64,000 bases of DNA from Pedobacter sp. ok626 (GTDB lineage: Bacteria; Bacteroidota; Bacteroidia; Sphingobacteriales; Sphingobacteriaceae), in the NCBI RefSeq assembly GCF_900100435.1, contig NZ_FNEX01000004.1, forward strand, positions 124,001 to 188,000. Direction: 5' to 3'. Made by a program: the position numbers and the translations under genes. Of the stretch, positions 1 to 64,000 are shown piece after piece; the first letter of the stretch is position 1; the number at the start of each line of letters is the position of its first letter. Under the pieces are notes generated by a model. The model was given only the letters and a program-made list of their open reading frames with translations, had not been told where the DNA came from and made no database searches.

Positions 1-23
1 ACTTGTAGAACCCGTGATTCCTG

Positions 24-404
24 ATGCTTAATACTGCGATTTTTATCACATTTTCTGGAAATTGTAAAAAAGCCCTCCAATTTTACCAAACTTGTTTTGG
101 AGGGCTTTTACAATTTGAAATTTTTGAGAAGGAAATACATGGTTACCCAGAAAAGCCTGTTGTTTGTGGATCGCTAGTTTCTGATCATATAATTATTCAT
201 GGTTCGGATCTGGTACACGCCGAAGGAAGAAAACTCGGAAATTACATTTCTATTTTCTTACAATGTGAAAGTACTGATCGTAGAAAAGAGCTTATTGAAA
301 AGCTGGAATTTGATAATAAGAATTTTTCTACTAATAATTATGGTGACCAAAAATTAGTTGAAGTAACTGATGTTTTTGATGTGAGATGGATGTTGGGCAT
401 TTAA
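24..404 (+). CDS. VOC / PhnB-like family protein
   Basis: A 126-residue protein of the vicinal-oxygen-chelate (glyoxalase/PhnB-like) superfamily. The opening, with FITFSGNCKKALQFYQTCFG, is the typical first beta-alpha unit of the PhnB/3-demethylubiquinone-methyltransferase-like group, and the end (DVFDVRWMLGI) matches the usual final strand with D-x-F/G-x-x-W. Length fits a single two-module VOC domain. The conserved metal-ligand pattern of true glyoxalases is not clear, so no substrate can be assigned. It lies at the window edge, so its upstream context is unknown. Downstream is about 180 bp without a gene before a convergent lipoprotein gene. Family call is fairly sure; function is unknown. 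Confidence 0.75.
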   Translation: MLNTAIFITFSGNCKKALQFYQTCFGGLLQFEIFEKEIHGYPEKPVVCGSLVSDHIIIHGSDLVHAEGRKLGNYISIFLQCESTDRRKELIEKLEFDNKNFSTNNYGDQKLVEVTDVFDVRWMLGI

Positions 405-588
405 TATTGGAAGCATGAGAAGAAGAGATCTGAGTAACATTCCCATCAGGGCCAACAATTATATCCCTGGTACCGTCTTTTTGTCTCCTTGGCTTCTCTC
501 TTATTCTCTGAAGTATTTCCTAAGTGCATAGGTCTGTTTCGCGGTAATTATGAATGTTAGTTTAGGTCCGTCGGTCTTATCATATTTA

Positions 589-1005
589 CTAATAAACAAA
601 TATTGGTTTTCCGTTCTCACATTTTATTTCTTTTGGTGGGTTGACTGCCATACAATCTGATATAATCCCCCATTTCTTATTGAAATTTTCTGATTCAACA
701 GTGTAGACGCCAACTTTTTTTATAAAATCATCTGTATCTATTTTAATGGAATAACTGATGTAGCCAGCTGGACCACCGCAGGCTTTTGCACCTATTGGCA
801 TGAATTTCCATTCCTTAGCATCTTCACAGTTTACTTTTTTAGATAGGACTACAATTTCATCCATTAATTTTAAAAGGCTAGCCTGCTCATTTTCTTTGGC
901 TGAATTATCCATACTAAGTCCAGACTTACAGCCTGAAATTAAGACAAGCGTCATTAAAGCAAAAGTCATTCGAATTTGAGGTGTTTTTATTTTAATATAT
1001 TTCAT
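589..1005 (-). CDS. small lipoprotein of unknown function
   Basis: A 138-residue protein with an N-terminal hydrophobic stretch ending in a lipobox (LISGC, Cys at residue 26), so probably a lipid-anchored periplasmic or surface protein. The mature part has four spread cysteines (in KVNCEDAKEW, KACGGPAGY, SDCMAVNPP and IKCENGK), which may form two disulfides, around a short beta-rich segment. I recognise the general look of an uncharacterised Bacteroidota lipoprotein family but cannot name a function. It lies 56 nt downstream of the AHSA1-like gene on the same strand and could be co-transcribed. A perfect 15-bp inverted repeat covers its start codon (see 999-1037). Confidence 0.6.
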   Translation of the reverse strand: MKYIKIKTPQIRMTFALMTLVLISGCKSGLSMDNSAKENEQASLLKLMDEIVVLSKKVNCEDAKEWKFMPIGAKACGGPAGYISYSIKIDTDDFIKKVGVYTVESENFNKKWGIISDCMAVNPPKEIKCENGKPIFVY

Positions 1006-1037
1006 CTTATCAAGAGCTTAAATTGATAAGATGAAAT
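999..1037. repeat. 15-bp perfect inverted repeat over a start codon
   Basis: Arms 999-1013 and 1023-1037 are exact reverse complements (ATTTCATCTTATCAA and its complement) around a 9-nt loop. The ATG of the minus-strand lipoprotein gene (1003-1005) is inside one arm. In the mRNA this hairpin would hide the start codon; as DNA it could be an operator. There is no T-run after it on either strand, so it is not a classical terminator. Confidence 0.7.
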
Positions 1038-1061
1038 TACAATAATAACATTACAAAACAA

Positions 1062-1553
1062 CTACTTCTTCTCGGCTTCAAGTTTCTTTTCGTGTTCCGT
1101 TCTTGGCGTACTACGGCTGTTTGGTTCACCTTTACCTTTGGTGATTAGGTTAAATAAACTTTGCTGCACATACGTAGTCCAGGCATTTACACAGATATCA
1201 TAACACTCATAATCCGGCACTAAACCCTGATGAGTAAACCGGATTTGGGTTTTGTTATCCTTTTTATCAATTTCAAAAATAACCTTTGTGCCTATCCATT
1301 CGCTTTTGTCTTCCGTGAATTTAAAAAAGTTATCTAATACCAACCAGACCACTTTTTTTTCAGGAATAACTTCTATTAATCTCATTTTACAGCGATGGAC
1401 ATCCTGGTAATGATAGTCGAACTCATCGTTGAGTTTTTCAGTAGGACCTTCAATTTCTTCTGACCACCATCCGCGAACATTATTGATGGCATCGAACGCT
1501 TCTCTCGGGCTTTGATCTACTAGTATTGTAGTCGTAAAATCTGGTGTATTCAT
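1062..1553 (-). CDS. AHSA1/SRPBCC-domain protein
   Basis: A 163-residue START/Bet v1-like (SRPBCC) protein. The N-terminal TTTILVDQSPREAFDAI and the following V-R-G-W-W-S motif are typical of the AHSA1-like (activator of Hsp90 ATPase homologue) group that many soil bacteria carry in several copies. The core strands (VIFEIDKKDNKTQIRFTHQG, then C-x-x-x-W at the last helix) are complete. The tail after about residue 140 is charged and low in complexity. Substrate or partner is unknown. It is divergent from the GlxA-type regulator at 1694, which may control it. A TAnnTTTG element lies 38 nt upstream of its start. Confidence 0.8.
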   Translation of the reverse strand: MNTPDFTTTILVDQSPREAFDAINNVRGWWSEEIEGPTEKLNDEFDYHYQDVHRCKMRLIEVIPEKKVVWLVLDNFFKFTEDKSEWIGTKVIFEIDKKDNKTQIRFTHQGLVPDYECYDICVNAWTTYVQQSLFNLITKGKGEPNSRSTPRTEHEKKLEAEKK

Positions 1554-1591
1554 GTTGATTGTTGTTTTATGATTTTAATGTTTTTCTATAT

Positions 1592-1599
1592 CAAAGCTA
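1592..1599 (-). promoter_or_regulatory. Bacteroidota -7 element for the AHSA1-like gene
   Basis: On the minus strand this reads TAGCTTTG, an exact match to TAnnTTTG, 38 nt before the start at 1553. No clear -33 TTG is seen at the usual distance. Confidence 0.4.
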
Positions 1600-1693
1600 T
1601 GGAGTTATTCGTCAGTTAATCGGGTGTGAAATGGACTTTTAGTCGGGTTGATTTGGACAGAAATATCTGGTATCTTTAATTAAAAAAATCGCC

Positions 1694-2674
1694 ATGATGC
1701 AAGTGACTGTAGTTGTTCCAAAAGGGGAGGTTAACCTGAGTAGCATAACGGGTTCGTTTGAAATCTTGACTCGTGCCAATGTCATATGGCAAAAGATGGG
1801 AAACAAATCCTTAATGGAAGTTCGTATAGCCGGTTTTGTGCCCGAAATGAAATTGGATGCTGGCTTCTTTTCAGTTTATCCTGTAAATATTAATGATCTG
1901 GATAAAACAGATCTGGTGATTATACCATCAGTTTCTTATGATAGTGAGTTAATAAAAGAGAATGAAGGATTGATTAACTGGATCGGAGAGCAGCATAACA
2001 ATGGAACTGAAATAGCATCGATGTGCTCTGGTGTATTTCTGTTGGCCGCTACCGGTTTGCTAGATGGAAGGAATTGCTCCACCCATTGGAATATGTCTGC
2101 AGATTTTAAGCGATTGTTTCCAAACATTAATCTCCAAATTGATAAACTGATTACTGCTGAAAAGGGGATATACACCAATGGTGGTGGCTATTCATTTTTA
2201 AACCTGATGCTTTTCCTCGTCGAAAAGTACTTCGACCGGGAAATCGCCATTATCTGCTCAAAGATTTTTCAGATTGACATTGAAAGAACATCACAATCAC
2301 CCTTTCATATTTTCAAAACACAGAAGACCCATGGGGATGAATTGATTTGCAAAGCCCAAAACTATATTGAAGAAAATTTGACCGAAAAGATTTCTTTCGA
2401 AGAACTGGCTTCAAAGCTTGCAATCAGCAGAAGGAATTTCGACAGACGCTTTATTAAAGCCGTAGGTAATACTCCCGTTGAATATTTGCAGCGAGTAAAA
2501 GTGGAAGTGGCAAAAAGCACTTTAGAAAAAGGCAAAAAGAGCATTTACGAGGTTATGAATGATGTGGGCTATTCGGATGATAAGGCATTTAGAGAAGTTT
2601 TTAAAAAAATAACGGGCTTGTCCCCACTAGATTATAGAGCGAAGTACATTAAGGAACCCGTTATTGTTATTTAA
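1694..2674 (+). CDS. GlxA family transcriptional regulator (DJ-1/PfpI + AraC HTH)
   Basis: A 326-residue regulator. Residues about 1-190 form a DJ-1/PfpI-type glutamine-amidotransferase-like domain with the nucleophile-elbow segment ASMCSGVFLLAATGLLDG (Cys111), followed by the typical STHW and a YTNGGGYS segment. Residues about 220-320 form an AraC-type double helix-turn-helix (AISRRNFDRRF and GYSDDKAFREVFKKITGLSP). This is the standard GlxA architecture. Such proteins usually activate neighbouring amidase or detoxification genes; the ligand is unknown. It is divergent from the AHSA1-like gene and ends 4 nt from the convergent nitrilase gene. ATG codons occur at both 1694 and 1697; I use the first. 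Confidence 0.9.
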   Translation: MMQVTVVVPKGEVNLSSITGSFEILTRANVIWQKMGNKSLMEVRIAGFVPEMKLDAGFFSVYPVNINDLDKTDLVIIPSVSYDSELIKENEGLINWIGEQHNNGTEIASMCSGVFLLAATGLLDGRNCSTHWNMSADFKRLFPNINLQIDKLITAEKGIYTNGGGYSFLNLMLFLVEKYFDREIAIICSKIFQIDIERTSQSPFHIFKTQKTHGDELICKAQNYIEENLTEKISFEELASKLAISRRNFDRRFIKAVGNTPVEYLQRVKVEVAKSTLEKGKKSIYEVMNDVGYSDDKAFREVFKKITGLSPLDYRAKYIKEPVIVI

Positions 2675-2678
2675 AATT

Positions 2679-3623
2679 TTATTTCATCCAGCTTACTTTT
2701 TGCTCAGCATGATGTTCTTGCCCGATGATGTGGGAATAGAGTTCAGGTCTTCTGGCCTTAATATAACGATACCCACCTGCCAGGGAGAGTTTGTCTGGAG
2801 AGAGTTCTGAAATGACGATCTCATTATCCAGAGAACGGCATTCGGATAGGATTTCACCAAAGGGATCCAAAATCATAGAACAACCATTTTTTAACTGATC
2901 GTCATCCATTCCTATTGGATTAGAGAAAATGGCGTAAATGGCATTGTCATAAGCTCTCGCTGGCAACCACTTCATTAACCATTCTCTACCTTTTGGTCCA
3001 TCAAATTCCCTACGGAGTGGATCTGGGGCATCATGCCTGTTTATCCAAAGTTCGGGATCCACAAAACCTGCTCCCGGTCTGGTAGAAGGGGTGCACATGG
3101 TTACATGTGGCATAAAAATAGCCTGTGCCCCTAGCAATGTTGTTGCCCTAACATTTTCAATAATATTGTTGTCGTAGCAGATCAATATGCCACATTTCCA
3201 TCCATATAAATCAAAAACAGTATACTGTTCTCCAGGGAGAAGATGTGGATTAATAAAAGGATGGAGCTTCCTGTGTTTTGCCATAAGACCGTTCTTATCT
3301 ACACAAACATAGGCCTTGTAGAGGTTGTCATTTAAGTCTTTTTCAAAAAGACCAGCCAGTATGGCGATGTTATGCGCTTTGGCAATCTCTTGCAGTTTAT
3401 TTATGCTTTGGCCTTCAGGTATGTATTCGGCAATATCGAGTAGTTGTTCTTTAGACAGCTTTCTTGTAAATGTATATCCTGTAATGGAACATTCATGGAA
3501 AGCGATGGCATTTACACCCATTTTCGCTGCTTTAGCAGAAAGTTCGTTGATCACATTCAGGTTATATGCTTTGTCGCCACTTTTGTTTTCAAACTGGGCT
3601 GTTGCTACAATTAAATTTTTCAT
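2679..3623 (-). CDS. carbon-nitrogen hydrolase (nitrilase superfamily)
   Basis: A 314-residue amidase/nitrilase-superfamily enzyme acting on C-N bonds in the cytoplasm. The Glu-Lys-Cys triad is visible: Glu44 in FHECSITGY, Lys119 in KHRKLHPF and Cys149 in ILICYDNN. After the Cys, the GAQAIFMPHVTMCTPSTRPG segment and LPARAYDNAIYAIFSN are as in aliphatic amidase or N-carbamoyl-amino-acid-hydrolase-like members. I start at the ATG 3623 (MKNLIVATAQFENKSG), because the family begins right at this strand; a longer frame begins at a TTG at 3647. It lies 49 nt downstream of a same-strand AraC-type regulator. The exact substrate cannot be read. Confidence 0.85.
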   Translation of the reverse strand: MKNLIVATAQFENKSGDKAYNLNVINELSAKAAKMGVNAIAFHECSITGYTFTRKLSKEQLLDIAEYIPEGQSINKLQEIAKAHNIAILAGLFEKDLNDNLYKAYVCVDKNGLMAKHRKLHPFINPHLLPGEQYTVFDLYGWKCGILICYDNNIIENVRATTLLGAQAIFMPHVTMCTPSTRPGAGFVDPELWINRHDAPDPLRREFDGPKGREWLMKWLPARAYDNAIYAIFSNPIGMDDDQLKNGCSMILDPFGEILSECRSLDNEIVISELSPDKLSLAGGYRYIKARRPELYSHIIGQEHHAEQKVSWMK

Positions 3624-3696
3624 GTGGTAAGGATTATTAAATAACAAATCTATCCAGCAGAAAAAAGACTTCCTTGTATAAAACCGACAATCTATC

Positions 3697-4485
3697 TTAT
3701 ACCGGAAGTAGGTTGATAGAAAGCTTGCCCTTTATCGATAAGTATTGTGAAGGAGCAAGGCCTGTTTTCTGTTTAAAACGAGTATTAAGGTGTGCCTGGT
3801 CGTAGTATCCGCATTCATAACCAAGTTGACCTAAGTTCTTTTCTCCAGCATATTTTTGGAGGCGTTTGAGGAAATTCTGGAGCTTTACCGTCTCGGCAAA
3901 GGATTTGGGAGAGATGCCAATATATGTGCTGAACTTACGTTCCAACTGTCGCTCGGATATACCAAATGTTCGGGTAAGCTGTTCGATAGATACACTACCT
4001 GCGCTGATACTGATGTACTCACTTAGCTTATTTATGAATTCTTCGGATGGTTTACCTGCAGTTTTCTGTTCAATTAGAAAATGCTCCACACAGCTTATAG
4101 CACTTGCAAGGCTTTTACTGGCAATTTGTTCTTCCAATGTTCGCCCTTTTGAACCTATCAAATCTTCAAGCGCAATGGTTTTATCCTTCATCTCGCTAGC
4201 CGGAATTTTAAAAAGGATGGGTACTGCAGTCGGATGAAGTACAACAATGAGCATTTTAACACTGCTTACCTGTAGATTTAGGTAATTAGAAATTTGTCCG
4301 TATACAAAGCTGGAGGCTTGTGTTTGATCTCCTAATGTGTTGCTAATGTAAATAGGATCACCTAAGCGGAAGACTATTCCTGGATTACCATCCGAAAAGA
4401 AACGGTAAAAGAGGTGTTCACTACTTTCAATAATCAAGTAGTGCTTTACAATATTCGACAATATAGGACTGCAGGGTATTTGCAC
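3697..4485 (-). CDS. AraC family transcriptional regulator
   Basis: A 262-residue regulator. The N-terminal ~130 residues resemble the ligand-binding-like domain common to Bacteroidota AraC proteins. Residues about 150-255 carry the two helix-turn-helix motifs (TFGISERQLERKFSTYIGISP and CGYYDQAHLNTRFKQKTGLAPSQY). The start appears to be a GTG at 4485, with AGAG just before it; no ATG is available nearby. A good TAGGTTTG element 19 nt upstream supports a start here. The gene sits just upstream of the nitrilase gene on the same strand, so it probably controls that gene or itself. Confidence 0.85.
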   Translation of the reverse strand: MQIPCSPILSNIVKHYLIIESSEHLFYRFFSDGNPGIVFRLGDPIYISNTLGDQTQASSFVYGQISNYLNLQVSSVKMLIVVLHPTAVPILFKIPASEMKDKTIALEDLIGSKGRTLEEQIASKSLASAISCVEHFLIEQKTAGKPSEEFINKLSEYISISAGSVSIEQLTRTFGISERQLERKFSTYIGISPKSFAETVKLQNFLKRLQKYAGEKNLGQLGYECGYYDQAHLNTRFKQKTGLAPSQYLSIKGKLSINLLPV

Positions 4486-4504
4486 CTCTTTCGTGTTTTA
4501 TATA

Positions 4505-4512
4505 CAAACCTA
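4505..4512 (-). promoter_or_regulatory. -7 element TAGGTTTG for the AraC gene
   Basis: An exact TAnnTTTG match on the minus strand, 19 nt before the GTG start at 4485. The resulting 5' leader would be short. Confidence 0.5.
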
Positions 4513-4582
4513 GCCATTATTAAACCAAAAAGATACGAGCTAGGTCATGACAGTGTTTAATTCGGCAATAATCTTGTGGAGA

Positions 4583-5179
4583 TTATATTTGTTTTTGACC
4601 TAATTTACTAACCTTGTTTAGCCAGGCTGCTCTTTTTGTTGGGTCAGATGTTTTAATGATGCCAATAGCGGTAACCTTTACAGGTTTTATTCCGCAAAAT
4701 TCCAGCGTGCTTTTTTTCAGTTGATTGATGCTTGGATTGCCGTAAATCCATCGGTAATACCAGGCGGGTTGGTCGATGGTGGTAATGATTCTGGCAGTTT
4801 TTCCGGTTAGGAGTTTGTCCCACCACAATGAATTGTCCTTGTATTTATAAGCCAGACCAGGAAGAAATAAACGGTCAATAAAACCTTTCATAATAGCGGG
4901 GAAGCCGCCCCACCAAACAGGATGAACCCATACCAGGTGATCGGCCTGATTGATTTTTTCCAGACTGTACAATAGATCGGGTTCCAATTCTATTCGGCTA
5001 GTATAACCATATTGCAGATTGGGGTTAAAGTTTAGATCGGCAATATTTAGCACTGTTACCAATGCGCCAGATTGAATCGCTGCGTCTTTATAGGCTTTGG
5101 CTAAAGCGTAATTGAAACTTTCCTTATTAGGATGCCCATTGATAATTAATATATTTTTCTTGTTTACGAGGTCTTGCAT
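4583..5179 (-). CDS. NAD(P)H-dependent flavodoxin-fold oxidoreductase
   Basis: A 198-residue member of the flavodoxin-like NAD(P)H:quinone oxidoreductase family (MdaB/KefF/NQO1-like). It has the FMN phosphate-binding start ILIINGHPNKESFNYALA, the DHLVWVHPVWWGGFPAIMKG segment that cradles the isoalloxazine, and FIDRLFLPGLAYKY. It probably reduces quinones or other electrophiles by two electrons in the cytosol. The next gene upstream on the same strand (5244-5810) is a Crp/Fnr-type regulator. Regulator plus oxidoreductase is a frequent Bacteroidota pairing. A TAnnTTTG element lies 23 nt upstream, so it can be transcribed by itself. Confidence 0.85.
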   Translation of the reverse strand: MQDLVNKKNILIINGHPNKESFNYALAKAYKDAAIQSGALVTVLNIADLNFNPNLQYGYTSRIELEPDLLYSLEKINQADHLVWVHPVWWGGFPAIMKGFIDRLFLPGLAYKYKDNSLWWDKLLTGKTARIITTIDQPAWYYRWIYGNPSINQLKKSTLEFCGIKPVKVTAIGIIKTSDPTKRAAWLNKVSKLGQKQI

Positions 5180-5202
5180 CTTGTCCTGATTTACTGTTCG
5201 AA

Positions 5203-5210
5203 CAAAGGTA
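5203..5210 (-). promoter_or_regulatory. -7 element TACCTTTG for the oxidoreductase gene
   Basis: An exact TAnnTTTG match on the minus strand between the Crp/Fnr gene and the oxidoreductase gene, 23 nt before the ATG at 5179. The -33 element is not evident. Confidence 0.4.
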
Positions 5211-5243
5211 TGCCCCGTTTATCCGGAGCCATAAGACATTTGT

Positions 5244-5810
5244 CTATAAATATATTTCTTTTCTTAATCGGCTAAGGTGACGTGGTGTAATTCCCAGGTA
5301 AGAGGCGAGGTACTGAAGAGGGATTTGCAGCACATAGTTAGGCTGGTTTTCTAATAGATCCATATATCTTTTTTTTGCCTTTTCTTTTTGGAACAGGAAG
5401 AGTCTTTTTTCTAGCTCCAGATATTGTTGTTCAGCTATAATCTTAAAGAATCGGACCCAGTTTGGACTACTTTCAAGTAATTTGTCTACATCGTGTTTTT
5501 GGATGATCAGCAGCTCTGAGTCAGCTATAGCTTGTATGTTTTCTACAGTCGGCAATCCCGTAATGAATGCAGAATATGCGGCCATTAGGGAGTTGGGAAA
5601 GGAGATGCAGTAGGTGATTTCTTCTCCAGATTCGGGGGTGAAAAAGGATCTGAGGATACCAGTATTAATAAAGGCAACTTCTGTGCTGAATTTTCCTTCG
5701 CTGATAAAAAAGCTCCCCTTTTTCAGCTGTCTTTTGATCAGAAGACTTTCAAAATGTTCAATTTCAGCGGGAGTTAATATCTGAAATGAGGTTAGGAATG
5801 CTTTAATCAT
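5244..5810 (-). CDS. Crp/Fnr family transcriptional regulator
   Basis: A 188-residue regulator. Residues about 15-120 form the cyclic-nucleotide-binding-type beta roll (KGSFFISEGKFSTEVAFINTG, then SGEEITYCISFP). The C-terminal part (PLQYLASYLGITPRHLSRLRKE) is the helix-turn-helix. There are no Fnr-type cysteines for an iron-sulfur cluster, and the effector is unknown. This subtype is abundant in Bacteroidota and usually sits beside the gene it controls, here the flavodoxin-fold oxidoreductase just downstream. Confidence 0.9.
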   Translation of the reverse strand: MIKAFLTSFQILTPAEIEHFESLLIKRQLKKGSFFISEGKFSTEVAFINTGILRSFFTPESGEEITYCISFPNSLMAAYSAFITGLPTVENIQAIADSELLIIQKHDVDKLLESSPNWVRFFKIIAEQQYLELEKRLFLFQKEKAKKRYMDLLENQPNYVLQIPLQYLASYLGITPRHLSRLRKEIYL

Positions 5811-5875
5811 TGTTTATTCTATCTGCGCTTAAGGAAGGTCGAAATTAAGCTATTTTTACTAAAAGAATAGGTAGA

Positions 5876-6577
5876 TTAAATCAGATACATAACCATAGCT
5901 ACCAATGCGGCAAAAAGTGTATTCAGAAAATTTACGGTGTTGTTTCCTATTTTATGTTTCCGTTCAAGAGTCGCACCTAGTACTGAATCACTCAGGTTTC
6001 CCAGTATACCGGCAAATATTACAATCAGACCTGTTTTTTGAAAGCCAGAATATATTAGCCCAATAATACAGGCCCCAACAGTGCCTATCAATAAACCTTC
6101 AAGACTAACTACACCATCTAAGCCATTTGCTTCTTTGTTAAACGTTATGATGTTATAAAAGCGGCGCCCGTATACCATTCCAAGTTCAGAAGATAAAGTA
6201 TCCGCAAGGGCCGAAGCTAGACTTGCAGCCATCATGATCAGGTATATATCAGTGTGTAGGGGATCGATGATCGCCAGGATTGCAGTGAAGCCCGCCACAC
6301 CACCATTTGCAAATACCTGTCCAGCATTTCTACCAGTACTGGCCAAATTGTCGGCATGAAGTCTTGTTTTTATATTCTTCTTATGCGCGGTTGCCCAAAC
6401 ACTAAGCAGGAAAAAACTGAGCAGCATGAATACGCCTTTTAGTTGCGCAGCCTGTAACACAATAATACCTAATCCAGTTGCAGAAAGGGCCGCGAGAGTG
6501 GTTAGCTTTTTTGCTTTCACACTTATAACCATTATTATGGCAAGTGATAGCAGTAGATAGGGGAGGTAGTTAACCAT
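5876..6577 (-). CDS. DUF92 family membrane protein
   Basis: A 233-residue integral membrane protein with about six or seven hydrophobic segments. The GGVAGFTAILAI segment, followed by ASLASALADTLSSELGMVYG and DGVVSLEGLLIG, is typical of the DUF92/TMEM19 family. This family includes plant VTE6, a phytyl-phosphate kinase, so a CTP-dependent polyprenyl-phosphate kinase role is possible but is inference only. Length fits the bacterial family. It is monocistronic and faces away from the fibre operon. A TATATTTG element on the minus strand (6624-6631) is its likely promoter. Confidence 0.85.
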   Translation of the reverse strand: MVNYLPYLLLSLAIIMVISVKAKKLTTLAALSATGLGIIVLQAAQLKGVFMLLSFFLLSVWATAHKKNIKTRLHADNLASTGRNAGQVFANGGVAGFTAILAIIDPLHTDIYLIMMAASLASALADTLSSELGMVYGRRFYNIITFNKEANGLDGVVSLEGLLIGTVGACIIGLIYSGFQKTGLIVIFAGILGNLSDSVLGATLERKHKIGNNTVNFLNTLFAALVAMVMYLI

Positions 6578-7179
6578 GGAATGACATTATTGGATAGTTT
6601 TAGTGGGTTAAGAAGGTAAAATACAAATATAGTCAGATGTCAATTGGATTTAAAAGAGTAAAAATGACGATTAAAACATGATAACTCTTTAATGCTCTTC
6701 TACTTCACAATAGATTCTTAAAGTAGTATTTCATTTAATTTTTATCAATTTAATTCGGTTTAAATTACTGTAAATTAATCGATTACGAATGTTAGTTGCA
6801 TTTGTTCACAATTATTTTACTTTTTATTCAAGAATATTCCATAATCGAATGGTAGCTTTGTGGCAAGTTTTATGGTTTTTTGCGAAAAAAGGCTTGCCTA
6901 TGGGTCTAATAAAGTAAATCATCTGTCCCCAACTATTGTTTTAAAATAATGTTTTCAAAAATGGAAAATCATCTACAGCGACTCAAATATAGGCCCAATT
7001 TAGTATTCACGACAATTTACAAAGTATTTCCTGGCTGAAATACGTCTGAACTATTTCATTTTTAGTGTTTATCTGGCTTTTAAGTTGGACGGCTGTGTCG
7101 TTTAATTTTAAGGCAATTTACTCATTGAACTTCCTCCCATTTTAAGAATAGAATAACCCCATCATATTATAATAACTTC
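6578..7179. other. 602-bp intergenic region between divergent genes
   Basis: There is no credible gene here. It contains a minus-strand TATATTTG (6624-6631) for the DUF92 gene and a plus-strand TAGCTTTG (6853-6860) that could drive the fibre operon. The plus-strand element would give a 5' leader of about 310 nt. Inside that leader, 7024-7030 and 7037-7043 form a perfect 7-bp hairpin (GTATTTC, 6-nt loop, GAAATAC). The rest is AT-rich and unstructured to the eye. Confidence 0.5.
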
Positions 7180-10100
7180 ATGAATAAAACAGCTAAGCAT
7201 TTTGCCATAATTATTGGATTGTTATTTGCATTTGGCGCAAAAGCTCAGGTAGGAATAGGCACAAGTACTCCAGATGCGAGTGCTCAATTAGAAATTCTTT
7301 CTACATCTAAAGGTTTGCTTATCCCAAGAATGTCATTAGTGCAACGTAATGATATCAACAATCCTGCGAATGGTTTATTGATCTATCAAACAAATGATTC
7401 TCCTGGGTTTTATTTTTATAGCAATGGACAATGGCAAAAGCTAGCCAATAAAAGTGACATTACTTCTGGTGGGGGTGGCACAGCTGGAAATACCATATTA
7501 AGTGGTAATGGCGCACCTGCGGCGGGACTTGGAAATAATGGAGATTTTTATCTGGATCTAACTAAGACCAGTTTATTCGGACCTAAGGTGTCGGGAAGCT
7601 GGCCTTCATCTGGAACGGTATTAATTGGGCCAAAAGGAGATTCAGCAACGCCTGGCGATTTAAGTCTGAGTTTTGATGCAGCTTATAACTTAGGTATTAA
7701 AGGAGGAAATTCAGTAAGTCTTAGCGATCTTAACCAGTCTTTAAGTCTTGCCGGAACGATATTGTCTATATCTGGACCAAGAAACAGTCATGTTGATCTT
7801 TCCGGATTACTTGGCAGTGGCAGTGGGGGAACCGGCGGAATTACCAGTGTTCAACGTGATGCTACTTTAAAAGGTAATGGTACTTTAGCAAGCCCATTGG
7901 GACTTTCGACTACAGGAGTAATTCCTGGAAGATATACAGCTGCAGATATTACGGTGGATGCAAACGGACGAATTACAGACGTAACAAATGGAACACCTGG
8001 TGGGGGTGGAACAGGCAACGGAACTGTAACTTCCTTAAGTGTTAAACCATTAAATGGATTTACAGGAACGGTTGCTAATCCGACAACTACGCCAGAAATT
8101 ACATTGGGTACGCCACTTTTGGGCATTTTAAAAGGAGAAGCTGGGGCACTTAAAGTTGCTACAACTACAGGTACTGGGGATATAGTGTTATCTGATGGCT
8201 CTACGATAAATACCCCTACAATAAACAATCCGATCATTACAGGTACGATTACTGGCGATGGGATCATTCCGGTTGCCAATGGCGGTACAGGTGCCAATAA
8301 TGCTACGGATGCTAAAATAAATTTAGGTCTTGGTAATGTCGAAAATACCAGTGATGCTAATAAGCCTATAAGTACAGCTACTCAAACAGCGTTAGATGCT
8401 AAAGAGGATAAAGCCAATAAAAGTACTGATCTGGTTTTAGATGCCGCTTCAAATGTAAAATATCCAACTGTAAATGCAGTTAAAACATATGTTGATTCAA
8501 AAGCTGGTATTGTAGATGCAACAACTGCGATTAAAGGTAGAATCATGTTGTCGGGCGACCTAGCTGGTACAGCTGACGCTCCGGTTGTAAAAACCGTAGG
8601 AGGTGCAATTGCAAGTGCTATTAAAACAGGGGTTGATTTGGCTAATGCGGCGACCGCTCAAAACATAACCGGAACTATTGTAAAGAGGGATGGGCTTGGA
8701 AATATAGAAGTAGGTACAGTTACAGGAAATTTGAACGGAAATGCGATTACTGCCACTACCGCGGGTTCTGTTAGCGGAACGGTGATGGTGCCAAATGGTG
8801 GAACAGGGATCACTTCTTATACACCAGGAAATTATATCAATGCATTGGACGCCACAACTATGCAGGAGCGTACCCCAGCTCAGGTTAAAACGGATTTAGG
8901 CCTGGACCAGGTAAATAATACTTCTGATGCTGCAAAGCCAGTAAGTACAGCAACCCAGACTGCTTTAGATTTAAAAGAAGATAAGGCTAATAAGATTACA
9001 GATGGTACGTTTTCTGCAAATTCGGATAGCAACTATCCATCGGAAAAAGCAACTAAAACCTATGTAGATAAAAAAGTAAATGATGCTGTTATCGGTGCTG
9101 GCGGTGTTCCGGATGCTACAACAACTATAATCGGTAAGATACAGTTAGCTGGAGATCTGTCAGGTGTTGCTTCAGCACCAACGGTACCAGGATTGGCTTT
9201 GAAAGAGCCATTAATTACGAACCTGCAGGCGGTAAGAGGTGGTACGGGCATGACCAGTTATACAACTGGAAGCTATATTAATGCAGCAAATAGTACGACT
9301 TTACAGCAAAGAACGCCAACACAAGTAAAAGCAGATCTGGGACTGGACAACGTAAATAATGTTAGTGATTTGCTAAAACCAATTAGTACTGCAACACAGG
9401 CTGAGCTAGATAAGAAGATCAATCTTACTGAAAAAGCAGCTGTGAATGGAGTTGCTACATTAGATGGTACTGGAAAAATTCCAGTAGCACAAATTCCAGC
9501 GCTATCCTTTGCTTCTGTTAATGTTTTTAGTACTGAAGCAGCTATGTTGGCTTTAAGCGGTGCGCAGGTAGGTAGTACAGTTATCAGGACCGACATTAGT
9601 AAGAGTTTTGTTTTGGGTGCTACCCCGGCTTCTGTACTCGCTAACTGGAAAGAAATATTAACACCAACGGGTACGGGAGTACAAACGGTGAACGGAGTGG
9701 CCGGGCCTGATGTGGTTTTGACCAAGACAAATTTAGGTTTACCGAATGTTGACAATACCAGTGATATGGGGAAACCTGTCAGCACAGCTACACAGACGGC
9801 TTTAAATCTGAAAGAGGATAAGTTAAATAAAAGTTTAGATATCAGTACTGATGGTGCATCAGACACCAAGTATCCCTCAGTAAAAGCAGTTAAGACTTAT
9901 GTCGATGCTTTATCAGCGGCAGGTTCGCCTGATGCGAGTACTACAGGAAAAGGTATTATAAAATTAGCAGGAGATTTAGGAGGAACAGCTACTTTACCTA
10001 CGGTATTAATGGTTGGTGGTTCTACTGCAAGTAATATTAATGCCGGGGTGGTTCTTGCAAATGCTGCTACTGCTACAAATACACCAAATACTATCGTAAA

Positions 10101-11715
10101 AAGAGATGCTTCAGGTAATTTTGCAGCTGGAACCATTACAGGTAACCTGATCGGAAATGCCTCAAGTGCAACGACCTTAAGCGGAACAGTAGGAGTGGCG
10201 AATGGTGGTACAGGACGTAACTCTTTTGTCGCAAATACTTATTTATATGCTACTGCAACAAACACACTGGGACAAAAAACAGCTACTGAGCTAAAAGCAG
10301 ATTTGTTGCTTGATAAGGTTGATAATACAAGTGATGCATTGAAGCCAATCAGTACAGCCACACAAACTGCGCTGGATGGAAAACAGAACGTTGTAAATAT
10401 CAGTAATAACATTGCTGGTGATGCGGGTTCTACAACAAAGTACCCTTCGGTAAAGGCTATGAAAGACTATGCTGATGGTATGGTATCTGGAGGGGGCTCG
10501 CCTGCTACTACAACTACAAAAGGTATTGTAATGCTTGCCGGTGATTTAAGTAATACTGCTGATGTACCTATGGTAGTGACAGTAGGTGGTTCCGCTGCTG
10601 CTGCTATTAATACGGCTACGGTGGCGGCTAATCTTGCAACAAGTTCTCCAACAGCCAATACGATTGTTAAAAGAGATGCATCAGGTAATTTCTCAGCGAT
10701 GGCTATTACTGCCGGAACTTTTAATGGTGCTTTAACGGGTAACGTAACAGGTACTGCCACCGGTCTTGCAGGTGTTACCGCAAACGGAATTTTAGTTCGG
10801 ACCTCGGCTACTGCGACTACATCGCGCAGCATTGCTGGTACAGCAAATGAGATTACAGTAACGAATGGAGACGGTGTTACAGCTAACCCTACTTTATCAT
10901 TGGCTAGTACAGGTGTTACCGCAGGAAGTTATACCTCAGCTAACGTAACGGTTGATGCGAAGGGAAGAATTACAGCCGTTGCAAATGGATCCGGCGGAGG
11001 CGGTGGTGCTGTAGCCACTAATTTAGGGTATACCTCTTCAGCAACAAATGGTGTGATTACTTCTACTTCAGGGGCCCTGACTGGAACTGCTGCTACTATT
11101 CCTGCAGCTACAACAAGTGTGGCGGGTGTAATGGTTGCGACTGATAAAGCTAAGTTGGAGCAATATCCGGTGGTTGTTGCAGCTGATGCGACAAAGGTTT
11201 TAACGGCTAATGCTGATGGAACTGCTAAATGGGTTGCTCCAGCAGCTGGTGGTGGTAGTGCAGGTGCGTTCAAGACTTACAATCCATCTTCAAATTCTCG
11301 TGTGGTAGTATCTGCTACTGGCGATGGGGTAACGGTTGTAATGAGTGATGGGCCGGTTGCGGGGACAAAGAAATTTACACTTACTATACCCCTGGGAGTA
11401 ACTATTATAAAAGCGAAGTTCAATATAGATAACCCGCTTTTGGGTAAAGCGCCAACAGATAATGCTCCTCAAGTATATTACGATATCAAAGATGAAAATA
11501 TTCCAGATGGGGAGGTGTCAGACCTTACGCAATATCCGTTACCTAGTTTTTTCCTGGTAAAAAGAGACACAGGATTGCCCTCACCTTATTTTAACATGGG
11601 TATACCAAGTAGTGCGTATGCTGCTACTGTTGAATCTTTTGCTAATAAAACAATTAGCCTTAAGCCGGCAACCCAAAGTGCCAATAAGATTTACATACTG
11701 GTTATAACCTTCTAG
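7180..11715 (+). CDS. giant secreted fibre-like repeat protein (1511 aa)
   Basis: A signal peptide (cleavage after about residue 22, ...GAKAQ) is followed by a Bacteroidota surface module, [16 protein letters not shown] with GLLIPRMS and [13 protein letters not shown] (residues ~23-95). The rest is low-complexity Gly/Ser/Thr/Ala-rich sequence with five degenerate repeats of about 130-200 residues. Each begins with a phage-tail-fibre-like motif, L-G-L[22 protein letters not shown] (starts near nt 8317, 8892, 9334, 9729 and 10300). Most then have [13 protein letters not shown] and GGTG segments. The C-terminal ~150 residues look globular. There is no type B sorting domain and no S74 chaperone domain. 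It is the first gene of a four-gene operon (25 nt to the next). I infer a trimeric, extended surface fibre. Confidence 0.7.
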
Positions 11716-11740
11716 TATATTAACCGTGAAGAAGTAAAAA

Positions 11741-14700
11741 ATGAAAATAAACAAGCATATTCTTGTAATTGGTCTCTTAGCATTGATCTCCTTTGCAGGC
11801 ATAGCTCAATCGAAACTGAATGGGAGATTTTACATTAGCGGGGCATCAGAAGTTGCTTCAACTCCTAATTCAGATTATTCGATTGAAGGAACTTTTACCG
11901 ATCTGCTCTACATATATAGTGCTGCCGATATTTTACCGGGAGATATTATTGCTGATTTTGCAGGATTAACTTATAAAATTGATAAAGTAACGAGTATCAG
12001 TGGTAATTTTATTACTGTGGATGCTACTTACCTTGAGGGAGCTCCAAATGAATATGCTACTTATCCTACTTCTTATGCTACAGGTACGCTTTTCCGACCA
12101 ACACCAAATGGTTATAGCCAGTTAACTAATGATCCCGAGTATGTCAATGAGGCTTTAAAAATAGGCGTATTAAACTCTGCTATTCTAAGTATCGATAAAG
12201 ATATCAGAGGATTTAAATCCGGTACAGAAGCTGAAATGCCTCAGACTCCAAAAGCCGGTGATCTTTTTTATAATACTATAGAAAAGAAATTATACGCCTA
12301 TACGGCCGATGGTTGGGTACCTGTTGGTGGAGGAGTAATAGCCAGTGGAACAACTTCTGAATTTCCGAACCCTGCTAAAGCGGGAGAAATGTTCCTGAAT
12401 AAGGATGACAATAAAACTTATATCTATAATGGTGCTTTATGGCTTGAACTTTCTACAAATGGGTCTACCCCAAGTGCTAACATAAATCCTGACCCGACTA
12501 AGGTAAGTGTTAAGGAAGGCGACTTGTTTTATAATATATCAGACCACAAATTGTATGTTTATAATGGTACGGTTTGGATGGCAATTAATAATCTCTTGCG
12601 TAACGGCCAGATCTTCGTTGGTAATGCTTCCAATACACCCGTGTCTGTTGCGTTAACAGGCGATGCAACGATCACTAATATCGGCAAGCTGACCATTCAG
12701 CCGCTTGCTATTACTGACGAGAAACTAGATAAGACAAAAATTCCTTTAAGTGGCTTCGGTATTCCCCTTGATAATGTATCGATGGGTGATGAGGTTACAA
12801 ATTTCAAGATTATAAACCTTGCTAATCCATCGGCGAATACAGATGCGGCAACAAAGGGCTACGTAGACGCATTGGTATCTGCTCCTGGTTCGATGGTTTT
12901 AGCCAATAATAATTTCCTGGTCGGTAACAGTTCCAATAAAGCAATAGGGGTGCTGAAGAGTCTCATTCCTATTAGTGGTTTTGATAAAGCAGGAGCAAAT
13001 GTGTCAATGGGAGGTGGTACACCGGTAACGAACTTCAAGATCACAAATATGGCGGACCCTACTGCTGCACAGGACGCTGCAACTAAGGCTTATGTTGATG
13101 GTAGACAAGTTAATGCTGCAAATATTCTATTACCAACAGGGAATTTCCTGGTGGGAGATATTGCAGGTAAAGCTGTTGTTACGCTAAAAAATACAGTATC
13201 ATTAACCGGTTTTGCTGCGCCTACCGCGGATATTGCTGCAGGTGGTTTTAAGATTACTGGTCTTGCAAATCCAGTGGATGCCCAGGATGCTGCTACCAAA
13301 GGTTATATCGATACCAAAACATTTGACCCTGCTAGTATTAACCTGGGAACTGATCTTTTTATGATTGGTAATGCTACCGGAAAAGCTGCGGGGGTTGCAA
13401 AAAATACCATCTCATTGAGTGGTTTCAAAGACCCTATTGCTGACCTTTCGCTGGCAGGCTTTTTATTAACAAACATAGGCACGCCGTTAGCGGAAACAGA
13501 TGCTACAAATAAAAAGTATGTTGACGGTCTTTTTAGCTCCCCTTCTTCCATATTAGCTTTGCCTATTGGAAATCTATTTGTTGGTAACAGTACAGGGAAA
13601 GCAACAGCTACGCCGAAAATTCAGGTGCCATTGAGTGGTTTTGGTAAAGCGATTGAGAATGTGAATATGGGGGATGCAGTAAACCAATTCAATATCAGTT
13701 TTCTAAAGGACCCAGTTTTTGATCAGGATGCAGCCACAAAGAATTATGTAGACAGCAAGCTATCGACACCTGGAGTAATAACCTTATCAACAGGCCATAT
13801 TTTTGTCGGCGATGCCTCTAATAAAGCAAATGGTGTACTTAAAAGAGATGTGCCAGTAAGTGATTTCGGTACTGCAATAGCAGATGTGGTAATGGGCGAC
13901 GGAACAACTAATTTTAAAATTACCAGTCTTGCAGATCCTGCTGCTGATCAGGATGCTGCAACAAAAAAATATGTGGATTCTAAATCTTCGAAAACACCAA
14001 CAGGCCCAACTGCACCAACTGGCGCAAAACCTGGTGATACTTATTACAATACTACCGAAGATCGCTTGTATGTTTATAATGGTACTACTTGGGTACCGGT
14101 TGATAATAAACTTTCTGATGGTTACTTATTTGTTGGAAGTCCAGCAGGTATTGCCGTGTCTACCCCAAAAAATGTAGTTCCTTTAAGTGGCTTTGGTTCT
14201 GCCCAGGGAGATGTAGCAATGGGTAATTTCAAGCTGATTAATCTTGCCGAGCCAACTCTAGATCAAGATGCCGCTACTAAAAAGTATGTAGATGCGGGTG
14301 TTACTGCTGCCTCAGCTGCAGGTAAAGATAATTTGGGTAACCACCTGGCTACAGAAAATATTAAACTTTCCATAAACTCGATCAGCAATGACGGTGGAAC
14401 TAACAAAGGCTTGAGTTTCGACACACAGGGAAATGCAAGTTTAGGACAAGATCTAACCATAAACGGAAACTTGTATACGCCATCAGATAGAAACCTGAAA
14501 ACACACATTGAAACCTTAACTACTGTTCTGCAAAAAATTAATCAGATCAGAGGGGTGAGTTTTGAATATAAAGATCAAACTAAATATGCGACAGGTGTAA
14601 AAATAGGAGTGATTGCTCAGGAGCTTCAAAAGGTATACCCAGAGATGGTGATGAAAGGTAAAGATGGCTTTTTAAAAGTAGACTATACTCAACTAACGGG

Positions 14701-14809
14701 GATGTTGATCCAGGCAGTGAAAGAACAACAGAAGGAGATTGAGGGATTGAAGAGCCGCATGGATAAACAACAGGAACAAATCAACAGCATCCTCAAAAAA
14801 ATGCAATAA
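11741..14809 (+). CDS. secreted tail-fibre-like protein with C-terminal S74 chaperone domain
   Basis: A 1022-residue protein with a signal peptide (...ISFAGIAQ). Four short modules of the type GDLFYN...KLYVYNGTVW occur at residues ~165-290 and ~765-790. Seven repeats of about 75 residues follow the pattern FLVGN...KA...LSGF...MG...FKI-x-x-L-A-D-P...QDAATKKYVD, a motif well known from phage tail fibres. The end carries a peptidase S74/intramolecular chaperone domain (about 910-1000) beginning SDRNLK, with Ser915 and Lys920 spaced as in the known Ser-Lys dyad, then GVIAQELQKVYPEMV. A coiled coil (QQKEIEGLKSRMDKQQEQIN) closes it. Such domains drive trimerisation and then cleave themselves off. 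Operon position between the larger fibre and the T9SS cargo suggests surface assembly. Confidence 0.8.
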   Translation: MKINKHILVIGLLALISFAGIAQSKLNGRFYISGASEVASTPNSDYSIEGTFTDLLYIYSAADILPGDIIADFAGLTYKIDKVTSISGNFITVDATYLEGAPNEYATYPTSYATGTLFRPTPNGYSQLTNDPEYVNEALKIGVLNSAILSIDKDIRGFKSGTEAEMPQTPKAGDLFYNTIEKKLYAYTADGWVPVGGGVIASGTTSEFPNPAKAGEMFLNKDDNKTYIYNGALWLELSTNGSTPSANINPDPTKVSVKEGDLFYNISDHKLYVYNGTVWMAINNLLRNGQIFVGNASNTPVSVALTGDATITNIGKLTIQPLAITDEKLDKTKIPLSGFGIPLDNVSMGDEVTNFKIINLANPSANTDAATKGYVDALVSAPGSMVLANNNFLVGNSSNKAIGVLKSLIPISGFDKAGANVSMGGGTPVTNFKITNMADPTAAQDAATKAYVDGRQVNAANILLPTGNFLVGDIAGKAVVTLKNTVSLTGFAAPTADIAAGGFKITGLANPVDAQDAATKGYIDTKTFDPASINLGTDLFMIGNATGKAAGVAKNTISLSGFKDPIADLSLAGFLLTNIGTPLAETDATNKKYVDGLFSSPSSILALPIGNLFVGNSTGKATATPKIQVPLSGFGKAIENVNMGDAVNQFNISFLKDPVFDQDAATKNYVDSKLSTPGVITLSTGHIFVGDASNKANGVLKRDVPVSDFGTAIADVVMGDGTTNFKITSLADPAADQDAATKKYVDSKSSKTPTGPTAPTGAKPGDTYYNTTEDRLYVYNGTTWVPVDNKLSDGYLFVGSPAGIAVSTPKNVVPLSGFGSAQGDVAMGNFKLINLAEPTLDQDAATKKYVDAGVTAASAAGKDNLGNHLATENIKLSINSISNDGGTNKGLSFDTQGNASLGQDLTINGNLYTPSDRNLKTHIETLTTVLQKINQIRGVSFEYKDQTKYATGVKIGVIAQELQKVYPEMVMKGKDGFLKVDYTQLTGMLIQAVKEQQKEIEGLKSRMDKQQEQINSILKKMQ

Positions 14810-14830
14810 CTAATGAAATAGCCGGTAGTG

Positions 14831-15619
14831 ATGAATAATAAAATGATACAATTAGGAAAAATGAAAAAACTTGTCGCATCTGTCGCTATTGGATTTTTGC
14901 TGTTTATCAGTCCTGGTTTGAAGGCTCAGCTGAAAGTGGGGCCTGAAGGAATCTTTGTCCAACCTGGAACGGTATTTTATACCGAAGGGCTTACGCTTGT
15001 TCCTGCTGCGGAATGGGGGATGAACAACCTGTTGATTACTAAACAAGCGCAAACTGTGATCTGGCCTAAGTTCAATAGCATTCAGCGAATATATCGTTTC
15101 AGTAGGCCAACGAGTTTCCTTGGGGAGCTTGCCTTGAATTATGAAGATGTTGAGCTCAATGGGAATGAAGGGAAAAACCTGGTATTGGCTTATTCCAAAG
15201 CGCCAAGTAATAACTATAAGGATTATACACTAGTCAAAGAAAGTGCGGCTAATCCGGATGAGCGATATGTTGGTCAGCTTTTTACAGATAAGATTACTTT
15301 GTCGGATTTGACGGCAGTAACCTTGGAAATTCCAAGTAAGGAAGCTTATTCAGATCTGATCGCTAACAATATGATTACGCCGAATGGTGATGGTGTAAAT
15401 GATACCTGGATTGTTAAAAACATCCATTTGTATCCTAATAATGAATTGAAGATTTACGACCGTGAAGGAAGGATAGTTTTCAGTATGATTGGTTATGACA
15501 ATACCTGGGGTGGTACATTTAATGGAAATGCACTTCCCGAAGATAGCTATTACTATGTCCTATATTTCGATTCAGGAAAAGCTAAAAGGTCAGGATTTAT
15601 CTCTATAGTAAGGGAATAG
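14831..15619 (+). CDS. small T9SS cargo with type B (gliding motility-type) C-terminal domain
   Basis: About 262 residues. A signal peptide (KKLVASVAIGFLLFISPGLKAQ) is followed by a ~150-residue domain I do not recognise. Then comes a complete type B sorting domain (residues ~178-262) with ITPNGDGVNDTWIVKNI, YPNNELKIYDREGRIVF, YDNTWGG and SYYYVLYF. This domain directs export through the type IX secretion system. ATG at 14831 follows a GTG at 14828; an ATG at 14861 preceded by TTAGGA is an alternative. It starts 21 nt after the S74 fibre gene and ends 4 nt before a PorP/SprF gene. The small size and the position suggest a linker or anchor for the fibres rather than an enzyme. Confidence 0.85.
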   Translation: MNNKMIQLGKMKKLVASVAIGFLLFISPGLKAQLKVGPEGIFVQPGTVFYTEGLTLVPAAEWGMNNLLITKQAQTVIWPKFNSIQRIYRFSRPTSFLGELALNYEDVELNGNEGKNLVLAYSKAPSNNYKDYTLVKESAANPDERYVGQLFTDKITLSDLTAVTLEIPSKEAYSDLIANNMITPNGDGVNDTWIVKNIHLYPNNELKIYDREGRIVFSMIGYDNTWGGTFNGNALPEDSYYYVLYFDSGKAKRSGFISIVRE

Positions 15620-15623
15620 TAAA

Positions 15624-16541
15624 ATGAAAGGATTGAATATGAAAAATAGAGTTAATAAGGCACTATTTGCTGCATTGGGAGTTTTAAGTGGATTAGGAAT
15701 AGCATTCCCACTATCGGCCCAAATCAGACCCTTAGGTACCCAGTATTATGAAAATCAATATCTGAGTAATCCTGCATTTGCAGGGATGGATAAGGGCTTG
15801 AACGTGAATCTTAGTTACCGTAATCAATGGAGAAGTATAGAAGGTTCGCCGGTTACGATGGCAGTGAGTGGCGATTATCAGCGCGATAAAGTGGGGATGG
15901 GCCTGCTGATCTATAATGATAAAGCCGGACTGATTGGACGTACCCGGGTAATGGGAAGTTATGCTTACCACCTGCCATTAAATGGAGAAAACAAGAACTT
16001 GCATTTTGGTCTTTCACTAGGGGTGATGAAAGAAAGCTTGGATAACAACAAGATTATTGCTGAGCCAGATGATATTTTGGCGCAACGTTTTAACGAACGT
16101 AAGCCTTATATTGATGGTGATTTTGGTATTGCCTATACGAATGATCGTTTTACCATCCAGGGTGCATTGCCTAACCTGTCTAAATTTTTGCAGAAAGATC
16201 CGCTGGTTACTATAGATGGACATACCTACTTTGCGGCGATGTCTTACAAAATTGGCTCTGCTCTGGATATTGTATCTATAGAGCCTAAAGTGAGTTTCAG
16301 AGGAGCAAAAGACATTGAAAGTATTTGGGATGTGGGTACAAACCTAAAGCTTGAAAACAACATCCTTAATTTTATGGGTATGTTTCGTAGTGATAAGAGC
16401 TCTGTTTTTGGCGTAGGCGTTAATTATGATAAATACTTTATCCAGTGTTTTTATACCAGTCAACTGGCAGGAGATAGGATGCGTACTGGAGGAGATTTTG
16501 AGGTCAACTTAAAAATTAACCTTTTTAAGGACCCTAAGTAA
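15624..16541 (+). CDS. PorP/SprF family T9SS outer-membrane protein
   Basis: A 305-residue protein with a signal peptide ending ...FPLSAQ and the PorP/SprF hallmark YYENQYLSNPAFAGMDKG, then NLSYRNQW, GMGLLIYNDKAGLIGRTRV and SYAYHL. The remainder is a predicted outer-membrane beta barrel. SprF-type proteins are needed for secretion or surface attachment of type B cargo in Flavobacterium gliding systems. The pairing here with a type B cargo 4 nt upstream fits that role. It resembles the second PorP/SprF protein of this window (41439-42344): both share RFNER...DGDFG-x-AYT and IQGA/VQGA segments. Confidence 0.9.
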   Translation: MKGLNMKNRVNKALFAALGVLSGLGIAFPLSAQIRPLGTQYYENQYLSNPAFAGMDKGLNVNLSYRNQWRSIEGSPVTMAVSGDYQRDKVGMGLLIYNDKAGLIGRTRVMGSYAYHLPLNGENKNLHFGLSLGVMKESLDNNKIIAEPDDILAQRFNERKPYIDGDFGIAYTNDRFTIQGALPNLSKFLQKDPLVTIDGHTYFAAMSYKIGSALDIVSIEPKVSFRGAKDIESIWDVGTNLKLENNILNFMGMFRSDKSSVFGVGVNYDKYFIQCFYTSQLAGDRMRTGGDFEVNLKINLFKDPK

Positions 16542-16545
16542 AACG

Positions 16546-16752
16546 ATGAAAACTAAATTACTGATATTTTTATTTTCCATTATTGCTTTTGGCGTTTTTG
16601 CGCAAGTTAAAGACAAACCAAAAGAATTTGTTTCAGGGTATGTGGATAGTTTGTATTCTGAAATCTTAAATGAAGACAGGATCATGCAACGGTTACCCAC
16701 CAAGCTATCTTTAATGCTTTTCGCATTTTATATCCCAAGAAATAGTTTGTAG
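16546..16752 (+). pseudogene. internally deleted remnant of a secreted alpha/beta-hydrolase (esterase-like)
   Basis: The open frame (68 residues) begins with a good signal peptide (MKTKLLIFLFSIIAFGVFAQ) and VDSLYSEILNEDR, which resembles the N-terminus of putative esterases of the IroE/esterase D type, where ILNEDR leads into the first strand. After this, the frame turns into nonsense (IMQRLPTKLS). In the next frame, 16680-16745 reads DHATVTHQAIFNAFRIL and ends in a stop, which looks like the last helix of the same family. So the gene seems to have lost its middle, fusing N- and C-terminal ends out of frame near 16680. It starts 4 nt after the PorP/SprF gene. The family guess is tentative; that it is a remnant is more certain. 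Confidence 0.5.
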
Positions 16753-16782
16753 AGATTTAAAATAGATTATCAGTTTTTGTAG

Positions 16783-17682
16783 TTATAAGGATTTTATTTC
16801 TTCAACAGAGAGATCAGTTAATTCCGAGATTTCATCAAGAGATATCCCTTTTATTTTTAATTTAAGCGCCATTTCCACTGCTTTTTTATGCTTACCCTCA
16901 TTGACGCCTTCTTTTTTTGCGTAATTGAGTGCGCTATTATTGTCACGTTGCATTTTTAAGCTTTGCTGATACTCGTTCATCTCTTCAGGTGTTAGGTTGG
17001 CAACTTCTGCTAGCTCGAATATTTTTTCATATTCTTCCCTTCCCCTCAAAGATATTGGAATTTCATCTAATCTTTTTAAATTATTTAGGATATACAACCA
17101 TTCATCGAGTTCATTTTCCAGCTGGCCTTCATTTTTCTTAAACTTAGGCATCTCGATGAAAATATAGCCCATTTTCGGATAGAATTCTTTGTTGGTATTA
17201 ATTTCCGTCAAACGGACATCGTGTATATAATGGTCCGGATGGCTATCATCAAACTTAAAATTCATAATAGCCAGGAAGTAGATTTCCGGCAATAGGTAAT
17301 CCCAGTCGGCAATTACACCAACGCCCTGCTCCTGGATCAAATTAGCCATGTAAAAAATGCTTCTGTCTTTAAAATTGTCGACTTTTGCTTTCTGCATTTC
17401 AATGATGAATTTTTCGCCCTTATCACTAGTGCAATACAAATCAAAAATGGTTTTCCGATAATCTTTTCCTGAGCCTTTGTATTCAGTATTATTGTATTGA
17501 ATGTCAGTAATTACCTTTCTTCCTTTGAAAACTCCGTTCAGAAATTTAATCAAGAAGTCGCGATTTGGCCCTTTGCCAAAAATGTGTTTAAACCCAAAAT
17601 CGCTGTAAGGGTCGATAAAGCGAGTCAGTTGGTTATTATCTATCGGAGGAAAATTGGTGGTCGTAGTACTTTGTTCTAGCAT
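16783..17682 (-). CDS. Rpn family recombination-promoting nuclease / putative transposase
   Basis: A 299-residue protein of the Rpn/PD-(D/E)XK nuclease family. The start FIDPYSDFGFKHIFGKGPNRDFLIKFLNGV is diagnostic. The nuclease motif follows (D...FDLYCTSDKGEKFIIEMQKAK, with D/E-x-K in IEMQKAK). The tail has MALKLKIKGISLDEISELTDLSVEEI, the repeated helix motif typical of the family. These proteins cut DNA and promote RecA-independent recombination; they are not classical insertion sequences. I saw no terminal inverted repeats around the gene. It lies next to a decayed gene, consistent with a plastic site. Confidence 0.9.
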   Translation of the reverse strand: MLEQSTTTTNFPPIDNNQLTRFIDPYSDFGFKHIFGKGPNRDFLIKFLNGVFKGRKVITDIQYNNTEYKGSGKDYRKTIFDLYCTSDKGEKFIIEMQKAKVDNFKDRSIFYMANLIQEQGVGVIADWDYLLPEIYFLAIMNFKFDDSHPDHYIHDVRLTEINTNKEFYPKMGYIFIEMPKFKKNEGQLENELDEWLYILNNLKRLDEIPISLRGREEYEKIFELAEVANLTPEEMNEYQQSLKMQRDNNSALNYAKKEGVNEGKHKKAVEMALKLKIKGISLDEISELTDLSVEEIKSL

Positions 17683-17917
17683 GTTTGGCTTTCAATACGT
17701 TATGAGCAAACTTACGTAGCCTAATTATAGTAACAGGAGGGGTACAAAAAAATCAGTTGAAACCTCAGTTTAATTGAGTTTAATCCATATAAAATATGGT
17801 TGTTCATTAGACAGGGAAGGTTCAACAAAATGTTATTAGGCCAGCAAAATTACTCCACTTTACAAAATTCTATAAACTTATATCTGAATCCTGTAAATTA
17901 ATCAGGCTGTTGTCAAA

Positions 17918-17925
17918 TACCTTTG
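17918..17925 (+). promoter_or_regulatory. -7 element TACCTTTG upstream of copA
   Basis: An exact TAnnTTTG match 25 nt before the copA start. The -33 region is not a clear match. No copper-responsive operator or regulator gene is recognisable nearby. Confidence 0.45.
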
Positions 17926-17950
17926 TATTGTTAATTAAACAAAGCAAGTT

Positions 17951-20179
17951 ATGAACAACAATATAGAAACAATTTCGATGCCGGTGCTGGGTATGACCTG
18001 TGCAGCCTGTGCTGTGAGCGTTGAATCTATAATAGGCGCCCAAACAGGAGTTGATAAAGCAGAGGTAAACTATGCCACTCAGTCTGTAAAGGTAATTTAC
18101 CATCCCGATGCAATACAACCTGAAGCTTTACAGAAAGCTGTTCAATCAATAGGCTACGACCTGATCGTTGAACAGGAAGGCGCTAAAGAATTGCAGGAAG
18201 AAGCACAGAGAAGTAATTACGAGGCTTTAAAAAAGCGGATGATTTATTCATCCATATTAGCCATTCCGGTAGTCATCATTGGAATGTTCTTTATGGATAT
18301 GCCTAATGGCAATTACTATATGATGGCTTTAACGACTCCGATATTGTTCTTTTTTGGGAAAAGCTTTTTCATCAATGCATGGAAACAAGCCCAATTTGGA
18401 AAAGCCAATATGGATACGCTGGTAGCCTTAAGTACAGGTATCGCTTATCTTTTTAGTGTTTTCAATACTTTCAATCCAGAGTTTTGGCATAGTAGAGGAT
18501 TACACCCGCATGTATATTTTGAAGCCGCGGCAGTAGTCATTGTCTTTATTATGCTGGGTAAGCTGTTAGAAGAGAAAGCGAAGTCTAATACTTCTTCAGC
18601 GATTAAGAAATTGATGGGTTTGCAACCGAAAACGGTAATTGTGATTACCGAAAATGGTGAAAAAGAAATACCAGTTGCGGATGTGCGCCTCAATGATCAA
18701 TTGTTGGTGCGTTCCGGGGAGAAGATTCCAGTAGATGGTGAGGTGTATGAAGGCAGTTCATTTGTAGACGAAAGTATGATTACTGGTGAGCCTGTAGCTG
18801 TGGCCAAACAAGCGGGCGATAAGGTGTTTGCCGGGACCATTAATCAAAAAGGAAGTTTTAAATTTAAAGCAGAAAAGGTCGGCGGGGAAACTATGCTTGC
18901 CCAGATCATTAAATTAGTACAGGATGCCCAGGGCTCTAAAGCTCCGGTGCAGAAATTGGTAGATAAGATTGCCGGAATATTTGTACCCATAGTTATTTTA
19001 ATTGCCATTATCAGTTTAGGAGTATGGCTGCTGTTTGGTGGAGAACACGCCTTTACCCAAGGTATGCTTGCCATGGTTACTGTACTGGTGATTGCCTGCC
19101 CTTGTGCGTTGGGTTTGGCAACGCCTACAGCAATCATGGTAGGGATTGGCAAAGGTGCAGAGAATGGTATTTTAATTAAAGATGCAGAAGCACTGGAATT
19201 AGGCTATAAAGTAAATGCGGTGATTTTGGATAAAACAGGAACAATTACCGAAGGTAAACCAGAAGTAACTCATGTGGAGTGGGCTGCTGACCTGCCGAAA
19301 GATAAATTGCAATTGCAGGAAATATTAGTCGCTTTGGAGCAGGCTTCGGAGCATCCATTGGCAGAAGCCATTGTGCGTAACTTGAAACAAGTAGGTGTAA
19401 AAGGTGCTGCGGTAACTGGTTTTGAAAGTCTGACTGGTAAAGGAGTAATGGCCGAGTTTGAGGGTGAAAAGTATTGGGCTGGAAGTCATAAAATCCTTAC
19501 GGAGCTAAATGTACAGGTTTCTCAAGCCTTGCAAAATAGGGTGGTTGAACTTCAGCAATTGGCGCAAACAGTGATTTATTTTACCAATGCGACGCAAGTA
19601 CTGGCTATTGTATCTATCGCAGATCAGATTAAAGCAGGTTCAGCCAAAGCGGTTGCTGCATTAAGAAATGCAGGCATTGAGGTTTATATGCTTACTGGAG
19701 ACAATCAACAGACGGCAGCTTCGGTAGCTAAGCAGGCCGGGATCGATCATTTTCAGGCTGAGGTACTGCCTTCTGATAAATCAGACTTTGTGAAGAAATT
19801 GCAGGCACAAGGGAAAGTGGTAGCGATGATTGGCGATGGGATTAATGACAGTCAGGCTCTGGCACAAGCAGATGTTTCGATTGCCATGGGTAAAGGTTCG
19901 GATATCGCTATTGATGTCGCAAAGATTACATTGGTATCTTCCGATTTGCAACAAGTGCCAAAAGCATTGCGTTTATCGAAGCTTACGGTTAGAACTATTC
20001 GTCAAAACTTGTTCTGGGCCTTTATTTATAACCTGATAGGGATCCCAATTGCTGCAGGCTTATTGTATCCGTTCAATGGATTCTTATTGAACCCAATGAT
20101 TGCAGGTGCTGCAATGGCATTAAGTTCGGTATCGGTAGTGAGTAACAGTTTGCGCTTAAAATTCGCAAAGCTTATATAA
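17951..20179 (+). CDS. copA: Cu(+)-exporting P-type ATPase
   Basis: A 742-residue P1B-1 ATPase that pumps cytosolic Cu(I) out of the cytoplasm. One N-terminal HMA domain carries GMTCAAC (Cys17, Cys20). The membrane CPC motif is at residues 383-385 ([13 protein letters not shown]), the phosphorylation motif DKTGT at 427-431. Also present are SEHPLAEAI (nucleotide-binding HP), MLTGDN and [10 protein letters not shown]. The last membrane helices have YN...G and [15 protein letters not shown], the Cu(I)-type signature. The length is normal for a one-HMA enzyme. It opens the copper island; the small HMA gene follows after 49 nt. Confidence 0.97.
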
Positions 20180-20228
20180 TAGACAATAAAACAATTCAAA
20201 TAAATAACGTTAATAATTCAACAATATC

Positions 20229-20441
20229 ATGGAAACACTAAAATTTAAAACAAATATCAAATGTTCAGGTTGCATCGCAACGGTAACTCCTTTTCTAAAC
20301 GATCTACCTCAAATCTCTAAATGGGAGGTGGATACCGACAATCCTGAAAAGATACTAACTGTAGAAGCTAATGATCAGCTAGATGCAGATACCGTAGTCA
20401 ATACGCTTCAAAAAGCAGGCTATATCGCTACAGAATTGTAA
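20229..20441 (+). CDS. cytosolic HMA copper chaperone (CopZ-like)
   Basis: A 70-residue stand-alone heavy-metal-associated domain with metal-binding IKCSGCIATV (Cys12, Cys15) and the usual beta-alpha-beta-beta-alpha-beta length. There is no signal peptide, so it acts in the cytosol, most likely passing Cu(I) to the CopA just upstream. The usual Met before the first Cys is replaced (IKCSGC, not MxCxxC), as in several Bacteroidota copies. It ends before a long inverted repeat and a strong terminator, so copA and this gene form one transcript. Confidence 0.9.
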   Translation: METLKFKTNIKCSGCIATVTPFLNDLPQISKWEVDTDNPEKILTVEANDQLDADTVVNTLQKAGYIATEL

Positions 20442-20452
20442 TAATCCTAACA

Positions 20453-20513
20453 TGATGTAACCATCATGAGTTTACATTTAAAATGGAGAAATAAACTCAT
20501 GATAGCTACATCA
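20453..20513. repeat. imperfect inverted repeat, 23-nt arms
   Basis: Arms 20453-20475 and 20491-20513 are reverse complements with three mismatches, around a 15-nt loop. The central block ATCATGAGTTTA is perfect. Part of the left arm recurs 34 kb away (18 nt, see 54790-54807). It lies between the CopZ-like gene and its terminator. It could be a 3' mRNA structure, an operator, or a small palindromic repeat. Confidence 0.6.
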
Positions 20514-20540
20514 CTAAAAACAATAAATAACACGATGTAA

Positions 20541-20581
20541 AAAAAGAACGGAATTATATAAAAATATCTCCGTTCTTTTTT
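20541..20581 (+). terminator. intrinsic terminator after copA-copZ
   Basis: A perfect 12-bp stem (AAAAAGAACGGA at 20541-20552, complement at 20569-20580) with a 16-nt loop and a T-run. The A- and T-rich ends make it potentially bidirectional. Confidence 0.85.
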
Positions 20582-20597
20582 CAATCTTTGATTTGTA

Positions 20598-20996
20598 ATG
20601 AAAAGGACACTACTAACTATACTTGCTATTTTTTACCTGGGGGTTTCCAGTGGGGCAACTATGCATTTTCATTATTGCATGGGAGAGTTGGTAAGCTGGA
20701 GTCTGGAAAAGGAATCTAAAGACGCATGTGATTTCTGCGGAATGCCAAAGTCGGTTTCTAAAAAGAAATCATGCTGCAAGGATGTTCAACAAGAGGTTAA
20801 ATCTGAGAAATCTTATAAAGCCAGTCAAATGGCCTACAAATTTGAGCAACTTTCTCAAGCCATTATACTGCCCGAACTATACATTAGTTATCAGGCACCT
20901 ATACCGGTAAAAATTACCAGGGAAGCATTGAGTAATGCACCTCCTGATGGACAGTATATACCTGTCTACCTAAAAAACTGTACCTACAGAATATAA
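20598..20996 (+). CDS. HYC_CC_PP family protein (copper-island secreted protein)
   Basis: A 132-residue exported protein. After a short signal-like N-terminus come the family hallmarks: HFHYCMGEL (HYC, residues ~25-27), a C-x-x-C pair (CDFCGMP), a CC pair (KKSCCKD) and a proline-rich C-terminal segment (APPDGQY). These Cys/His residues suggest metal binding in the periplasm; the function has not been established to my knowledge. The family is regularly found beside copper/heavy-metal efflux genes in Bacteroidota, as here. It has its own start after the copA-copZ terminator and probably begins a second transcript. Confidence 0.85.
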   Translation: MKRTLLTILAIFYLGVSSGATMHFHYCMGELVSWSLEKESKDACDFCGMPKSVSKKKSCCKDVQQEVKSEKSYKASQMAYKFEQLSQAIILPELYISYQAPIPVKITREALSNAPPDGQYIPVYLKNCTYRI

Positions 20997-21127
20997 TACC
21001 CTCTTTCTTTTATTTTGTTGCATCGCTATGCAACATGAAGTTTCCGTTATACTGATTTTTTCAGTACCCTAATGCGGATCGCTTCCAATTCAATTTATTT
21101 AACAATTTTCTTTAAAAACGAATTAAG

Positions 21128-21478
21128 ATGAAATCATTAAGAATTCTTTCGGTAGTCGCATTGACTTTCCTTGGGAGTGCTGTATTTGCACAATCTAAAA
21201 CAGAAAAAATCAAAGTATTAGGCAATTGCGGAATGTGCAAGAAGACGATCGAAACGTCGCTTAAAGTTCCAGGAGTAAGCTCAGCAAACTGGGATAAAGT
21301 AACTAAGGTATTGACCGTGAGTTACGATTCTACTAAAATCACTAATGATCAGGTACAGCAAAAAGTTGCTGCATCAGGTTATGATACTGAAAAGGTAAAA
21401 GCTACAGAAGCTGCTTATGGTAAATTACCTGATTGCTGCCAGTACGACCGTTCGGGTAAAGCAAGTAAAGCACACTAG
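21128..21478 (+). CDS. periplasmic HMA-domain metal-binding protein
   Basis: A 116-residue protein with a signal peptide (...GSAVFAQ) and an HMA fold containing LGNCGMCKKTIE (Cys34, Cys37), then a C-terminal extension with another Cys pair (PDCCQYDRSG). Being exported, it would bind Cu(I) in the periplasm and may hand it to the CusA-type pump encoded 31 nt downstream. A perfect 7-bp hairpin (GTTGCAT...ATGCAAC, 21017-21034) lies in the gap before the gene. Confidence 0.85.
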   Translation: MKSLRILSVVALTFLGSAVFAQSKTEKIKVLGNCGMCKKTIETSLKVPGVSSANWDKVTKVLTVSYDSTKITNDQVQQKVAASGYDTEKVKATEAAYGKLPDCCQYDRSGKASKAH

Positions 21479-21509
21479 TAAAATAATAAAAGAAAGAGGG
21501 TTATTATAA

Positions 21510-22808
21510 ATGGTACATAAAATTATAGAATGGTCGATGCGCAATAGATTTATTGTGCTGATACTTTCTGCCGGGTTATTTGTATGGGGCGTATTCTCCG
21601 TACAAAAGAATCCGATAGATGCAATTCCTGATCTTTCAGAAAACCAGGTGATTGTATTTACAGAATGGATGGGTAGATCGCCACAGTTAATAGAGGATCA
21701 GGTTACTTATCCATTGGTCACCAACTTACAGGGAATTCCTAAAATCAAGTATGTAAGAGGTTCTTCCATGTTTGGCATGAGTTTCATCTATGTGATCTTT
21801 GAAGATGATGTAGATGTATATTGGGCGCGTGAGCGGGTAATGGAACGGATTAGTACCATATCCAAAACCTTACCTGATGGTGTTGCTCCGCAACTTGGAC
21901 CAGATGGAACTGGAGTAGGACACGTACTCTGGTATACACTTGATGCACCAAATATGGATCTGGGTGAGCAACGTGCTATACAAGATTGGTATGTGAAGTT
22001 TGCCTTGCAAAATGTGCCGGGTGTAAGTGAAATCGCCTCTTTCGGTGGTTTCCAGAAACAGTACCAGATCAACATAGATCCTAACAAGTTGCTGTATTAT
22101 AAGCTCAGCGTGCCACAGGTAATTGCTGCGATAAGAAGCAACAACAACGAATCGGGTGGACGAAAGTTCGAAATGAGTGATATGGGTTATATCATTAAGA
22201 CCTCCGGTTACCTTAAATCATTAGAAGAGATTTCCAATATTCCAGTAAAAAACCAGAACGGTACGCCAATAAAGATATCAGACCTGGCAACGGTACAGAT
22301 GACCGGAGAAACCCGCCTGGGTATATTTGATCAGGATGGCGAGGGTGAACGTGCTGGTGGTATTGTAGTGATGCGCTATGGCGAGAATGCTGCAGAGGTG
22401 ATTGATCGGGTAAAAGCCAAAATGAAGGAGGTCTCGAAGGGACTGCCTAAAGGGGTGAAATTTGATATTGTGTATGATAGGGGCGAGTTAATTAAAGAAT
22501 CTATAGACTCGATAAAACACACCTTGATTGAAGAGATGATCGTGGTATCCATCATCGTATTTATCTTCTTGTTTCACTGGCGCAGTGCATTGAGCATCAT
22601 TATACAAATACCAATTACCATTGCGGCCAGCTTTATTCTGCTCAATGCTTTTGGGATCTCGTCCAACATTATGTCGCTAACCGGTATTGCACTAGCCATC
22701 GGGGTAATTGTAGATAATGGGATTATCATGAGTGAGAACGCTTATAAGCACCTGGCAGAGCGATACGAATTGTGGGAAAAGGATCAAAATAAAACGACAA
22801 CATCATGA
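21510..22808 (+). CDS. cusA: CusA/CzcA heavy-metal RND pump, N-terminal part
   Basis: 432 residues, equivalent to TM1-TM4 and the first periplasmic porter domains of CusA. TM1 is at about residues 12-30, followed by NPIDAIPDLSENQVIV, WMGRSPQLIEDQVTYPL and GPDGTGVGHVLWYTL. TM4 has GIALAIGVIVDNGIIMSENAYKHL with the proton-relay Asp at 402. The frame stops in the TM4-TM5 cytosolic loop (…KDQNKTTTS). A full CusA is over 1000 residues, so this is half a pump. The other half starts in a different frame with a 4-nt ATGA overlap (22805-22808). Either a genuine two-piece, translationally coupled pump or a frameshift. Confidence 0.9.
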   Translation: MVHKIIEWSMRNRFIVLILSAGLFVWGVFSVQKNPIDAIPDLSENQVIVFTEWMGRSPQLIEDQVTYPLVTNLQGIPKIKYVRGSSMFGMSFIYVIFEDDVDVYWARERVMERISTISKTLPDGVAPQLGPDGTGVGHVLWYTLDAPNMDLGEQRAIQDWYVKFALQNVPGVSEIASFGGFQKQYQINIDPNKLLYYKLSVPQVIAAIRSNNNESGGRKFEMSDMGYIIKTSGYLKSLEEISNIPVKNQNGTPIKISDLATVQMTGETRLGIFDQDGEGERAGGIVVMRYGENAAEVIDRVKAKMKEVSKGLPKGVKFDIVYDRGELIKESIDSIKHTLIEEMIVVSIIVFIFLFHWRSALSIIIQIPITIAASFILLNAFGISSNIMSLTGIALAIGVIVDNGIIMSENAYKHLAERYELWEKDQNKTTTS

Positions 22809-24742
22809 TAACGTGGTTTAAAAATATATTTCAAAAATCTCCGGATTGGATTTCTGAAGAAGATCGCCTTGAGGTGATCACCAAATCCAGTAAGCAGGTT
22901 TCAAGAGGGGTGTTCTTTGCAACAGTCATCATCATTACTTCTTTTTTACCGGTATTTATGTTAACCGGACAGGAGGGTAAATTATTCCATCCGCTGGCCT
23001 ACACCAAGACGTTTATCATGATTGTAGATGCCTTGTTGGTGATTACACTAGCTCCGGTACTGATCTCTTTCTTTATGAAAGGTAAGTTTAAACCAGACAG
23101 CGCGAATCCAGTAAACAGGGTATTGGAAAAGGTTTATGAGCCGGTGATTAGAACGGTATTGAAATGGAGAAAAACAACTATTGCGATTAATGTGATTGCG
23201 TTGTTGATTACTATTCCTTTACTTAAAAATTTGGGTACAGAGTTTATACCGCCATTGGATGAACAAAGTATTTTGTTTATGCCAGTAACGCTTCCTGATG
23301 TATCTAATGCAGAAGCAAAGCGGATTTTACAGGTGCAGGACAAGATTATTAAGTCGGTACCGGAAGTAGATAAGGTTTTAGGAAAGGCGGGTAGAGCCAA
23401 TACAGCTACCGATAACTCACCGATCAGTATGATCGAGACGATCATTACTTTAAAGCCCAAAAGTGAATGGCGTGAGGGCATCACTAAAAAGGACATTGTA
23501 AATGAACTGGATGCCAAATTACAAATTCCAGGTGTGGTAAATGGTTGGACACAACCCATCATCAACCGGATCAATATGCTGGCTACCGGAATCCGTACTG
23601 ATGTGGGGATAAAGGTGTTTGGTCAGAATCTCGATACCATTGCTGCAGTATCGGAAAAAGTAAAAGCAGCATTAGAGGGTACACCAGGGGTAAGCGACTT
23701 GTTTGTTGAACCGATTACAGGTGGAAAATACCTTTCTATTGATGTGAAAAGAGGAGAATTAGCCCGTTACGGCTTAAATGTAGACGATGTAAATCAGGTG
23801 GTGGAAAGTGCCTTAGGTGGTGCAACCATTGGGAACACCATCGAAGGCAGACAACGTTTCTCTATCAGTGTACGTTTGGCTCAGGAGTATCGCAATAGTG
23901 TAGAACGCATTCAGCGTATTCCTATCCAGTCGGCCACATTTGGCGAAGTGCCTTTATCGGCAGTAGCTGATGTGAAATTTGAAGATGGCCCGCCAATGAT
24001 TAGTTCTGATAATGCCATTTTGCGTGGAGCAGTGATGTTTAATGTGCGCGATCGGGATTTGGGTAGTACGGTAAAGGATGCAATGGAGAAGTTGAACAAA
24101 GAAAAAGGGGTGCTTCCTGAAGGTTACTTCCTGGAGTGGAGTGGTCAGTACGAAAACCTGATTCGTGGAAAACAAACGTTGATGTGGATTGCTCCGGTTG
24201 TTTTAGTGATCATTTTCTTCTCCTTATACTTTGCTTTTCACTCTGTGAGAGAAGCTTTTTTAAGTCTGATTACTGTTCCTTTTGCCTTAATCGGTGGTGC
24301 TTACATGATTTATTTCTGGGGCGTAAACCTTTCTGTTGGCGTAGCCGTCGGTTTTATTGCGCTGTTTGGGATCGCCGTAGAGACTGGGATTGTGATGGTG
24401 ATTTATCTAAATGATGCCATGCAGCAGTTGATTAAGCTGAAAGGCAATTCAAGCGAAACCATTACAAAAGAGGATTTGAGAGAATATGTAGTTCATGGTG
24501 CAGCGAAAAGATTAAGACCAAAGTTGATGACCGTTTGTGTGTCTCTATTTGGACTTGTGCCGATATTGTGGGCCTCGGGAGTAGGAGTAGATGTAATGCA
24601 GCCGATTATACTACCAATGATTGGGGGGGTATTGACTTCTTCTACACACATTCTGTTGGTTACCCCATTGATCTTTTTGATGTCCAAAGAATATGAATTA
24701 AGGAAATATGGAAAATTGGAGGTGCACGATGTACAGCATTAA
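22805..24742 (+). CDS. cusA: CusA/CzcA heavy-metal RND pump, C-terminal part
   Basis: 645 residues covering the rest of CusA. The end of the TM4-TM5 loop (DRLEVITKSSKQVSRGVFF) is followed by TM5-TM6 with FLPVFMLTGQEGKLFHPLAYTKT. Then come the second periplasmic region (GTEFIPPLDEQSILFMPVTL, RINMLATGIRTDVGIKVFG) and TM7-TM12 (FGIAVETGIVMVIYLNDA, LRPKLMTVCVSLFGLVP, GVGVDVMQPIILPMIGGVLTSS). All family landmarks are present, so nothing is lost at the split. The first ATG is exactly at the overlap with the upstream stop, and a stop (22790-22792) lies just upstream in this frame. The TolC-like gene starts inside its 3' end. Confidence 0.9.
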   Translation: MITWFKNIFQKSPDWISEEDRLEVITKSSKQVSRGVFFATVIIITSFLPVFMLTGQEGKLFHPLAYTKTFIMIVDALLVITLAPVLISFFMKGKFKPDSANPVNRVLEKVYEPVIRTVLKWRKTTIAINVIALLITIPLLKNLGTEFIPPLDEQSILFMPVTLPDVSNAEAKRILQVQDKIIKSVPEVDKVLGKAGRANTATDNSPISMIETIITLKPKSEWREGITKKDIVNELDAKLQIPGVVNGWTQPIINRINMLATGIRTDVGIKVFGQNLDTIAAVSEKVKAALEGTPGVSDLFVEPITGGKYLSIDVKRGELARYGLNVDDVNQVVESALGGATIGNTIEGRQRFSISVRLAQEYRNSVERIQRIPIQSATFGEVPLSAVADVKFEDGPPMISSDNAILRGAVMFNVRDRDLGSTVKDAMEKLNKEKGVLPEGYFLEWSGQYENLIRGKQTLMWIAPVVLVIIFFSLYFAFHSVREAFLSLITVPFALIGGAYMIYFWGVNLSVGVAVGFIALFGIAVETGIVMVIYLNDAMQQLIKLKGNSSETITKEDLREYVVHGAAKRLRPKLMTVCVSLFGLVPILWASGVGVDVMQPIILPMIGGVLTSSTHILLVTPLIFLMSKEYELRKYGKLEVHDVQH

Positions 24743-25982
24743 AAGAATATTAAGCGTATTGCTGTTGCTACCATTTTATGCTTCAGCACAGCAACAAAAT
24801 CCCGTGCTTACACTGGATACGGTGTTGCAAAGAATAGATAAAAATAACCTTTTGCTACAATCTTACGGTTTAAAGGCGGAGAGTTATAAGCATACGGCCA
24901 AAGCTGCAACGGCTTGGATGGCACCAATGGTAGGTGTAGGTACTTTTATGACTCCTTATCCTGGCCAAGTGGTGATGGATGATAGAGACAAAGGATCGTT
25001 AATGTTGCAACTGGAACAGGATATTCCTAATCCGGTGAAGTTAAACGCGAATAAACGATATATCGAATCGAAAGGCAAGGTAGAAAATGAAACCCGCGGG
25101 GTGACTTTAAATGAGTATAAAGCACAAGCTAAGCGTTTGTACTTTGGTTGGTTGGTTGCGCAACAAAAGATTGGCATACTGGAGAAAAACCAGAAGATCA
25201 TGGAGACCATGAAAAAGATTGAAGAGATCAGGTATCCTTACAACCAGTCGAAATTGGGTAGTGTTTACAAAACGGCTGCCAAGCTGGAAGAGAACCGCAA
25301 TATGATCACGATGCAGGAAGGAGATATTGCCAGAGCTCGTGCCTGGTTAAATAGTTTGATGAATATGAAGGGAAATTCAGCCTTTGCAATTGATACGACT
25401 TATAAACCGACTTTCGTTCCAGCAACTTCTATTGATACGGCAAGTCTGGCTATGGCTAGAAACGATATCAAAAAGATGGATTACAGTATACAATCCATGA
25501 ACTTGAATATTGAAGCCATGAAAAAACAGAGCCGACCAGATTTTAGATTAAGGTTCGACCACATGTCGCCCTTAAGTAAAATGATGCCTAAAGCCTATAG
25601 TGTGATGGGAATGGTAAGTATCCCAATAGCGCCATGGTCTTCGAAAATGTATAAATCTGAAGTAAAAGGTATGCAGTACGAAGTGGAGGCTATGGGCAAA
25701 GAGAAAGCGGCGATGTTGCAGGAAACTCAAGGGATGTTGTATGGTATGCAGTTCGAAATCCAGTCTATGCAAAAACGGATTGATGCTATGGAAGGTAAAA
25801 TTATTCCAAGTCTGCAAAAAACACTGGATGTTAACTTTTTAAGTTACCGTGAGAATAAGATGGAGCTGCCTGAAGTTATTGACTCCTGGGAGGCGCTGAC
25901 CATGATGCAGACGAATGTATTGGACGAGAAATTGAAACTTTATTTAATGATTGCCGATTATGAGAAAGAACTATATCGATAA
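24729..25982 (+). CDS. TolC family outer-membrane channel (CusC-like)
   Basis: A 417-residue outer-membrane efflux protein with a signal peptide (MYSIKRILSVLLLLPFYASAQ) and two long helical hairpin repeats typical of TolC/OEP proteins (LTLDTVLQRIDKNNLLLQSYG at the start; YREN...ELPEVIDSWEALTMMQ near the end). I start at the ATG 24729, which gives a clean signal peptide; a longer frame begins at 24708. It overlaps cusA by 14 nt and the adaptor gene by 23 nt, so translation is coupled. It should be the outer-membrane exit of the copper RND pump. Confidence 0.88.
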   Translation: MYSIKRILSVLLLLPFYASAQQQNPVLTLDTVLQRIDKNNLLLQSYGLKAESYKHTAKAATAWMAPMVGVGTFMTPYPGQVVMDDRDKGSLMLQLEQDIPNPVKLNANKRYIESKGKVENETRGVTLNEYKAQAKRLYFGWLVAQQKIGILEKNQKIMETMKKIEEIRYPYNQSKLGSVYKTAAKLEENRNMITMQEGDIARARAWLNSLMNMKGNSAFAIDTTYKPTFVPATSIDTASLAMARNDIKKMDYSIQSMNLNIEAMKKQSRPDFRLRFDHMSPLSKMMPKAYSVMGMVSIPIAPWSSKMYKSEVKGMQYEVEAMGKEKAAMLQETQGMLYGMQFEIQSMQKRIDAMEGKIIPSLQKTLDVNFLSYRENKMELPEVIDSWEALTMMQTNVLDEKLKLYLMIADYEKELYR

Positions 25983-27198
25983 GCTACTTAAGCTGCGTGC
26001 TTACAGCTTTGCTGCAGTACTGATGATCGGTGTTCTGGTGATAAGTGCTTGCACTGGGAATAAAAAAGATAAAAATGCTGTGCATGAAGATCCGGGTGTA
26101 GTAAAAATTGACAGTAACCTTTCTCATTTGCTAAAACCTTCAAATGAGCAGGTAGTATCTACGTTGCCAGTAATTAAGGCCGACTACGGTACTAAAATAT
26201 TTACGGAAGAAGCACAAGGGATCATCAATTATGATACTCGTAACCAAAATAGCGTAGCTAGTCGTGTTAGTGGAAGAATAGAGCGTTTGCTTATCAAATA
26301 CAATTATCAGCCGGTTAAAAAGGGGCAGTTGATTATGGAGATTTATTCTCCGGATCTGGCGGCCGCACAACAGGAATTGTTGTTTTTGAAAAGATCAGAA
26401 ACCGACCTTACTTTATTGGAGAGGGCAAAACAACGTTTGACGCTGTTAGGAATGAGTGCTTCAGGGATTAATCAGGTGTTGAAAACAGGCAAAGTGAATT
26501 ATCGCATTCCGGTATATAGCAATGCAGATGGATACATTCTTGAAAAATCTGTAGCGGCTACACCTGGTGCAGCTCCTTCTGCTTCTGCAGCTGGTGGTGA
26601 GGGTATGAGTGGAATGGGGACGCCATCTAGCGCTTCAGTCGCACCTACACCTGCAGCTCCGGTAAGTACACCGGTAATGTTGCGCGAAGGACAATATGTA
26701 AGTGCTGGTCAGTCGCTTTTTACCATTTACAATGCAGATAAGCTGGTTGCTGAATTTTCACTCAAGCCTTCTTTGGCCTCCTTGGTTAAACGAGGTGATA
26801 AGTTTGTGTTTTACAAAACGGCTGATAAAAGTACCATCCAGACGGCCTCTATTGGTATGATTCAACCTGTTTTTAAGGATGGAGAGAATTTTACGATTGC
26901 CAGAGTATACCTCAATAAGCCCAATTTTAGAGTCGGGGAGTTACTTACCGCTAGAATCCCTGTGTTGCTTGCTGCATCATGGTGGTTACCAGAATCGGCG
27001 GTGTTATCCTTAGGCAGTAAGACTTTAGTTTTTAAAAAGGAAGGCAATGTGGTACTACCTAAGTCGGTAAAGGCTGGAGTAACCATAGCTGGAATGGTGC
27101 AAATTAAAGAAGATATCAGCAATTGGGAGATCAGCCAAAACGCAGCTTATCTGGTGGATAGTGAAAGCTTCATTAAAGCGCAATTAAAAAGATTGTAA
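25960..27198 (+). CDS. efflux RND periplasmic adaptor (CusB-like) with low-complexity insert
   Basis: A 412-residue lipoprotein (lipobox LVISAC) with the membrane-fusion-protein layout. It has a first half-hairpin (VASRVSGRIERLLIKYNYQPVKKGQ), a helical hairpin (DLAAAQQELLFLKRSE...) and a beta barrel (GQYVSAGQSLFTIYNADKLVAEFSL). Between the hairpin and the barrel is a ~40-residue Ala/Pro/Gly/Ser/Met-rich insert (AAGGEGMSGMGTPSSASVAP and neighbours). This could be a flexible loop with Met residues able to bind Cu(I). I use the ATG at 25960 rather than the upstream TTG. It overlaps the TolC gene and is followed after 17 nt by a second adaptor. Confidence 0.88.
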   Translation: MRKNYIDKLLKLRAYSFAAVLMIGVLVISACTGNKKDKNAVHEDPGVVKIDSNLSHLLKPSNEQVVSTLPVIKADYGTKIFTEEAQGIINYDTRNQNSVASRVSGRIERLLIKYNYQPVKKGQLIMEIYSPDLAAAQQELLFLKRSETDLTLLERAKQRLTLLGMSASGINQVLKTGKVNYRIPVYSNADGYILEKSVAATPGAAPSASAAGGEGMSGMGTPSSASVAPTPAAPVSTPVMLREGQYVSAGQSLFTIYNADKLVAEFSLKPSLASLVKRGDKFVFYKTADKSTIQTASIGMIQPVFKDGENFTIARVYLNKPNFRVGELLTARIPVLLAASWWLPESAVLSLGSKTLVFKKEGNVVLPKSVKAGVTIAGMVQIKEDISNWEISQNAAYLVDSESFIKAQLKRL

Positions 27199-27215
27199 AC
27201 GGTTAGATTAAAGAA

Positions 27216-28433
27216 ATGGAACGGAAATTATTTATAAAAAGAATGGCCATACTGGCTATACTTCCATCGATATTTATTGCTGCCTGCAGCAACGAGAAAA
27301 AGCCGGAAGCAGGAGCTGTAAAGGAAAAACAGCAGACTTTTACTTGCCCAATGCACCCACAAATCATTAAACATGAGATGGGGACTTGTCCGATCTGCGG
27401 GATGGATTTGGTGCCTTTTGAAAAGAACAGCGACGATAAAGCCCTTAAAATAGACGAGAAACGTCAGGCCTTGGCCAATATAACCACGATTGTGATCGGG
27501 GAAAATATCTTGTCGGGTGGTAAGGAGCTTAATGGAAGGTTAACCGTTAATCCAGAGCAAAGTAGCTATATCTCTAGTCGCATTGCAGGTAGGATTGAGC
27601 AATTGTATGTAAGAGAAACGGGTGTGAAAGTGAGCAAGGGGCAACCCTTGTATAAACTTTATTCAGAGCAATTGGCGACTTTGCAACAGGAATATCTGAT
27701 GGCAGTAGCTCAGGAAAAACAATTTCAGGGTGATAAAATAGAACGCCAGATTGTAGCTTCTGCCAAGCAAAAGTTGTTGCTGTATGGACAATCTGAAAGT
27801 CAGGTGCAACAGTTGCTGAAAACGCAGAAGAAAGATCCTTTTGTTGTGTTTTATGCACCAGAAAGTGGTGTAGTAGCCGAATTGTCGGTAACCCAGGGAC
27901 AATATGTAACAGAGGGTAACCCAATATTAAGGTTAGAAGGTTATGGACAATTATGGGTTGAAGCGGATGTTTATCCCGCCGAAGCCGCTAAAATTAAGCA
28001 AGGTCAAAAGGTAAAGGTTGTTGTTGCAGGTTGGGAAGATCAACCGCAGGAAATTACCATTAGTTTTATTACCCCTTCCCTGCAGTCGGGTACTCAACTT
28101 ACACAAATTAGAGGCAGTATTCCCAATCCCGGAAATCAATGGCAACCTGGTTTGCAAGCAAACGTCTTTCTTCCTTCGGGAAATAAAAGTAAGGTGCTGA
28201 CGCTGCCGGTGGATGCCGTGATTAGGGATGGGAAAGGTATGCATGTATGGATTAAAACTGGAAAAGACAGCTTTGAACCTCGATTGGTAAAAACTGGAAC
28301 AGAAAACGATAATCAGGTTGAAATTTCGGAAGGCTTGACAAACGGAGATCAGGTTGTGGTAACTGGCGCGTACCTTTTGTACAGCGAATACATCCTTAAA
28401 AAAGGTAAAAATCCTGTTGAAGGGCTTAAATAG
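27216..28433 (+). CDS. efflux RND adaptor with N-terminal heavy-metal-binding domain
   Basis: A 405-residue lipoprotein (SIFIAAC) with an N-terminal zinc-ribbon-like heavy-metal-binding domain (residues ~40-72) marked by FTCPMHPQI and GTCPICGMDLVP, as found on CusB homologues. The standard adaptor follows: ISSRIAGRIEQLYVRETGVKVSKGQPLY, helical hairpin, VVAELSVTQGQYVTEGNPILRLEG, and a C-terminal membrane-proximal domain. Its job is to link the CusA inner-membrane pump to the TolC channel and probably to load metal. A second adaptor in the same operon is noteworthy: the two may form a hetero-hexamer or serve different metal states. Confidence 0.92.
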   Translation: MERKLFIKRMAILAILPSIFIAACSNEKKPEAGAVKEKQQTFTCPMHPQIIKHEMGTCPICGMDLVPFEKNSDDKALKIDEKRQALANITTIVIGENILSGGKELNGRLTVNPEQSSYISSRIAGRIEQLYVRETGVKVSKGQPLYKLYSEQLATLQQEYLMAVAQEKQFQGDKIERQIVASAKQKLLLYGQSESQVQQLLKTQKKDPFVVFYAPESGVVAELSVTQGQYVTEGNPILRLEGYGQLWVEADVYPAEAAKIKQGQKVKVVVAGWEDQPQEITISFITPSLQSGTQLTQIRGSIPNPGNQWQPGLQANVFLPSGNKSKVLTLPVDAVIRDGKGMHVWIKTGKDSFEPRLVKTGTENDNQVEISEGLTNGDQVVVTGAYLLYSEYILKKGKNPVEGLK

Positions 28434-28466
28434 AAATCTTAAATATTAATCATAAAAAACAGAAAG

Positions 28467-29030
28467 ATGAGAAGAATAACCAGTTTCGTAATTACTATTG
28501 CCGCAGTAACGCTATTTGCTGCATGTGGAAATACACAAAAACCTGCAGAAGCAGATCCACATGCTGGACATAATCATGCTCCGGGTGAAGGTCATGGTGC
28601 AACGGTTGAAAAAACAGTAGCAAGGCTGAGCTTAAAGGACGATAAATTGAATGCTGTTTATCAACATTATATCCATTTGACTGGTGCGCTTGTAAATGGT
28701 GATATGGTTGAGGCGAAAGTTGCAGCGAATGCTATTGAGTTGGGCTCGAAACAACTGAATAATGGTGCTGGATTAACAGCATTAGCTGCTAAGATAGGCG
28801 CTGCTACAGATATCGAAGTGCAAAGAGCTATATTTTCGGATCTAAGCAATGATTTTATTGCCAAGGTAAAAAGCTCTGGTTTAACTTCGGGTGAGCTATA
28901 TGTAGAATATTGCCCAATGGCCCTAAATGATAAAGGTGCATCTTGGTTGAGTAATCAAAAAGACATCAAAAATCCTTATTTCGGAGAGAGTATGCTATCT
29001 TGTGGTGAGGTAAAGGAAACGATTAAATAA
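28467..29030 (+). CDS. DUF3347 lipoprotein (copper-associated)
   Basis: A 187-residue lipoprotein (VTLFAACGN) with a His-rich linker (DPHAGHNHAPGEGHG) and a DUF3347 domain (helical, YQHYIHLTGALVNGDMVEA ... SGELYVEYCPMALNDKGASW). The domain recurs fused to, or next to, CusB adaptors in Bacteroidota. The YCPMA and C-terminal LSCGEV cysteines together with the His-rich stretch suggest metal handling in the periplasm. It is the last gene of the copper operon (33 nt after the adaptor). Confidence 0.88.
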   Translation: MRRITSFVITIAAVTLFAACGNTQKPAEADPHAGHNHAPGEGHGATVEKTVARLSLKDDKLNAVYQHYIHLTGALVNGDMVEAKVAANAIELGSKQLNNGAGLTALAAKIGAATDIEVQRAIFSDLSNDFIAKVKSSGLTSGELYVEYCPMALNDKGASWLSNQKDIKNPYFGESMLSCGEVKETIK

Positions 29031-29092
29031 TTTTTTTGACTATATGCTTCATGGGGATATTTAGTATCTTTAGATAAACACTAATTATACCT

Positions 29093-29527
29093 ATGAAGCA
29101 TTTAACATTTATATTGCTATTTACAGCAATTTCCTTAGTGGGCTTAGCCCAGACCAAAGATGCCGTTGTCGGAACATGGACGAACTCGTTAGGTGAGGCA
29201 CATATCGATATCATCAAAAAAGGTGATAAATATTTCGGTAAGATTGTTTGGCTAAGAGACCCTAAAACTGAAAAGGGGGAGATTAAAACAGACGTAAAAA
29301 ATCCAGAAGAGAGTCTAAGATCTAAGCCTGTTCTTGGTTTGGAAATTTTAAAGAACTTTATTTTTGAAGATGGAAAATGGACCGGTGGTACCATTTATGA
29401 TCCAAAATCGGGTAAGACCTATAAGTGTAACATGGTCTTGAAAGGTAATGATGAGTTACACATGAGAGGTTATATTGGCTTCTCATTGATTGGTAGAACG
29501 GAAATCTGGAAAAGAATAAAAAAATAG
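29093..29527 (+). CDS. DUF2147 domain protein
   Basis: A 144-residue exported protein (signal peptide ...AISLVGLAQ) with a complete DUF2147 domain: VVGTWTNSLGEAHIDIIKKG, YFGKIVWLRDP, GLEILKNFIFEDGKWTGG, TIYDPKSGKTYKCNM and LHMRGYIGFSLIGRTEIWKR. It is a lipocalin-like small beta barrel in the periplasm; the biological role is unknown. It lies 62 nt downstream of the DUF3347 gene and ends 0 nt before the next gene, so the two that follow form an operon. Confidence 0.9.
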   Translation: MKHLTFILLFTAISLVGLAQTKDAVVGTWTNSLGEAHIDIIKKGDKYFGKIVWLRDPKTEKGEIKTDVKNPEESLRSKPVLGLEILKNFIFEDGKWTGGTIYDPKSGKTYKCNMVLKGNDELHMRGYIGFSLIGRTEIWKRIKK

Positions 29528-30544
29528 ATGAAATCTCTAATTTACTGGCTGGCTTTTTTACCGTTTATAAGTTTTGCACAAACTTATAAACTGATACCCT
29601 TAACAACAGGTACGAATACGAGCATAAGAGGAATGTCTGCTGTTTCGGGAGATGTGGCTTGGGTAAGTGGAAGTAATGGGTATATCGGTAAAACTATTGA
29701 TGGGGGTAAAACCTGGCATTGGACACAGCCTGCCGGATACGAAAAATTGGATTTCAGAGATATTGAGGCTTTTGATGAACAGAAAGCTATTGTTGTAAAT
29801 GCTGGTTCGCCAGCCTATGTTTTGTTGACCATTGATGGGGGTAAAACATGGACGGAACGTTATAAAAACCTGGATTCGGCCATATTTTTAGATGGAATGG
29901 ATTTTTGGGATGCAAAAAATGGGATCATCTTTGGTGATCCCATTTTACATAAAATGCAACTGCTACGGACAAAGGATGGTGGACAGAGCTGGAATGATAT
30001 TTCGGCTAATCTGACATTTGATATGACTGTAGGTGAAGCTGGATTTGCTGCCAGTGGCACAACGATCAAGACCTTGCCGGGTGGCAGAACCTGGATTGCT
30101 ACCGGTGGTGCGGTGGCTAATATTTATTTTTCCGATAACTATGCTTATACCTGGAAACGATTCTCCTGCCCAATTGTTCAGGGTGAATCTAGTGCCGGAA
30201 CTTTTTCAATGGCATTTTATAACAAAAACAAAGGTATAGTAGTTGGAGGGAATTATCTGAAGGATAAGGAGAACTCCAATAATGTTTTACTGACCACGGA
30301 TGGTGGGAAGACCTGGAAAAAGCCGATTACACCTGTTAGTGGTTACCGCTCTGGTGTAGCTTATCTAACGGCTAAAGTTTTACTGGCAATAGGCAGTTCT
30401 GGGACTGATATTTCGCAGGATGGCGGATTGAAATGGTACAATATTTCTGATCTGGGCTTTAATGTGGTGCAAAAATCTAAAAAAGGCAATTTGGTATTGT
30501 TAGCCGGCAATAAGGGCTACATCTATAAAGTCCTTTCTCAGTAG
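29528..30544 (+). CDS. exported BNR/Ycf48-like beta-propeller protein
   Basis: A 338-residue protein with a signal peptide (...LPFISFAQ) and repeated BNR/Asp-box motifs (TIDGGKTWHW, TIDGGKTWTE, TKDGGQSWND, TTDGGKTWKK, QDGGLKWYN), so a seven-bladed propeller like Ycf48/HCF136 or sialidase-type folds. Bacteroidota versions are often called oxidoreductases or glycosyl hydrolases, but no catalytic residues can be assigned. Starting directly after the DUF2147 stop codon, it is translationally coupled to it. It is followed by the GC-rich short repeats at 30679-30722. Confidence 0.8.
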   Translation: MKSLIYWLAFLPFISFAQTYKLIPLTTGTNTSIRGMSAVSGDVAWVSGSNGYIGKTIDGGKTWHWTQPAGYEKLDFRDIEAFDEQKAIVVNAGSPAYVLLTIDGGKTWTERYKNLDSAIFLDGMDFWDAKNGIIFGDPILHKMQLLRTKDGGQSWNDISANLTFDMTVGEAGFAASGTTIKTLPGGRTWIATGGAVANIYFSDNYAYTWKRFSCPIVQGESSAGTFSMAFYNKNKGIVVGGNYLKDKENSNNVLLTTDGGKTWKKPITPVSGYRSGVAYLTAKVLLAIGSSGTDISQDGGLKWYNISDLGFNVVQKSKKGNLVLLAGNKGYIYKVLSQ

Positions 30545-30678
30545 TTTAAATCAAATTTCTCGTGATTAAGGCAACCTGGATTTTATCGGGGTTAGGATAG
30601 CATTTGCTCAATCGGCCGCTAATAACCGGGTGTTAACCAGAAGTTAAACGGACACTACTCGGACAAACCCGCGTAGTA

Positions 30679-30722
30679 TCCGGGTAATCTCCGGTTAATG
30701 TCCGGGTAATGTCCGGGTAAAT
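30679..30722. repeat. four 11-bp tandem repeats (TCCGGGTAATG-like) in a gene-free stretch
   Basis: Units TCCGGGTAATC, TCCGGTTAATG, TCCGGGTAATG and TCCGGGTAAAT follow each other without gaps. Degenerate relatives (AACCGGGTG, GGTGTTAACC) precede them from about 30627. The block is clearly more GC-rich than its surroundings. It lies in the 305-bp gap between the propeller gene and the convergent VOC gene (30545-30849), where nothing else was recognised. Confidence 0.75.
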
Positions 30723-30849
30723 AGGGGTAGGAGCAAGGTGGCTGTTCGGTATTGGACTATTACTATTTGTTACTTTAATTAATCTTTTTGTCGATTTATT
30801 TCTTATTTGTTTGTTTTTTATTGTCGATTAACGATATCTGAATTTCCAT

Positions 30850-31239
30850 TTATTTCATCGAAAACAGTCCGAAATGATTTCCTTCTGAATCCATACATAC
30901 AGAGATAAATCCATACTCGCCAATAGAGAATTTTGACTTGTTAACCATTCCGCCTGCATTGGCTATGCGGCTTTCTTCGACACTACAATCTTCACATGGG
31001 AAATAAACCATAGTATTGACACACGCACCATCACCTTCTTTTGTTCCTGCCATCTCAATTAAGGCACCTGATACGCCTTGGTTTTCTGGGGCAGAGAAAA
31101 ATGCCATTTTCATATTTGCAGATTCACTTGGATCAGCCATGTCTCTAAATTTAGTTCCTAAAACAGTACTATAAAATTTTTTCGCTCTTTCCATGTCCTT
31201 AACATAGATTTCAAACCAGCAGATTACATTTTGATTCAT
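30850..31239 (-). CDS. VOC family protein (lactoylglutathione-lyase-related)
   Basis: A 129-residue VOC-fold protein. It has the characteristic opening CWFEIYVKDMERAKKFYSTVLG and the closing SVCMDSEGNHFGLFSMK, in which E/H residues sit at usual metal positions. It belongs to the broad group annotated as predicted enzymes related to lactoylglutathione lyase; the substrate is unknown. Single gene, convergent with the propeller gene and divergent from the next VOC gene, so two unrelated VOC proteins share this promoter region. Confidence 0.85.
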   Translation of the reverse strand: MNQNVICWFEIYVKDMERAKKFYSTVLGTKFRDMADPSESANMKMAFFSAPENQGVSGALIEMAGTKEGDGACVNTMVYFPCEDCSVEESRIANAGGMVNKSKFSIGEYGFISVCMDSEGNHFGLFSMK

Positions 31240-31343
31240 GTTCTTAATATTTAGAATGTTATATGATTATAAATTTACCTGAAATAACCAGAAATATGCG
31301 TCGGTAATTACGGCATATTCAAGGTGCATATGCGACAAATATG

Positions 31344-31351
31344 TAATTTTG
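31344..31351 (+). promoter_or_regulatory. -7 element TAATTTTG, 4 nt before an ATG
   Basis: An exact TAnnTTTG match separated from the ATG at 31356 by only four bases. This predicts transcription starting at or next to the start codon (leaderless mRNA). Confidence 0.5.
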
Positions 31352-31355
31352 TGCC

Positions 31356-31739
31356 ATGATAAATAAGGTTCACCACATCGCTATCATTTGTAGCGATTAT
31401 GAAGTCTCGAAGGCTTTTTATACTGAAGTTTTAGGGTTTACCATAATAAGAGAGGTTTATAGAGCTGAAAGGCAATCGTATAAACTGGATTTGGCGGTGA
31501 ACGGGATTTATGTAATAGAGCTTTTTTCTTTTCCTGAGCCTGTGAAGAGGCCATCTCGACCGGAAGCAGCAGGTTTAAGACATCTGGCTTTTGAAGTAGA
31601 TGATCTGGAGCTTGTAATTGCGAGGGTGGAGCGTAAAGGGGTGGAGGCAGAGCCTATCAGAATTGATGAGTTTACGGGTAAGCGCTTTACTTTTATTGCT
31701 GATCCAGATCAACTGCCGATAGAGTTTTATGAAAAATAA
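31356..31739 (+). CDS. YaeR/SMU1112c-type glyoxalase I-like metalloprotein
   Basis: A 127-residue VOC metalloprotein of the YaeR (gloA2) type. It starts INKVHHIAIICSDYEVSKAFYTEVLGF and has LRHLAFEVDDLE and FTFIADPDQLPIEFYE. The metal ligands His (in VHHIAI), His (in LRHLAF) and Glu (IEFYE) are present. It is probably a small metal-dependent lyase or isomerase of unknown substrate. Monocistronic, with a strong terminator directly behind the stop and a -7 element directly in front of the start. Confidence 0.9.
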   Translation: MINKVHHIAIICSDYEVSKAFYTEVLGFTIIREVYRAERQSYKLDLAVNGIYVIELFSFPEPVKRPSRPEAAGLRHLAFEVDDLELVIARVERKGVEAEPIRIDEFTGKRFTFIADPDQLPIEFYEK

Positions 31740-31768
31740 AAAAGCCAGGTCATCCAACCTGGCTTTTT
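31738..31768 (+). terminator. intrinsic terminator
   Basis: A perfect 12-bp stem (AAAAAGCCAGGT at 31738-31749 or so, complement ending in TTTTT) with a 6-nt loop, directly after the YaeR-like gene. It would also act for the minus-strand tRNA-Cys transcript. Confidence 0.9.
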
Positions 31769-31823
31769 AAACAAAACTTAGATCTAACCAAACATCTAAA
31801 TGCAGTCAATATAGAAATTGTAC

Positions 31824-31897
31824 TGGACGTCAAGGGCGGATTCGAACCGCCGTCAAAGGTTTTGCAGACCCTTACCTAACCACTCGGCCACATGACT
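31824..31897 (-). tRNA. tRNA-Cys (GCA)
   Basis: A 74-nt minus-strand tRNA with encoded CCA. The anticodon loop CTGCAAA gives GCA (Cys). The T arm GGCGG-TTCGAAT-CCGCC and anticodon stem are well formed, and the D arm is normal. The acceptor stem (AGTCATG against CTTGACG) has two non-pairs, A1 with G72 and T6 with T67, which is unusual for a functional tRNA. It is a single-gene locus in reverse orientation to its neighbours. Confidence 0.9.
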
Positions 31898-32199
31898 ATA
31901 TGTTCATCGTTTAAGCGATTACTAATGCAAATATATATAAAGTCTATAAATTTACTAGACTTTATTCTAATGAATTTAAGATTATGTTTTAAGTGGTTGA
32001 AAATCAGGTTATTTATTTTTATTTAATGTCTTGTTATAAGCTGGGTAGCATGTGCTGAAGACTTTTTGATGTCGTGATTGCCCCCTTTAATTGTCGTGTT
32101 GTGCCAGTAAAGGTCTTAAGCGTAATACTTAATTTTATGTACATAAATTGGTTAAACAAACAGATGTGGATTCATGTTAACCATTAAAATCATAAAATT
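31898..32199. other. 302-bp gene-free region
   Basis: AT-rich sequence between tRNA-Cys (transcribed leftward) and the DinB-like gene. It should hold both promoters, but I see no exact TAnnTTTG element, repeat or hairpin of note. Confidence 0.4.
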
Positions 32200-32718
32200 A
32201 TGGAAACTAAAGAAGCGAGTCTTAAGGACACTAAAACAGCGAGTACAAGAACTGAAGGATTGCTTACCTTATTTGATATGCAAACTACCTTTTTTAATCG
32301 GGCAATAGATGGGATTACAGCGGAGGACATGCATAACCGTTTAAATACTAAAGCAAATCATATGGCCTGGCTTACAGGATCGTTGGTGCAACAGCGCTAC
32401 TGGATGACTACAGAAACACATCCAGGGCTTAAACAAAAGGGGGAGGAACTGTTTAAAGATTATAAGGGAATTCAGGATGATGCTACGTATCCTACGAATT
32501 CGGAATACATTAGTGATTGGGAAAAATTTACACCAATTGCCCGGGAGGCCCTGGTAAGCATTTCGGATGAAAAACTGGATAGTGAGATGGATATGGGTGG
32601 GATGAAAATGACCTATTATGAGATGATTTCTTTTACGATATATAGGGAGGCCAGTATTATTGGGCAGCTTGCTTTATGGCGTAGGTTGTTAGGCTATCCG
32701 GCATTGAAGTACGATTAA
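32200..32718 (+). CDS. DinB family protein
   Basis: A 172-residue helical protein of the DinB/YfiT-like superfamily (four-helix bundle). Seen are an N-terminal helix pair (LLTLFDMQTTFFNRAIDGI), KANHMAWLTGSLVQQRYWM where a metal-binding His normally sits, and a C-terminal YREASIIGQLALWRRLLGYP. This superfamily comprises thiol-dependent S-transferases and proteins of unknown function. The first metal His is plausible (NHMAW), but the later HxxxH pair is not seen (YREASIIGQ instead), so metal binding is doubtful. Single gene. Confidence 0.75.
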   Translation: METKEASLKDTKTASTRTEGLLTLFDMQTTFFNRAIDGITAEDMHNRLNTKANHMAWLTGSLVQQRYWMTTETHPGLKQKGEELFKDYKGIQDDATYPTNSEYISDWEKFTPIAREALVSISDEKLDSEMDMGGMKMTYYEMISFTIYREASIIGQLALWRRLLGYPALKYD

Positions 32719-32813
32719 TAATGCCTTTTATAAATTGTAAATCTGCCTTAATTTAACTATGGTAATTATGCCATAGTTAAATTAAGTAGCAGTCGTTTAG
32801 TTAAATAAAAAAT

Positions 32814-32821
32814 TATCTTTG
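32814..32821 (+). promoter_or_regulatory. -7 element TATCTTTG upstream of the AsmA-like gene
   Basis: An exact TAnnTTTG match 33 nt before the TTG start at 32855. Confidence 0.5.
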
Positions 32822-32854
32822 TAGCTGCTGCAAGGATTTAAATTTTTTATAAAA

Positions 32855-35800
32855 TTGAAAAGAGTTTTAAAAATTACAGGAATAGCTTTCGCTACGGTAT
32901 TCCTACTGTTATTCGTTGGTCCATATTTGTTTCCAGAGACCATTTCTAAAGAAATACAAAAAGCTATTAATAAAAATATAAAGGGTGAGGTAAAGTTTGA
33001 AAGTACTAGTCTTTCTTTTTTTAAGCATTTTCCATCTTTAACCCTTAGCCTAAATGAGTTTATGCTTAAAGGAGCGGCTCCGTTTGAGCAGGATACATTG
33101 CTATATAGTAAAGAACTGTCTTTTGGTGTTAATTTGAGTACGATATTCTCGTCGCAGATCAAGATCGACAAGGTGTTTTTAAATGAGTCCGTTATTAATA
33201 TTAAGGTGGATGAAAAGGGAAATGCGAATTATAATGTTTATGAAAGTAGCGATACAACAACGGCTGTAAAGCAGGATACTGCCGCTACAGCTATAAAAAT
33301 TGAAAGTATATATATCAATAAAAGTAAGCTTACTTATCAGGATCAATCTGTACCGATGTTGATAAGTGCTAGCGGATTAAACTATTCTGGAAAGGGCGAT
33401 TTGAGTAAAGCTATTTTTGATCTGACCAGTAATGCCAAAATCGAGGCACTGGATGTTTATTATAACAATGAGCCTTATTTGCTGAATAAAAAAATAAATG
33501 CCCGATTGGTAACTAAGATCAATACCAACTCCTTAGATTTAATGTTCAATGAAAATGATTTGCAGATTAATTCACTGCCAATTCATTTTGTGGGCAAGTT
33601 TTCTTTTATAGAGGGTGGCTATGACATAAATTTTAGGACAAAAGCTAAAGAAACTGATTTGCATAATATTTTTTCGGCCATGCCACCAGCTATTGCCGAG
33701 CGTATGGAACGGACAAATATGAAGGGCTATGCTGAGATAAAAGCTTCCTTAATAGGTAAATATTTGGCAGGTAAGAATATCATGCCTACGCTATCATTTA
33801 ATTTAAAAATACGTGAGGGAGAGATTTCTAATCCAAAGGTACCTGAGCCTATAAGTAAGTTGTATTTAAACCTTCAAACCAAGTTACCATCATTAAATCC
33901 TGACAGTTTGTATGTCAATATGGATAGTCTTTATTTTAATATAGGGAAGGATTATGTTGGAGCTATGGTAAATTTAAGAGGTTTAGTTACGCCGGAAGTA
34001 TACATGCAAAGTCGTGCAAATATAGATTTAGAGAAGTGGGCAAAGATTTTTGAAATAGATCAGCTTAAGGGCCGATTCGCAATGGATTTTCATGCGGAAG
34101 GAACTTATACAAAAAAGGTAGTACGCAGCGGACTTAGGAAAGTAGATACGGTAATCGCGACGATCCCTAAATTTAAACTGGTAAGCTCGTTAAAAGACGG
34201 TTACTTTAAACATCACGCGGTAGCGTCGCCAATAGATAAGATCAATTTTAACATCAATGGTACAAATCCGGATGGTGATTATAAACATACTGAGCTTGAA
34301 TTGACAGATCTGAATATCCAGGCTTTATCTAATTATATCCGAGGCTTTGCGAAGTTGCGGACTTCGGGTAAAACTCCAATTGATGTAGAATTAAATGGTT
34401 TGTTGAACTTTGCTGAAATCAAGGATTTTTATCCATTAAAAGATTTGGAACTGAGTGGTAAGTTAAATCTGAATGTGAAGAGCAAGGGGGGATATAACAA
34501 AGCTAAAAAACAATTCCCTGTTACTGAAGCTGCAATTTTATTGAATAATGGCCGAATTAAAACGGCCCATTTTGATCAGGCACTAGAACAGATTTCTGTT
34601 GATGGGGTACTAACAAATAGAGATGGCACGCTAAAGAGCACGATAATGAACATTAAACCCGTCTCTTTTCAAATGGGCGGTCAACCATTTGAGTTGAAGG
34701 CTGCGGTACAAAATCTGGAAAATGTGAAGTATAAGATTACTTCGAAAGGGAGTATTGATATTGGTAAAATGTATCGTTTGTTTGCTATAAAGGGTTACGA
34801 TGTAAAAGGATCGATTTTTACTGATGTATCTTTTAGTGGCTTGCAGAGTGATGCTATGGCCGGTAGATATAATAAGTTAGACAATAGGGGGAAAGTGACT
34901 GTTAAGGAAATGACTTTGAACTCGGATCTGTTTCCGAAGTCGTTCCTGGTAAATAAGGGCGTATTTTCGTTTAACCAGGACAAGATGAAGTTTGAACACT
35001 TTAAAGGAAGTTATGGTAAGTCTGATTTTAGTATGGAAGGCTTTCTGGGCAATGTAGTTAACTATGTGCTTGCGGATAAGGCTAAGTTGACGGGTAATTT
35101 TAACCTGAAAAGCGGAAAGTTATTTGTTGACGAGTTGATGGCCTATAATGATGGAGGCAGTACTGCAGCGAAAGGAAGTAAGGCTGCAACAACGGGAGTG
35201 GTCATCATTCCTGATAATTTAAATGTATCGGTAACCGCCAATGCTGGTTCGGTTTATTACAACGGATTAGATATAAAAAATGCTAAGGGCAATCTGGTAT
35301 TAAATAATGGCACATTGAACCTAAATCAGGCCGCGTTTAATTTAGTTGGTGCTGCGGTAACTATGGATGCTAAGTACAAAAGCTTAACACCAGTATCAGC
35401 CACTTTTGATTATCGTGTGCTTGCAAAGGAGTTTGACATTGCAAAGGCGTATAAAGAAATTAAATTGTTTAGAGATTTAGCGACTTCAGCTTCAAAGGTT
35501 AAAGGCGTTGTTGGATTGGATTATCAATTATCCGGTAAGTTAGATGGCAATATGATGCCCGTATATCCATCTTTAAAGGGACAGGGGGTACTTTCTGTTA
35601 AAAAAGTAAGTCTGATGGGCTTTAAGTTTATGAATGCCGTAAGTAAGGCTACTAATAGAGATAGCTTAAGTAACCAGGATGTATCGGAGGTGCAGATCAA
35701 AAGTACTATAGCAAAGAATATCATTAATATCGAAAGGTTTAAAATGCGTGTTGCTGGCTTCAGACCTCGTTTTGAAGGTCAGGTGAGTTTTGATGGTCGT

Positions 35801-35941
35801 TTAAATATGAGTGGTAGACTAGGATTGCCACCATTTGGCTTGTTTGGTATTCCTTTGAGCATTACTGGAACGCAGGAGAAACCTAAGGTGGCATTAAAGC
35901 GTAACAAAGAAGGTAAACTGGAAGAGACAGCAGCGGAGTAA
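32855..35941 (+). CDS. AsmA-like family protein
   Basis: A 1028-residue protein anchored by one N-terminal TM helix (ITGIAFATVFLLLFVGPYLF) with a very long periplasmic beta-rich part, ending in an AsmA-like C-terminal region (FDYRVLAKEFDIAKAYKEI, LDYQLSGKLDGNMMPVYPSLKGQGVL, LGLPPFGLFGIPLSITGTQEKPKV). AsmA/TamB-type proteins are thought to bridge the periplasm and help lipid transport or outer-membrane homeostasis. The start is a TTG: no ATG precedes the TM helix and the upstream -7 element fits. recX follows after 21 nt, probably in the same transcript. Confidence 0.88.
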   Translation: MKRVLKITGIAFATVFLLLFVGPYLFPETISKEIQKAINKNIKGEVKFESTSLSFFKHFPSLTLSLNEFMLKGAAPFEQDTLLYSKELSFGVNLSTIFSSQIKIDKVFLNESVINIKVDEKGNANYNVYESSDTTTAVKQDTAATAIKIESIYINKSKLTYQDQSVPMLISASGLNYSGKGDLSKAIFDLTSNAKIEALDVYYNNEPYLLNKKINARLVTKINTNSLDLMFNENDLQINSLPIHFVGKFSFIEGGYDINFRTKAKETDLHNIFSAMPPAIAERMERTNMKGYAEIKASLIGKYLAGKNIMPTLSFNLKIREGEISNPKVPEPISKLYLNLQTKLPSLNPDSLYVNMDSLYFNIGKDYVGAMVNLRGLVTPEVYMQSRANIDLEKWAKIFEIDQLKGRFAMDFHAEGTYTKKVVRSGLRKVDTVIATIPKFKLVSSLKDGYFKHHAVASPIDKINFNINGTNPDGDYKHTELELTDLNIQALSNYIRGFAKLRTSGKTPIDVELNGLLNFAEIKDFYPLKDLELSGKLNLNVKSKGGYNKAKKQFPVTEAAILLNNGRIKTAHFDQALEQISVDGVLTNRDGTLKSTIMNIKPVSFQMGGQPFELKAAVQNLENVKYKITSKGSIDIGKMYRLFAIKGYDVKGSIFTDVSFSGLQSDAMAGRYNKLDNRGKVTVKEMTLNSDLFPKSFLVNKGVFSFNQDKMKFEHFKGSYGKSDFSMEGFLGNVVNYVLADKAKLTGNFNLKSGKLFVDELMAYNDGGSTAAKGSKAATTGVVIIPDNLNVSVTANAGSVYYNGLDIKNAKGNLVLNNGTLNLNQAAFNLVGAAVTMDAKYKSLTPVSATFDYRVLAKEFDIAKAYKEIKLFRDLATSASKVKGVVGLDYQLSGKLDGNMMPVYPSLKGQGVLSVKKVSLMGFKFMNAVSKATNRDSLSNQDVSEVQIKSTIAKNIINIERFKMRVAGFRPRFEGQVSFDGRLNMSGRLGLPPFGLFGIPLSITGTQEKPKVALKRNKEGKLEETAAE

Positions 35942-35962
35942 TTTTTAGCATTTCTGAAAAGC

Positions 35963-36457
35963 ATGATGGAAGAAGGGCAAGAAAAAAAGAAGATTAAACT
36001 GGACAAGAAGGCAGCTTTAGCAAAAGCTGAGCATTATTGTGCTTATCAGGAGCGTGCACAGCAGGAGATTCGTGATAAATTATACGAGTGGGGCTTATGG
36101 TCGGATGATGTTGAAGAGTTGATTTCGGAGCTTATACAGACGAACTTTTTGAACGAGGAACGCTTCACTGAAGCTTATGTTTCGGGCAAGTTCAAGATCA
36201 AACGTTGGGGAAAGATTAAAATAAAGCAGGGCTTAAAACTAAAAAGGATACCAGATAAAATGATTCAGCGTGCGCTGAATGCAATTGATTACGATGATTA
36301 TTTGAATGCTATTTTGATTACAGCACAGAAAAAAGCTCCTTTAATTAAAGAAAATGATCCTTTTAAACGGAAGTATAAACTGATTAGCTACCTCATGAGC
36401 AAAGGATTTGAAAAAGATTTGATAATTGATGTATTGAAGGCCAGTGAGTTAGTTTAG
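35963..36457 (+). CDS. recX: RecX family regulatory protein
   Basis: A 164-residue RecX homologue with three tandem three-helix repeats. Visible are AEHYCAYQERAQQEIRDKLYEWG, ISELIQTNFLNEERFTEAYV, then KIKQGLKLKRIP with KMIQRALNAIDYDDY and the last RKYKLISYLMSKGFEKDLI. RecX binds RecA filaments and inhibits recombinase activity. The N-terminal basic tail (QEKKKIKLDKKAA) is typical of Bacteroidota RecX. ATG at 35963 and 35966 are both possible starts. recA is not in the window. Confidence 0.9.
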   Translation: MMEEGQEKKKIKLDKKAALAKAEHYCAYQERAQQEIRDKLYEWGLWSDDVEELISELIQTNFLNEERFTEAYVSGKFKIKRWGKIKIKQGLKLKRIPDKMIQRALNAIDYDDYLNAILITAQKKAPLIKENDPFKRKYKLISYLMSKGFEKDLIIDVLKASELV

Positions 36458-36483
36458 AAGGTGTTTTTTTTATTAAAAATAAC

Positions 36484-36513
36484 TTGGAGGTAAAATAAAA
36501 GTCTTTATATTTG
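36484..36513 (+). promoter_or_regulatory. promoter of the tRNA cluster
   Basis: TTG (36484-36486), 19-nt spacer, TATATTTG (36506-36513): an exact Bacteroidota TTG-N19-TAnnTTTG promoter, 73 nt before the first tRNA-Gly. Confidence 0.7.
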
Positions 36514-36586
36514 CAATCCCAAACGGAAACAAGATAAGTAATTATCTAGCTCTAAAAAGGGAAGACATCGGATGATGTTAATCAAT

Positions 36587-36659
<73 letters not shown>

Positions 36660-36728
36660 CTAAATATTTTCAATACCAGGAAGATATTTATAAAATTAAT
36701 CCTATCGATGTAAGTTGATAACGATTAT

Positions 36729-36813
36729 GCTCAGATGGTGGAACTGGTAGACACGCAGGACTTAAAATCCTGTGACCTTAAAAGTCGTGCGGGTTCGATT
36801 CCCGCTCTGAGTA
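36729..36813 (+). tRNA. tRNA-Leu (TAA), copy 1
   Basis: An 85-nt class II tRNA with acceptor GCTCAGA/TCTGAGT (terminal G-U), anticodon stem-loop CAGGA-CTTAAAA-TCCTG (TAA) and a long variable arm. CCA is not encoded. Identical to copy 2 at 36992. Confidence 0.97.
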
Positions 36814-36854
36814 CAAAAGACTGCATGTTATAGATGTAGCAAAACAATACCAAT

Positions 36855-36927
<73 letters not shown>

Positions 36928-36929
36928 CT

Positions 36930-36954
36930 AAAGCCTTCTTCAAAGAGGGCTTTT
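36930..36954 (+). terminator. terminator-like hairpin inside the tRNA cluster
   Basis: AAAGCCTTC and GAGGGCTTT pair over 9 bp (one G-U) with a 6-nt loop, followed by a short T-rich tract. Placed between tRNA-Gly copy 2 and tRNA-Leu copy 2, it may reduce read-through into the last tRNA. Confidence 0.55.
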
Positions 36955-36991
36955 ATTTTAAAAGATATTTCCCCACGGATATTGGGAAAAT

Positions 36992-37076
36992 GCTCAGATG
37001 GTGGAACTGGTAGACACGCAGGACTTAAAATCCTGTGACCTTAAAAGTCGTGCGGGTTCGATTCCCGCTCTGAGTA
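36992..37076 (+). tRNA. tRNA-Leu (TAA), copy 2
   Basis: Identical over all 85 nt to the copy at 36729. Last tRNA of the cluster, followed by a strong terminator. Confidence 0.97.
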
Positions 37077-37083
37077 CAATTAG

Positions 37084-37121
37084 AAAGAGAGAATTTCAGC
37101 AATGAGGTTCTCTCTTTTTTT
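37084..37121 (+). terminator. terminator of the tRNA cluster
   Basis: A perfect 10-bp stem (AAAGAGAGAA and complement at 37108-37117) and a T-run, 7 nt after tRNA-Leu copy 2. Confidence 0.9.
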
Positions 37122-37214
37122 GTTTACGATATTCTTTGCAGAATTATTCTCCTTGATTCAGAATCCCATTTGTTATGTATAAATGTTAACTTAACATCTT
37201 AATAAGATAAGCCT

Positions 37215-38147
37215 ATGAAAAAGTGTTATATGTTATTTTGCGCTTTACTATTAAGTCTTCAATTGCTTGCGCAAACGGACTCTATTGCATTGGTCAATGC
37301 TGAATGGGCTGTCAAGGAACTGACTCCCCAGGTTTATTGGAAAAACATACATTTTACGCATCGCAATCTGTTTGCTGCAAATGAAAACATCAATTTGATC
37401 ATTATATCCCCACACGCTAATGGCATTCGTTTAGCAGTTGGTTATTCTGATTCATTAGAAACCACCTCGCAACAAGCTATGAAATACCATGCGCTGGCAG
37501 GTATTAACGGTTCATTTTTTAAAATGCGTGGTGCAGATCCAGATGATCATCCTGGATTAAATCAGGTACCCAAACTGGAACCTTCGAAACTTGATTATAA
37601 CCGCTCAATCACTTACTTGCGAAAAGACGGCCAGTTGGTGGCCCCGAATAAAATAGTCGCCAAGCAAACGGCACGAAAAAGATATCAACAGGGACTTATT
37701 GCAGTGAATGATAGTGGTATGGTTATTTTAAGTGCCGATACGCTTAATTTTGATTGGGAAAATAGTATCCAGGCACAGGATGTGATGACTTCAGGACCAT
37801 TGCTGTTGCTAAATGGTCAAAATTTACCTATTTCTGCGGATGCATTCAGTCAGAAGCGTCACCCTCGTACTGCGGTAGGTAAAATGATTGATGGTTCTAT
37901 TGTGTTATTGGTGGTGGATGGCCGTGCAGAAGAATCTGCAGGTATGAATCTAAGCGAACTTCAACAAACCATGCGCTGGCTGGGATGTGTCACAGCCCTT
38001 AATCTGGACGGTGGGGGATCATCTGCGATGTACATCAAAGGGGAGCCTGAACAGGGCGTGGTGAGCTACCCCGCAGACAACAAGAAATATGACCATGCTG
38101 GGGAGCGTGAAGTAGCAAATACCATATTGATTGTTCCTACTTATTAA
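37215..38147 (+). CDS. phosphodiester glycosidase family protein (NAGPA-like)
   Basis: A 310-residue exported protein (signal peptide ...LSLQLLAQ) with a phosphodiester glycosidase/NAGPA domain. Seen are ALAGINGSFFKMRG, DVMTSGPLLLLNG, KRHPRTAVGKMIDGSIVLLVVDGR, ESAGMNLSELQQTMRWLGCVTALNLDGGGSSAMYI and NTILIVP. These include the R-T-A-V-G and LDGGGSSAM motifs of the family. It would hydrolyse sugar-phosphodiester bonds or act on exopolysaccharide in the periplasm or outside. Monocistronic, ending in a strong terminator. It neighbours a polysaccharide lyase gene, but a hairpin and a terminator separate the two. Confidence 0.88.
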   Translation: MKKCYMLFCALLLSLQLLAQTDSIALVNAEWAVKELTPQVYWKNIHFTHRNLFAANENINLIIISPHANGIRLAVGYSDSLETTSQQAMKYHALAGINGSFFKMRGADPDDHPGLNQVPKLEPSKLDYNRSITYLRKDGQLVAPNKIVAKQTARKRYQQGLIAVNDSGMVILSADTLNFDWENSIQAQDVMTSGPLLLLNGQNLPISADAFSQKRHPRTAVGKMIDGSIVLLVVDGRAEESAGMNLSELQQTMRWLGCVTALNLDGGGSSAMYIKGEPEQGVVSYPADNKKYDHAGEREVANTILIVPTY

Positions 38148-38173
38148 CTGAATAGTAAAATCCAATTGATAAT

Positions 38174-38205
38174 AAAGCCTTTTAGCGAAAACTAAGAGGC
38201 TTTTT
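38174..38205 (+). terminator. intrinsic terminator after the glycosidase gene
   Basis: AAAGCCTTTTAG (38174-38185) pairs with CTAAGAGGCTTT (one G-U), 6-nt loop, followed by more T residues. Confidence 0.85.
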
Positions 38206-38279
38206 GCTGTCTATTTGTGTTGGTTTGGTTTTTCAACCCTCAATTAATTTCTTAAACTATTTTGAAGAGTCATTTTAAT

Positions 38280-38337
38280 GATTACATTTGGTTCACCAAT
38301 AATTGGTTTACCAATTATTGGTGAACCAAATGTAATC
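38280..38337. repeat. perfect 27-bp hairpin with 4-nt loop
   Basis: Arms 38280-38306 and 38311-38337 are exact reverse complements (beginning GATTACATTTGG) with loop TTTA. No T-run follows, and a normal terminator already lies at 38174-38205, so it is not a standard terminator. It lies 56 nt upstream of the PL6 lyase start, where it would form in the 5' leader or act as a DNA palindrome. An inner sub-palindrome (CCAATAATTGG / CCAATTATTGG) makes the arms themselves nearly symmetrical. Confidence 0.9.
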
Positions 38338-38393
38338 GCTAACCAAACGAAAAAGTGTGAGGTTTAACCACCTTGTACTTTAAAACCAAAAGT

Positions 38394-41300
38394 ATGAATA
38401 AACTAGCATTGTGCCTTTGCATGATACTGGGGCTATTTTTAGTTGATAAAACTAAGGCCCAGGTTGCATTGCAAACTTCATTTGAAACAACAGATGGGTA
38501 TGTTTCAGGAAACCTAAATGATCAGAACAATTGGAAAGTAAAGGCCGGAAATGCGGTCGTCTCGGCAACTAATACTGTTAAATCCGGTTCTCAATCTGTG
38601 AATATGAAGGCCGACAACGCTGCGTTGTTGGTGGATTTTATTCCTTACTCGGGCATTGTGGCAGGCCTAACGGGTGATATTTATACGGATATTTGGTTAA
38701 ATCCGGTCTCATTTGCGACAAAAGGAGTAGCTATCAATGCCTATGATTTGTTTGGGAACAGCGCTAAGCGGATATTTGTTATTGAGCTCAGTACTGATAA
38801 CAAAATCAAAGCCTATAACGGCTCTGCTGCGGTTAATATTGGAGTATGGACCAGTAAAGACTGGGTGAGGATCAGTGTTAAAGCTGATTTGGCTGGAGAA
38901 AAATATAAGGTGGCCATTAACGGAGTACTTGTTGATACGGAATTTAACCTCAGGGAAAGTTATACACCTACGGCAAGTGGAGCCCGCATAGCATCTATTA
39001 AGCAATTTCACTCTCTTCGTTTTAATCACACTTCGGATAGTCAAGTTGCCAGTTCTGAATTTTTTATAGATCAGATGTATATTGGGACGAATCCAATACA
39101 TGATATCTCTTTTGGCGCCTCTGCCACTTCAAGAACCATTACGCTTAGTCAGCCCGATTATGGAACGATCACATTAAGTCCTGCGACTGCATCATATGAG
39201 CTTGGTCAGCAGGTTACAGCAACGCTTACGCTCCCACAAGGATATAAGAATAATGGTTGGACAGGGGATCTTAGCGGCACAGAGCTAGTGAAAAGTTTTT
39301 CGGTAACCGGAAATATGACCGTGGGTGCAACTACTGGGGTTGATCTCGGGAATCCACCACCACAATACGTGATCAGTATAAATCAGCCTGTAAATGGGCA
39401 AATCACCTTGTCGCCTGCAGCAGCGGATAACAAGTATTATAAAGAGACAAAGGTAACCGCTACCATCGTTTATGATGCCTGTTCTCAATTCAACGGATGG
39501 ACGGGTGGACTTACAGGAAATGAATTATCGAAATCAATCACGCTGAGCGGAAACCTAACGATTGGCGCTAATATCGGCGAGATTACAACCCCGGCCGTTA
39601 AAAGAGTTGTAACCACGGTTGCCGAATTTAAAACTGCTTTGAGTGCTATGAATCCGGGGGATGTCATTGAAGTGGAAGATGGGAGTTACAACCTTAGTGC
39701 TTTAACGATAACACGTTCTGGCTGTCAGACCAAACCTATTGTTATCAGGGCTAAAAACCAGGGGAAGGCTATTTTAAATGGCAATACGGCATTAACCCTT
39801 GAGAGTTTAAAGTATTTGACTATTAAAGGCTTTTCCTTTCAAAGTGCTTCAATAGGTACAGGGATTAAAATACAGAATTGCAGTAGGGTACGGATCACCG
39901 GGAATATCTTTGAAATTAAAGAAACCAGCTCATGCAATTGGATTTATATAGGTGATACTTTTGCCAGTCCGCTACCGTTGCGCTCTGGTCACAATCTGAT
40001 TGATCATAACAGCTTTGATGGTAAAACGCAATCCGGTAAGTATATCGTGCTGGATGGAAATTATAATCAGCAGTCACAGCACGACACCATTAGTTATAAT
40101 GTGTTTAAAAATAATGGCCCAAGGGCTGCCAATGAAAAAGAAAGCATTAGAGTGGGCGTAAGCCCTTTGTCTAAAAGCAGTGGATTTACAGTGATAGAAT
40201 ACAATCTTTTTCAGGATTGTGATGGAGATCCTGAAATCGTATCGATAAAATCATGCGATAATACGGTAAGGTTCAATACTTTTCAGCGCTGTCTTGGGAC
40301 GCTATGTCTGCGCCAGGGGACAGGTACTATTGCCGAAGGAAATTATTTCTTTGGTGAGGGTAAGACTGCGGTGTATACCGATCCTGAATCCGGGGCCAGC
40401 AATACCATTGGTTGCGGTGGGGTTAGGGCTTATGGGAAAGGCCACAAAATTCTTAATAACTATTTTCAGGGACTTACAGGCTCAAAATGGGATGCGGCAA
40501 TTACTTTAACAAATGGGGATGTGACAAATAGTTCCAGTAGTCTTTCAGATCATTACTTGCCAGAAGATATCACTGTAGCTTTTAACACATTTGTTAACAA
40601 CAAATCGAATATTGAGATTGGGTTTGATAACAATGGGAAGTATCCTAAATATCCGATAAACTGCTCCATTTCAAATAACATTGTTGTCGATAATACCGCT
40701 CCTATTGTAAAATCATTTAGTACTGCTGCGCTTGCAGGGCTAAGCTTTGCCAGTAATATCATGTACCCAACAGGTTTGTCTTCGATTGGAATCAGTGCTA
40801 CCCCAGATCAGATCAGGAACATTGATCCTAAGTTGGTACAGCCCAAATGCAAAGACTTAAATGGGGCTTGCGCAGATCATTTGGCTTACAAGGTTTTAAG
40901 ACTCGATCAGTGGAGTCCGGCTATAGACGCTGCAAAGGGAGATTTTAATGAGGTTTCTGTTGATTTTGAAAGGCAACCGAGGACAGGGGCCAAAGATATT
41001 GGCGCAGATGAATACAAAGGCAATAGCCCGATTTTTATCAGTGCGCTTGAGCCGAAATTTGTAGGGCCTTCGGCTATACCATTTGCCTATGAAGTAGTAT
41101 ACGACGAAAAACCAAAACCTGAGGAGCCTGTTGAAAAACTTTACCCTATGGAGGCCGCAAATCTGCTCACTCCGGATGGAGATGGGGTAAACGACAGATG
41201 GATCATAGAGAATATTAAAATGTATCCCAATAATGAGGTCAGCGTATTTGATAAGGCCGGAAGATTGGTTTATTCTAAAAAGGGCTATGATAATGAATGG

Positions 41301-41414
41301 GATGGAATGTTGAATGGAAATCTCCTGAACGAAGGTACCTACTATTATATGTTAAGTACAGGGGCGTCGGAAAAGAAGATTAAAGGCTTCATCACGATCA
41401 TCAGAAATAAATAG
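38394..41414 (+). CDS. T9SS-exported PL6-type polysaccharide lyase
   Basis: A 1006-residue secreted protein in modules. Signal peptide (...VDKTKAQ); an N-terminal beta-sandwich of concanavalin-like appearance (~25-240); two InlB-B-like repeats of ~75 residues (from ~249 and ~325: YGTITLSPATASYELGQQVT, NGWTGDLSG); a PL6 (chondroitinase B/alginate lyase-like) beta helix (~404-875); and a type B sorting domain (~919-1006: LLTPDGDGVNDRWIIENI, YYYMLS, GFITIIRN). In the helix, Lys619 (SIKSCDNTV) and Arg640 (LCLRQG) are 21 residues apart, the same spacing as the catalytic Lys/Arg of chondroitinase B. Start at ATG 38394 rather than the TTG at 38373. Its PorP/SprF partner gene follows after 24 nt. Substrate could be alginate or a sulfated glycan. 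Confidence 0.88.
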   Translation: MNKLALCLCMILGLFLVDKTKAQVALQTSFETTDGYVSGNLNDQNNWKVKAGNAVVSATNTVKSGSQSVNMKADNAALLVDFIPYSGIVAGLTGDIYTDIWLNPVSFATKGVAINAYDLFGNSAKRIFVIELSTDNKIKAYNGSAAVNIGVWTSKDWVRISVKADLAGEKYKVAINGVLVDTEFNLRESYTPTASGARIASIKQFHSLRFNHTSDSQVASSEFFIDQMYIGTNPIHDISFGASATSRTITLSQPDYGTITLSPATASYELGQQVTATLTLPQGYKNNGWTGDLSGTELVKSFSVTGNMTVGATTGVDLGNPPPQYVISINQPVNGQITLSPAAADNKYYKETKVTATIVYDACSQFNGWTGGLTGNELSKSITLSGNLTIGANIGEITTPAVKRVVTTVAEFKTALSAMNPGDVIEVEDGSYNLSALTITRSGCQTKPIVIRAKNQGKAILNGNTALTLESLKYLTIKGFSFQSASIGTGIKIQNCSRVRITGNIFEIKETSSCNWIYIGDTFASPLPLRSGHNLIDHNSFDGKTQSGKYIVLDGNYNQQSQHDTISYNVFKNNGPRAANEKESIRVGVSPLSKSSGFTVIEYNLFQDCDGDPEIVSIKSCDNTVRFNTFQRCLGTLCLRQGTGTIAEGNYFFGEGKTAVYTDPESGASNTIGCGGVRAYGKGHKILNNYFQGLTGSKWDAAITLTNGDVTNSSSSLSDHYLPEDITVAFNTFVNNKSNIEIGFDNNGKYPKYPINCSISNNIVVDNTAPIVKSFSTAALAGLSFASNIMYPTGLSSIGISATPDQIRNIDPKLVQPKCKDLNGACADHLAYKVLRLDQWSPAIDAAKGDFNEVSVDFERQPRTGAKDIGADEYKGNSPIFISALEPKFVGPSAIPFAYEVVYDEKPKPEEPVEKLYPMEAANLLTPDGDGVNDRWIIENIKMYPNNEVSVFDKAGRLVYSKKGYDNEWDGMLNGNLLNEGTYYYMLSTGASEKKIKGFITIIRNK

Positions 41415-41438
41415 ATTTTAAACTCAAGCGAATTTAAT

Positions 41439-42344
41439 ATGACATTATCATTTTATGACAATGGTCTCCGTTGTAAAAAAAAGAGCGCATTAATCGTCCT
41501 GTTCTCTTTTGTATTTATGCTTCATGCAAATGCACAGCTGAAGCCTTTGGCTGCAGCTTTTTATCAGAACCAGTATTTAATTAATCCTGCTATGGCTGGC
41601 TTAGATGGGGGGACTTCCTTCGATTTAAGCTATCGTAAACAACTCAATTCTGTACCTGGTGCCCTGACGGAGCAGGCTTTGACAGGTACTTATGCTTTTG
41701 ATAAAGCTGCCATAGGGCTAAACGTGTCCAATGAAAAGGCTGGGCTGCTAAGGCGGACAAGGGTACTGGGGAGTTATGCTTACCACTTACAACTAAATGA
41801 GAAAGATAAGTTGCATTTCGGCCTTTCCGTTGGGATTTTGAATGAAAAAGCTGATGAGCGTTCCATAAAAGGTGATGCTACTGATGTGAATATAAGTCGT
41901 TTTAATGAACGTGGTGCTGTTATAGATGGCGATTTTGGTGTGGCTTACACCGGTAGGGGAATAACCGTTCAAGGAGCAATTCTTAACCTGAATAACTTTA
42001 TGGATAGAGATAAAAGGAATCAAATGAATTACTCCACCTTCTTTACTGCGCTTAGCTATAAGTTTAATATGGGTAAACAGTATGGAGATGTTGGCCTGGA
42101 ACCTAAGCTTTGCTACAGAGGTGTTAAAGAAGCTGATGGTATTGTGGATGGAGGTCTGAATGTAACTTTTGCTCAGGATAGGTTTAATGTCTTTGGTCTG
42201 TACCACAGTTCGGAAAATGCAACATTTGGTTTTGGGATAAAATATAAGACCTTAAGTTTTTCTGGTATCTACTCTTCAGTTCCTCATGCATTTAGCGGAT
42301 ATACAAACGGTGATTTTGAATTGGGACTTGGTTTAAGGCTGTAG
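41439..42344 (+). CDS. PorP/SprF family T9SS outer-membrane protein
   Basis: A 301-residue protein: signal peptide (...HANAQ), FYQNQYLINPAMAGLDGG, DLSYRKQLNSVPGAL, LRRTRVLGSYAYHLQL, RFNERGAVIDGDFGVAYTG and a C-terminal beta-barrel end (GDFELGLGLRL). It is the partner of the lyase upstream, and is expected to help surface delivery or anchoring of that type B cargo. It is a clear paralogue of the protein at 15624-16541, with the same motif order and length. A gap of 108 nt and a new promoter separate it from the suf operon. Confidence 0.9.
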   Translation: MTLSFYDNGLRCKKKSALIVLFSFVFMLHANAQLKPLAAAFYQNQYLINPAMAGLDGGTSFDLSYRKQLNSVPGALTEQALTGTYAFDKAAIGLNVSNEKAGLLRRTRVLGSYAYHLQLNEKDKLHFGLSVGILNEKADERSIKGDATDVNISRFNERGAVIDGDFGVAYTGRGITVQGAILNLNNFMDRDKRNQMNYSTFFTALSYKFNMGKQYGDVGLEPKLCYRGVKEADGIVDGGLNVTFAQDRFNVFGLYHSSENATFGFGIKYKTLSFSGIYSSVPHAFSGYTNGDFELGLGLRL

Positions 42345-42386
42345 CTTAAAGCCATCGCAAATCTTACATTTCTCTGTTTATACTCT

Positions 42387-42418
42387 TTTGTATAAATAAG
42401 CAAAAGGGGGTATCTTTG
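42387..42418 (+). promoter_or_regulatory. promoter of the suf operon
   Basis: TTTG (42387-42390), 20-nt spacer, TATCTTTG (42411-42418): a full Bacteroidota promoter, 34 nt before the sufB ATG. No obvious palindromic Rrf2 site overlaps it. Confidence 0.7.
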
Positions 42419-42452
42419 GGGTATAGTCTAACGGTTCAAAAAATATTTGAAT

Positions 42453-43898
42453 ATGAAAGAGAAACAAGGTCCCCTGGAGCAGGCCGTATCAAATGATTAT
42501 AAGTACGGATTTGTAACAGATATAGATACCGACACGATTGCAAAAGGTCTTAATGAGGATGTAATCCGGCTGATTTCCCATAAAAAGAATGAACCGGAAT
42601 GGATGCTCGAATGGCGACTCAAAGCCTATGCCTATTGGTTAAAAATGGTAGAGCCCGACTGGGCGAATGTGAAATATCCGATAATTGATTATCAGGATAT
42701 CATCTATTATGCAGCCCCGAAGCCGAAAAAGCAATTAAACAGTTTGGATGAAGTAGATCCTGAGTTGTTAAGCACTTTCGAAAAACTGGGTATTTCTTTA
42801 TCCGAGCAAAAGCGTTTAACTGGTGTTGCCGTAGATGTGGTGATGGACAGTGTTTCTATCGCTACTTCCTTTAAGGAGCAGTTGGCTGAGATAGGTGTCA
42901 TCTTTTGTTCCATCAGTGAAGCCATACAGCTACACCCAGAATTGGTGAGAAAGCACTTGGGTTCGGTAGTGCCCATGACTGATAACTATTTTGCGGCTCT
43001 AAACTCAGCCGTGTTTACTGATGGGTCTTTTTGCTATATCCCTAAAGGGGTACGCTGTCCAATGGAATTGTCCACTTACTTCCGTATCAATACAGAAAAT
43101 GCAGGTCAGTTTGAGCGTACGCTAATCGTAGCCGAAGATGAAAGCTACGTGAGTTACCTTGAGGGCTGTACTGCGCCAATGCGTGATGAGAACCAGTTGC
43201 ACGCCGCTGTTGTGGAATTGATCGCTATGGAAAAGGCTGAAATTAAGTATTCAACGGTTCAAAACTGGTATCCGGGCGACAAAGAGGGCAAGGGTGGCAT
43301 TTATAATTTTGTAACCAAAAGGGGGATATGTAAAGGAGATCATTCAAAAATTTCCTGGACTCAGGTAGAAACCGGATCGGCTATCACCTGGAAATACCCC
43401 AGTGTGATTTTAAAGGGCGATTATTCTATCGGCGAGTTCTATTCGGTAGCTTTTACCAACAATCATCAGCAAGCTGATACAGGTACTAAAATGATGCATC
43501 TGGGAAAAAATACCAGGAGCAGGATTGTGGCTAAAGGAATTTCTGCGGGTCACAGTCAGAATAGCTATCGTGGTTTGGTGAGGGCTAGTAAACAAGCAAT
43601 AAATGCCCGTAATTATTCACAATGCGATTCTTTATTGCTTGGTGATAAATGTGGCGCGCATACTTTTCCATATATAGAAGTAAAAAACAAGACTGCAATT
43701 GTAGAACATGAGGCGACAACCTCAAAAATTGGTGAAGACCAACTTTTTTATTGTAGACAAAGAGGTATTGATCCGGAAGCAGCAGTTGCGCTGATTGTAA
43801 ATGGATTTGCTAAAGAAGTAATGAACCAGCTACCTATGGAATTTGCCATAGAAGCACAAAAACTGCTGACCATTAGTATGGAAGGTAGTGTAGGGTAA
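42453..43898 (+). CDS. sufB: Fe-S cluster assembly protein SufB
   Basis: 481 residues. SufB is the scaffold subunit of the SufBCD complex, on which Fe-S clusters form in the cytosol. Seen are the N-terminal [16 protein letters not shown], then [57 protein letters not shown] and the C-terminal [21 protein letters not shown]. The ATG at 42453 fits the family start (an upstream TTG at 42447 gives only two more residues). First gene of the operon sufBCDSE, DUF59, rrf2, with 18 nt to sufC. Confidence 0.97.
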
Positions 43899-43916
43899 AC
43901 CGATAATTATAAGAAT

Positions 43917-44675
43917 ATGTTGTCAATTAAAAATATACACGCAAACGTAGAAGGTAAAGAAATATTAAAAGGGATTAACCTGGAAATAAAAGCCGGAGAG
44001 GTGCATGCCATTATGGGGCCAAATGGTTCTGGTAAAAGCACACTGGCTTCGGTTTTGGCAGGTAGAGAACAATATGAAGTGACGGCGGGTGAGGTGAGTT
44101 TTTTAGATAAAGATTTATTGGAACTTTCTCCTGAAGATAGGGCTCGTGAAGGGTTATTTTTAGCTTTTCAATACCCTGTTGAAATACCGGGGGTAAGCAC
44201 CACCAATTTTATCAAGGCTGCTGTTAATGAGAAGCGTAAGTATCATGGTTTGGAACCTCTTGATTCAGTTTCTTTTTTAAAGATCATGAAAGAGAAAATG
44301 AAGTTGGTAGAAATTGACCAGTCGTTATTGAGCCGTTCTATCAATGAAGGCTTTTCGGGTGGTGAAAAGAAGCGTAACGAGATTTTTCAGATGGCTATGC
44401 TCGAACCAAAACTGGCTATCCTTGACGAAACGGACTCTGGTTTGGATATTGACGCCCTGCGTATTGTTGCCAATGGTATCAATAAACTGCATAGTCCAGA
44501 AAGGGCCGTATTGGTGATTACCCACTATCAGCGCTTGCTGGATTATATCCAACCTGATTATGTTCATGTACTGTACAATGGAAGAATTGTGAAATCGGGG
44601 ACTAAAGAACTGGCCTTGGAACTAGAAGAAAAGGGCTACGATTTTATTACTGAAGGAGTTGATTTAAATGCTTAA
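43917..44675 (+). CDS. sufC: Fe-S cluster assembly ATPase SufC
   Basis: A 252-residue ABC-type ATPase with Walker A GPNGSGKST, signature FSGGEKKRNEI, Walker B LAILDETDSGLDIDAL and the switch His in VLVITHYQRLL. All are typical of SufC, which has no membrane partner but drives conformational changes of SufBD. Follows sufB by 18 nt; 24 nt to sufD. Confidence 0.97.
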   Translation: MLSIKNIHANVEGKEILKGINLEIKAGEVHAIMGPNGSGKSTLASVLAGREQYEVTAGEVSFLDKDLLELSPEDRAREGLFLAFQYPVEIPGVSTTNFIKAAVNEKRKYHGLEPLDSVSFLKIMKEKMKLVEIDQSLLSRSINEGFSGGEKKRNEIFQMAMLEPKLAILDETDSGLDIDALRIVANGINKLHSPERAVLVITHYQRLLDYIQPDYVHVLYNGRIVKSGTKELALELEEKGYDFITEGVDLNA

Positions 44676-44699
44676 CAGCAGATTTTAAAGCAATAGACA

Positions 44700-45998
44700 A
44701 TGATTGATTTAACTTATTTAAATGACCGGTTTGAACACTTGCAACAAGCAAGTGCTGATGATGGTATTGCTGTAATTAGAAAAAATAGCTTCGACAGCTT
44801 TAATAAGACTGGTCTACCTACTTATCGGACGGAAGATTGGAAATATACCAGTATCAGTAACTTGTTTGATGAAAGCTTTGCGCAAGCCGGACATACGATT
44901 ACACTTGCTGATCTGGACGCTTTACGGATGCCTGGGCACCATAAAGCTAACGAGCTGGTGTTTGTAAATGGACGCTTTGATGCTACACTTTCTAATATTC
45001 TTTCTACCGATGATGAGTTGACTGTTTTATCATTAAAGGATGCCGCAAAGGGTGAATACAAGGATTTAGTAGCTCGCTATTTAAATAAAAGCAGCGAATA
45101 TATGAAGGATGGTGTTCATGCATTGAATGGCGCTTTTATTGAAGAAGGAGTTTTTGTGTATATCCATAAAGGGAAAACACCACAACATCCCTTGTATATA
45201 TATCATATTTTAGATGGCAGGGATCATCCTGTGATGGCGCAGCCCCGCGGGTTAATCTATGTTGCTGAAAACAGTAGGTTACAGTTGACAGAGACTTATG
45301 CAACTTTAGGGGTATCTGATAGTTTTTGCAATGGGGTGCTAGAGGTAGTAGTTGACCAAAATGCTTATGTAGAGTATTATAAAATACAAAATGATAAAAG
45401 CAATGCCAGTCAGGTAAGCACGACTCATATTACCCAAATTGGACGTAGTTACGTACACACGGTAACTGTAACCCTAAATGGGGGTGTTGTTCGCAACAAT
45501 ATGAACCTGGTACTTGATGCAGCGGGTAATGAAACTCATTTATACGGCCTTTATTTGTTAAAGGGTAAGACTCATGCTGATAACCATACGATGATTGACA
45601 ATAAACAACCCAATTGTTTTAGCAATCAATTGTATAAGGGCATTGCTGATGATTTCTCGACTGCTGTATTTAATGGTAAGATTATGGTGCAGCCTGATGC
45701 GCAGAAAACCAATTCCTTTCAATCCAATAAAAATATTCTGTTATCAGATAACGCAACTATAAATACTAAACCACAGCTTGAAATATTTGCTGATGATGTG
45801 AAATGTTCGCACGGTTGTACCGTAGGGCAGCTTGATGAGGAAGCCTTGTTTTATTTAAGAGCAAGAGGCATCCCTAAAGATAAAGCGGAAGTATTGCTTT
45901 TACAAGCTTATGCAGCTGATGTTTTGGCTCATATTAAACCGATGGCTATTCGTGCTTACGTGGAAAAACTGATTTACGAACACTTATCTATTGTGTAA
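44700..45998 (+). CDS. sufD: Fe-S cluster assembly protein SufD
   Basis: 432 residues, the SufB-like partner in SufBC2D. Seen are the N-terminal GLPTYRTEDWKYTSISNLFD, the beta-helical core (NEALFYLR-type end: HGCTVGQLDEEALFYLRARG) and KCSHGCTVG with conserved His and Cys residues. sufS begins one base after its stop codon, so translation is probably coupled. Confidence 0.97.
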   Translation: MIDLTYLNDRFEHLQQASADDGIAVIRKNSFDSFNKTGLPTYRTEDWKYTSISNLFDESFAQAGHTITLADLDALRMPGHHKANELVFVNGRFDATLSNILSTDDELTVLSLKDAAKGEYKDLVARYLNKSSEYMKDGVHALNGAFIEEGVFVYIHKGKTPQHPLYIYHILDGRDHPVMAQPRGLIYVAENSRLQLTETYATLGVSDSFCNGVLEVVVDQNAYVEYYKIQNDKSNASQVSTTHITQIGRSYVHTVTVTLNGGVVRNNMNLVLDAAGNETHLYGLYLLKGKTHADNHTMIDNKQPNCFSNQLYKGIADDFSTAVFNGKIMVQPDAQKTNSFQSNKNILLSDNATINTKPQLEIFADDVKCSHGCTVGQLDEEALFYLRARGIPKDKAEVLLLQAYAADVLAHIKPMAIRAYVEKLIYEHLSIV

Positions 45999-45999
45999 C

Positions 46000-47214
46000 A
46001 TGACGGTATCAGAATTAAGGGGGCAGTTCCCGATCTTAGGTAGAACAGTAAAGGGTAAACCACTGGTTTATTTTGATAATGCAGCTACTTCGCAAAAGCC
46101 ACAAAGTGTGATTGATGCGTTGAGCCATTATTATTCGCACTATAATGCCAATATCCATCGGGGCATACATACTTTGGCCGAAGAGGCTACATTGGCTTAC
46201 GAAGCTACACGTTTTGCTGTGCAGGAATTTGTAGGTGCTGCTTTTGTGGAAGAGATTATTTTTACAAGAGGAACTACCGAGGCCATTAATCTGGTCGCAT
46301 ATACCTGGGGGAGAGAAAATATTGATGCTGGCGATGAAATCATTATTTCGGGGATGGAGCATCATTCTAATATTGTTCCATGGCAAATCCTCTGTGAAGA
46401 AAAGGGTGCTATTTTAAAAGTAATTCCTGTAAAAGATAACGGCGAACTGGCGATGAACGTTTACCAGGAATTGCTGAGCAATAAGACCAAATTGGTGTCT
46501 ATTGTGCAGGTATCTAATTCGTTGGGTACCGTAAATTCTGTTAAAGAGATGATCGCTGCAGCACATCGGGTTGGTGCTAAAGTATTGGTTGATGGGGCAC
46601 AATCTGCTGTTCATCTGGATATCGATGTACAGGATATGGATTGTGATTTCTTTGCCTTTTCTGGGCATAAAGTATATGGGCCAACAGGCGTTGGTGCTTT
46701 GTATGGTAAAAAGGAATTGCTCGAAAATATGCCTGTTTTTCAAGGTGGTGGAGAAATGATTAAAGAGGTGACCTTCGAAAAGACCACCTACAATGATCTG
46801 CCCTATAAATATGAAGCTGGTACGCCAAATATTGCAGATACTATTGCTTTAAAAACAGCCTTGGACTTTATTAAAAGCGTAGGAAAAGATCGAATCAGAA
46901 AGCACGAAGCGGAACTATTAGCTTATGCAACTACCGAGCTAGAGGCAATTCCGGGACTTAAAATTATCGGTAATGCTAAGGATAAAGTGAGTTTGGTGTC
47001 TTTTGTGATCGAAGGCGTACATCCACAGGATATCGGTGTATTACTCGATAATATGGGAATTGCGGTTAGGACAGGTCACCATTGTACACAGCCTTTAATG
47101 AAACGTTTTGGTATTCCGGGTACAGTAAGAGCCTCTTTTGCATTGTACAATCAGAAGGAGGAAATAGATGTGCTGGTTACTTGTTTACATAAGGCTTTAA
47201 AAATGTTATTGTAA
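46000..47214 (+). CDS. sufS: cysteine desulfurase SufS
   Basis: A 404-residue PLP enzyme that takes sulfur from cysteine for cluster assembly. Seen are YFDNAATSQKP, THTEHHSN-type GMEHHSNIVPWQ, the PLP lysine in FFAFSGHKVYGPTGVG, and the active-site Cys loop RTGHHCTQPLM. The ATG at 46000 is used (a TTG frame begins at 45991, inside sufD). Its stop overlaps the sufE start by 1 nt. Confidence 0.97.
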   Translation: MTVSELRGQFPILGRTVKGKPLVYFDNAATSQKPQSVIDALSHYYSHYNANIHRGIHTLAEEATLAYEATRFAVQEFVGAAFVEEIIFTRGTTEAINLVAYTWGRENIDAGDEIIISGMEHHSNIVPWQILCEEKGAILKVIPVKDNGELAMNVYQELLSNKTKLVSIVQVSNSLGTVNSVKEMIAAAHRVGAKVLVDGAQSAVHLDIDVQDMDCDFFAFSGHKVYGPTGVGALYGKKELLENMPVFQGGGEMIKEVTFEKTTYNDLPYKYEAGTPNIADTIALKTALDFIKSVGKDRIRKHEAELLAYATTELEAIPGLKIIGNAKDKVSLVSFVIEGVHPQDIGVLLDNMGIAVRTGHHCTQPLMKRFGIPGTVRASFALYNQKEEIDVLVTCLHKALKMLL

Positions 47215-47660
47215 TGAATGTGAGATCAATTGCTGAAATTGAAAAGGAGATTGTTGAAGATTTTGCCTTGTTTGACAGCTGGGAAGATAAGTACGAATAC
47301 ATTATCGATCTGGGTAAAAAACTAGAGGTTCTTGAGGATCAATATAAGATAGAAGAGAATAAGATTAAAGGATGTCAGTCTACCGTTTGGCTTACCGCTT
47401 CGTATGAAGATGGGATAGTGGTTTTTAAGGCCGACAGTGATGCTGTTATTGTTAAAGGTTTAATTAGCATGTTGATCAAGGTACTATCGGGACATAGTCC
47501 AGAAGATATATTAACAGCGAAAATGGATTTTATAGCTGAAATTGGTATGATGACACATTTGGCCCAAACCCGTTCTAATGGTTTGCTGGCCATGATTAAA
47601 CAAATGAAAAATTACGCGCTTGCTTATAAGATGATGCAAGAGGGCGAAAAAAATAAATAG
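47214..47660 (+). CDS. sufE: sulfur acceptor SufE
   Basis: A 148-residue SufE with the persulfide-carrying Cys in IKGCQSTVWL, the DLGKKLEVLEDQYKIEENK helix and a C-terminal NGLLAMIKQMK helix. It accepts sulfur from SufS and boosts its activity. Start overlaps the sufS stop by 1 nt; the next gene begins 3 nt after its stop. Confidence 0.96.
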   Translation: MNVRSIAEIEKEIVEDFALFDSWEDKYEYIIDLGKKLEVLEDQYKIEENKIKGCQSTVWLTASYEDGIVVFKADSDAVIVKGLISMLIKVLSGHSPEDILTAKMDFIAEIGMMTHLAQTRSNGLLAMIKQMKNYALAYKMMQEGEKNK

Positions 47661-47663
47661 GTC

Positions 47664-47978
47664 ATGGATAAGGAAGAATTAAAACAGAAAGTTATTGATT
47701 GTTTGCAGACCATATATGATCCAGAAATACCGGTCAGCATATACGAGCTTGGCTTGATCTACGAAACGGAGATTTTGCCCCCGTTAAATAACGTGCAGAT
47801 AGTAATGACACTTACTGCGCCCGGTTGCCCTGCTGCACAGATTATCCCTCAGGAGGTAGAGCAGAAAGTGAAAGAGATTGAAGGGGTAAATGAGGTTACT
47901 GTTATTGTAACCTGGGATCCACCATGGAACAGGGATATGATGTCGGAAACCGCCCGGTTTGAGTTGGGAATGATGTAA
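47664..47978 (+). CDS. DUF59/MIP18-family Fe-S assembly protein (SufT-like)
   Basis: A 104-residue MIP18-like protein: IYDPEIPVSIYELGLIYE, MTLTAPGCPAAQIIPQEVEQKV and VTWDPPWNRDMMSETARFELGM. The single reactive Cys (TAPGCPAA) and the DPEIP motif are conserved. Members (SufT, CIA2-like) help deliver clusters to target proteins. Embedded 3 nt after sufE and 18 nt before rrf2, so it is clearly part of the suf operon. Confidence 0.93.
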   Translation: MDKEELKQKVIDCLQTIYDPEIPVSIYELGLIYETEILPPLNNVQIVMTLTAPGCPAAQIIPQEVEQKVKEIEGVNEVTVIVTWDPPWNRDMMSETARFELGMM

Positions 47979-47996
47979 TTAAAGATTTTAAAGAAA

Positions 47997-48461
47997 ATGA
48001 AGATTACTGCACAAGAGGAATATGGGCTAAGGATTTTACTTCGTATTGCAAGACATGATCAAAAGGAAGGAATTAGTATCCCAGCTATAAGTGAAATCGA
48101 GGGGATTTCTACAGCCTATGTGGGCAAGCTTACGCGTACTTTGCGGATCGCTGGCTATATCAATAGTACACCTGGTTATAAGGGTGGCTATGTGTTGGCG
48201 CGTCCGGCTACAGCAATTAATATTAATCAGGTAATGAAAGTTTTGGGTGGGGCATTGTTTAGTAAGGAATTTTGTCAGGATTATCCTGGGGCTTTAAAGT
48301 TGTGTACCAACTCTGTTGATTGCTCCATTCGCTCTCTGTGGCAGATGATACAGCTTACGGTTGATCAGTTGTTGGATCGGGTTACTTTACAGGATTTGAT
48401 TAGTCCGGAGCAAGAATCAAGCGCTTTACTAGAGTCTATTTTACATCAACATGCTTCATAA
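47997..48461 (+). CDS. Rrf2 family transcriptional regulator
   Basis: A 154-residue winged-helix regulator of the Rrf2/IscR type. It has KITAQEEYGLRILLRIARHD, the recognition helix region ISTAYVGKLTRTLRIAGYI, and the wing (TPGYKGGYVLARPA). Three cysteines (KEFCQDYPGALKLCTNSVDC) match the cluster-binding positions of IscR-like proteins, so it may sense Fe-S status through a bound cluster and feed back on this operon. It is the last gene, 18 nt after the DUF59 gene. Confidence 0.92.
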   Translation: MKITAQEEYGLRILLRIARHDQKEGISIPAISEIEGISTAYVGKLTRTLRIAGYINSTPGYKGGYVLARPATAININQVMKVLGGALFSKEFCQDYPGALKLCTNSVDCSIRSLWQMIQLTVDQLLDRVTLQDLISPEQESSALLESILHQHAS

Positions 48462-48763
48462 ATTTAAGCGCAGCATTTGTGCTAAGCAAAAGGCGCCCTG
48501 CTAAAAGAAGCAGGACGCCTTAACGCTCTCGAAGTAAAACTAAGCAACTAATTGAAATAGACCAACTTTTTAGGGCATTCTTTTTGTTCCTTTTGTTCAG
48601 CGCCTATGGCGGTTGAATGAGAACTGTGACCAGATCTTCAAAACGAACTTTTTTTATCGTAAAAATGAACAGAGGATATTTCTTGCAACAAAAATTGATA
48701 AAAGTCCTGCTCATAAAAAATATAAAATGTATGAAGTTTGAAGCATAAGCTTAATTTTGCCAA
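48462..48763. other. 302-bp gap with a strong hairpin after the suf operon
   Basis: 48490-48502 and 48509-48521 form a 13-bp stem with one mismatch (AAGGCGCCCTGCT against AGCAGGACGCCTT) and a 6-nt loop. It is GC-rich but has no T-run, so it is either an imperfect terminator or a 3' mRNA-stabilising structure. The remainder has no recognisable feature apart from the murF promoter element at its end. Confidence 0.6.
48752..48759 (+). promoter_or_regulatory. -7 element TAATTTTG, 4 nt before the murF-alr ATG
   Basis: An exact TAnnTTTG match with only four bases (CCAA) to the ATG at 48764. This predicts a leaderless or nearly leaderless transcript. Confidence 0.5.
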
Positions 48764-51217
48764 ATGAGCATTTCCCCTTATACAATTAATCATATTGCAG
48801 CACTGCTAAACATTGCATCTTTTAAAAAAGCACAAGATGCAGTAATTAGGAAATTAGTGATTGACAGCAGGACGGTGATAGATCCGGATGGCTCCTTATT
48901 TTTTGCCTTGAGTGGTAAAAGAGATGGTCATGAATACCTTGCGGATGCTTATGCTAATGGTATTCGTAGTTTTGTGATAAGTGATGGTAAATATGCTGAA
49001 AAGTATCCTGATGCGAATATTTTGCTGGTTAAGGATGTGTTGGTTGCTTTGCAAACACTTGCGAAATATAACCGTAAGTTATACAATTTAGAGGTATTGG
49101 GGATAACAGGAAGTAATGGTAAAACTATTGTTAAAGAATGGTTGTACCAGTTGCTGGCGGCTGATTTTAATATTATCAGGAGTCCAAAAAGTTTTAATTC
49201 TCAGATCGGTGTACCGCTTTCTGTTTGGGAAATAGGTGCTGATCATACTTTAGGTATTTTTGAAGCAGGTATCTCAAGAACTAATGAAATGGAGGTGTTG
49301 GCTGATATCATTCAGCCTACAATAGGCATTCTGACAAATGTTGGTGAAGCTCATGCTGAAGGCTTCTCTTCGCTAAGTGAAAAGCTACATGAAAAACTTA
49401 AATTGTTTAAAGACACCTCTCTATTTATTTATGCTCCTGAATATACTGAGGGGATAAGTAAGAATGATTTGCCTGGACAGCAAAAGTTTTCCTGGAGCTT
49501 TAAAGAGCAAGCAGACCTTCAAATTTTATTTATAGAGCCCATTGATGGGCGAAATTACATTAGAGCAAAGTTTAAGGGACATGAAATTGAATGTCTGATT
49601 CCATTTAGTGATAAAGCCTCTGTTGAGAATGGTATCATTTGCTGGGCGACTTTACTAGCGCTTGGTTATACTCCCGAGGAAGCTGATGAACGTCTGGAAA
49701 AACTAACCAGAGTAAGTATGCGGCTGGAGTTGAAAAATGGTATTAATAACTGCTCAATAATTGATGATTCTTATAGCGCAGATATATCTTCACTTGCTAT
49801 TGCATTAGATTTTCTGAACATCCAGAACCAACATGCCAAAAGAACATTAATCTTATCTGATATTTCTGAAACGGGTAAAAAAAATGAAGTTCTTTACAGC
49901 GAAATTGCCTCACTTTTAAAACAAAAAGATGTAGACAGATTAATTGGTATCGGTCCACATATTACTGCCTCGGCAGACCTCTTTGATCTTGAAACTACTT
50001 TCTTCGAAAATACACAAGGCTTCATAGAGAGTTTCCCTGCTATGCATTTCAGTAATGAAACAATTTTGGTTAAAGGGGCAAGAAAGTTTGAGTTTGAGCG
50101 GATCAGTAAATTGATCGCACAAAAAGTGCATGATACGGTTTTGGAAGTAGATTTGAATGCGCTGGCAGGTAACTTGCAGTTTTATCGTAGCAAGCTTGCA
50201 CCTGGTGTTAAAGTAATGGCAATGGTTAAGGCTTTTTCTTATGGTAGCGGTAGTTTTGAAATTGCCAATTTGCTACAATATCATAAAGTAGATTATTTAG
50301 CTGTTGCATATGCTGATGAAGGAATTGCTTTAAGAAAAGCGGGGATAAAAATGCCAATCATGGTTATGAGTCCTGAGCCTTCCGCCTTCGATGCGATTGT
50401 TCGTTTTAAGCTCGAACCAGAATTATATAATTTAGAGATTCTAAAAAGCTTTATCAGTTTCGTGCCTGAGTTTGATTATCCTGTCCATTTAAAAATTGAT
50501 ACAGGAATGCATCGTCTTGGTTTTGAAGAACCAGATTTGCCGGAACTTTTAAAAGTACTGACTGACACTAAAAAAATAAAAGTGGCCTCTGTATTCTCTC
50601 ACCTGGTTGGAAGTGAAGAGGGGATGCATGATGAGTTTACCAAACACCAGATAGCATTGTTTAAGACTGTTGCTGATGCAATTGGCCGTGCACTTGACTA
50701 TAAATTTATTAAACACATTTCCAATACTTCAGGGGTTTCGCGCCATCCGGAAGCACAATTGGATATGGTGCGGATTGGAATTGGTCTGTATGGTTTTGAT
50801 GGGGGATTAAAAAACAATAAAGGCTTGCAGACTGTGGCCGTTTTAAAAACAACCATTACCCAGGTTAAGCAAATTAAACCTAATGAAACTGTAGGTTACG
50901 GGCGTAAGGGCCTATTACCTGAAGGGGGTACTATTGCTACTGTAAAGATTGGTTATGCCGACGGTTATAGTCGTGCCTTTGGTAATGGAGTAGGGAGTAT
51001 GCTGATTAAGGGAAAGCTTGTTCCAACGGTTGGCGTGATTTGTATGGATATGTGTATGTTGGATGTAACTGGACTGGATGTGAAAACGGGGGATGAGGTG
51101 ATTGTATTTAATGATCAGTTAACTATTTCCAAATTGGCCGAGCAAATTGGAACAATTCCTTATGAGATCCTGACCAATGTTTCTCAGCGGGTTAAGCGCG
51201 TGTATTTTTACGAATAG
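48764..51217 (+). CDS. murF: bifunctional MurF ligase / alanine racemase
   Basis: An 817-residue fusion. Residues 1 to ~450 are MurF (UDP-MurNAc-tripeptide:D-Ala-D-Ala ligase) with the ATP loop in LGITGSNGKTIVKEWL, NSQIGVPLSVWE and IIDDSYSADISSLAIALDFL. Residues ~455-817 are alanine racemase, with the PLP lysine in VMAMVKAFSYGSG, HISNTSGVSRHPEAQLDMVRIGIGLYG and the second catalytic Tyr in IGYADGYSRAFGNG. One polypeptide thus makes D-Ala and uses the D-Ala-D-Ala product in peptidoglycan synthesis. This fusion is a well-known Bacteroidota feature. No Ddl is in the window. DUF502 follows after 43 nt with its own -7 element. Confidence 0.96.
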   Translation: MSISPYTINHIAALLNIASFKKAQDAVIRKLVIDSRTVIDPDGSLFFALSGKRDGHEYLADAYANGIRSFVISDGKYAEKYPDANILLVKDVLVALQTLAKYNRKLYNLEVLGITGSNGKTIVKEWLYQLLAADFNIIRSPKSFNSQIGVPLSVWEIGADHTLGIFEAGISRTNEMEVLADIIQPTIGILTNVGEAHAEGFSSLSEKLHEKLKLFKDTSLFIYAPEYTEGISKNDLPGQQKFSWSFKEQADLQILFIEPIDGRNYIRAKFKGHEIECLIPFSDKASVENGIICWATLLALGYTPEEADERLEKLTRVSMRLELKNGINNCSIIDDSYSADISSLAIALDFLNIQNQHAKRTLILSDISETGKKNEVLYSEIASLLKQKDVDRLIGIGPHITASADLFDLETTFFENTQGFIESFPAMHFSNETILVKGARKFEFERISKLIAQKVHDTVLEVDLNALAGNLQFYRSKLAPGVKVMAMVKAFSYGSGSFEIANLLQYHKVDYLAVAYADEGIALRKAGIKMPIMVMSPEPSAFDAIVRFKLEPELYNLEILKSFISFVPEFDYPVHLKIDTGMHRLGFEEPDLPELLKVLTDTKKIKVASVFSHLVGSEEGMHDEFTKHQIALFKTVADAIGRALDYKFIKHISNTSGVSRHPEAQLDMVRIGIGLYGFDGGLKNNKGLQTVAVLKTTITQVKQIKPNETVGYGRKGLLPEGGTIATVKIGYADGYSRAFGNGVGSMLIKGKLVPTVGVICMDMCMLDVTGLDVKTGDEVIVFNDQLTISKLAEQIGTIPYEILTNVSQRVKRVYFYE

Positions 51218-51248
51218 AGTTGTTGCACATGATTTTAAAGTTTTTATC

Positions 51249-51256
51249 TAAGTTTG
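51249..51256 (+). promoter_or_regulatory. -7 element TAAGTTTG, 4 nt before the DUF502 ATG
   Basis: An exact TAnnTTTG match with four bases (CATT) to the ATG at 51261. Same geometry as at 31344, 48752 and 54819. Confidence 0.5.
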
Positions 51257-51260
51257 CATT

Positions 51261-51854
51261 ATGAATAGAATTGGCAGGGCGTTACTGAATTATCTGATCA
51301 AAGGATTGTTAATCGTACTCCCTATTGCATTAAGTATTTTTATCGTAATCTGGGCTGTCACAACAGTGGATAGCTGGTTAAATGTAAATAACATTCTGGG
51401 GGTTGACCCCAAAACAGGTGCAAGTAGAAATATTCCTGGTTTAGGCCTTGCCCTAGTCGTTTCATTGATATTACTGGCAGGTATTTTTGTAACGTATTTT
51501 GTTACTGAACCAATGTACAATTGGTTTCAGCGTTTACTAGATAAAGTGCCATTTTTAAAGTTTATTTATTCTTCTATAAAGGACCTTACTGAGGCTTTTG
51601 TGGGGGATGAAAAGAAGTTTAATAATCCTGTTTTAGTAGAAGTGGAAGGTGATTTGAAGCGAATTGGTTTTCTTACCCAGGGTGATTTGAAATCTATCAA
51701 TCTGCCTGGAGAGTCTATCGTGTATTTCCCGTTTTCTTATTCATTTGCAGGGCAGGTGTACATTGTGAAGCATGAGAAAATAAAGCCATTAAATATGAGT
51801 GCTGCTGATGCCATGAAATTGGTGGTGTCTGGCGGGGTTAGCCATTTTGGGTGA
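51261..51854 (+). CDS. DUF502 family membrane protein
   Basis: A 197-residue protein with two N-terminal TM helices (LLIVLPIALSIFIVIWAV and LALVVSLILLAGIFVTYFV) and a soluble domain with VPFLKFIYSSIKDLTEAFVG, FNNPVLVEVEGDLKRIGFLT and YFPFSYSFAGQVYIV. These are the hallmarks of DUF502 (related to plant LIKE-COV). Function is unknown. Its stop codon (51852-51854) is directly joined to the structured repeat that follows. Confidence 0.92.
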   Translation: MNRIGRALLNYLIKGLLIVLPIALSIFIVIWAVTTVDSWLNVNNILGVDPKTGASRNIPGLGLALVVSLILLAGIFVTYFVTEPMYNWFQRLLDKVPFLKFIYSSIKDLTEAFVGDEKKFNNPVLVEVEGDLKRIGFLTQGDLKSINLPGESIVYFPFSYSFAGQVYIVKHEKIKPLNMSAADAMKLVVSGGVSHFG

Positions 51855-51936
51855 AAAATTGATCATTGTTCGCCTCGCCAAATCTTTTTCTGAAGGGAAA
51901 AATCTTTGCATGTCGGCTCACAACAATCAATTTTTT
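51854..51936 (+). repeat. structured repeat element, copy A (unrecognised family)
   Basis: An 83-nt element beginning at the last base of the DUF502 stop codon. The outer stem AAAAATTGAT pairs with ATCAATTTTT. Next are TTGT/ACAA and GCC/GGC helices separated by a 2x2 internal loop, and an inner hairpin TTTTTC-TGAAGG-GAAAAA. It ends in a T-run. The central ~61 nt match copy B (52426-52511, opposite strand) except for two bases that pair with each other. A candidate structured RNA or terminator, or a REP-like palindrome. Confidence 0.85.
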
Positions 51937-52017
51937 CTGGAATGACTAACAACCGGCAAGACGGATAGGTAGGCTTACAAATTGGAGAGGTGTTTAATCA
52001 GATTTAATTTTATAAAA

Positions 52018-52362
52018 ATGATAAAGATTTATCATAACAACAGATGTAGTAAAAGCAGGTGTGCTTTGGCTGTTTTAGAAGAAAGCGGAGAGGAGTTTGA
52101 AATTGTAAATTATCTGGAAGCCGCGCCAACTGCAGAGGAGTTGCGTTCTATTATTAGTAAGCTTGGTATTAGAGCTCATGAATTGGTTCGTAAAACAGAA
52201 GCGATTTATAAGGAGAAATATAAGGGGAAGGAGCTTTCTGATGAAGAATGGATTGCTGCGATGGTGATAGATCCTATCTTAATAGAACGCCCGATATTAG
52301 TATCAGGCGATAGAGCTGTAGTCGCAAGGCCTACAGAGAAAATCCACGAGATTTTGGGATAA
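52018..52362 (+). CDS. arsC: ArsC family (glutaredoxin-type) arsenate reductase-like protein
   Basis: A 114-residue thioredoxin-fold protein with the ArsC active-site motif YHNNRCSKSR (Cys10) and RKTEAIYKEKYKGKELSDEEW, then VIDPILIERPILVSGDRAVVARP as in glutaredoxin-dependent arsenate reductases of the YfgD subgroup. The ATG at 52018 fits the family start; an in-frame ATG at 51982 adds an unlikely N-terminus. No other ars genes are nearby, so a real role in arsenate reduction is uncertain; it may be a Spx/ArsC-like redox protein. It sits alone between two inverted copies of a structured repeat. Confidence 0.88.
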   Translation: MIKIYHNNRCSKSRCALAVLEESGEEFEIVNYLEAAPTAEELRSIISKLGIRAHELVRKTEAIYKEKYKGKELSDEEWIAAMVIDPILIERPILVSGDRAVVARPTEKIHEILG

Positions 52363-52425
52363 CATAGAAAACCAGCTATACTAAGCTGGATCTTTGAATG
52401 GTTGGTTTGTTAGACGATTTCAAAT

Positions 52426-52511
52426 AAAAAGATCAAATGTTGTGAGCCGACATGCAAAGATTTTGCCCTTCAGCAAAAGATTTGGCGAGGCGAACAATAA
52501 TTGATCTTTTT
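52426..52511 (-). repeat. structured repeat element, copy B (unrecognised family)
   Basis: An 86-nt minus-strand copy of the element at 51854. Outer stem AAAAAGATCAA pairs with TTGATCTTTTT: different sequence from copy A, but equally self-complementary. The inner hairpin is TTTTGC-TGAAGG-GCAAAA, so copy A's T-A pair is a G-C pair here. It starts 19 nt after the stop codon of the minus-strand LOG gene, in that gene's sense orientation, and ends in a T-run. Confidence 0.85.
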
Positions 52512-52530
52512 ATAGTAATATATTAGCCCG

Positions 52531-53238
52531 TTAGAAATTCGGTTTCAATACATATTTGTCGTAGAATCTGAAGATATGCTCAGCAGCTTCTTCAGCAGTA
52601 TCAACCAATCTAAAAAGGTTTAAATCTTCAGCATGGATATTGTGTTCTTTCTGTAACATCGTATTCGTAATCCAGTCTATTAACCCGCCCCAATAGTCCT
52701 TTCCAACTAATACAATAGGAAAACGTGCAACTTTGCCGGTTTGTATCAGCGTAATAGCTTCAAATAACTCATCCATTGTGCCCATTCCGCCAGGTAATAC
52801 AATAAAGCCCTGAGAATATTTCATAAACATTACTTTTCTGATAAAGAAGTAATCGAATTCCAGGAGTTTATTGTGGTCGATATATTTGTTGTGAAACTGT
52901 TCAAAAGGTAAATCTATGTTCAATCCTACGGATTTACCACCATTCATGTGGGCGCCTTTATTTCCAGCTTCCATAATACCTGGCCCACCGCCTGTAATTA
53001 CTCCATATCCACGTTCAGTTAATAATCGACCGCATTCAACGGCTATTTCATAGTATTTATTTGTTTCTGCAGTTCTTGCTGATCCAAAGATCGATACACA
53101 TGGACCTATTTTAGCTAATTTCTCAAAGCCGTCAACAAATTCGGCCATTATTTTAAAGATCTGCCAGGAGTCTGTAACTTTTATTTCCTGCCAGTTTTTA
53201 TTTTCGAAAGCGCTTCTAATTTTCTCTTCACTTGTCAT
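52531..53238 (-). CDS. LOG family protein (TIGR00730-like Rossmann fold)
   Basis: A 235-residue protein with the lysine decarboxylase-like/LOG fold. Seen are VSIFGSARTAETNKYYE, GYGVITGGGPGIMEAGNKGAHMNGG and the active-site motif VLPGGMGTMDELFEAITLIQTGK (PGGxGTxxE). LOG proteins hydrolyse nucleoside 5'-monophosphates to free base and ribose phosphate; in bacteria this is AMP-nucleosidase-like activity. It lies 14 nt downstream of the symporter gene on the same strand. Its 3' end runs into structured repeat copy B. Confidence 0.92.
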   Translation of the reverse strand: MTSEEKIRSAFENKNWQEIKVTDSWQIFKIMAEFVDGFEKLAKIGPCVSIFGSARTAETNKYYEIAVECGRLLTERGYGVITGGGPGIMEAGNKGAHMNGGKSVGLNIDLPFEQFHNKYIDHNKLLEFDYFFIRKVMFMKYSQGFIVLPGGMGTMDELFEAITLIQTGKVARFPIVLVGKDYWGGLIDWITNTMLQKEHNIHAEDLNLFRLVDTAEEAAEHIFRFYDKYVLKPNF

Positions 53239-53252
53239 ACACAGATGTATTT

Positions 53253-54761
53253 TTAAAATTTTGTTTGCTGATCAGTTTTCTTGCTGATCAATAATAAGCC
53301 TATAAATGTTATCAATCCATTGACCAGGATCAATTCAACACTAAATTGGTAACCTCCCAACAATTGGGCCGAGTATTCATTTAGCAAGTAACAAATTGCC
53401 GGCGATATTATACATACGAAAGGAACTAATTTGTCGTGTAATCCACGTTTTTTTACAAAAAGTCCAAAACTATAAAGTCCTAACAGTGGGCCATAGGTGT
53501 AAGATGCCACTCTAAAAATTCCATTGACTACAGATTGGTCATTCAGGGCGTTAAATACAATGATGACCAGGAACATTAATAATGAAAAGGCAACGTGTAC
53601 AATATGACGTTTGCGTACAGCACTTGCGGAGTTGCCATTATCACCTTTATCCATTTGTAGGAAATCTACACAGAAAGAAGTAGTTAATGCAGTTAAAGCA
53701 GAGTCTGTGGTCGCAAAAGTTGCTGCGGTTAAGCCAAGCATAAATACAACTCCCGGGATGAGCGCCAGGTGGTTGAATGCAATCTCAGGGAATAAAAAGT
53801 CAGTTCTAGGTTTGCCAGTAACATAATCAACAGGAATTTCTATACCATTTTTTGTAGCATAAATGTATAGTAACGCACCAACACTTAAAAAGAAGATATT
53901 TAAAACAACAAATACCCCAGTAAAGGTGAACATGTTCTTTTGGGCTTCTCCTATAGTTTTCATACTTAGGTTTTTTTGCATCAAATCCTGATCAAGGCCT
54001 GTCATCGCAATGGTTACAAATATTCCTCCTAGCAATTGTTTACTGAAATGGAACTTGCTGGTGAGGAAGTCTTCATAAAAGAAGATTTTAGAATAACCGC
54101 TGTTTTTAATGGTCTCAAAGGCTTCCGGAATGTTCATGTGCAGACTGGTACATACAAAATAAATAGTCAGAAACACCGACAATACCAGGAAAAACGTTTG
54201 TAATGTGTCGGTAATGATAATGGTTTTTAATCCACCTTTAAAGGTGTAAGACCAGATCAGTCCTAAGGATATTAATACCGTAAGCCAGAAGGGAACTCCA
54301 TAGCTGTCGAATATAAACCTTTGCAATACAATTACTACGAGGTACAAGCGGAAAGCAGATCCTATGGTACGACTGATTAAAAAGATGGAAGCGGCAGTTT
54401 TATAGCTGTAATAACCTAGTCTTTGCTCAATATAGCTGTAGATAGAGGTCAACCTCATCCGATAATAAAGTGGGAGTAGGACTGTGGCTATAATGATGAA
54501 GCCGATCGCATTACCCAAAACAAATTGAAAATATTGGAATTGATTTCCAGCGGGTGAACCAACTTCTCCGGGAACGGAGATGAAAGTTACACCGGATAAT
54601 GCGGTGCCAATCATCCCAAAAGCCACCAAATACCATTTGGAGTTTCTGTTGGCAATAAAAAAGGTAGAGTTGTCAGACGATTTTTTTGAAGTTGCAAATG
54701 CAATAATGATCAAAATCAGAAAGTACCCAATTAAAAAAGACAAAAGTATAGCTGGAGTCAT
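53253..54761 (-). CDS. sodium:solute symporter (SSS family)
   Basis: A 502-residue membrane protein with about 13 TM helices. It shows SSS landmarks: WYLVAFGMIGTALSGVTFIS, the SIYSYIEQRLGYYSYK loop, and GLTAATFATTDSALTALTTSF (the Na2-site region with conserved Ser/Thr). It would use the sodium gradient to import a small solute, not identifiable here. It is divergent from recR, sharing a 69-nt promoter region that contains an 18-mer also found at 20459. The LOG gene follows on the same strand. Confidence 0.92.
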   Translation of the reverse strand: MTPAILLSFLIGYFLILIIIAFATSKKSSDNSTFFIANRNSKWYLVAFGMIGTALSGVTFISVPGEVGSPAGNQFQYFQFVLGNAIGFIIIATVLLPLYYRMRLTSIYSYIEQRLGYYSYKTAASIFLISRTIGSAFRLYLVVIVLQRFIFDSYGVPFWLTVLISLGLIWSYTFKGGLKTIIITDTLQTFFLVLSVFLTIYFVCTSLHMNIPEAFETIKNSGYSKIFFYEDFLTSKFHFSKQLLGGIFVTIAMTGLDQDLMQKNLSMKTIGEAQKNMFTFTGVFVVLNIFFLSVGALLYIYATKNGIEIPVDYVTGKPRTDFLFPEIAFNHLALIPGVVFMLGLTAATFATTDSALTALTTSFCVDFLQMDKGDNGNSASAVRKRHIVHVAFSLLMFLVIIVFNALNDQSVVNGIFRVASYTYGPLLGLYSFGLFVKKRGLHDKLVPFVCIISPAICYLLNEYSAQLLGGYQFSVELILVNGLITFIGLLLISKKTDQQTKF

Positions 54762-54789
54762 ATTATGTTTTTAGCAACTAAATGTAAGA

Positions 54790-54807
54790 AACCATCATGA
54801 GTTTACA
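54790..54807. repeat. 18-mer shared with the 20453-20513 inverted repeat
   Basis: AACCATCATGAGTTTACA here is identical to 20459-20476. It lies in the divergent recR/symporter promoter region, 11 nt before the recR -7 element. Could be a protein-binding site or a decayed copy of the palindromic element. Confidence 0.5.
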
Positions 54808-54818
54808 CAGATAAAATA

Positions 54819-54826
54819 TAAATTTG
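54819..54826 (+). promoter_or_regulatory. -7 element TAAATTTG, 4 nt before the recR ATG
   Basis: An exact TAnnTTTG match with four bases (TATC) to the ATG at 54831. Predicts a leaderless recR mRNA. Confidence 0.5.
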
Positions 54827-54830
54827 TATC

Positions 54831-55448
54831 ATGAATTTTTCTTCTAAGCTACTTGAAGACGCTGTTAATGAATTTTCTAAGCTGCCAGGTGTAGGACAAA
54901 AAACGGCACTGAGACTGGTATTGCATCTTTTGAATAAGGAACAGGAAGAAGTTGACCATTTCGGAAATTCAGTAATAAAACTTAGAAAAGAAATAAAGCA
55001 CTGTGGCGTGTGTCACAATATTTCTGACCATAACATTTGCGACATCTGTACTGCCAATAAAAGGGATAAAGATGTAATTTGTGTGGTAGAGGATACACGC
55101 GATGTGATGGCTGTGGAAAATACCGGTCAATACTTTGGTGTTTATCATGTGCTAGGTGGATTGATATCGCCTATGGATGGCGTAGGGCCTTCCGATCTCT
55201 TTATCGACTCCCTGGTGCAGCGTGTGGCTACAACTCCCGTAAAGGAGGTTATTTTAGCATTAAGCGCCACAATGGAAGGCGATACAACCCTCTTTTATTT
55301 ATATAAAAGACTTAAGGATTTTCAGATTCCAATTACTACTATCGCCAAGGGAATTGCTTTTGGTGGCGAGTTGGAGTATGCTGATGAGATTACGTTAGGG
55401 CGATCAATTGTTACCCGGGTACCTTATCACAACTCATTAATTAAATAA
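54831..55448 (+). CDS. recR: recombination protein RecR
   Basis: A 205-residue RecR. It has the helix-hairpin-helix [17 protein letters not shown], the four-Cys zinc finger [16 protein letters not shown], and a Toprim domain beginning [15 protein letters not shown] with [16 protein letters not shown]. The C-terminus ([11 protein letters not shown]) lacks long extensions, as usual. RecR works with RecO/RecF to load RecA at gaps. The SDR gene follows 5 nt after the stop, probably co-transcribed. Confidence 0.96.
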
Positions 55449-55453
55449 CCCGT

Positions 55454-56269
55454 ATGGATTTTAAGAATAAAGTAGTTATAGTTACCGGTGCGTCATCGGG
55501 TATTGGTAAAGCTTGTGCAGAAGAGTTTGCAAAACGCGGCGCTAATCTGGTACTGGCAGCCAGACAATATGTAACCCTTTGCGAAATTACAGCTGATCTG
55601 GAAAACAAGTATGGTATAAAAGCCGTGGCTGTGCAAACAGATGTGAGCAAGGAAGAAGATTGTAGATTGTTGATCAAACAAGCTTTAATTACATTTAATA
55701 GAATTGATGTTTTGATCAATAATGCAGGCTTATCTATGCGTGCGTTATTTGATGAACTTGATCTTTCTGTATTGAAAAACCTGATGGATGTGAATTTTTG
55801 GGGTACGGTCTATTGTACTAAGTACGCTTTACCAGAGATTCTCAAGGCGAAAGGGAGCATTGTAGGTGTATCTTCAATAGCAGGTTATCGTGGCTTGCCA
55901 GGTCGTACCGGTTATTCAGCTTCAAAATTTGCGATGAACGGGTTTATGGAGTCTTTACGTACGGAGTTGCTTAAAACAGGTGTGCATGTGATGGTAGCCT
56001 GTCCGGGCTTTACAGCTTCTAACATACGGGTTACGGCTTTGGCTAAAGATGGGGCCTCGCATGGAGAGACAAGTATGGAAGAGGGAAAGATGATGAGTGC
56101 TGACACGGTTGCGCACACTATCGCTGATGGAATTGTTGCCCGTAAGCGGACGCTAATTATGACAGGACAAGGGAAATTGACGGTTTGGATCAATAAACTG
56201 CTGCCTGCGTTGGCTGATAAGCTGGTTTTCAACCATTTTACCAAAGAGAAAAATGCACTCATTAAATAA
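55454..56269 (+). CDS. SDR family oxidoreductase
   Basis: A 271-residue classical short-chain dehydrogenase. It has the NAD(P)-binding VTGASSGIGKACAEEFAKRG with AARQ after strand 2, DVLINNAGLSM, and the catalytic Ser and Tyr-x-x-x-Lys (VGVSSIAGYRGLPGRTGYSASK). ACPGFTASNIR follows. Substrate is unknown; many homologues next to recR are annotated only as SDR. It is 5 nt downstream of recR. The trp leader region begins just after it. Confidence 0.92.
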   Translation: MDFKNKVVIVTGASSGIGKACAEEFAKRGANLVLAARQYVTLCEITADLENKYGIKAVAVQTDVSKEEDCRLLIKQALITFNRIDVLINNAGLSMRALFDELDLSVLKNLMDVNFWGTVYCTKYALPEILKAKGSIVGVSSIAGYRGLPGRTGYSASKFAMNGFMESLRTELLKTGVHVMVACPGFTASNIRVTALAKDGASHGETSMEEGKMMSADTVAHTIADGIVARKRTLIMTGQGKLTVWINKLLPALADKLVFNHFTKEKNALIK

Positions 56270-56285
56270 TTTTTTTTAACAAACA

Positions 56286-56317
56286 TTTGGTGCTTTGCAA
56301 AAGGAATTCCATATTTG
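56286..56317 (+). promoter_or_regulatory. probable promoter of the trp operon
   Basis: TTTG (56286-56289), 20-nt spacer, CATATTTG (56310-56317): one mismatch to TTTG-N20-TAnnTTTG, placed 5 nt before the leader-peptide ATG. Confidence 0.5.
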
Positions 56318-56322
56318 CCATA

Positions 56323-56376
56323 ATGATACTAACAAACGGACTTAATAACTGGTGGTGGCACAACGCAAATGCGTAG
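56323..56376 (+). CDS. trpL: trp leader peptide (17 aa, three consecutive Trp)
   Basis: A short reading frame, MILTNGLNNWWWHNANA, followed by TAG at 56374. The three TGG codons at 56350-56358 are the tryptophan-sensing site: ribosome stalling there when charged tRNA-Trp is scarce would change the downstream fold. It lies directly before an attenuator and trpD. In a short random frame a WWW run is very unlikely. Confidence 0.9.
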   Translation: MILTNGLNNWWWHNANA

Positions 56377-56379
56377 TGT

Positions 56380-56447
56380 AACCCTGTATTGAACGTTTTT
56401 ATTTTATATAATAATATTTGAGGGTTGCTTTAAGGCAGCCCTTTTTT
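56380..56447 (+). promoter_or_regulatory. trp attenuator (antiterminator and terminator)
   Basis: The terminator is GGGTTGC (56422-56428), loop, GCAGCCC (56435-56441), then six T. The antiterminator alternative pairs AACCCT (56380-56385) with AGGGTT (56421-56426), destroying the terminator. A protector hairpin CACAACGC / GCGTAGTG (56359-56366 with 56371-56378, one mismatch) sits just after the Trp codons. A ribosome stalled at WWW would open it. All parts of a classical attenuator are present. Confidence 0.9.
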
Positions 56448-56489
56448 GTTTTACAAGCTTTTTACAAACTTCCTTTTAGAAGTCATAAC

Positions 56490-57479
56490 ATGAAGAAAAT
56501 ACTTAATCACCTATTTGAAAACAAGACCTTTAGCCGATCCGAGGCACAAAGAATTTTAACGGCTATTGCGTTGGGAGAGTTTAATACTTCGCAGATTGCT
56601 GCATTCATTACTGCCTATGGGATGCGTAATATTACCGTTGAAGAGTTGCAGGGGTTTAGGGATGCAATGCTTGATTTATGCGTAAAACTAGACTTTTCTG
56701 ATTTTGAACTGGTAGATCTTTGTGGTACCGGTGGCGATGGCAAAGACACTTTCAATATTTCTACGCTGGCCTCGTTTATTACTGCTGGAGCAGGTTATAA
56801 AGTCGCTAAACATGGTAACTATGGGGTGTCATCAGGTTGTGGCTCCTCTAACGTGATGGAATATCTGGGGTATTCATTTACCAATGATCAGGATGTGCTA
56901 AAAAGAAGCCTGGATCATGCCGGTATCTGCTTCATTCACGCGCCATTGTTTAATCCGGCGATGAAAACTGTTGCACCTATCCGTAAGGAGCTTGGTGTAA
57001 AAACATTTTTCAATATGTTGGGGCCAATGGTAAATCCTGCACAGCCTAAAAATCAGATTGTAGGTGTTTTTAGTCTGGAATTAGCGCGTTTATACGCTTA
57101 CTTATATCAGGATACCGATAAAAACTATACTATTCTACATGCTGTTGATGGTTTTGATGAGGTTTCTTTAACCTGCGATATCAAAACCTTTAGCAAAAAA
57201 GGTGAAGCCCTGTTAAAAGTTGGTGATTTGGGCTTTGATCAAATATCTGAAGATCGGATAAAAGGTGGCGATACCGTTGAGTCATCTGCAGAGATATTTA
57301 TGAATGTGTTAAATGGCAAGGGGACTGATGAGCAGAATAGTGTTGTGTTATGTAACGCTGCTTTGGCCATACAGACCATCGATGATACTAAAACTTTTGC
57401 AGATTGCTTTTACGAAGCTGAGGCTTCTTTGATGGGAAAGAAAGCACTGACTAGCTTTAAAAAACTAACCGGAAGATAA
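56490..57479 (+). CDS. trpD: anthranilate phosphoribosyltransferase
   Basis: A 329-residue TrpD that joins anthranilate to PRPP. It has the PRPP/Mg site DLCGTGGDGKDTFNISTL, KHGNYGVSSGCGSSNVMEYLG and RKELGVKTFFNMLGPMVNPA. The start is the ATG at 56490 (MKKILNHLFENKTFSR), the family start; a longer in-frame reading would run back through the attenuator. First structural gene after the trp leader. trpE, trpG and trpC are not in this cluster. Confidence 0.96.
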   Translation: MKKILNHLFENKTFSRSEAQRILTAIALGEFNTSQIAAFITAYGMRNITVEELQGFRDAMLDLCVKLDFSDFELVDLCGTGGDGKDTFNISTLASFITAGAGYKVAKHGNYGVSSGCGSSNVMEYLGYSFTNDQDVLKRSLDHAGICFIHAPLFNPAMKTVAPIRKELGVKTFFNMLGPMVNPAQPKNQIVGVFSLELARLYAYLYQDTDKNYTILHAVDGFDEVSLTCDIKTFSKKGEALLKVGDLGFDQISEDRIKGGDTVESSAEIFMNVLNGKGTDEQNSVVLCNAALAIQTIDDTKTFADCFYEAEASLMGKKALTSFKKLTGR

Positions 57480-57517
57480 ACCACCTTTAATTTAACAAAG
57501 GTATTAATTGTAAACAA

Positions 57518-58156
57518 ATGGATGTTAAACTGAAAATATGCGGAATGAGATTGCCTGATAATATACAGGCTGTTACCACCTTGCAACCCGATTATTTAGG
57601 CTTTATCTTTTATAGGGGGTCTAAACGCTTTGTGGATGGCTTAACTCCTTCCTTTGTTAAAAATCTACCCGCAGGAATCAGGAGAACAGGTGTTTTTGTG
57701 AATGAAGAGTTGGATAGGGTAGCCCAGCTGGCAGTTATGTATGGGTTGAATGCTGTTCAATTACATGGGCAGGAGCCTGTAAAATATTGTATAGCCTTAA
57801 AGGGCTTACTTGCAGATACGGGGATAGTACTGATCAAAGCATTTGGTGTGGATGAACAGTTCGATTTCGATACATTGAATGCTTATGCGAATGTAGCTGA
57901 TTACTTTTTGTTTGATACACAAACTCCGGATCATGGTGGTTCTGGTAAAGTCTTTAACTGGTCGCTCCTTGAGAACTATAAGTTAAATAAGCCTTATTTT
58001 TTAAGTGGAGGTATAGGTCCGGATAGTATTGAGCAATTGAAACAAATAAATGATTCCCGTTTGTATGCCATTGATATCAACAGTAGGTTTGAGTTGGCGC
58101 CGGGATTAAAGGACATAGATAAATTGAATGATTTTAAGCATAAACTAGCAATATGA
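57518..58156 (+). CDS. trpF: phosphoribosylanthranilate isomerase
   Basis: A 212-residue TIM-barrel enzyme with LKICGMR (general base Cys), [45 protein letters not shown] (catalytic Asp) and [11 protein letters not shown]. It converts phosphoribosylanthranilate to CdRP. 38 nt after trpD; overlaps trpB by 4 nt (ATGA), so translation is coupled. trpC, normally between trpD and trpF, is absent here. Confidence 0.95.
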
Positions 58157-59334
58157 GTTATTTTGTAAATGATAAAGGTTATTATGGAGATTTTGGTGGA
58201 GCGTATATCCCCGAAATGCTTTATCCCAATGTAGAAGAGCTGAGACAGAATTACCTTAAAATAATTGGTGATGAATCCTTTCAAAAGGAGTTTCATCAGC
58301 TACTTAAAGATTACGTTGGGAGACCTTCTCCTTTGTATTTGGCCAAGCGCTTGTCGAAAAAATACAACGCCAATATCTTTCTGAAAAGAGAGGATTTGAA
58401 CCATACTGGTGCACACAAAATTAACAATACCATCGGGCAGATTCTATTGGCCGAACGTCTTGGTAAAAAACGAATCATTGCCGAAACAGGTGCGGGGCAA
58501 CATGGCGTAGCTACAGCTACCGTATGTGCTTTGAGAGGTTTAGAGTGTGTAGTTTATATGGGGGAGGTTGATATTGAACGTCAGGCTCCCAATGTCGCCA
58601 GAATGAAAATGCTGGGCGCAAAAGTGGTGCCTGCAACTTCAGGAAGTAAAACTTTAAAAGATGCAACTAATGAGGCTATGCGCGACTGGATCAATAATCC
58701 GGTAGATACTCATTATATCATCGGATCTGTAGTTGGTCCACATCCTTATCCTGATATGGTGGCTATCTTTCAGTCTATTATCTCTGAAGAAACCAAGAAG
58801 CAATTGATCGAGCAGACTGGAAATGATCAGCCTGATTATGTGCTGGCTTGTGTAGGTGGTGGTAGCAATGCGATGGGGATGTTTTTTCATTTTATTGATG
58901 ATGAAAATGTAAAGCTGGTTGCTGTTGAAGCTGGTGGTAAAGGTGTGGACACTGGTTTCTCTGCTGCGACAACGTTTTTAGGTAAAGAAGGCGTGTTGCA
59001 CGGAAGTAGAAGTATTTTGATGCAAACAGAGGACGGACAAGTGGTGGAGCCTCATTCTGTGTCTGCAGGGTTGGATTATCCGGGTATTGGCCCTCAGCAT
59101 GCGCATTTGTTTAAAACGGGGCGCGGCCAATATGTTTCTATTACAGATGACGAAGCGCTACAGGCTGGTTTGTTATTGACACAAATGGAGGGGATCATTC
59201 CGGCAATCGAAAGCGCACATGCATTGGCTTATCTGGAGAAGATGACCTTTACAGGGAAAGAAAACGTAGTGGTTTGCTTGTCGGGAAGAGGAGATAAGGA
59301 TATGGATACTTACATGAAGTACTTTAATTTATAA
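58153..59334 (+). CDS. trpB: tryptophan synthase beta subunit
   Basis: A 393-residue TrpB with the PLP lysine in [28 protein letters not shown], the phosphate-binding [10 protein letters not shown] and [10 protein letters not shown] at the end. It condenses indole and serine in the TrpA2B2 complex. It belongs to the TrpB1 type that pairs with TrpA. Starts within the trpF stop; trpA follows after 17 nt. Confidence 0.97.
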
Positions 59335-59351
59335 TTGAATATTTAAAAGTA

Positions 59352-60119
59352 ATGAGCAGAATAAAAGAACTTTTTCAGAACAAGAAAAACATACTGTCAA
59401 TATATTATACAGCTGGCTATCCGGGTTTAAATGATACGGTAAATATAGCAGAAGCATTGGAGCAGGCTGGGGCCGACCTTTTAGAGATCGGATTCCCTTA
59501 TTCAGATCCTGTTGCTGATGGGCCAACTATTCAGGCTAGCAGTAAGCAATCATTAGATCAGGGGATGACTTTAAAGTTGTTGTTTGAACAGCTTGCAGCG
59601 CTTCGTAAAAGGGTGAATATTCCTGTTTTGCTGATGGGTTATGTAAATCCGCTATTGCAATTTGGGGTGGAGAATTTTTGCAAAGCCTGTGTGGAAGTAG
59701 GGGTAGATGGTTGCATAGTGCCCGATCTACCGATGGCAGAGTACGAAGAATTGTATCAAACGATATTTGAAGAGAATGGCTTGAGCAATATATTTCTGGT
59801 TACCCCGCAAACTTCGCCAGAACGTATCCGCAAAATCGACGGTTTAACCAATGGTTTTATTTACCTGATTTCTACTTCAGCTACCACTGGTCAGCACCTG
59901 CAAGTTTCTGAAGATACGGAGAGCTATTTCTCTAGAATTACAGCTATGAAACTCAATAATCCAACGATGATCGGTTTTGGGATTAATAGTAAGGAGACTT
60001 TTGATAAGGCTTGTCAATATGCCAATGGTGCAATTATAGGTAGCGCCTTTGTTAAAGCACTTGATCCGAATGATTTAAACGGCAGCATCAAAACTTTTAT
60101 GCAAAAGTTTAAGCAATAA
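59352..60119 (+). CDS. trpA: tryptophan synthase alpha subunit
   Basis: A 255-residue TIM barrel with LLEIGFPYSDPVADGPTIQ (catalytic Glu and Asp), VDGCIVPDLPMAEYEE, FIYLISTSATTGQ and GFGINSKETF. It makes indole from indole-3-glycerol phosphate. Last gene of the trp operon. Its 3' end overlaps the convergent nhaA gene by 11 nt, leaving no room for a separate terminator. Confidence 0.96.
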   Translation: MSRIKELFQNKKNILSIYYTAGYPGLNDTVNIAEALEQAGADLLEIGFPYSDPVADGPTIQASSKQSLDQGMTLKLLFEQLAALRKRVNIPVLLMGYVNPLLQFGVENFCKACVEVGVDGCIVPDLPMAEYEELYQTIFEENGLSNIFLVTPQTSPERIRKIDGLTNGFIYLISTSATTGQHLQVSEDTESYFSRITAMKLNNPTMIGFGINSKETFDKACQYANGAIIGSAFVKALDPNDLNGSIKTFMQKFKQ

Positions 60120-61293
60120 CCTCTGATTTCTTTTTAGGGATTGATTTTAAAAAGATAAAACCAACAAGGCCTGATATTACAGAAGCACAAAGTACAGCAA
60201 ACTTAGCTTCTGTAATATGAAGCTCATCGCTAAAAGATAGCAAGGAAATAAAGATAGACATGGTAAAGCCGATACCGGCGAGCATGCCCAATCCTATAAT
60301 GTGTTTCCATCCCGATCTAGTCGGTAAACTCCCCAGCTTAAGTTTTACGCCTATCCAGGAGAATAATGTTACCCCGATAGTTTTACCAGCAAATAGCCCA
60401 ACAATAATACCCAAGCCAAGCGGAGATGCAAGACCATCAACCATCTCTTTTTGAAAAGTGATATTGGTGTTGGCTAAAGCAAAAATGGGCATGATAAAGT
60501 AATTTACAGGTCCATTTAGCAAATGCTCCAATTTTTCAAGGGGCGATTCTATATTGGTTTTATTCGTTGGAATGGTTAAGGCTAAAAGCACTCCGGCAAT
60601 TGTAGCGTGTATGCCTGAGTGGTGAATAAAATACCACAGAAATACACCAGGTATAAGGTAGAAATATAGTGGTTTGATGTTAAAGAAGTTGAAGATTAGC
60701 AATAAGGCTAAAACTCCTCCAGCCATTAGGAGGTAATGGAAGTGGACTTCATTGGTGTAAAATACGGCAATTACTAAAATGGCGCCAAGGTCATCTACGA
60801 TGGCTAAAGCAGCTAAAAATACTTTTAATGATGTAGGGACGCTTTTGCCTAACATAGATATGATGGCCAATGCAAAAGCAATGTCAGTTGCCATTGGTAT
60901 ACCCCATCCAGAAGCAGTAGATTGCCCTTTATTGAACATAAAATAAATGAAAGCAGGAACCAACATTCCACCCAAAGCAGCGATTACAGGTAGCGATGCT
61001 TTCTTTACGGAAGAGAGTTCTCCCTCTATCATTTCACGCTTAATCTCTAAACCTACTAGTAAAAAGAACACAGCCATTAAGGCATCATTTATCCAGGCAG
61101 ATACAGTAAATGAATAGATTTGCGTACCAAAGGTAAAACCAAAATCTGTAGCCAATAAAGTAGAAAAGGCGGGAGCGTAAGATGAGTTGGCAATAAAGAG
61201 CGAAACAGCTACGCAAACAAGGAGAATTACACCACCAATTTGACCAGAGCGAAAGAAGTCTTTAAAAGCTTGTACATTTAATAGTTTAGCCAT
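60109..61293 (-). CDS. nhaA: Na(+)/H(+) antiporter NhaA
   Basis: A 394-residue antiporter with about 12 TM helices. It has VFFLLVGLEIKREMIEGELS, MATDIAFALAIISMLGKSVP and the paired aspartates in ALAIVDDLGAILVIAVFY, which bind Na+. Also visible are GLMLAGIGFTMS-type GMLAGIGFTMSIFI residues. It exports Na+ and keeps pH homeostasis in the inner membrane. On the minus strand a TATCTTTA element (one base off TAnnTTTG) lies 5 nt before the start. Confidence 0.96.
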   Translation of the reverse strand: MAKLLNVQAFKDFFRSGQIGGVILLVCVAVSLFIANSSYAPAFSTLLATDFGFTFGTQIYSFTVSAWINDALMAVFFLLVGLEIKREMIEGELSSVKKASLPVIAALGGMLVPAFIYFMFNKGQSTASGWGIPMATDIAFALAIISMLGKSVPTSLKVFLAALAIVDDLGAILVIAVFYTNEVHFHYLLMAGGVLALLLIFNFFNIKPLYFYLIPGVFLWYFIHHSGIHATIAGVLLALTIPTNKTNIESPLEKLEHLLNGPVNYFIMPIFALANTNITFQKEMVDGLASPLGLGIIVGLFAGKTIGVTLFSWIGVKLKLGSLPTRSGWKHIIGLGMLAGIGFTMSIFISLLSFSDELHITEAKFAVLCASVISGLVGFIFLKSIPKKKSEVIA

Positions 61294-61322
61294 ATGGGTA
61301 AAGATAACTATTTTGAATAAAA

Positions 61323-61943
61323 CTATAGAAAACTACTCAGGTCTCCTTTTCCTTCACGGATGATTTCAAAGTCACCGGAGGTACAATCTACAACAGTAGA
61401 TGCTTCATTATCACCATATCCACCATCAATTACAATGTCGACCAATTCTTCATATTTTTCATGAATCAATTCGGGGTCGGTTGAATATTCAATCACCTCA
61501 TCGTCGTCGCGTATAGAGGTCGAAAGAATAGGGTTTCCCAATTGCCTTACAATTTCCTGCGCAATTGCGTTATCAGGTACCCTTATACCAATAGTTTTTT
61601 TGTTAGAACTAAGTAGTTTAGGTACATTATTGTTTGCATTTAGAATAAAGGTGAATGGTCCTGGGAGTGCTTTTTTTAATACCCTGAAGGTAGCCGTGTC
61701 AATAGGTTTAATGAAATCTGAAATGTGTCTTAGATCGGAGCATATAAAAGAAAAGTTTGCCTTCTCAGGCTTAATTCCTCTTATCCTACATATCTTCTCA
61801 ATGGCTTTGTGGTTTGTGATGTCGCAGCCTAATCCGTAAATTGTATCAGTAGGGTAAATGATTAAACCACCCTTTTTTAAGACTTCAACAATTTGTTCTA
61901 TTGCTTTAGGATTTGGGTTCTCAGGATAGATTTTGATAAGCAT
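61323..61943 (-). CDS. tsaC: L-threonylcarbamoyladenylate synthase (TsaC/Sua5/YrdC)
   Basis: A 206-residue YrdC-domain enzyme making threonylcarbamoyl-AMP for the t6A37 modification of tRNAs. Seen are GGLIIYPTDTIYGLGCDI, KAIEKICRIRGIKPEKANFSFIC, LPGPFTFILNAN, KTIGIRVPDN and the C-terminal STVVDCTSGDFEIIREGKG. It lacks the extra Sua5 C-terminal domain. It is about 30 nt upstream of nhaA on the same strand, possibly co-transcribed, and divergent from the glutamate-synthase-like gene. Confidence 0.94.
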   Translation of the reverse strand: MLIKIYPENPNPKAIEQIVEVLKKGGLIIYPTDTIYGLGCDITNHKAIEKICRIRGIKPEKANFSFICSDLRHISDFIKPIDTATFRVLKKALPGPFTFILNANNNVPKLLSSNKKTIGIRVPDNAIAQEIVRQLGNPILSTSIRDDDEVIEYSTDPELIHEKYEELVDIVIDGGYGDNEASTVVDCTSGDFEIIREGKGDLSSFL

Positions 61944-62021
61944 ATGTAAAATTACACAAATCTTAGGCCGAAATTGGATTATTATTGGTCAATTTGCAGG
62001 TCATTTACTAAATTGATAAGT

Positions 62022-63689
62022 ATGAGAAAAGCATTTGTCGCAATTGCTGCATTTTTGGTAGCACTAACAATTATGTTGGGACTTACTTATCCGCCCTTAT
62101 GGTGGATAGCCATTTTTACCGGTCCGGTTGTTTTATTAGGTATTTATGATCTTTATCAGCCTAAGCATAGTATTGTAAGGAATTATCCTGTGATAGGTCG
62201 GTTAAGGTATTTGGCAGAAGATCTGAGGCCTAAAGTTTATCAATATTTTGTAGAGAGCGATACCAATGGTAAGCCTTTTAGTCGTTTAAATCGTTCGTTG
62301 ATTTATCAAAGAGCTAAAATGGAGAACGATACCATACCTTTTGGAACGCAATTGGATGTATATGAGAACGGGTACGAGTGGTTAAGTCATAGCATTTCAG
62401 CTATTAGCCATCACGAACTGAGTTCAGATCCACGCGTATTGGTTGGCGGACCGGCTTGTTTAAAGCCTTATTCTGCTAGTATTTATAATATATCTGCGAT
62501 GAGCTTTGGTTCCCTAAGTCAGAACGCTATTTTGGCTTTAAATGGCGGTGCTAAGTTGGGTGGTTTTGCACACAATACAGGTGAAGGTGGGATAAGTGAT
62601 TATCATGCCAATCCAGGTGGTGATTTGATCTGGCAAATTGGAACTGGTTATTTCGGTTGTCGCAACCATGATGGCACTTTTAATCCTGAAGCATTTGGTG
62701 AACGTGCTAAAACAGATCAGGTTAAAATGATCGAAATTAAGCTTTCGCAAGGTGCTAAGCCTGGTCATGGCGGAATATTGCCAGCTCGTAAGGTTACACC
62801 TGAAATCGCAAGGATCAGGCTGGTAAAAGAAGGGTTCGACGTGATTTCTCCGCCAGGACATGCTGCTTTTAAAACGCCAATTGAGTTGGTGGGTTTTGTG
62901 AAACAGCTTCGCGAGCTATCAGGAGGAAAGCCAGTCGGTATAAAACTGTGTATTGGTCGTAGAAGTGAGTTTTTCGCTATTTGCAAGGCGATGGTGGAGA
63001 CTGGCATCTACGTAGATTTTATTACTGTGGATGGGGGTGAAGGTGGTACTGGTGCTTCTCCGCAAGAGTTTTCAAATGCCGTAGGGATGCCTTTACGAGA
63101 AGCTGTGGCTTTTGTGTATGATGTGCTTACAGGCTTTAATTTAAAACAACATATTAAAATTATATCCTCTGGTAAAGTGGCTTCAGGATTTGATCTGGTT
63201 AAAAACATTGCACTTGGTGCTGATATGTGTAATTCGGCAAGAGGGATGATGTTTGCCTTAGGTTGTATACAAGCGTTGGAATGTAATAGTAATACTTGTC
63301 CAACGGGCGTTGCTACGCAAGATCCAAGTTTAATGAAAGGTCTAGTTGTAGAAGATAAAAAGGTGCGGGTATTTAACTTTCATAGGCTGACTGTGGCAAG
63401 TGCAGTTGAGTTGTTAGGCGCAGCAGGTTTACACCATACGCATCAGCTTACACGTGCTTATATTAATCGTAGGGTAGCTCCAAATCTGATGCAATCATAT
63501 ATTGAAAGTTTCCCTTACATACCAGAAGGTAGTTTATTGCAAACGCCTTATCCATTAAGGTTTGAGTTGGGGATGGCACTGAGTACTTCATCGAGTTTTG
63601 TACCTACAGATTATAAGGTGTCTCTTGTGGATTATGCGCATGCAAACTCTTATTCAGATCACCTGGATGAAGGAAAAAGCAAGCCTTAA
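62022..63689 (+). CDS. FMN-binding glutamate synthase family protein
   Basis: 555 residues. Two N-terminal TM helices (AFVAIAAFLVALTIMLGLTY, WWIAIFTGPVVLLGIYDLY) precede a glutamate-synthase-like FMN barrel. The barrel shows ISAMSFGSLSQNAILALNGGA, HNTGEGGISDYH, KPGHGGILPARKVTPEIA, VDFITVDGGEGGTGASP and the 3Fe-4S cysteine cluster CIQALECNSNTCPTGVAT. There is no amidotransferase domain and no GltD, so it is the stand-alone membrane-anchored subtype, whose in vivo reaction is not settled. The ATG at 62022 is used instead of a TTG at 61974. Confidence 0.92.
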   Translation: MRKAFVAIAAFLVALTIMLGLTYPPLWWIAIFTGPVVLLGIYDLYQPKHSIVRNYPVIGRLRYLAEDLRPKVYQYFVESDTNGKPFSRLNRSLIYQRAKMENDTIPFGTQLDVYENGYEWLSHSISAISHHELSSDPRVLVGGPACLKPYSASIYNISAMSFGSLSQNAILALNGGAKLGGFAHNTGEGGISDYHANPGGDLIWQIGTGYFGCRNHDGTFNPEAFGERAKTDQVKMIEIKLSQGAKPGHGGILPARKVTPEIARIRLVKEGFDVISPPGHAAFKTPIELVGFVKQLRELSGGKPVGIKLCIGRRSEFFAICKAMVETGIYVDFITVDGGEGGTGASPQEFSNAVGMPLREAVAFVYDVLTGFNLKQHIKIISSGKVASGFDLVKNIALGADMCNSARGMMFALGCIQALECNSNTCPTGVATQDPSLMKGLVVEDKKVRVFNFHRLTVASAVELLGAAGLHHTHQLTRAYINRRVAPNLMQSYIESFPYIPEGSLLQTPYPLRFELGMALSTSSSFVPTDYKVSLVDYAHANSYSDHLDEGKSKP

Positions 63690-63707
63690 AGGAATTGCTT
63701 TGTAAAC

Positions 63708-63746
63708 AAAAATGCCCTGAGCTAATAATTAGTTCAGGGCATTTTT
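63708..63746. terminator. bidirectional terminator between convergent genes
   Basis: A perfect 13-bp stem (AAAAATGCCCTGA and complement at 63734-63746) with a 13-nt, partly self-complementary loop. A-run on the left and T-run on the right serve both strands. Confidence 0.9.
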
Positions 63747-63764
63747 GTTTATGATTTATCGATG

Positions 63765-64000
63765 TTAAAACTCTGCGTTTTTTGGGAAACGAGGGAAAGC
63801 GATTACATCTCTGATATTGGTCATACCACTTACAAATAGAACAAGTCTTTCAAAGCCTAATCCAAAGCCCGCATGTGGAGCAGAACCAAAGCGTCTGGTG
63901 TCTAAAAACCACCATAACTCTTCCTGAGGGATGTTCATGTCTTGCATTCTTTGAGTTAGCTTGTTTAACCTTTCTTCCCTGGCTGATCCACCTACAATTT
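63765..64000 (-). CDS. asnS: asparaginyl-tRNA synthetase, C-terminal end (partial)
   Basis: The last ~78 residues of a class II aminoacyl-tRNA synthetase running off the right edge of the window. [34 protein letters not shown] and [22 protein letters not shown] include class II motif 3 (GFGLGFERL) with the arginine that binds ATP. The FLDTRRFGS...PHAGFG and [10 protein letters not shown] endings are characteristic of AsnRS. It reads without interruption to the window end, so the start lies beyond 64000. Confidence 0.95.

Follow-up and report, generated by a model that had tools for sequence, protein, structure and literature searches.

Several described systems come close to the elements reported here. 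Bidirectional intrinsic terminators are built from an A-tract, a hairpin and a T-tract. REP/BIME elements, the GTAG and CGTC repeats that go with RAYT, are given a length of 20-40 bp, and it is reported that their termini may supply stop codons and that G.T pairs occur in their stems (PMC3733652). For the Bacteroidetes, a further report describes TnpA-REP subclass 2.6, in which a Y1 gene is flanked by atypical secondary structures that have further copies in the host genome (PMC6006769), and Pedo-repair RNA (RF01715) is listed as a structured RNA candidate from Pedobacter (PMC2864571).

The window studied here, i.e. the whole stretch of 64,000 nucleotides from Pedobacter sp. ok626 that was analysed, contains two imperfect hairpins: element A (51854..51936, structured strand minus) and a second copy, element B (52426..52511, structured strand plus). 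A abuts the 3' end of the gene for a DUF502 protein (51261..51854, plus strand; Pfam PF04367) and overlaps its TGA stop codon, B lies 19 nt from the stop codon at the 3' end of a LOG-type gene (52531..53238, minus strand; Pfam PF03641, Lysine_decarbox), and an ArsC-family gene (52018..52362, plus strand; Pfam PF03960) is located between the two. The two elements are inverted relative to each other, as a pair of 83 nt with 88% complementarity. Sequence comparison confirmed what the initial annotation of this DNA had reported, namely a common 61-nt core (51865..51925 in A, minus strand; 52438..52498 in B, plus strand) whose two differences form a single base pair (T-A in A, G-C in B), unrelated outer arms that nevertheless pair inside each copy, and a terminal T-run, which in fact is present at the end of both strands in A and in B. 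The core of A shows tandem G.A mismatches, an internal loop (GACATG/GCGA) and an apical loop with CCTTC. For either strand of either copy, 0 of 200 shuffled sequences folded equally well. In a BLAST search of the whole genome A and B were the only close copies of each other, and the E value of the partner copy (1.4e-23) excludes a chance origin of their likeness.

Other repeats occur elsewhere in the window. At 36583-37079 there are two units that look like tRNAs by eye, 82 and 90 nt long, each of them exactly duplicated; a 33-nt inverted repeat with 94% complementarity and 2 nt between its arms lies at 38275-38342, and a set of five degenerate direct repeats at 12741-14227, each of 50 nt, with 62-76% identity to the reference copy and spaced 225-660 nt apart, perhaps represents repeated protein segments.

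A and B are members of a dispersed Pedobacter family of gene-end hairpins of ~85 nt. The initial annotation had considered the element to be unrecognised and to be present in two copies. The first part stood, as an Rfam search of 51700-52700 gave two matches only, both to microRNA models and far below the gathering scores, i.e. no credible match; the copy number, however, is far above two. An open-licence literature search yielded nothing on a Pedobacter gene-end repeat, which is no proof of absence, and a viral contig collection, consulted for a phage reservoir, held 0 exact matches to the core pattern. Relatives of A and B were recovered by blastn in 35 of 145 genomes of the genus. The covariance-model search of related genomes that had been proposed as a check was carried out with two models, R1 (A1), built from 24 copies of the A/B subfamily, and R2 (A3), built from 16 copies of a second subfamily. 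Further copies were found in at least 44 of 144 genus genomes for both models combined (at least 42 for R1 at E <= 0.001; at least 40 for R2 at E <= 1e-4), where the large scans scored 11-31 candidates per genome, and those of the genome of the window 150, so that the numbers of copies are minimum values and an absence carries little weight. The genome of the window contains at least 46 R2 matches at E < 0.01, A (8e-4) and B (6e-4) included, and this detection of A and B by R2 ties the two subfamilies together. R1 matched at least 29 of 399 genomes in a family-wide scan, in one genus of 25, and R2 at least 38 of 400 genomes in an order-wide scan, in two genera of 22, the second of which is represented by two genomes with E values of about 1e-5 to 1e-6; the order-wide scan also gave R2 matches in G022, although this genome is outside the 40 R2-positive genus genomes. 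All 20 stretches with the exact pattern of the A/B subfamily that were found in a collection of named genomes are from Pedobacter, and P. steynii DSM 19110 is one of the strains that bear the element.

With regard to replichore bias, inspection by eye of three single-contig genomes (G012, G070 and G127) showed elements of either strand intermingled along the sequence. In G020:C5 (372-430 kb; L106, L090, L091 and L108) a motif scan found 19 similar variant copies on one strand only, some of them with extra repeated flanking sequence, and this cluster looks like local amplification. Same-strand copies also occur in tandem, namely three at L066:2036-2371 (G116:C1) with a spacing of 138 and 116 nt, and others in G100:C16 with a spacing of 98 nt.

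In the general layout of the element, an outer stem with an A-tract and a T-tract carries the conserved core on top, in which tandem G.A mismatches and a short stem are followed by an asymmetric internal loop and then by an inner stem with its CCTTC-type apical loop; the core motifs are conserved in both subfamilies. In the A1 alignment 93.2% of the cells are paired and double changes are found in 20 of 31 pairs, with a covariation score of 0.408 as compared to 0.137 when shuffled and at most 0.119 when slid. Orthologous copies were also aligned separately: the A site (13 rows) has double changes in 16 of 29 pairs and a covariation of 0.437 (0.155 shuffled), the B site (10 rows) has them in 13 of 30 pairs with a covariation of 0.397 (0.158 shuffled). 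Two other measures are weaker: shuffles reached the observed count of further pair types in 7 of 500 cases at the A site and in 140 of 500 at the B site, and that of double-change pairs in 6 of 500 cases at the B site. At the orthologous sites the A-U pairs closest to the foot are almost invariant, and inner stems are swapped while the loops are kept. We read these data as showing hairpins that selection maintains in place. The earlier claim that the structure is maintained is thereby borne out by compensatory changes, both family-wide and at the orthologous A and B sites.

The initial annotation had also described each copy as lying 3' of a gene in sense orientation. The placement at gene ends stands, but with respect to the abutting gene it is the antisense strand that is the structured one. 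In A, the minus (gene-antisense) strand has a fold energy of -29.2 kcal/mol versus -22.0 for the gene-sense strand, in B the plus (gene-antisense) strand has -35.6 versus -28.0 kcal/mol, and in both cases the better-folding strand carries the G.U pairs and the tandem G.A mismatches. The same comparison was made for the union of the overlapping R1 and R2 sets, i.e. 155 non-redundant elements, 140 of which have flanks and lie outside G020; in 133 of the 155, the antisense strand has the lower RNA folding energy by prediction. Isolated mismatches were counted in arm alignments that treat all mismatches alike, and this gave 136 G.U, 18 A.C and 186 others on the antisense strand. The counts were 122, 18 and 185 for the 144 elements that remain when the G020 loci are left out, and the ratio of G.U to A.C was 115:13 and 55:8 for the two models, whose sets overlap. 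Because the elements were mostly found with antisense-strand models, 24 seeds from strand-neutral blastn served as a check on the resulting bias, and these show 24 G.U versus 2 A.C on the antisense strand. A control set of 105 ordinary terminator-like hairpins at most 90 nt after a stop codon gave 44 G.U, 18 A.C and 36 others on the gene-sense strand, where elements and control hairpins come partly from related genomes and hence are non-independent. With 136:18 on the antisense strand as against 44:18 on the gene-sense strand, the strand polarity of the elements is opposite to that of ordinary terminator-like hairpins. It is thus the folding of the gene-antisense strand that selection preserves, and such a conservation is unusual for an ordinary transcription terminator.

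Distance and orientation relative to stop codons were tabulated, as had been suggested initially, with genes called by a crude codon-usage ORF finder, so that some neighbours are wrong. In 117 of 140 elements an antisense gene has its stop facing the 3' side of the structured strand, and in 86 of 140 this side is within -15..+30 nt of that stop, whereas the 5' side is within -15..+30 nt of the stop of a sense gene in 5 of 140. In the genome of the window 34 of 46 elements face an antisense gene's stop, 29 of them within -9..+28 nt, and 12 do not; for 15 of the 46, the structured strand has a gene start upstream and not the end of a convergent gene. In nine element pairs of this genome the copies are separated by less than 700 nt, always with the minus copy first and then the plus copy, an order that would follow if both genes of a convergent pair had an element of their own. 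No tRNA was found between short element pairs in five loci, and no promoter-like motif upstream of the structured strand stands out in the element flanks. The terminator-like character that had been proposed is apparent in the A/T tracts that flank the hairpin on both sides, the T-tract strength being equal on both strands. A separate terminator beyond the element, with the stop codon before it, was detected for at least 16 of the 46 elements (18 matches, two of which were discounted), as compared to 0 of 46 shuffled sequences and 3 of 20 other gene ends in the window with the same finder, and 11 of the 46 element regions also have a terminator in the other sense. With such terminators nearby, the element does not act as the sole terminator, and the structured strand can be transcribed only by readthrough. 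A 3'-UTR RNA element on the gene-sense strand, for instance for the protection of mRNA 3' ends or as a processing site, would agree with the fixed polarity near the stop codon, the frequent position ahead of an ordinary terminator and the maintenance in place at orthologous sites, but is decidedly unlikely given that G.U to A.C is 18 to 136 on the gene-sense strand, that the gene-sense fold is weaker in most copies and that the tandem G.A turns into pyrimidine mismatches on that strand.

The DUF502-LOG junction was examined at 30 loci. Ten genomes (G037, G018, G014, G013, G128, G017, G004, G029, G116 and G112) have an element-free junction with stop codons 1-28 nt apart, although G037, G029, G116 and G112 have elements elsewhere. 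The junction is likewise element-free in G052, whose 77 nt contain an ordinary terminator, in G033, which has only arsC, and in G058, which has other sequence. The A/B pair is present without arsC in between in G134, G089 and G126, and some genomes have a single element only. In G012, arsC is kept and A is missing, and the B site consists of B's outer stem closed by a 5-nt loop, with no core. A purF tree, in which a single branch separates the 24 element-bearing rows from the rest, joins G012 with the genome of the window and G038 (99/99), and for this reason core loss is the simpler reading, i.e. the core was probably lost in G012 and the terminator-like stem kept; a LOG tree, which has poor resolution, requires five changes of the element label. 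In G119 (L260) the 117-nt spacer of the junction has arms (AAATCAAATG/CATTTGATTT) resembling B's outer stem, with an inner sequence unlike B, and is called by neither R1 nor R2.

A second junction, whose flanking genes we take to be a LysE-like gene and purF, was read by eye at 30 loci, with no left gene in G038, G070, G001 and G011. The genome of the window and G053 have an element pair with a plain terminator in between, G100 has one element and a terminator, and G037 has an element pair whose left member carries a very different inner stem. Sixteen genomes, most with elements elsewhere, lack an element here: their stops are separated by 52-92 nt that contain a plain terminator-like hairpin. 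At both junctions, element-free relatives often have hardly any spacer or else an ordinary terminator. A terminator-type nature of the outer stem is indicated by its A/T tracts, by the ortholog without a core and by the plain terminators found at sister junctions. The core-less version in G012 and the A/T tracts on both sides would also fit ordinary bidirectional terminators whose cores are homogenised by gene conversion and have no extra function. The conservation of core motifs in both subfamilies, the replacement of orthologous inner stems while loops are kept and the strand polarity opposite to ordinary terminator-like hairpins nevertheless make this very improbable.

A REP-type family with a linked RAYT, as the initial annotation had envisaged, is not supported. 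One REP-like trait is present in that the elements are dispersed palindromes, often in inverted pairs, which at ~85 nt are longer than usual. No Y1_Tnp gene (PF01797) is found over the cut-off in the genome of the window and 2 of the 42 R1-positive genomes carry one; neither model gave a credible element at 20 Y1 loci of the genus (best E 0.16 and 1), and a GTAG/CGTC foot tag is absent beside the foot of 106 R1 and 74 R2 elements (overlapping sets), where only A-/T-rich positions are prominent. We rejected RAYT linkage on the basis of the genome distribution and the element searches at the 20 Y1 loci. Of two weak Y1 matches in the genome of the window, one lies in an ORF that we take to be FecR-like and one in a stretch antisense to a long ORF. 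Across the genus, Y1_Tnp genes (82/144 genomes) and the hairpin family (44/144) are almost mutually exclusive, with 2 shared, which is probably a matter of clade structure.

A live rival, though in our view somewhat unlikely, is a REP-like mobile or recombination element, whose antisense strand would fold as single-stranded DNA and whose copies would have been placed at gene ends by a putative nuclease or recombinase. It would account for the many copies in two subfamilies, the exclusively minus-then-plus order of the nine close inverted pairs, the same-strand tandems elsewhere (L066; G100:C16) and the one-strand cluster in G020:C5, and the near identity of the A and B cores despite unrelated outer arms; in addition, REP termini reportedly supply stop codons (PMC3733652). 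The distribution of Y1/RAYT genes, the lack of credible elements beside them and the missing foot tag count against it, and compensatory change at fixed orthologous sites is unexpected for an inert insertion. If true, it would point to a system for mobility or recombination that works without a RAYT.

The polarity at stop codons and the antisense-strand selection indicate that RNA or single-stranded DNA of the antisense strand matters. Our tentative best explanation, to which we assign a probability of roughly 0.42, is that the elements are bidirectional terminator-type hairpins with a conserved core, tuned to stop downstream-derived transcripts before these enter the gene in antisense. The outer stem with its A-tract and T-tract would act as a bidirectional hairpin of the intrinsic-terminator type; RNA arriving from downstream, by readthrough of a convergent gene or by stray antisense transcription, would fold into the optimised antisense-strand structure, and transcription would stop at the gene's stop codon, before entering the gene. 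That the structured strand is transcribed, that termination occurs there and that the core strengthens termination or binds a factor are steps that we infer. The main weakness of this antisense-stop reading is that the ordinary terminator beyond at least 16 of the 46 elements should already stop much of the RNA, and a long conserved core, which is not needed for termination, also counts against it, as do the equal T-tracts on the two strands, the 15 elements with a gene start upstream, the 12 that face no antisense gene's stop and the lack of a promoter-like motif ahead of the elements. It is unlikely that the elements are dedicated gene-end guards, i.e. hairpins that fold in gene-antisense RNA and have their core read by a putative dedicated protein, and that would mark gene ends and protect them against convergent transcription. 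With element, core-less stem and plain terminator side by side at orthologous junctions, the family offers a natural way to test whether bacterial gene ends are shaped to counter antisense transcription.

Integron attC sites fold their bottom strand downstream of a gene and go with cassette arrays of the direct-repeat type, R-box core sites and an IntI integrase. In the present elements the antisense strand folds downstream of a gene, close pairs in the genome of the window are inverted, and the R-box order of attC is not seen in the alignments of either subfamily. Pedo-repair RNA (RF01715) is likewise a structured RNA candidate from Pedobacter, yet 51700-52700 has no match beyond chance to RF01715 or any other Rfam family. 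The structures of TnpA-REP subclass 2.6 share their occurrence in Bacteroidetes and their multiple copies in the host genome, and are set apart in that they flank Y1 genes, whereas at 20 Y1 loci of the genus neither of our models gave a credible match. With REP/BIME sequences and their RAYT the elements have in common that they are dispersed palindromes near gene ends, in inverted pairs and clusters, and, as reported for REPs (PMC3733652), that termini can supply a stop codon and stems contain G.T pairs; they differ in exceeding the 20-40 bp given there, in their marked polarity to the gene and in having neither a GTAG/CGTC foot tag nor a RAYT found in the host. Bidirectional intrinsic terminators, finally, resemble them in the A/T tracts that flank the hairpin at gene ends, and relatives hold plain terminator-like hairpins in the same kind of place; unlike such terminators, the elements are ~85 nt long with a conserved core, are often located beside a separate terminator and are selected for their gene-antisense fold.
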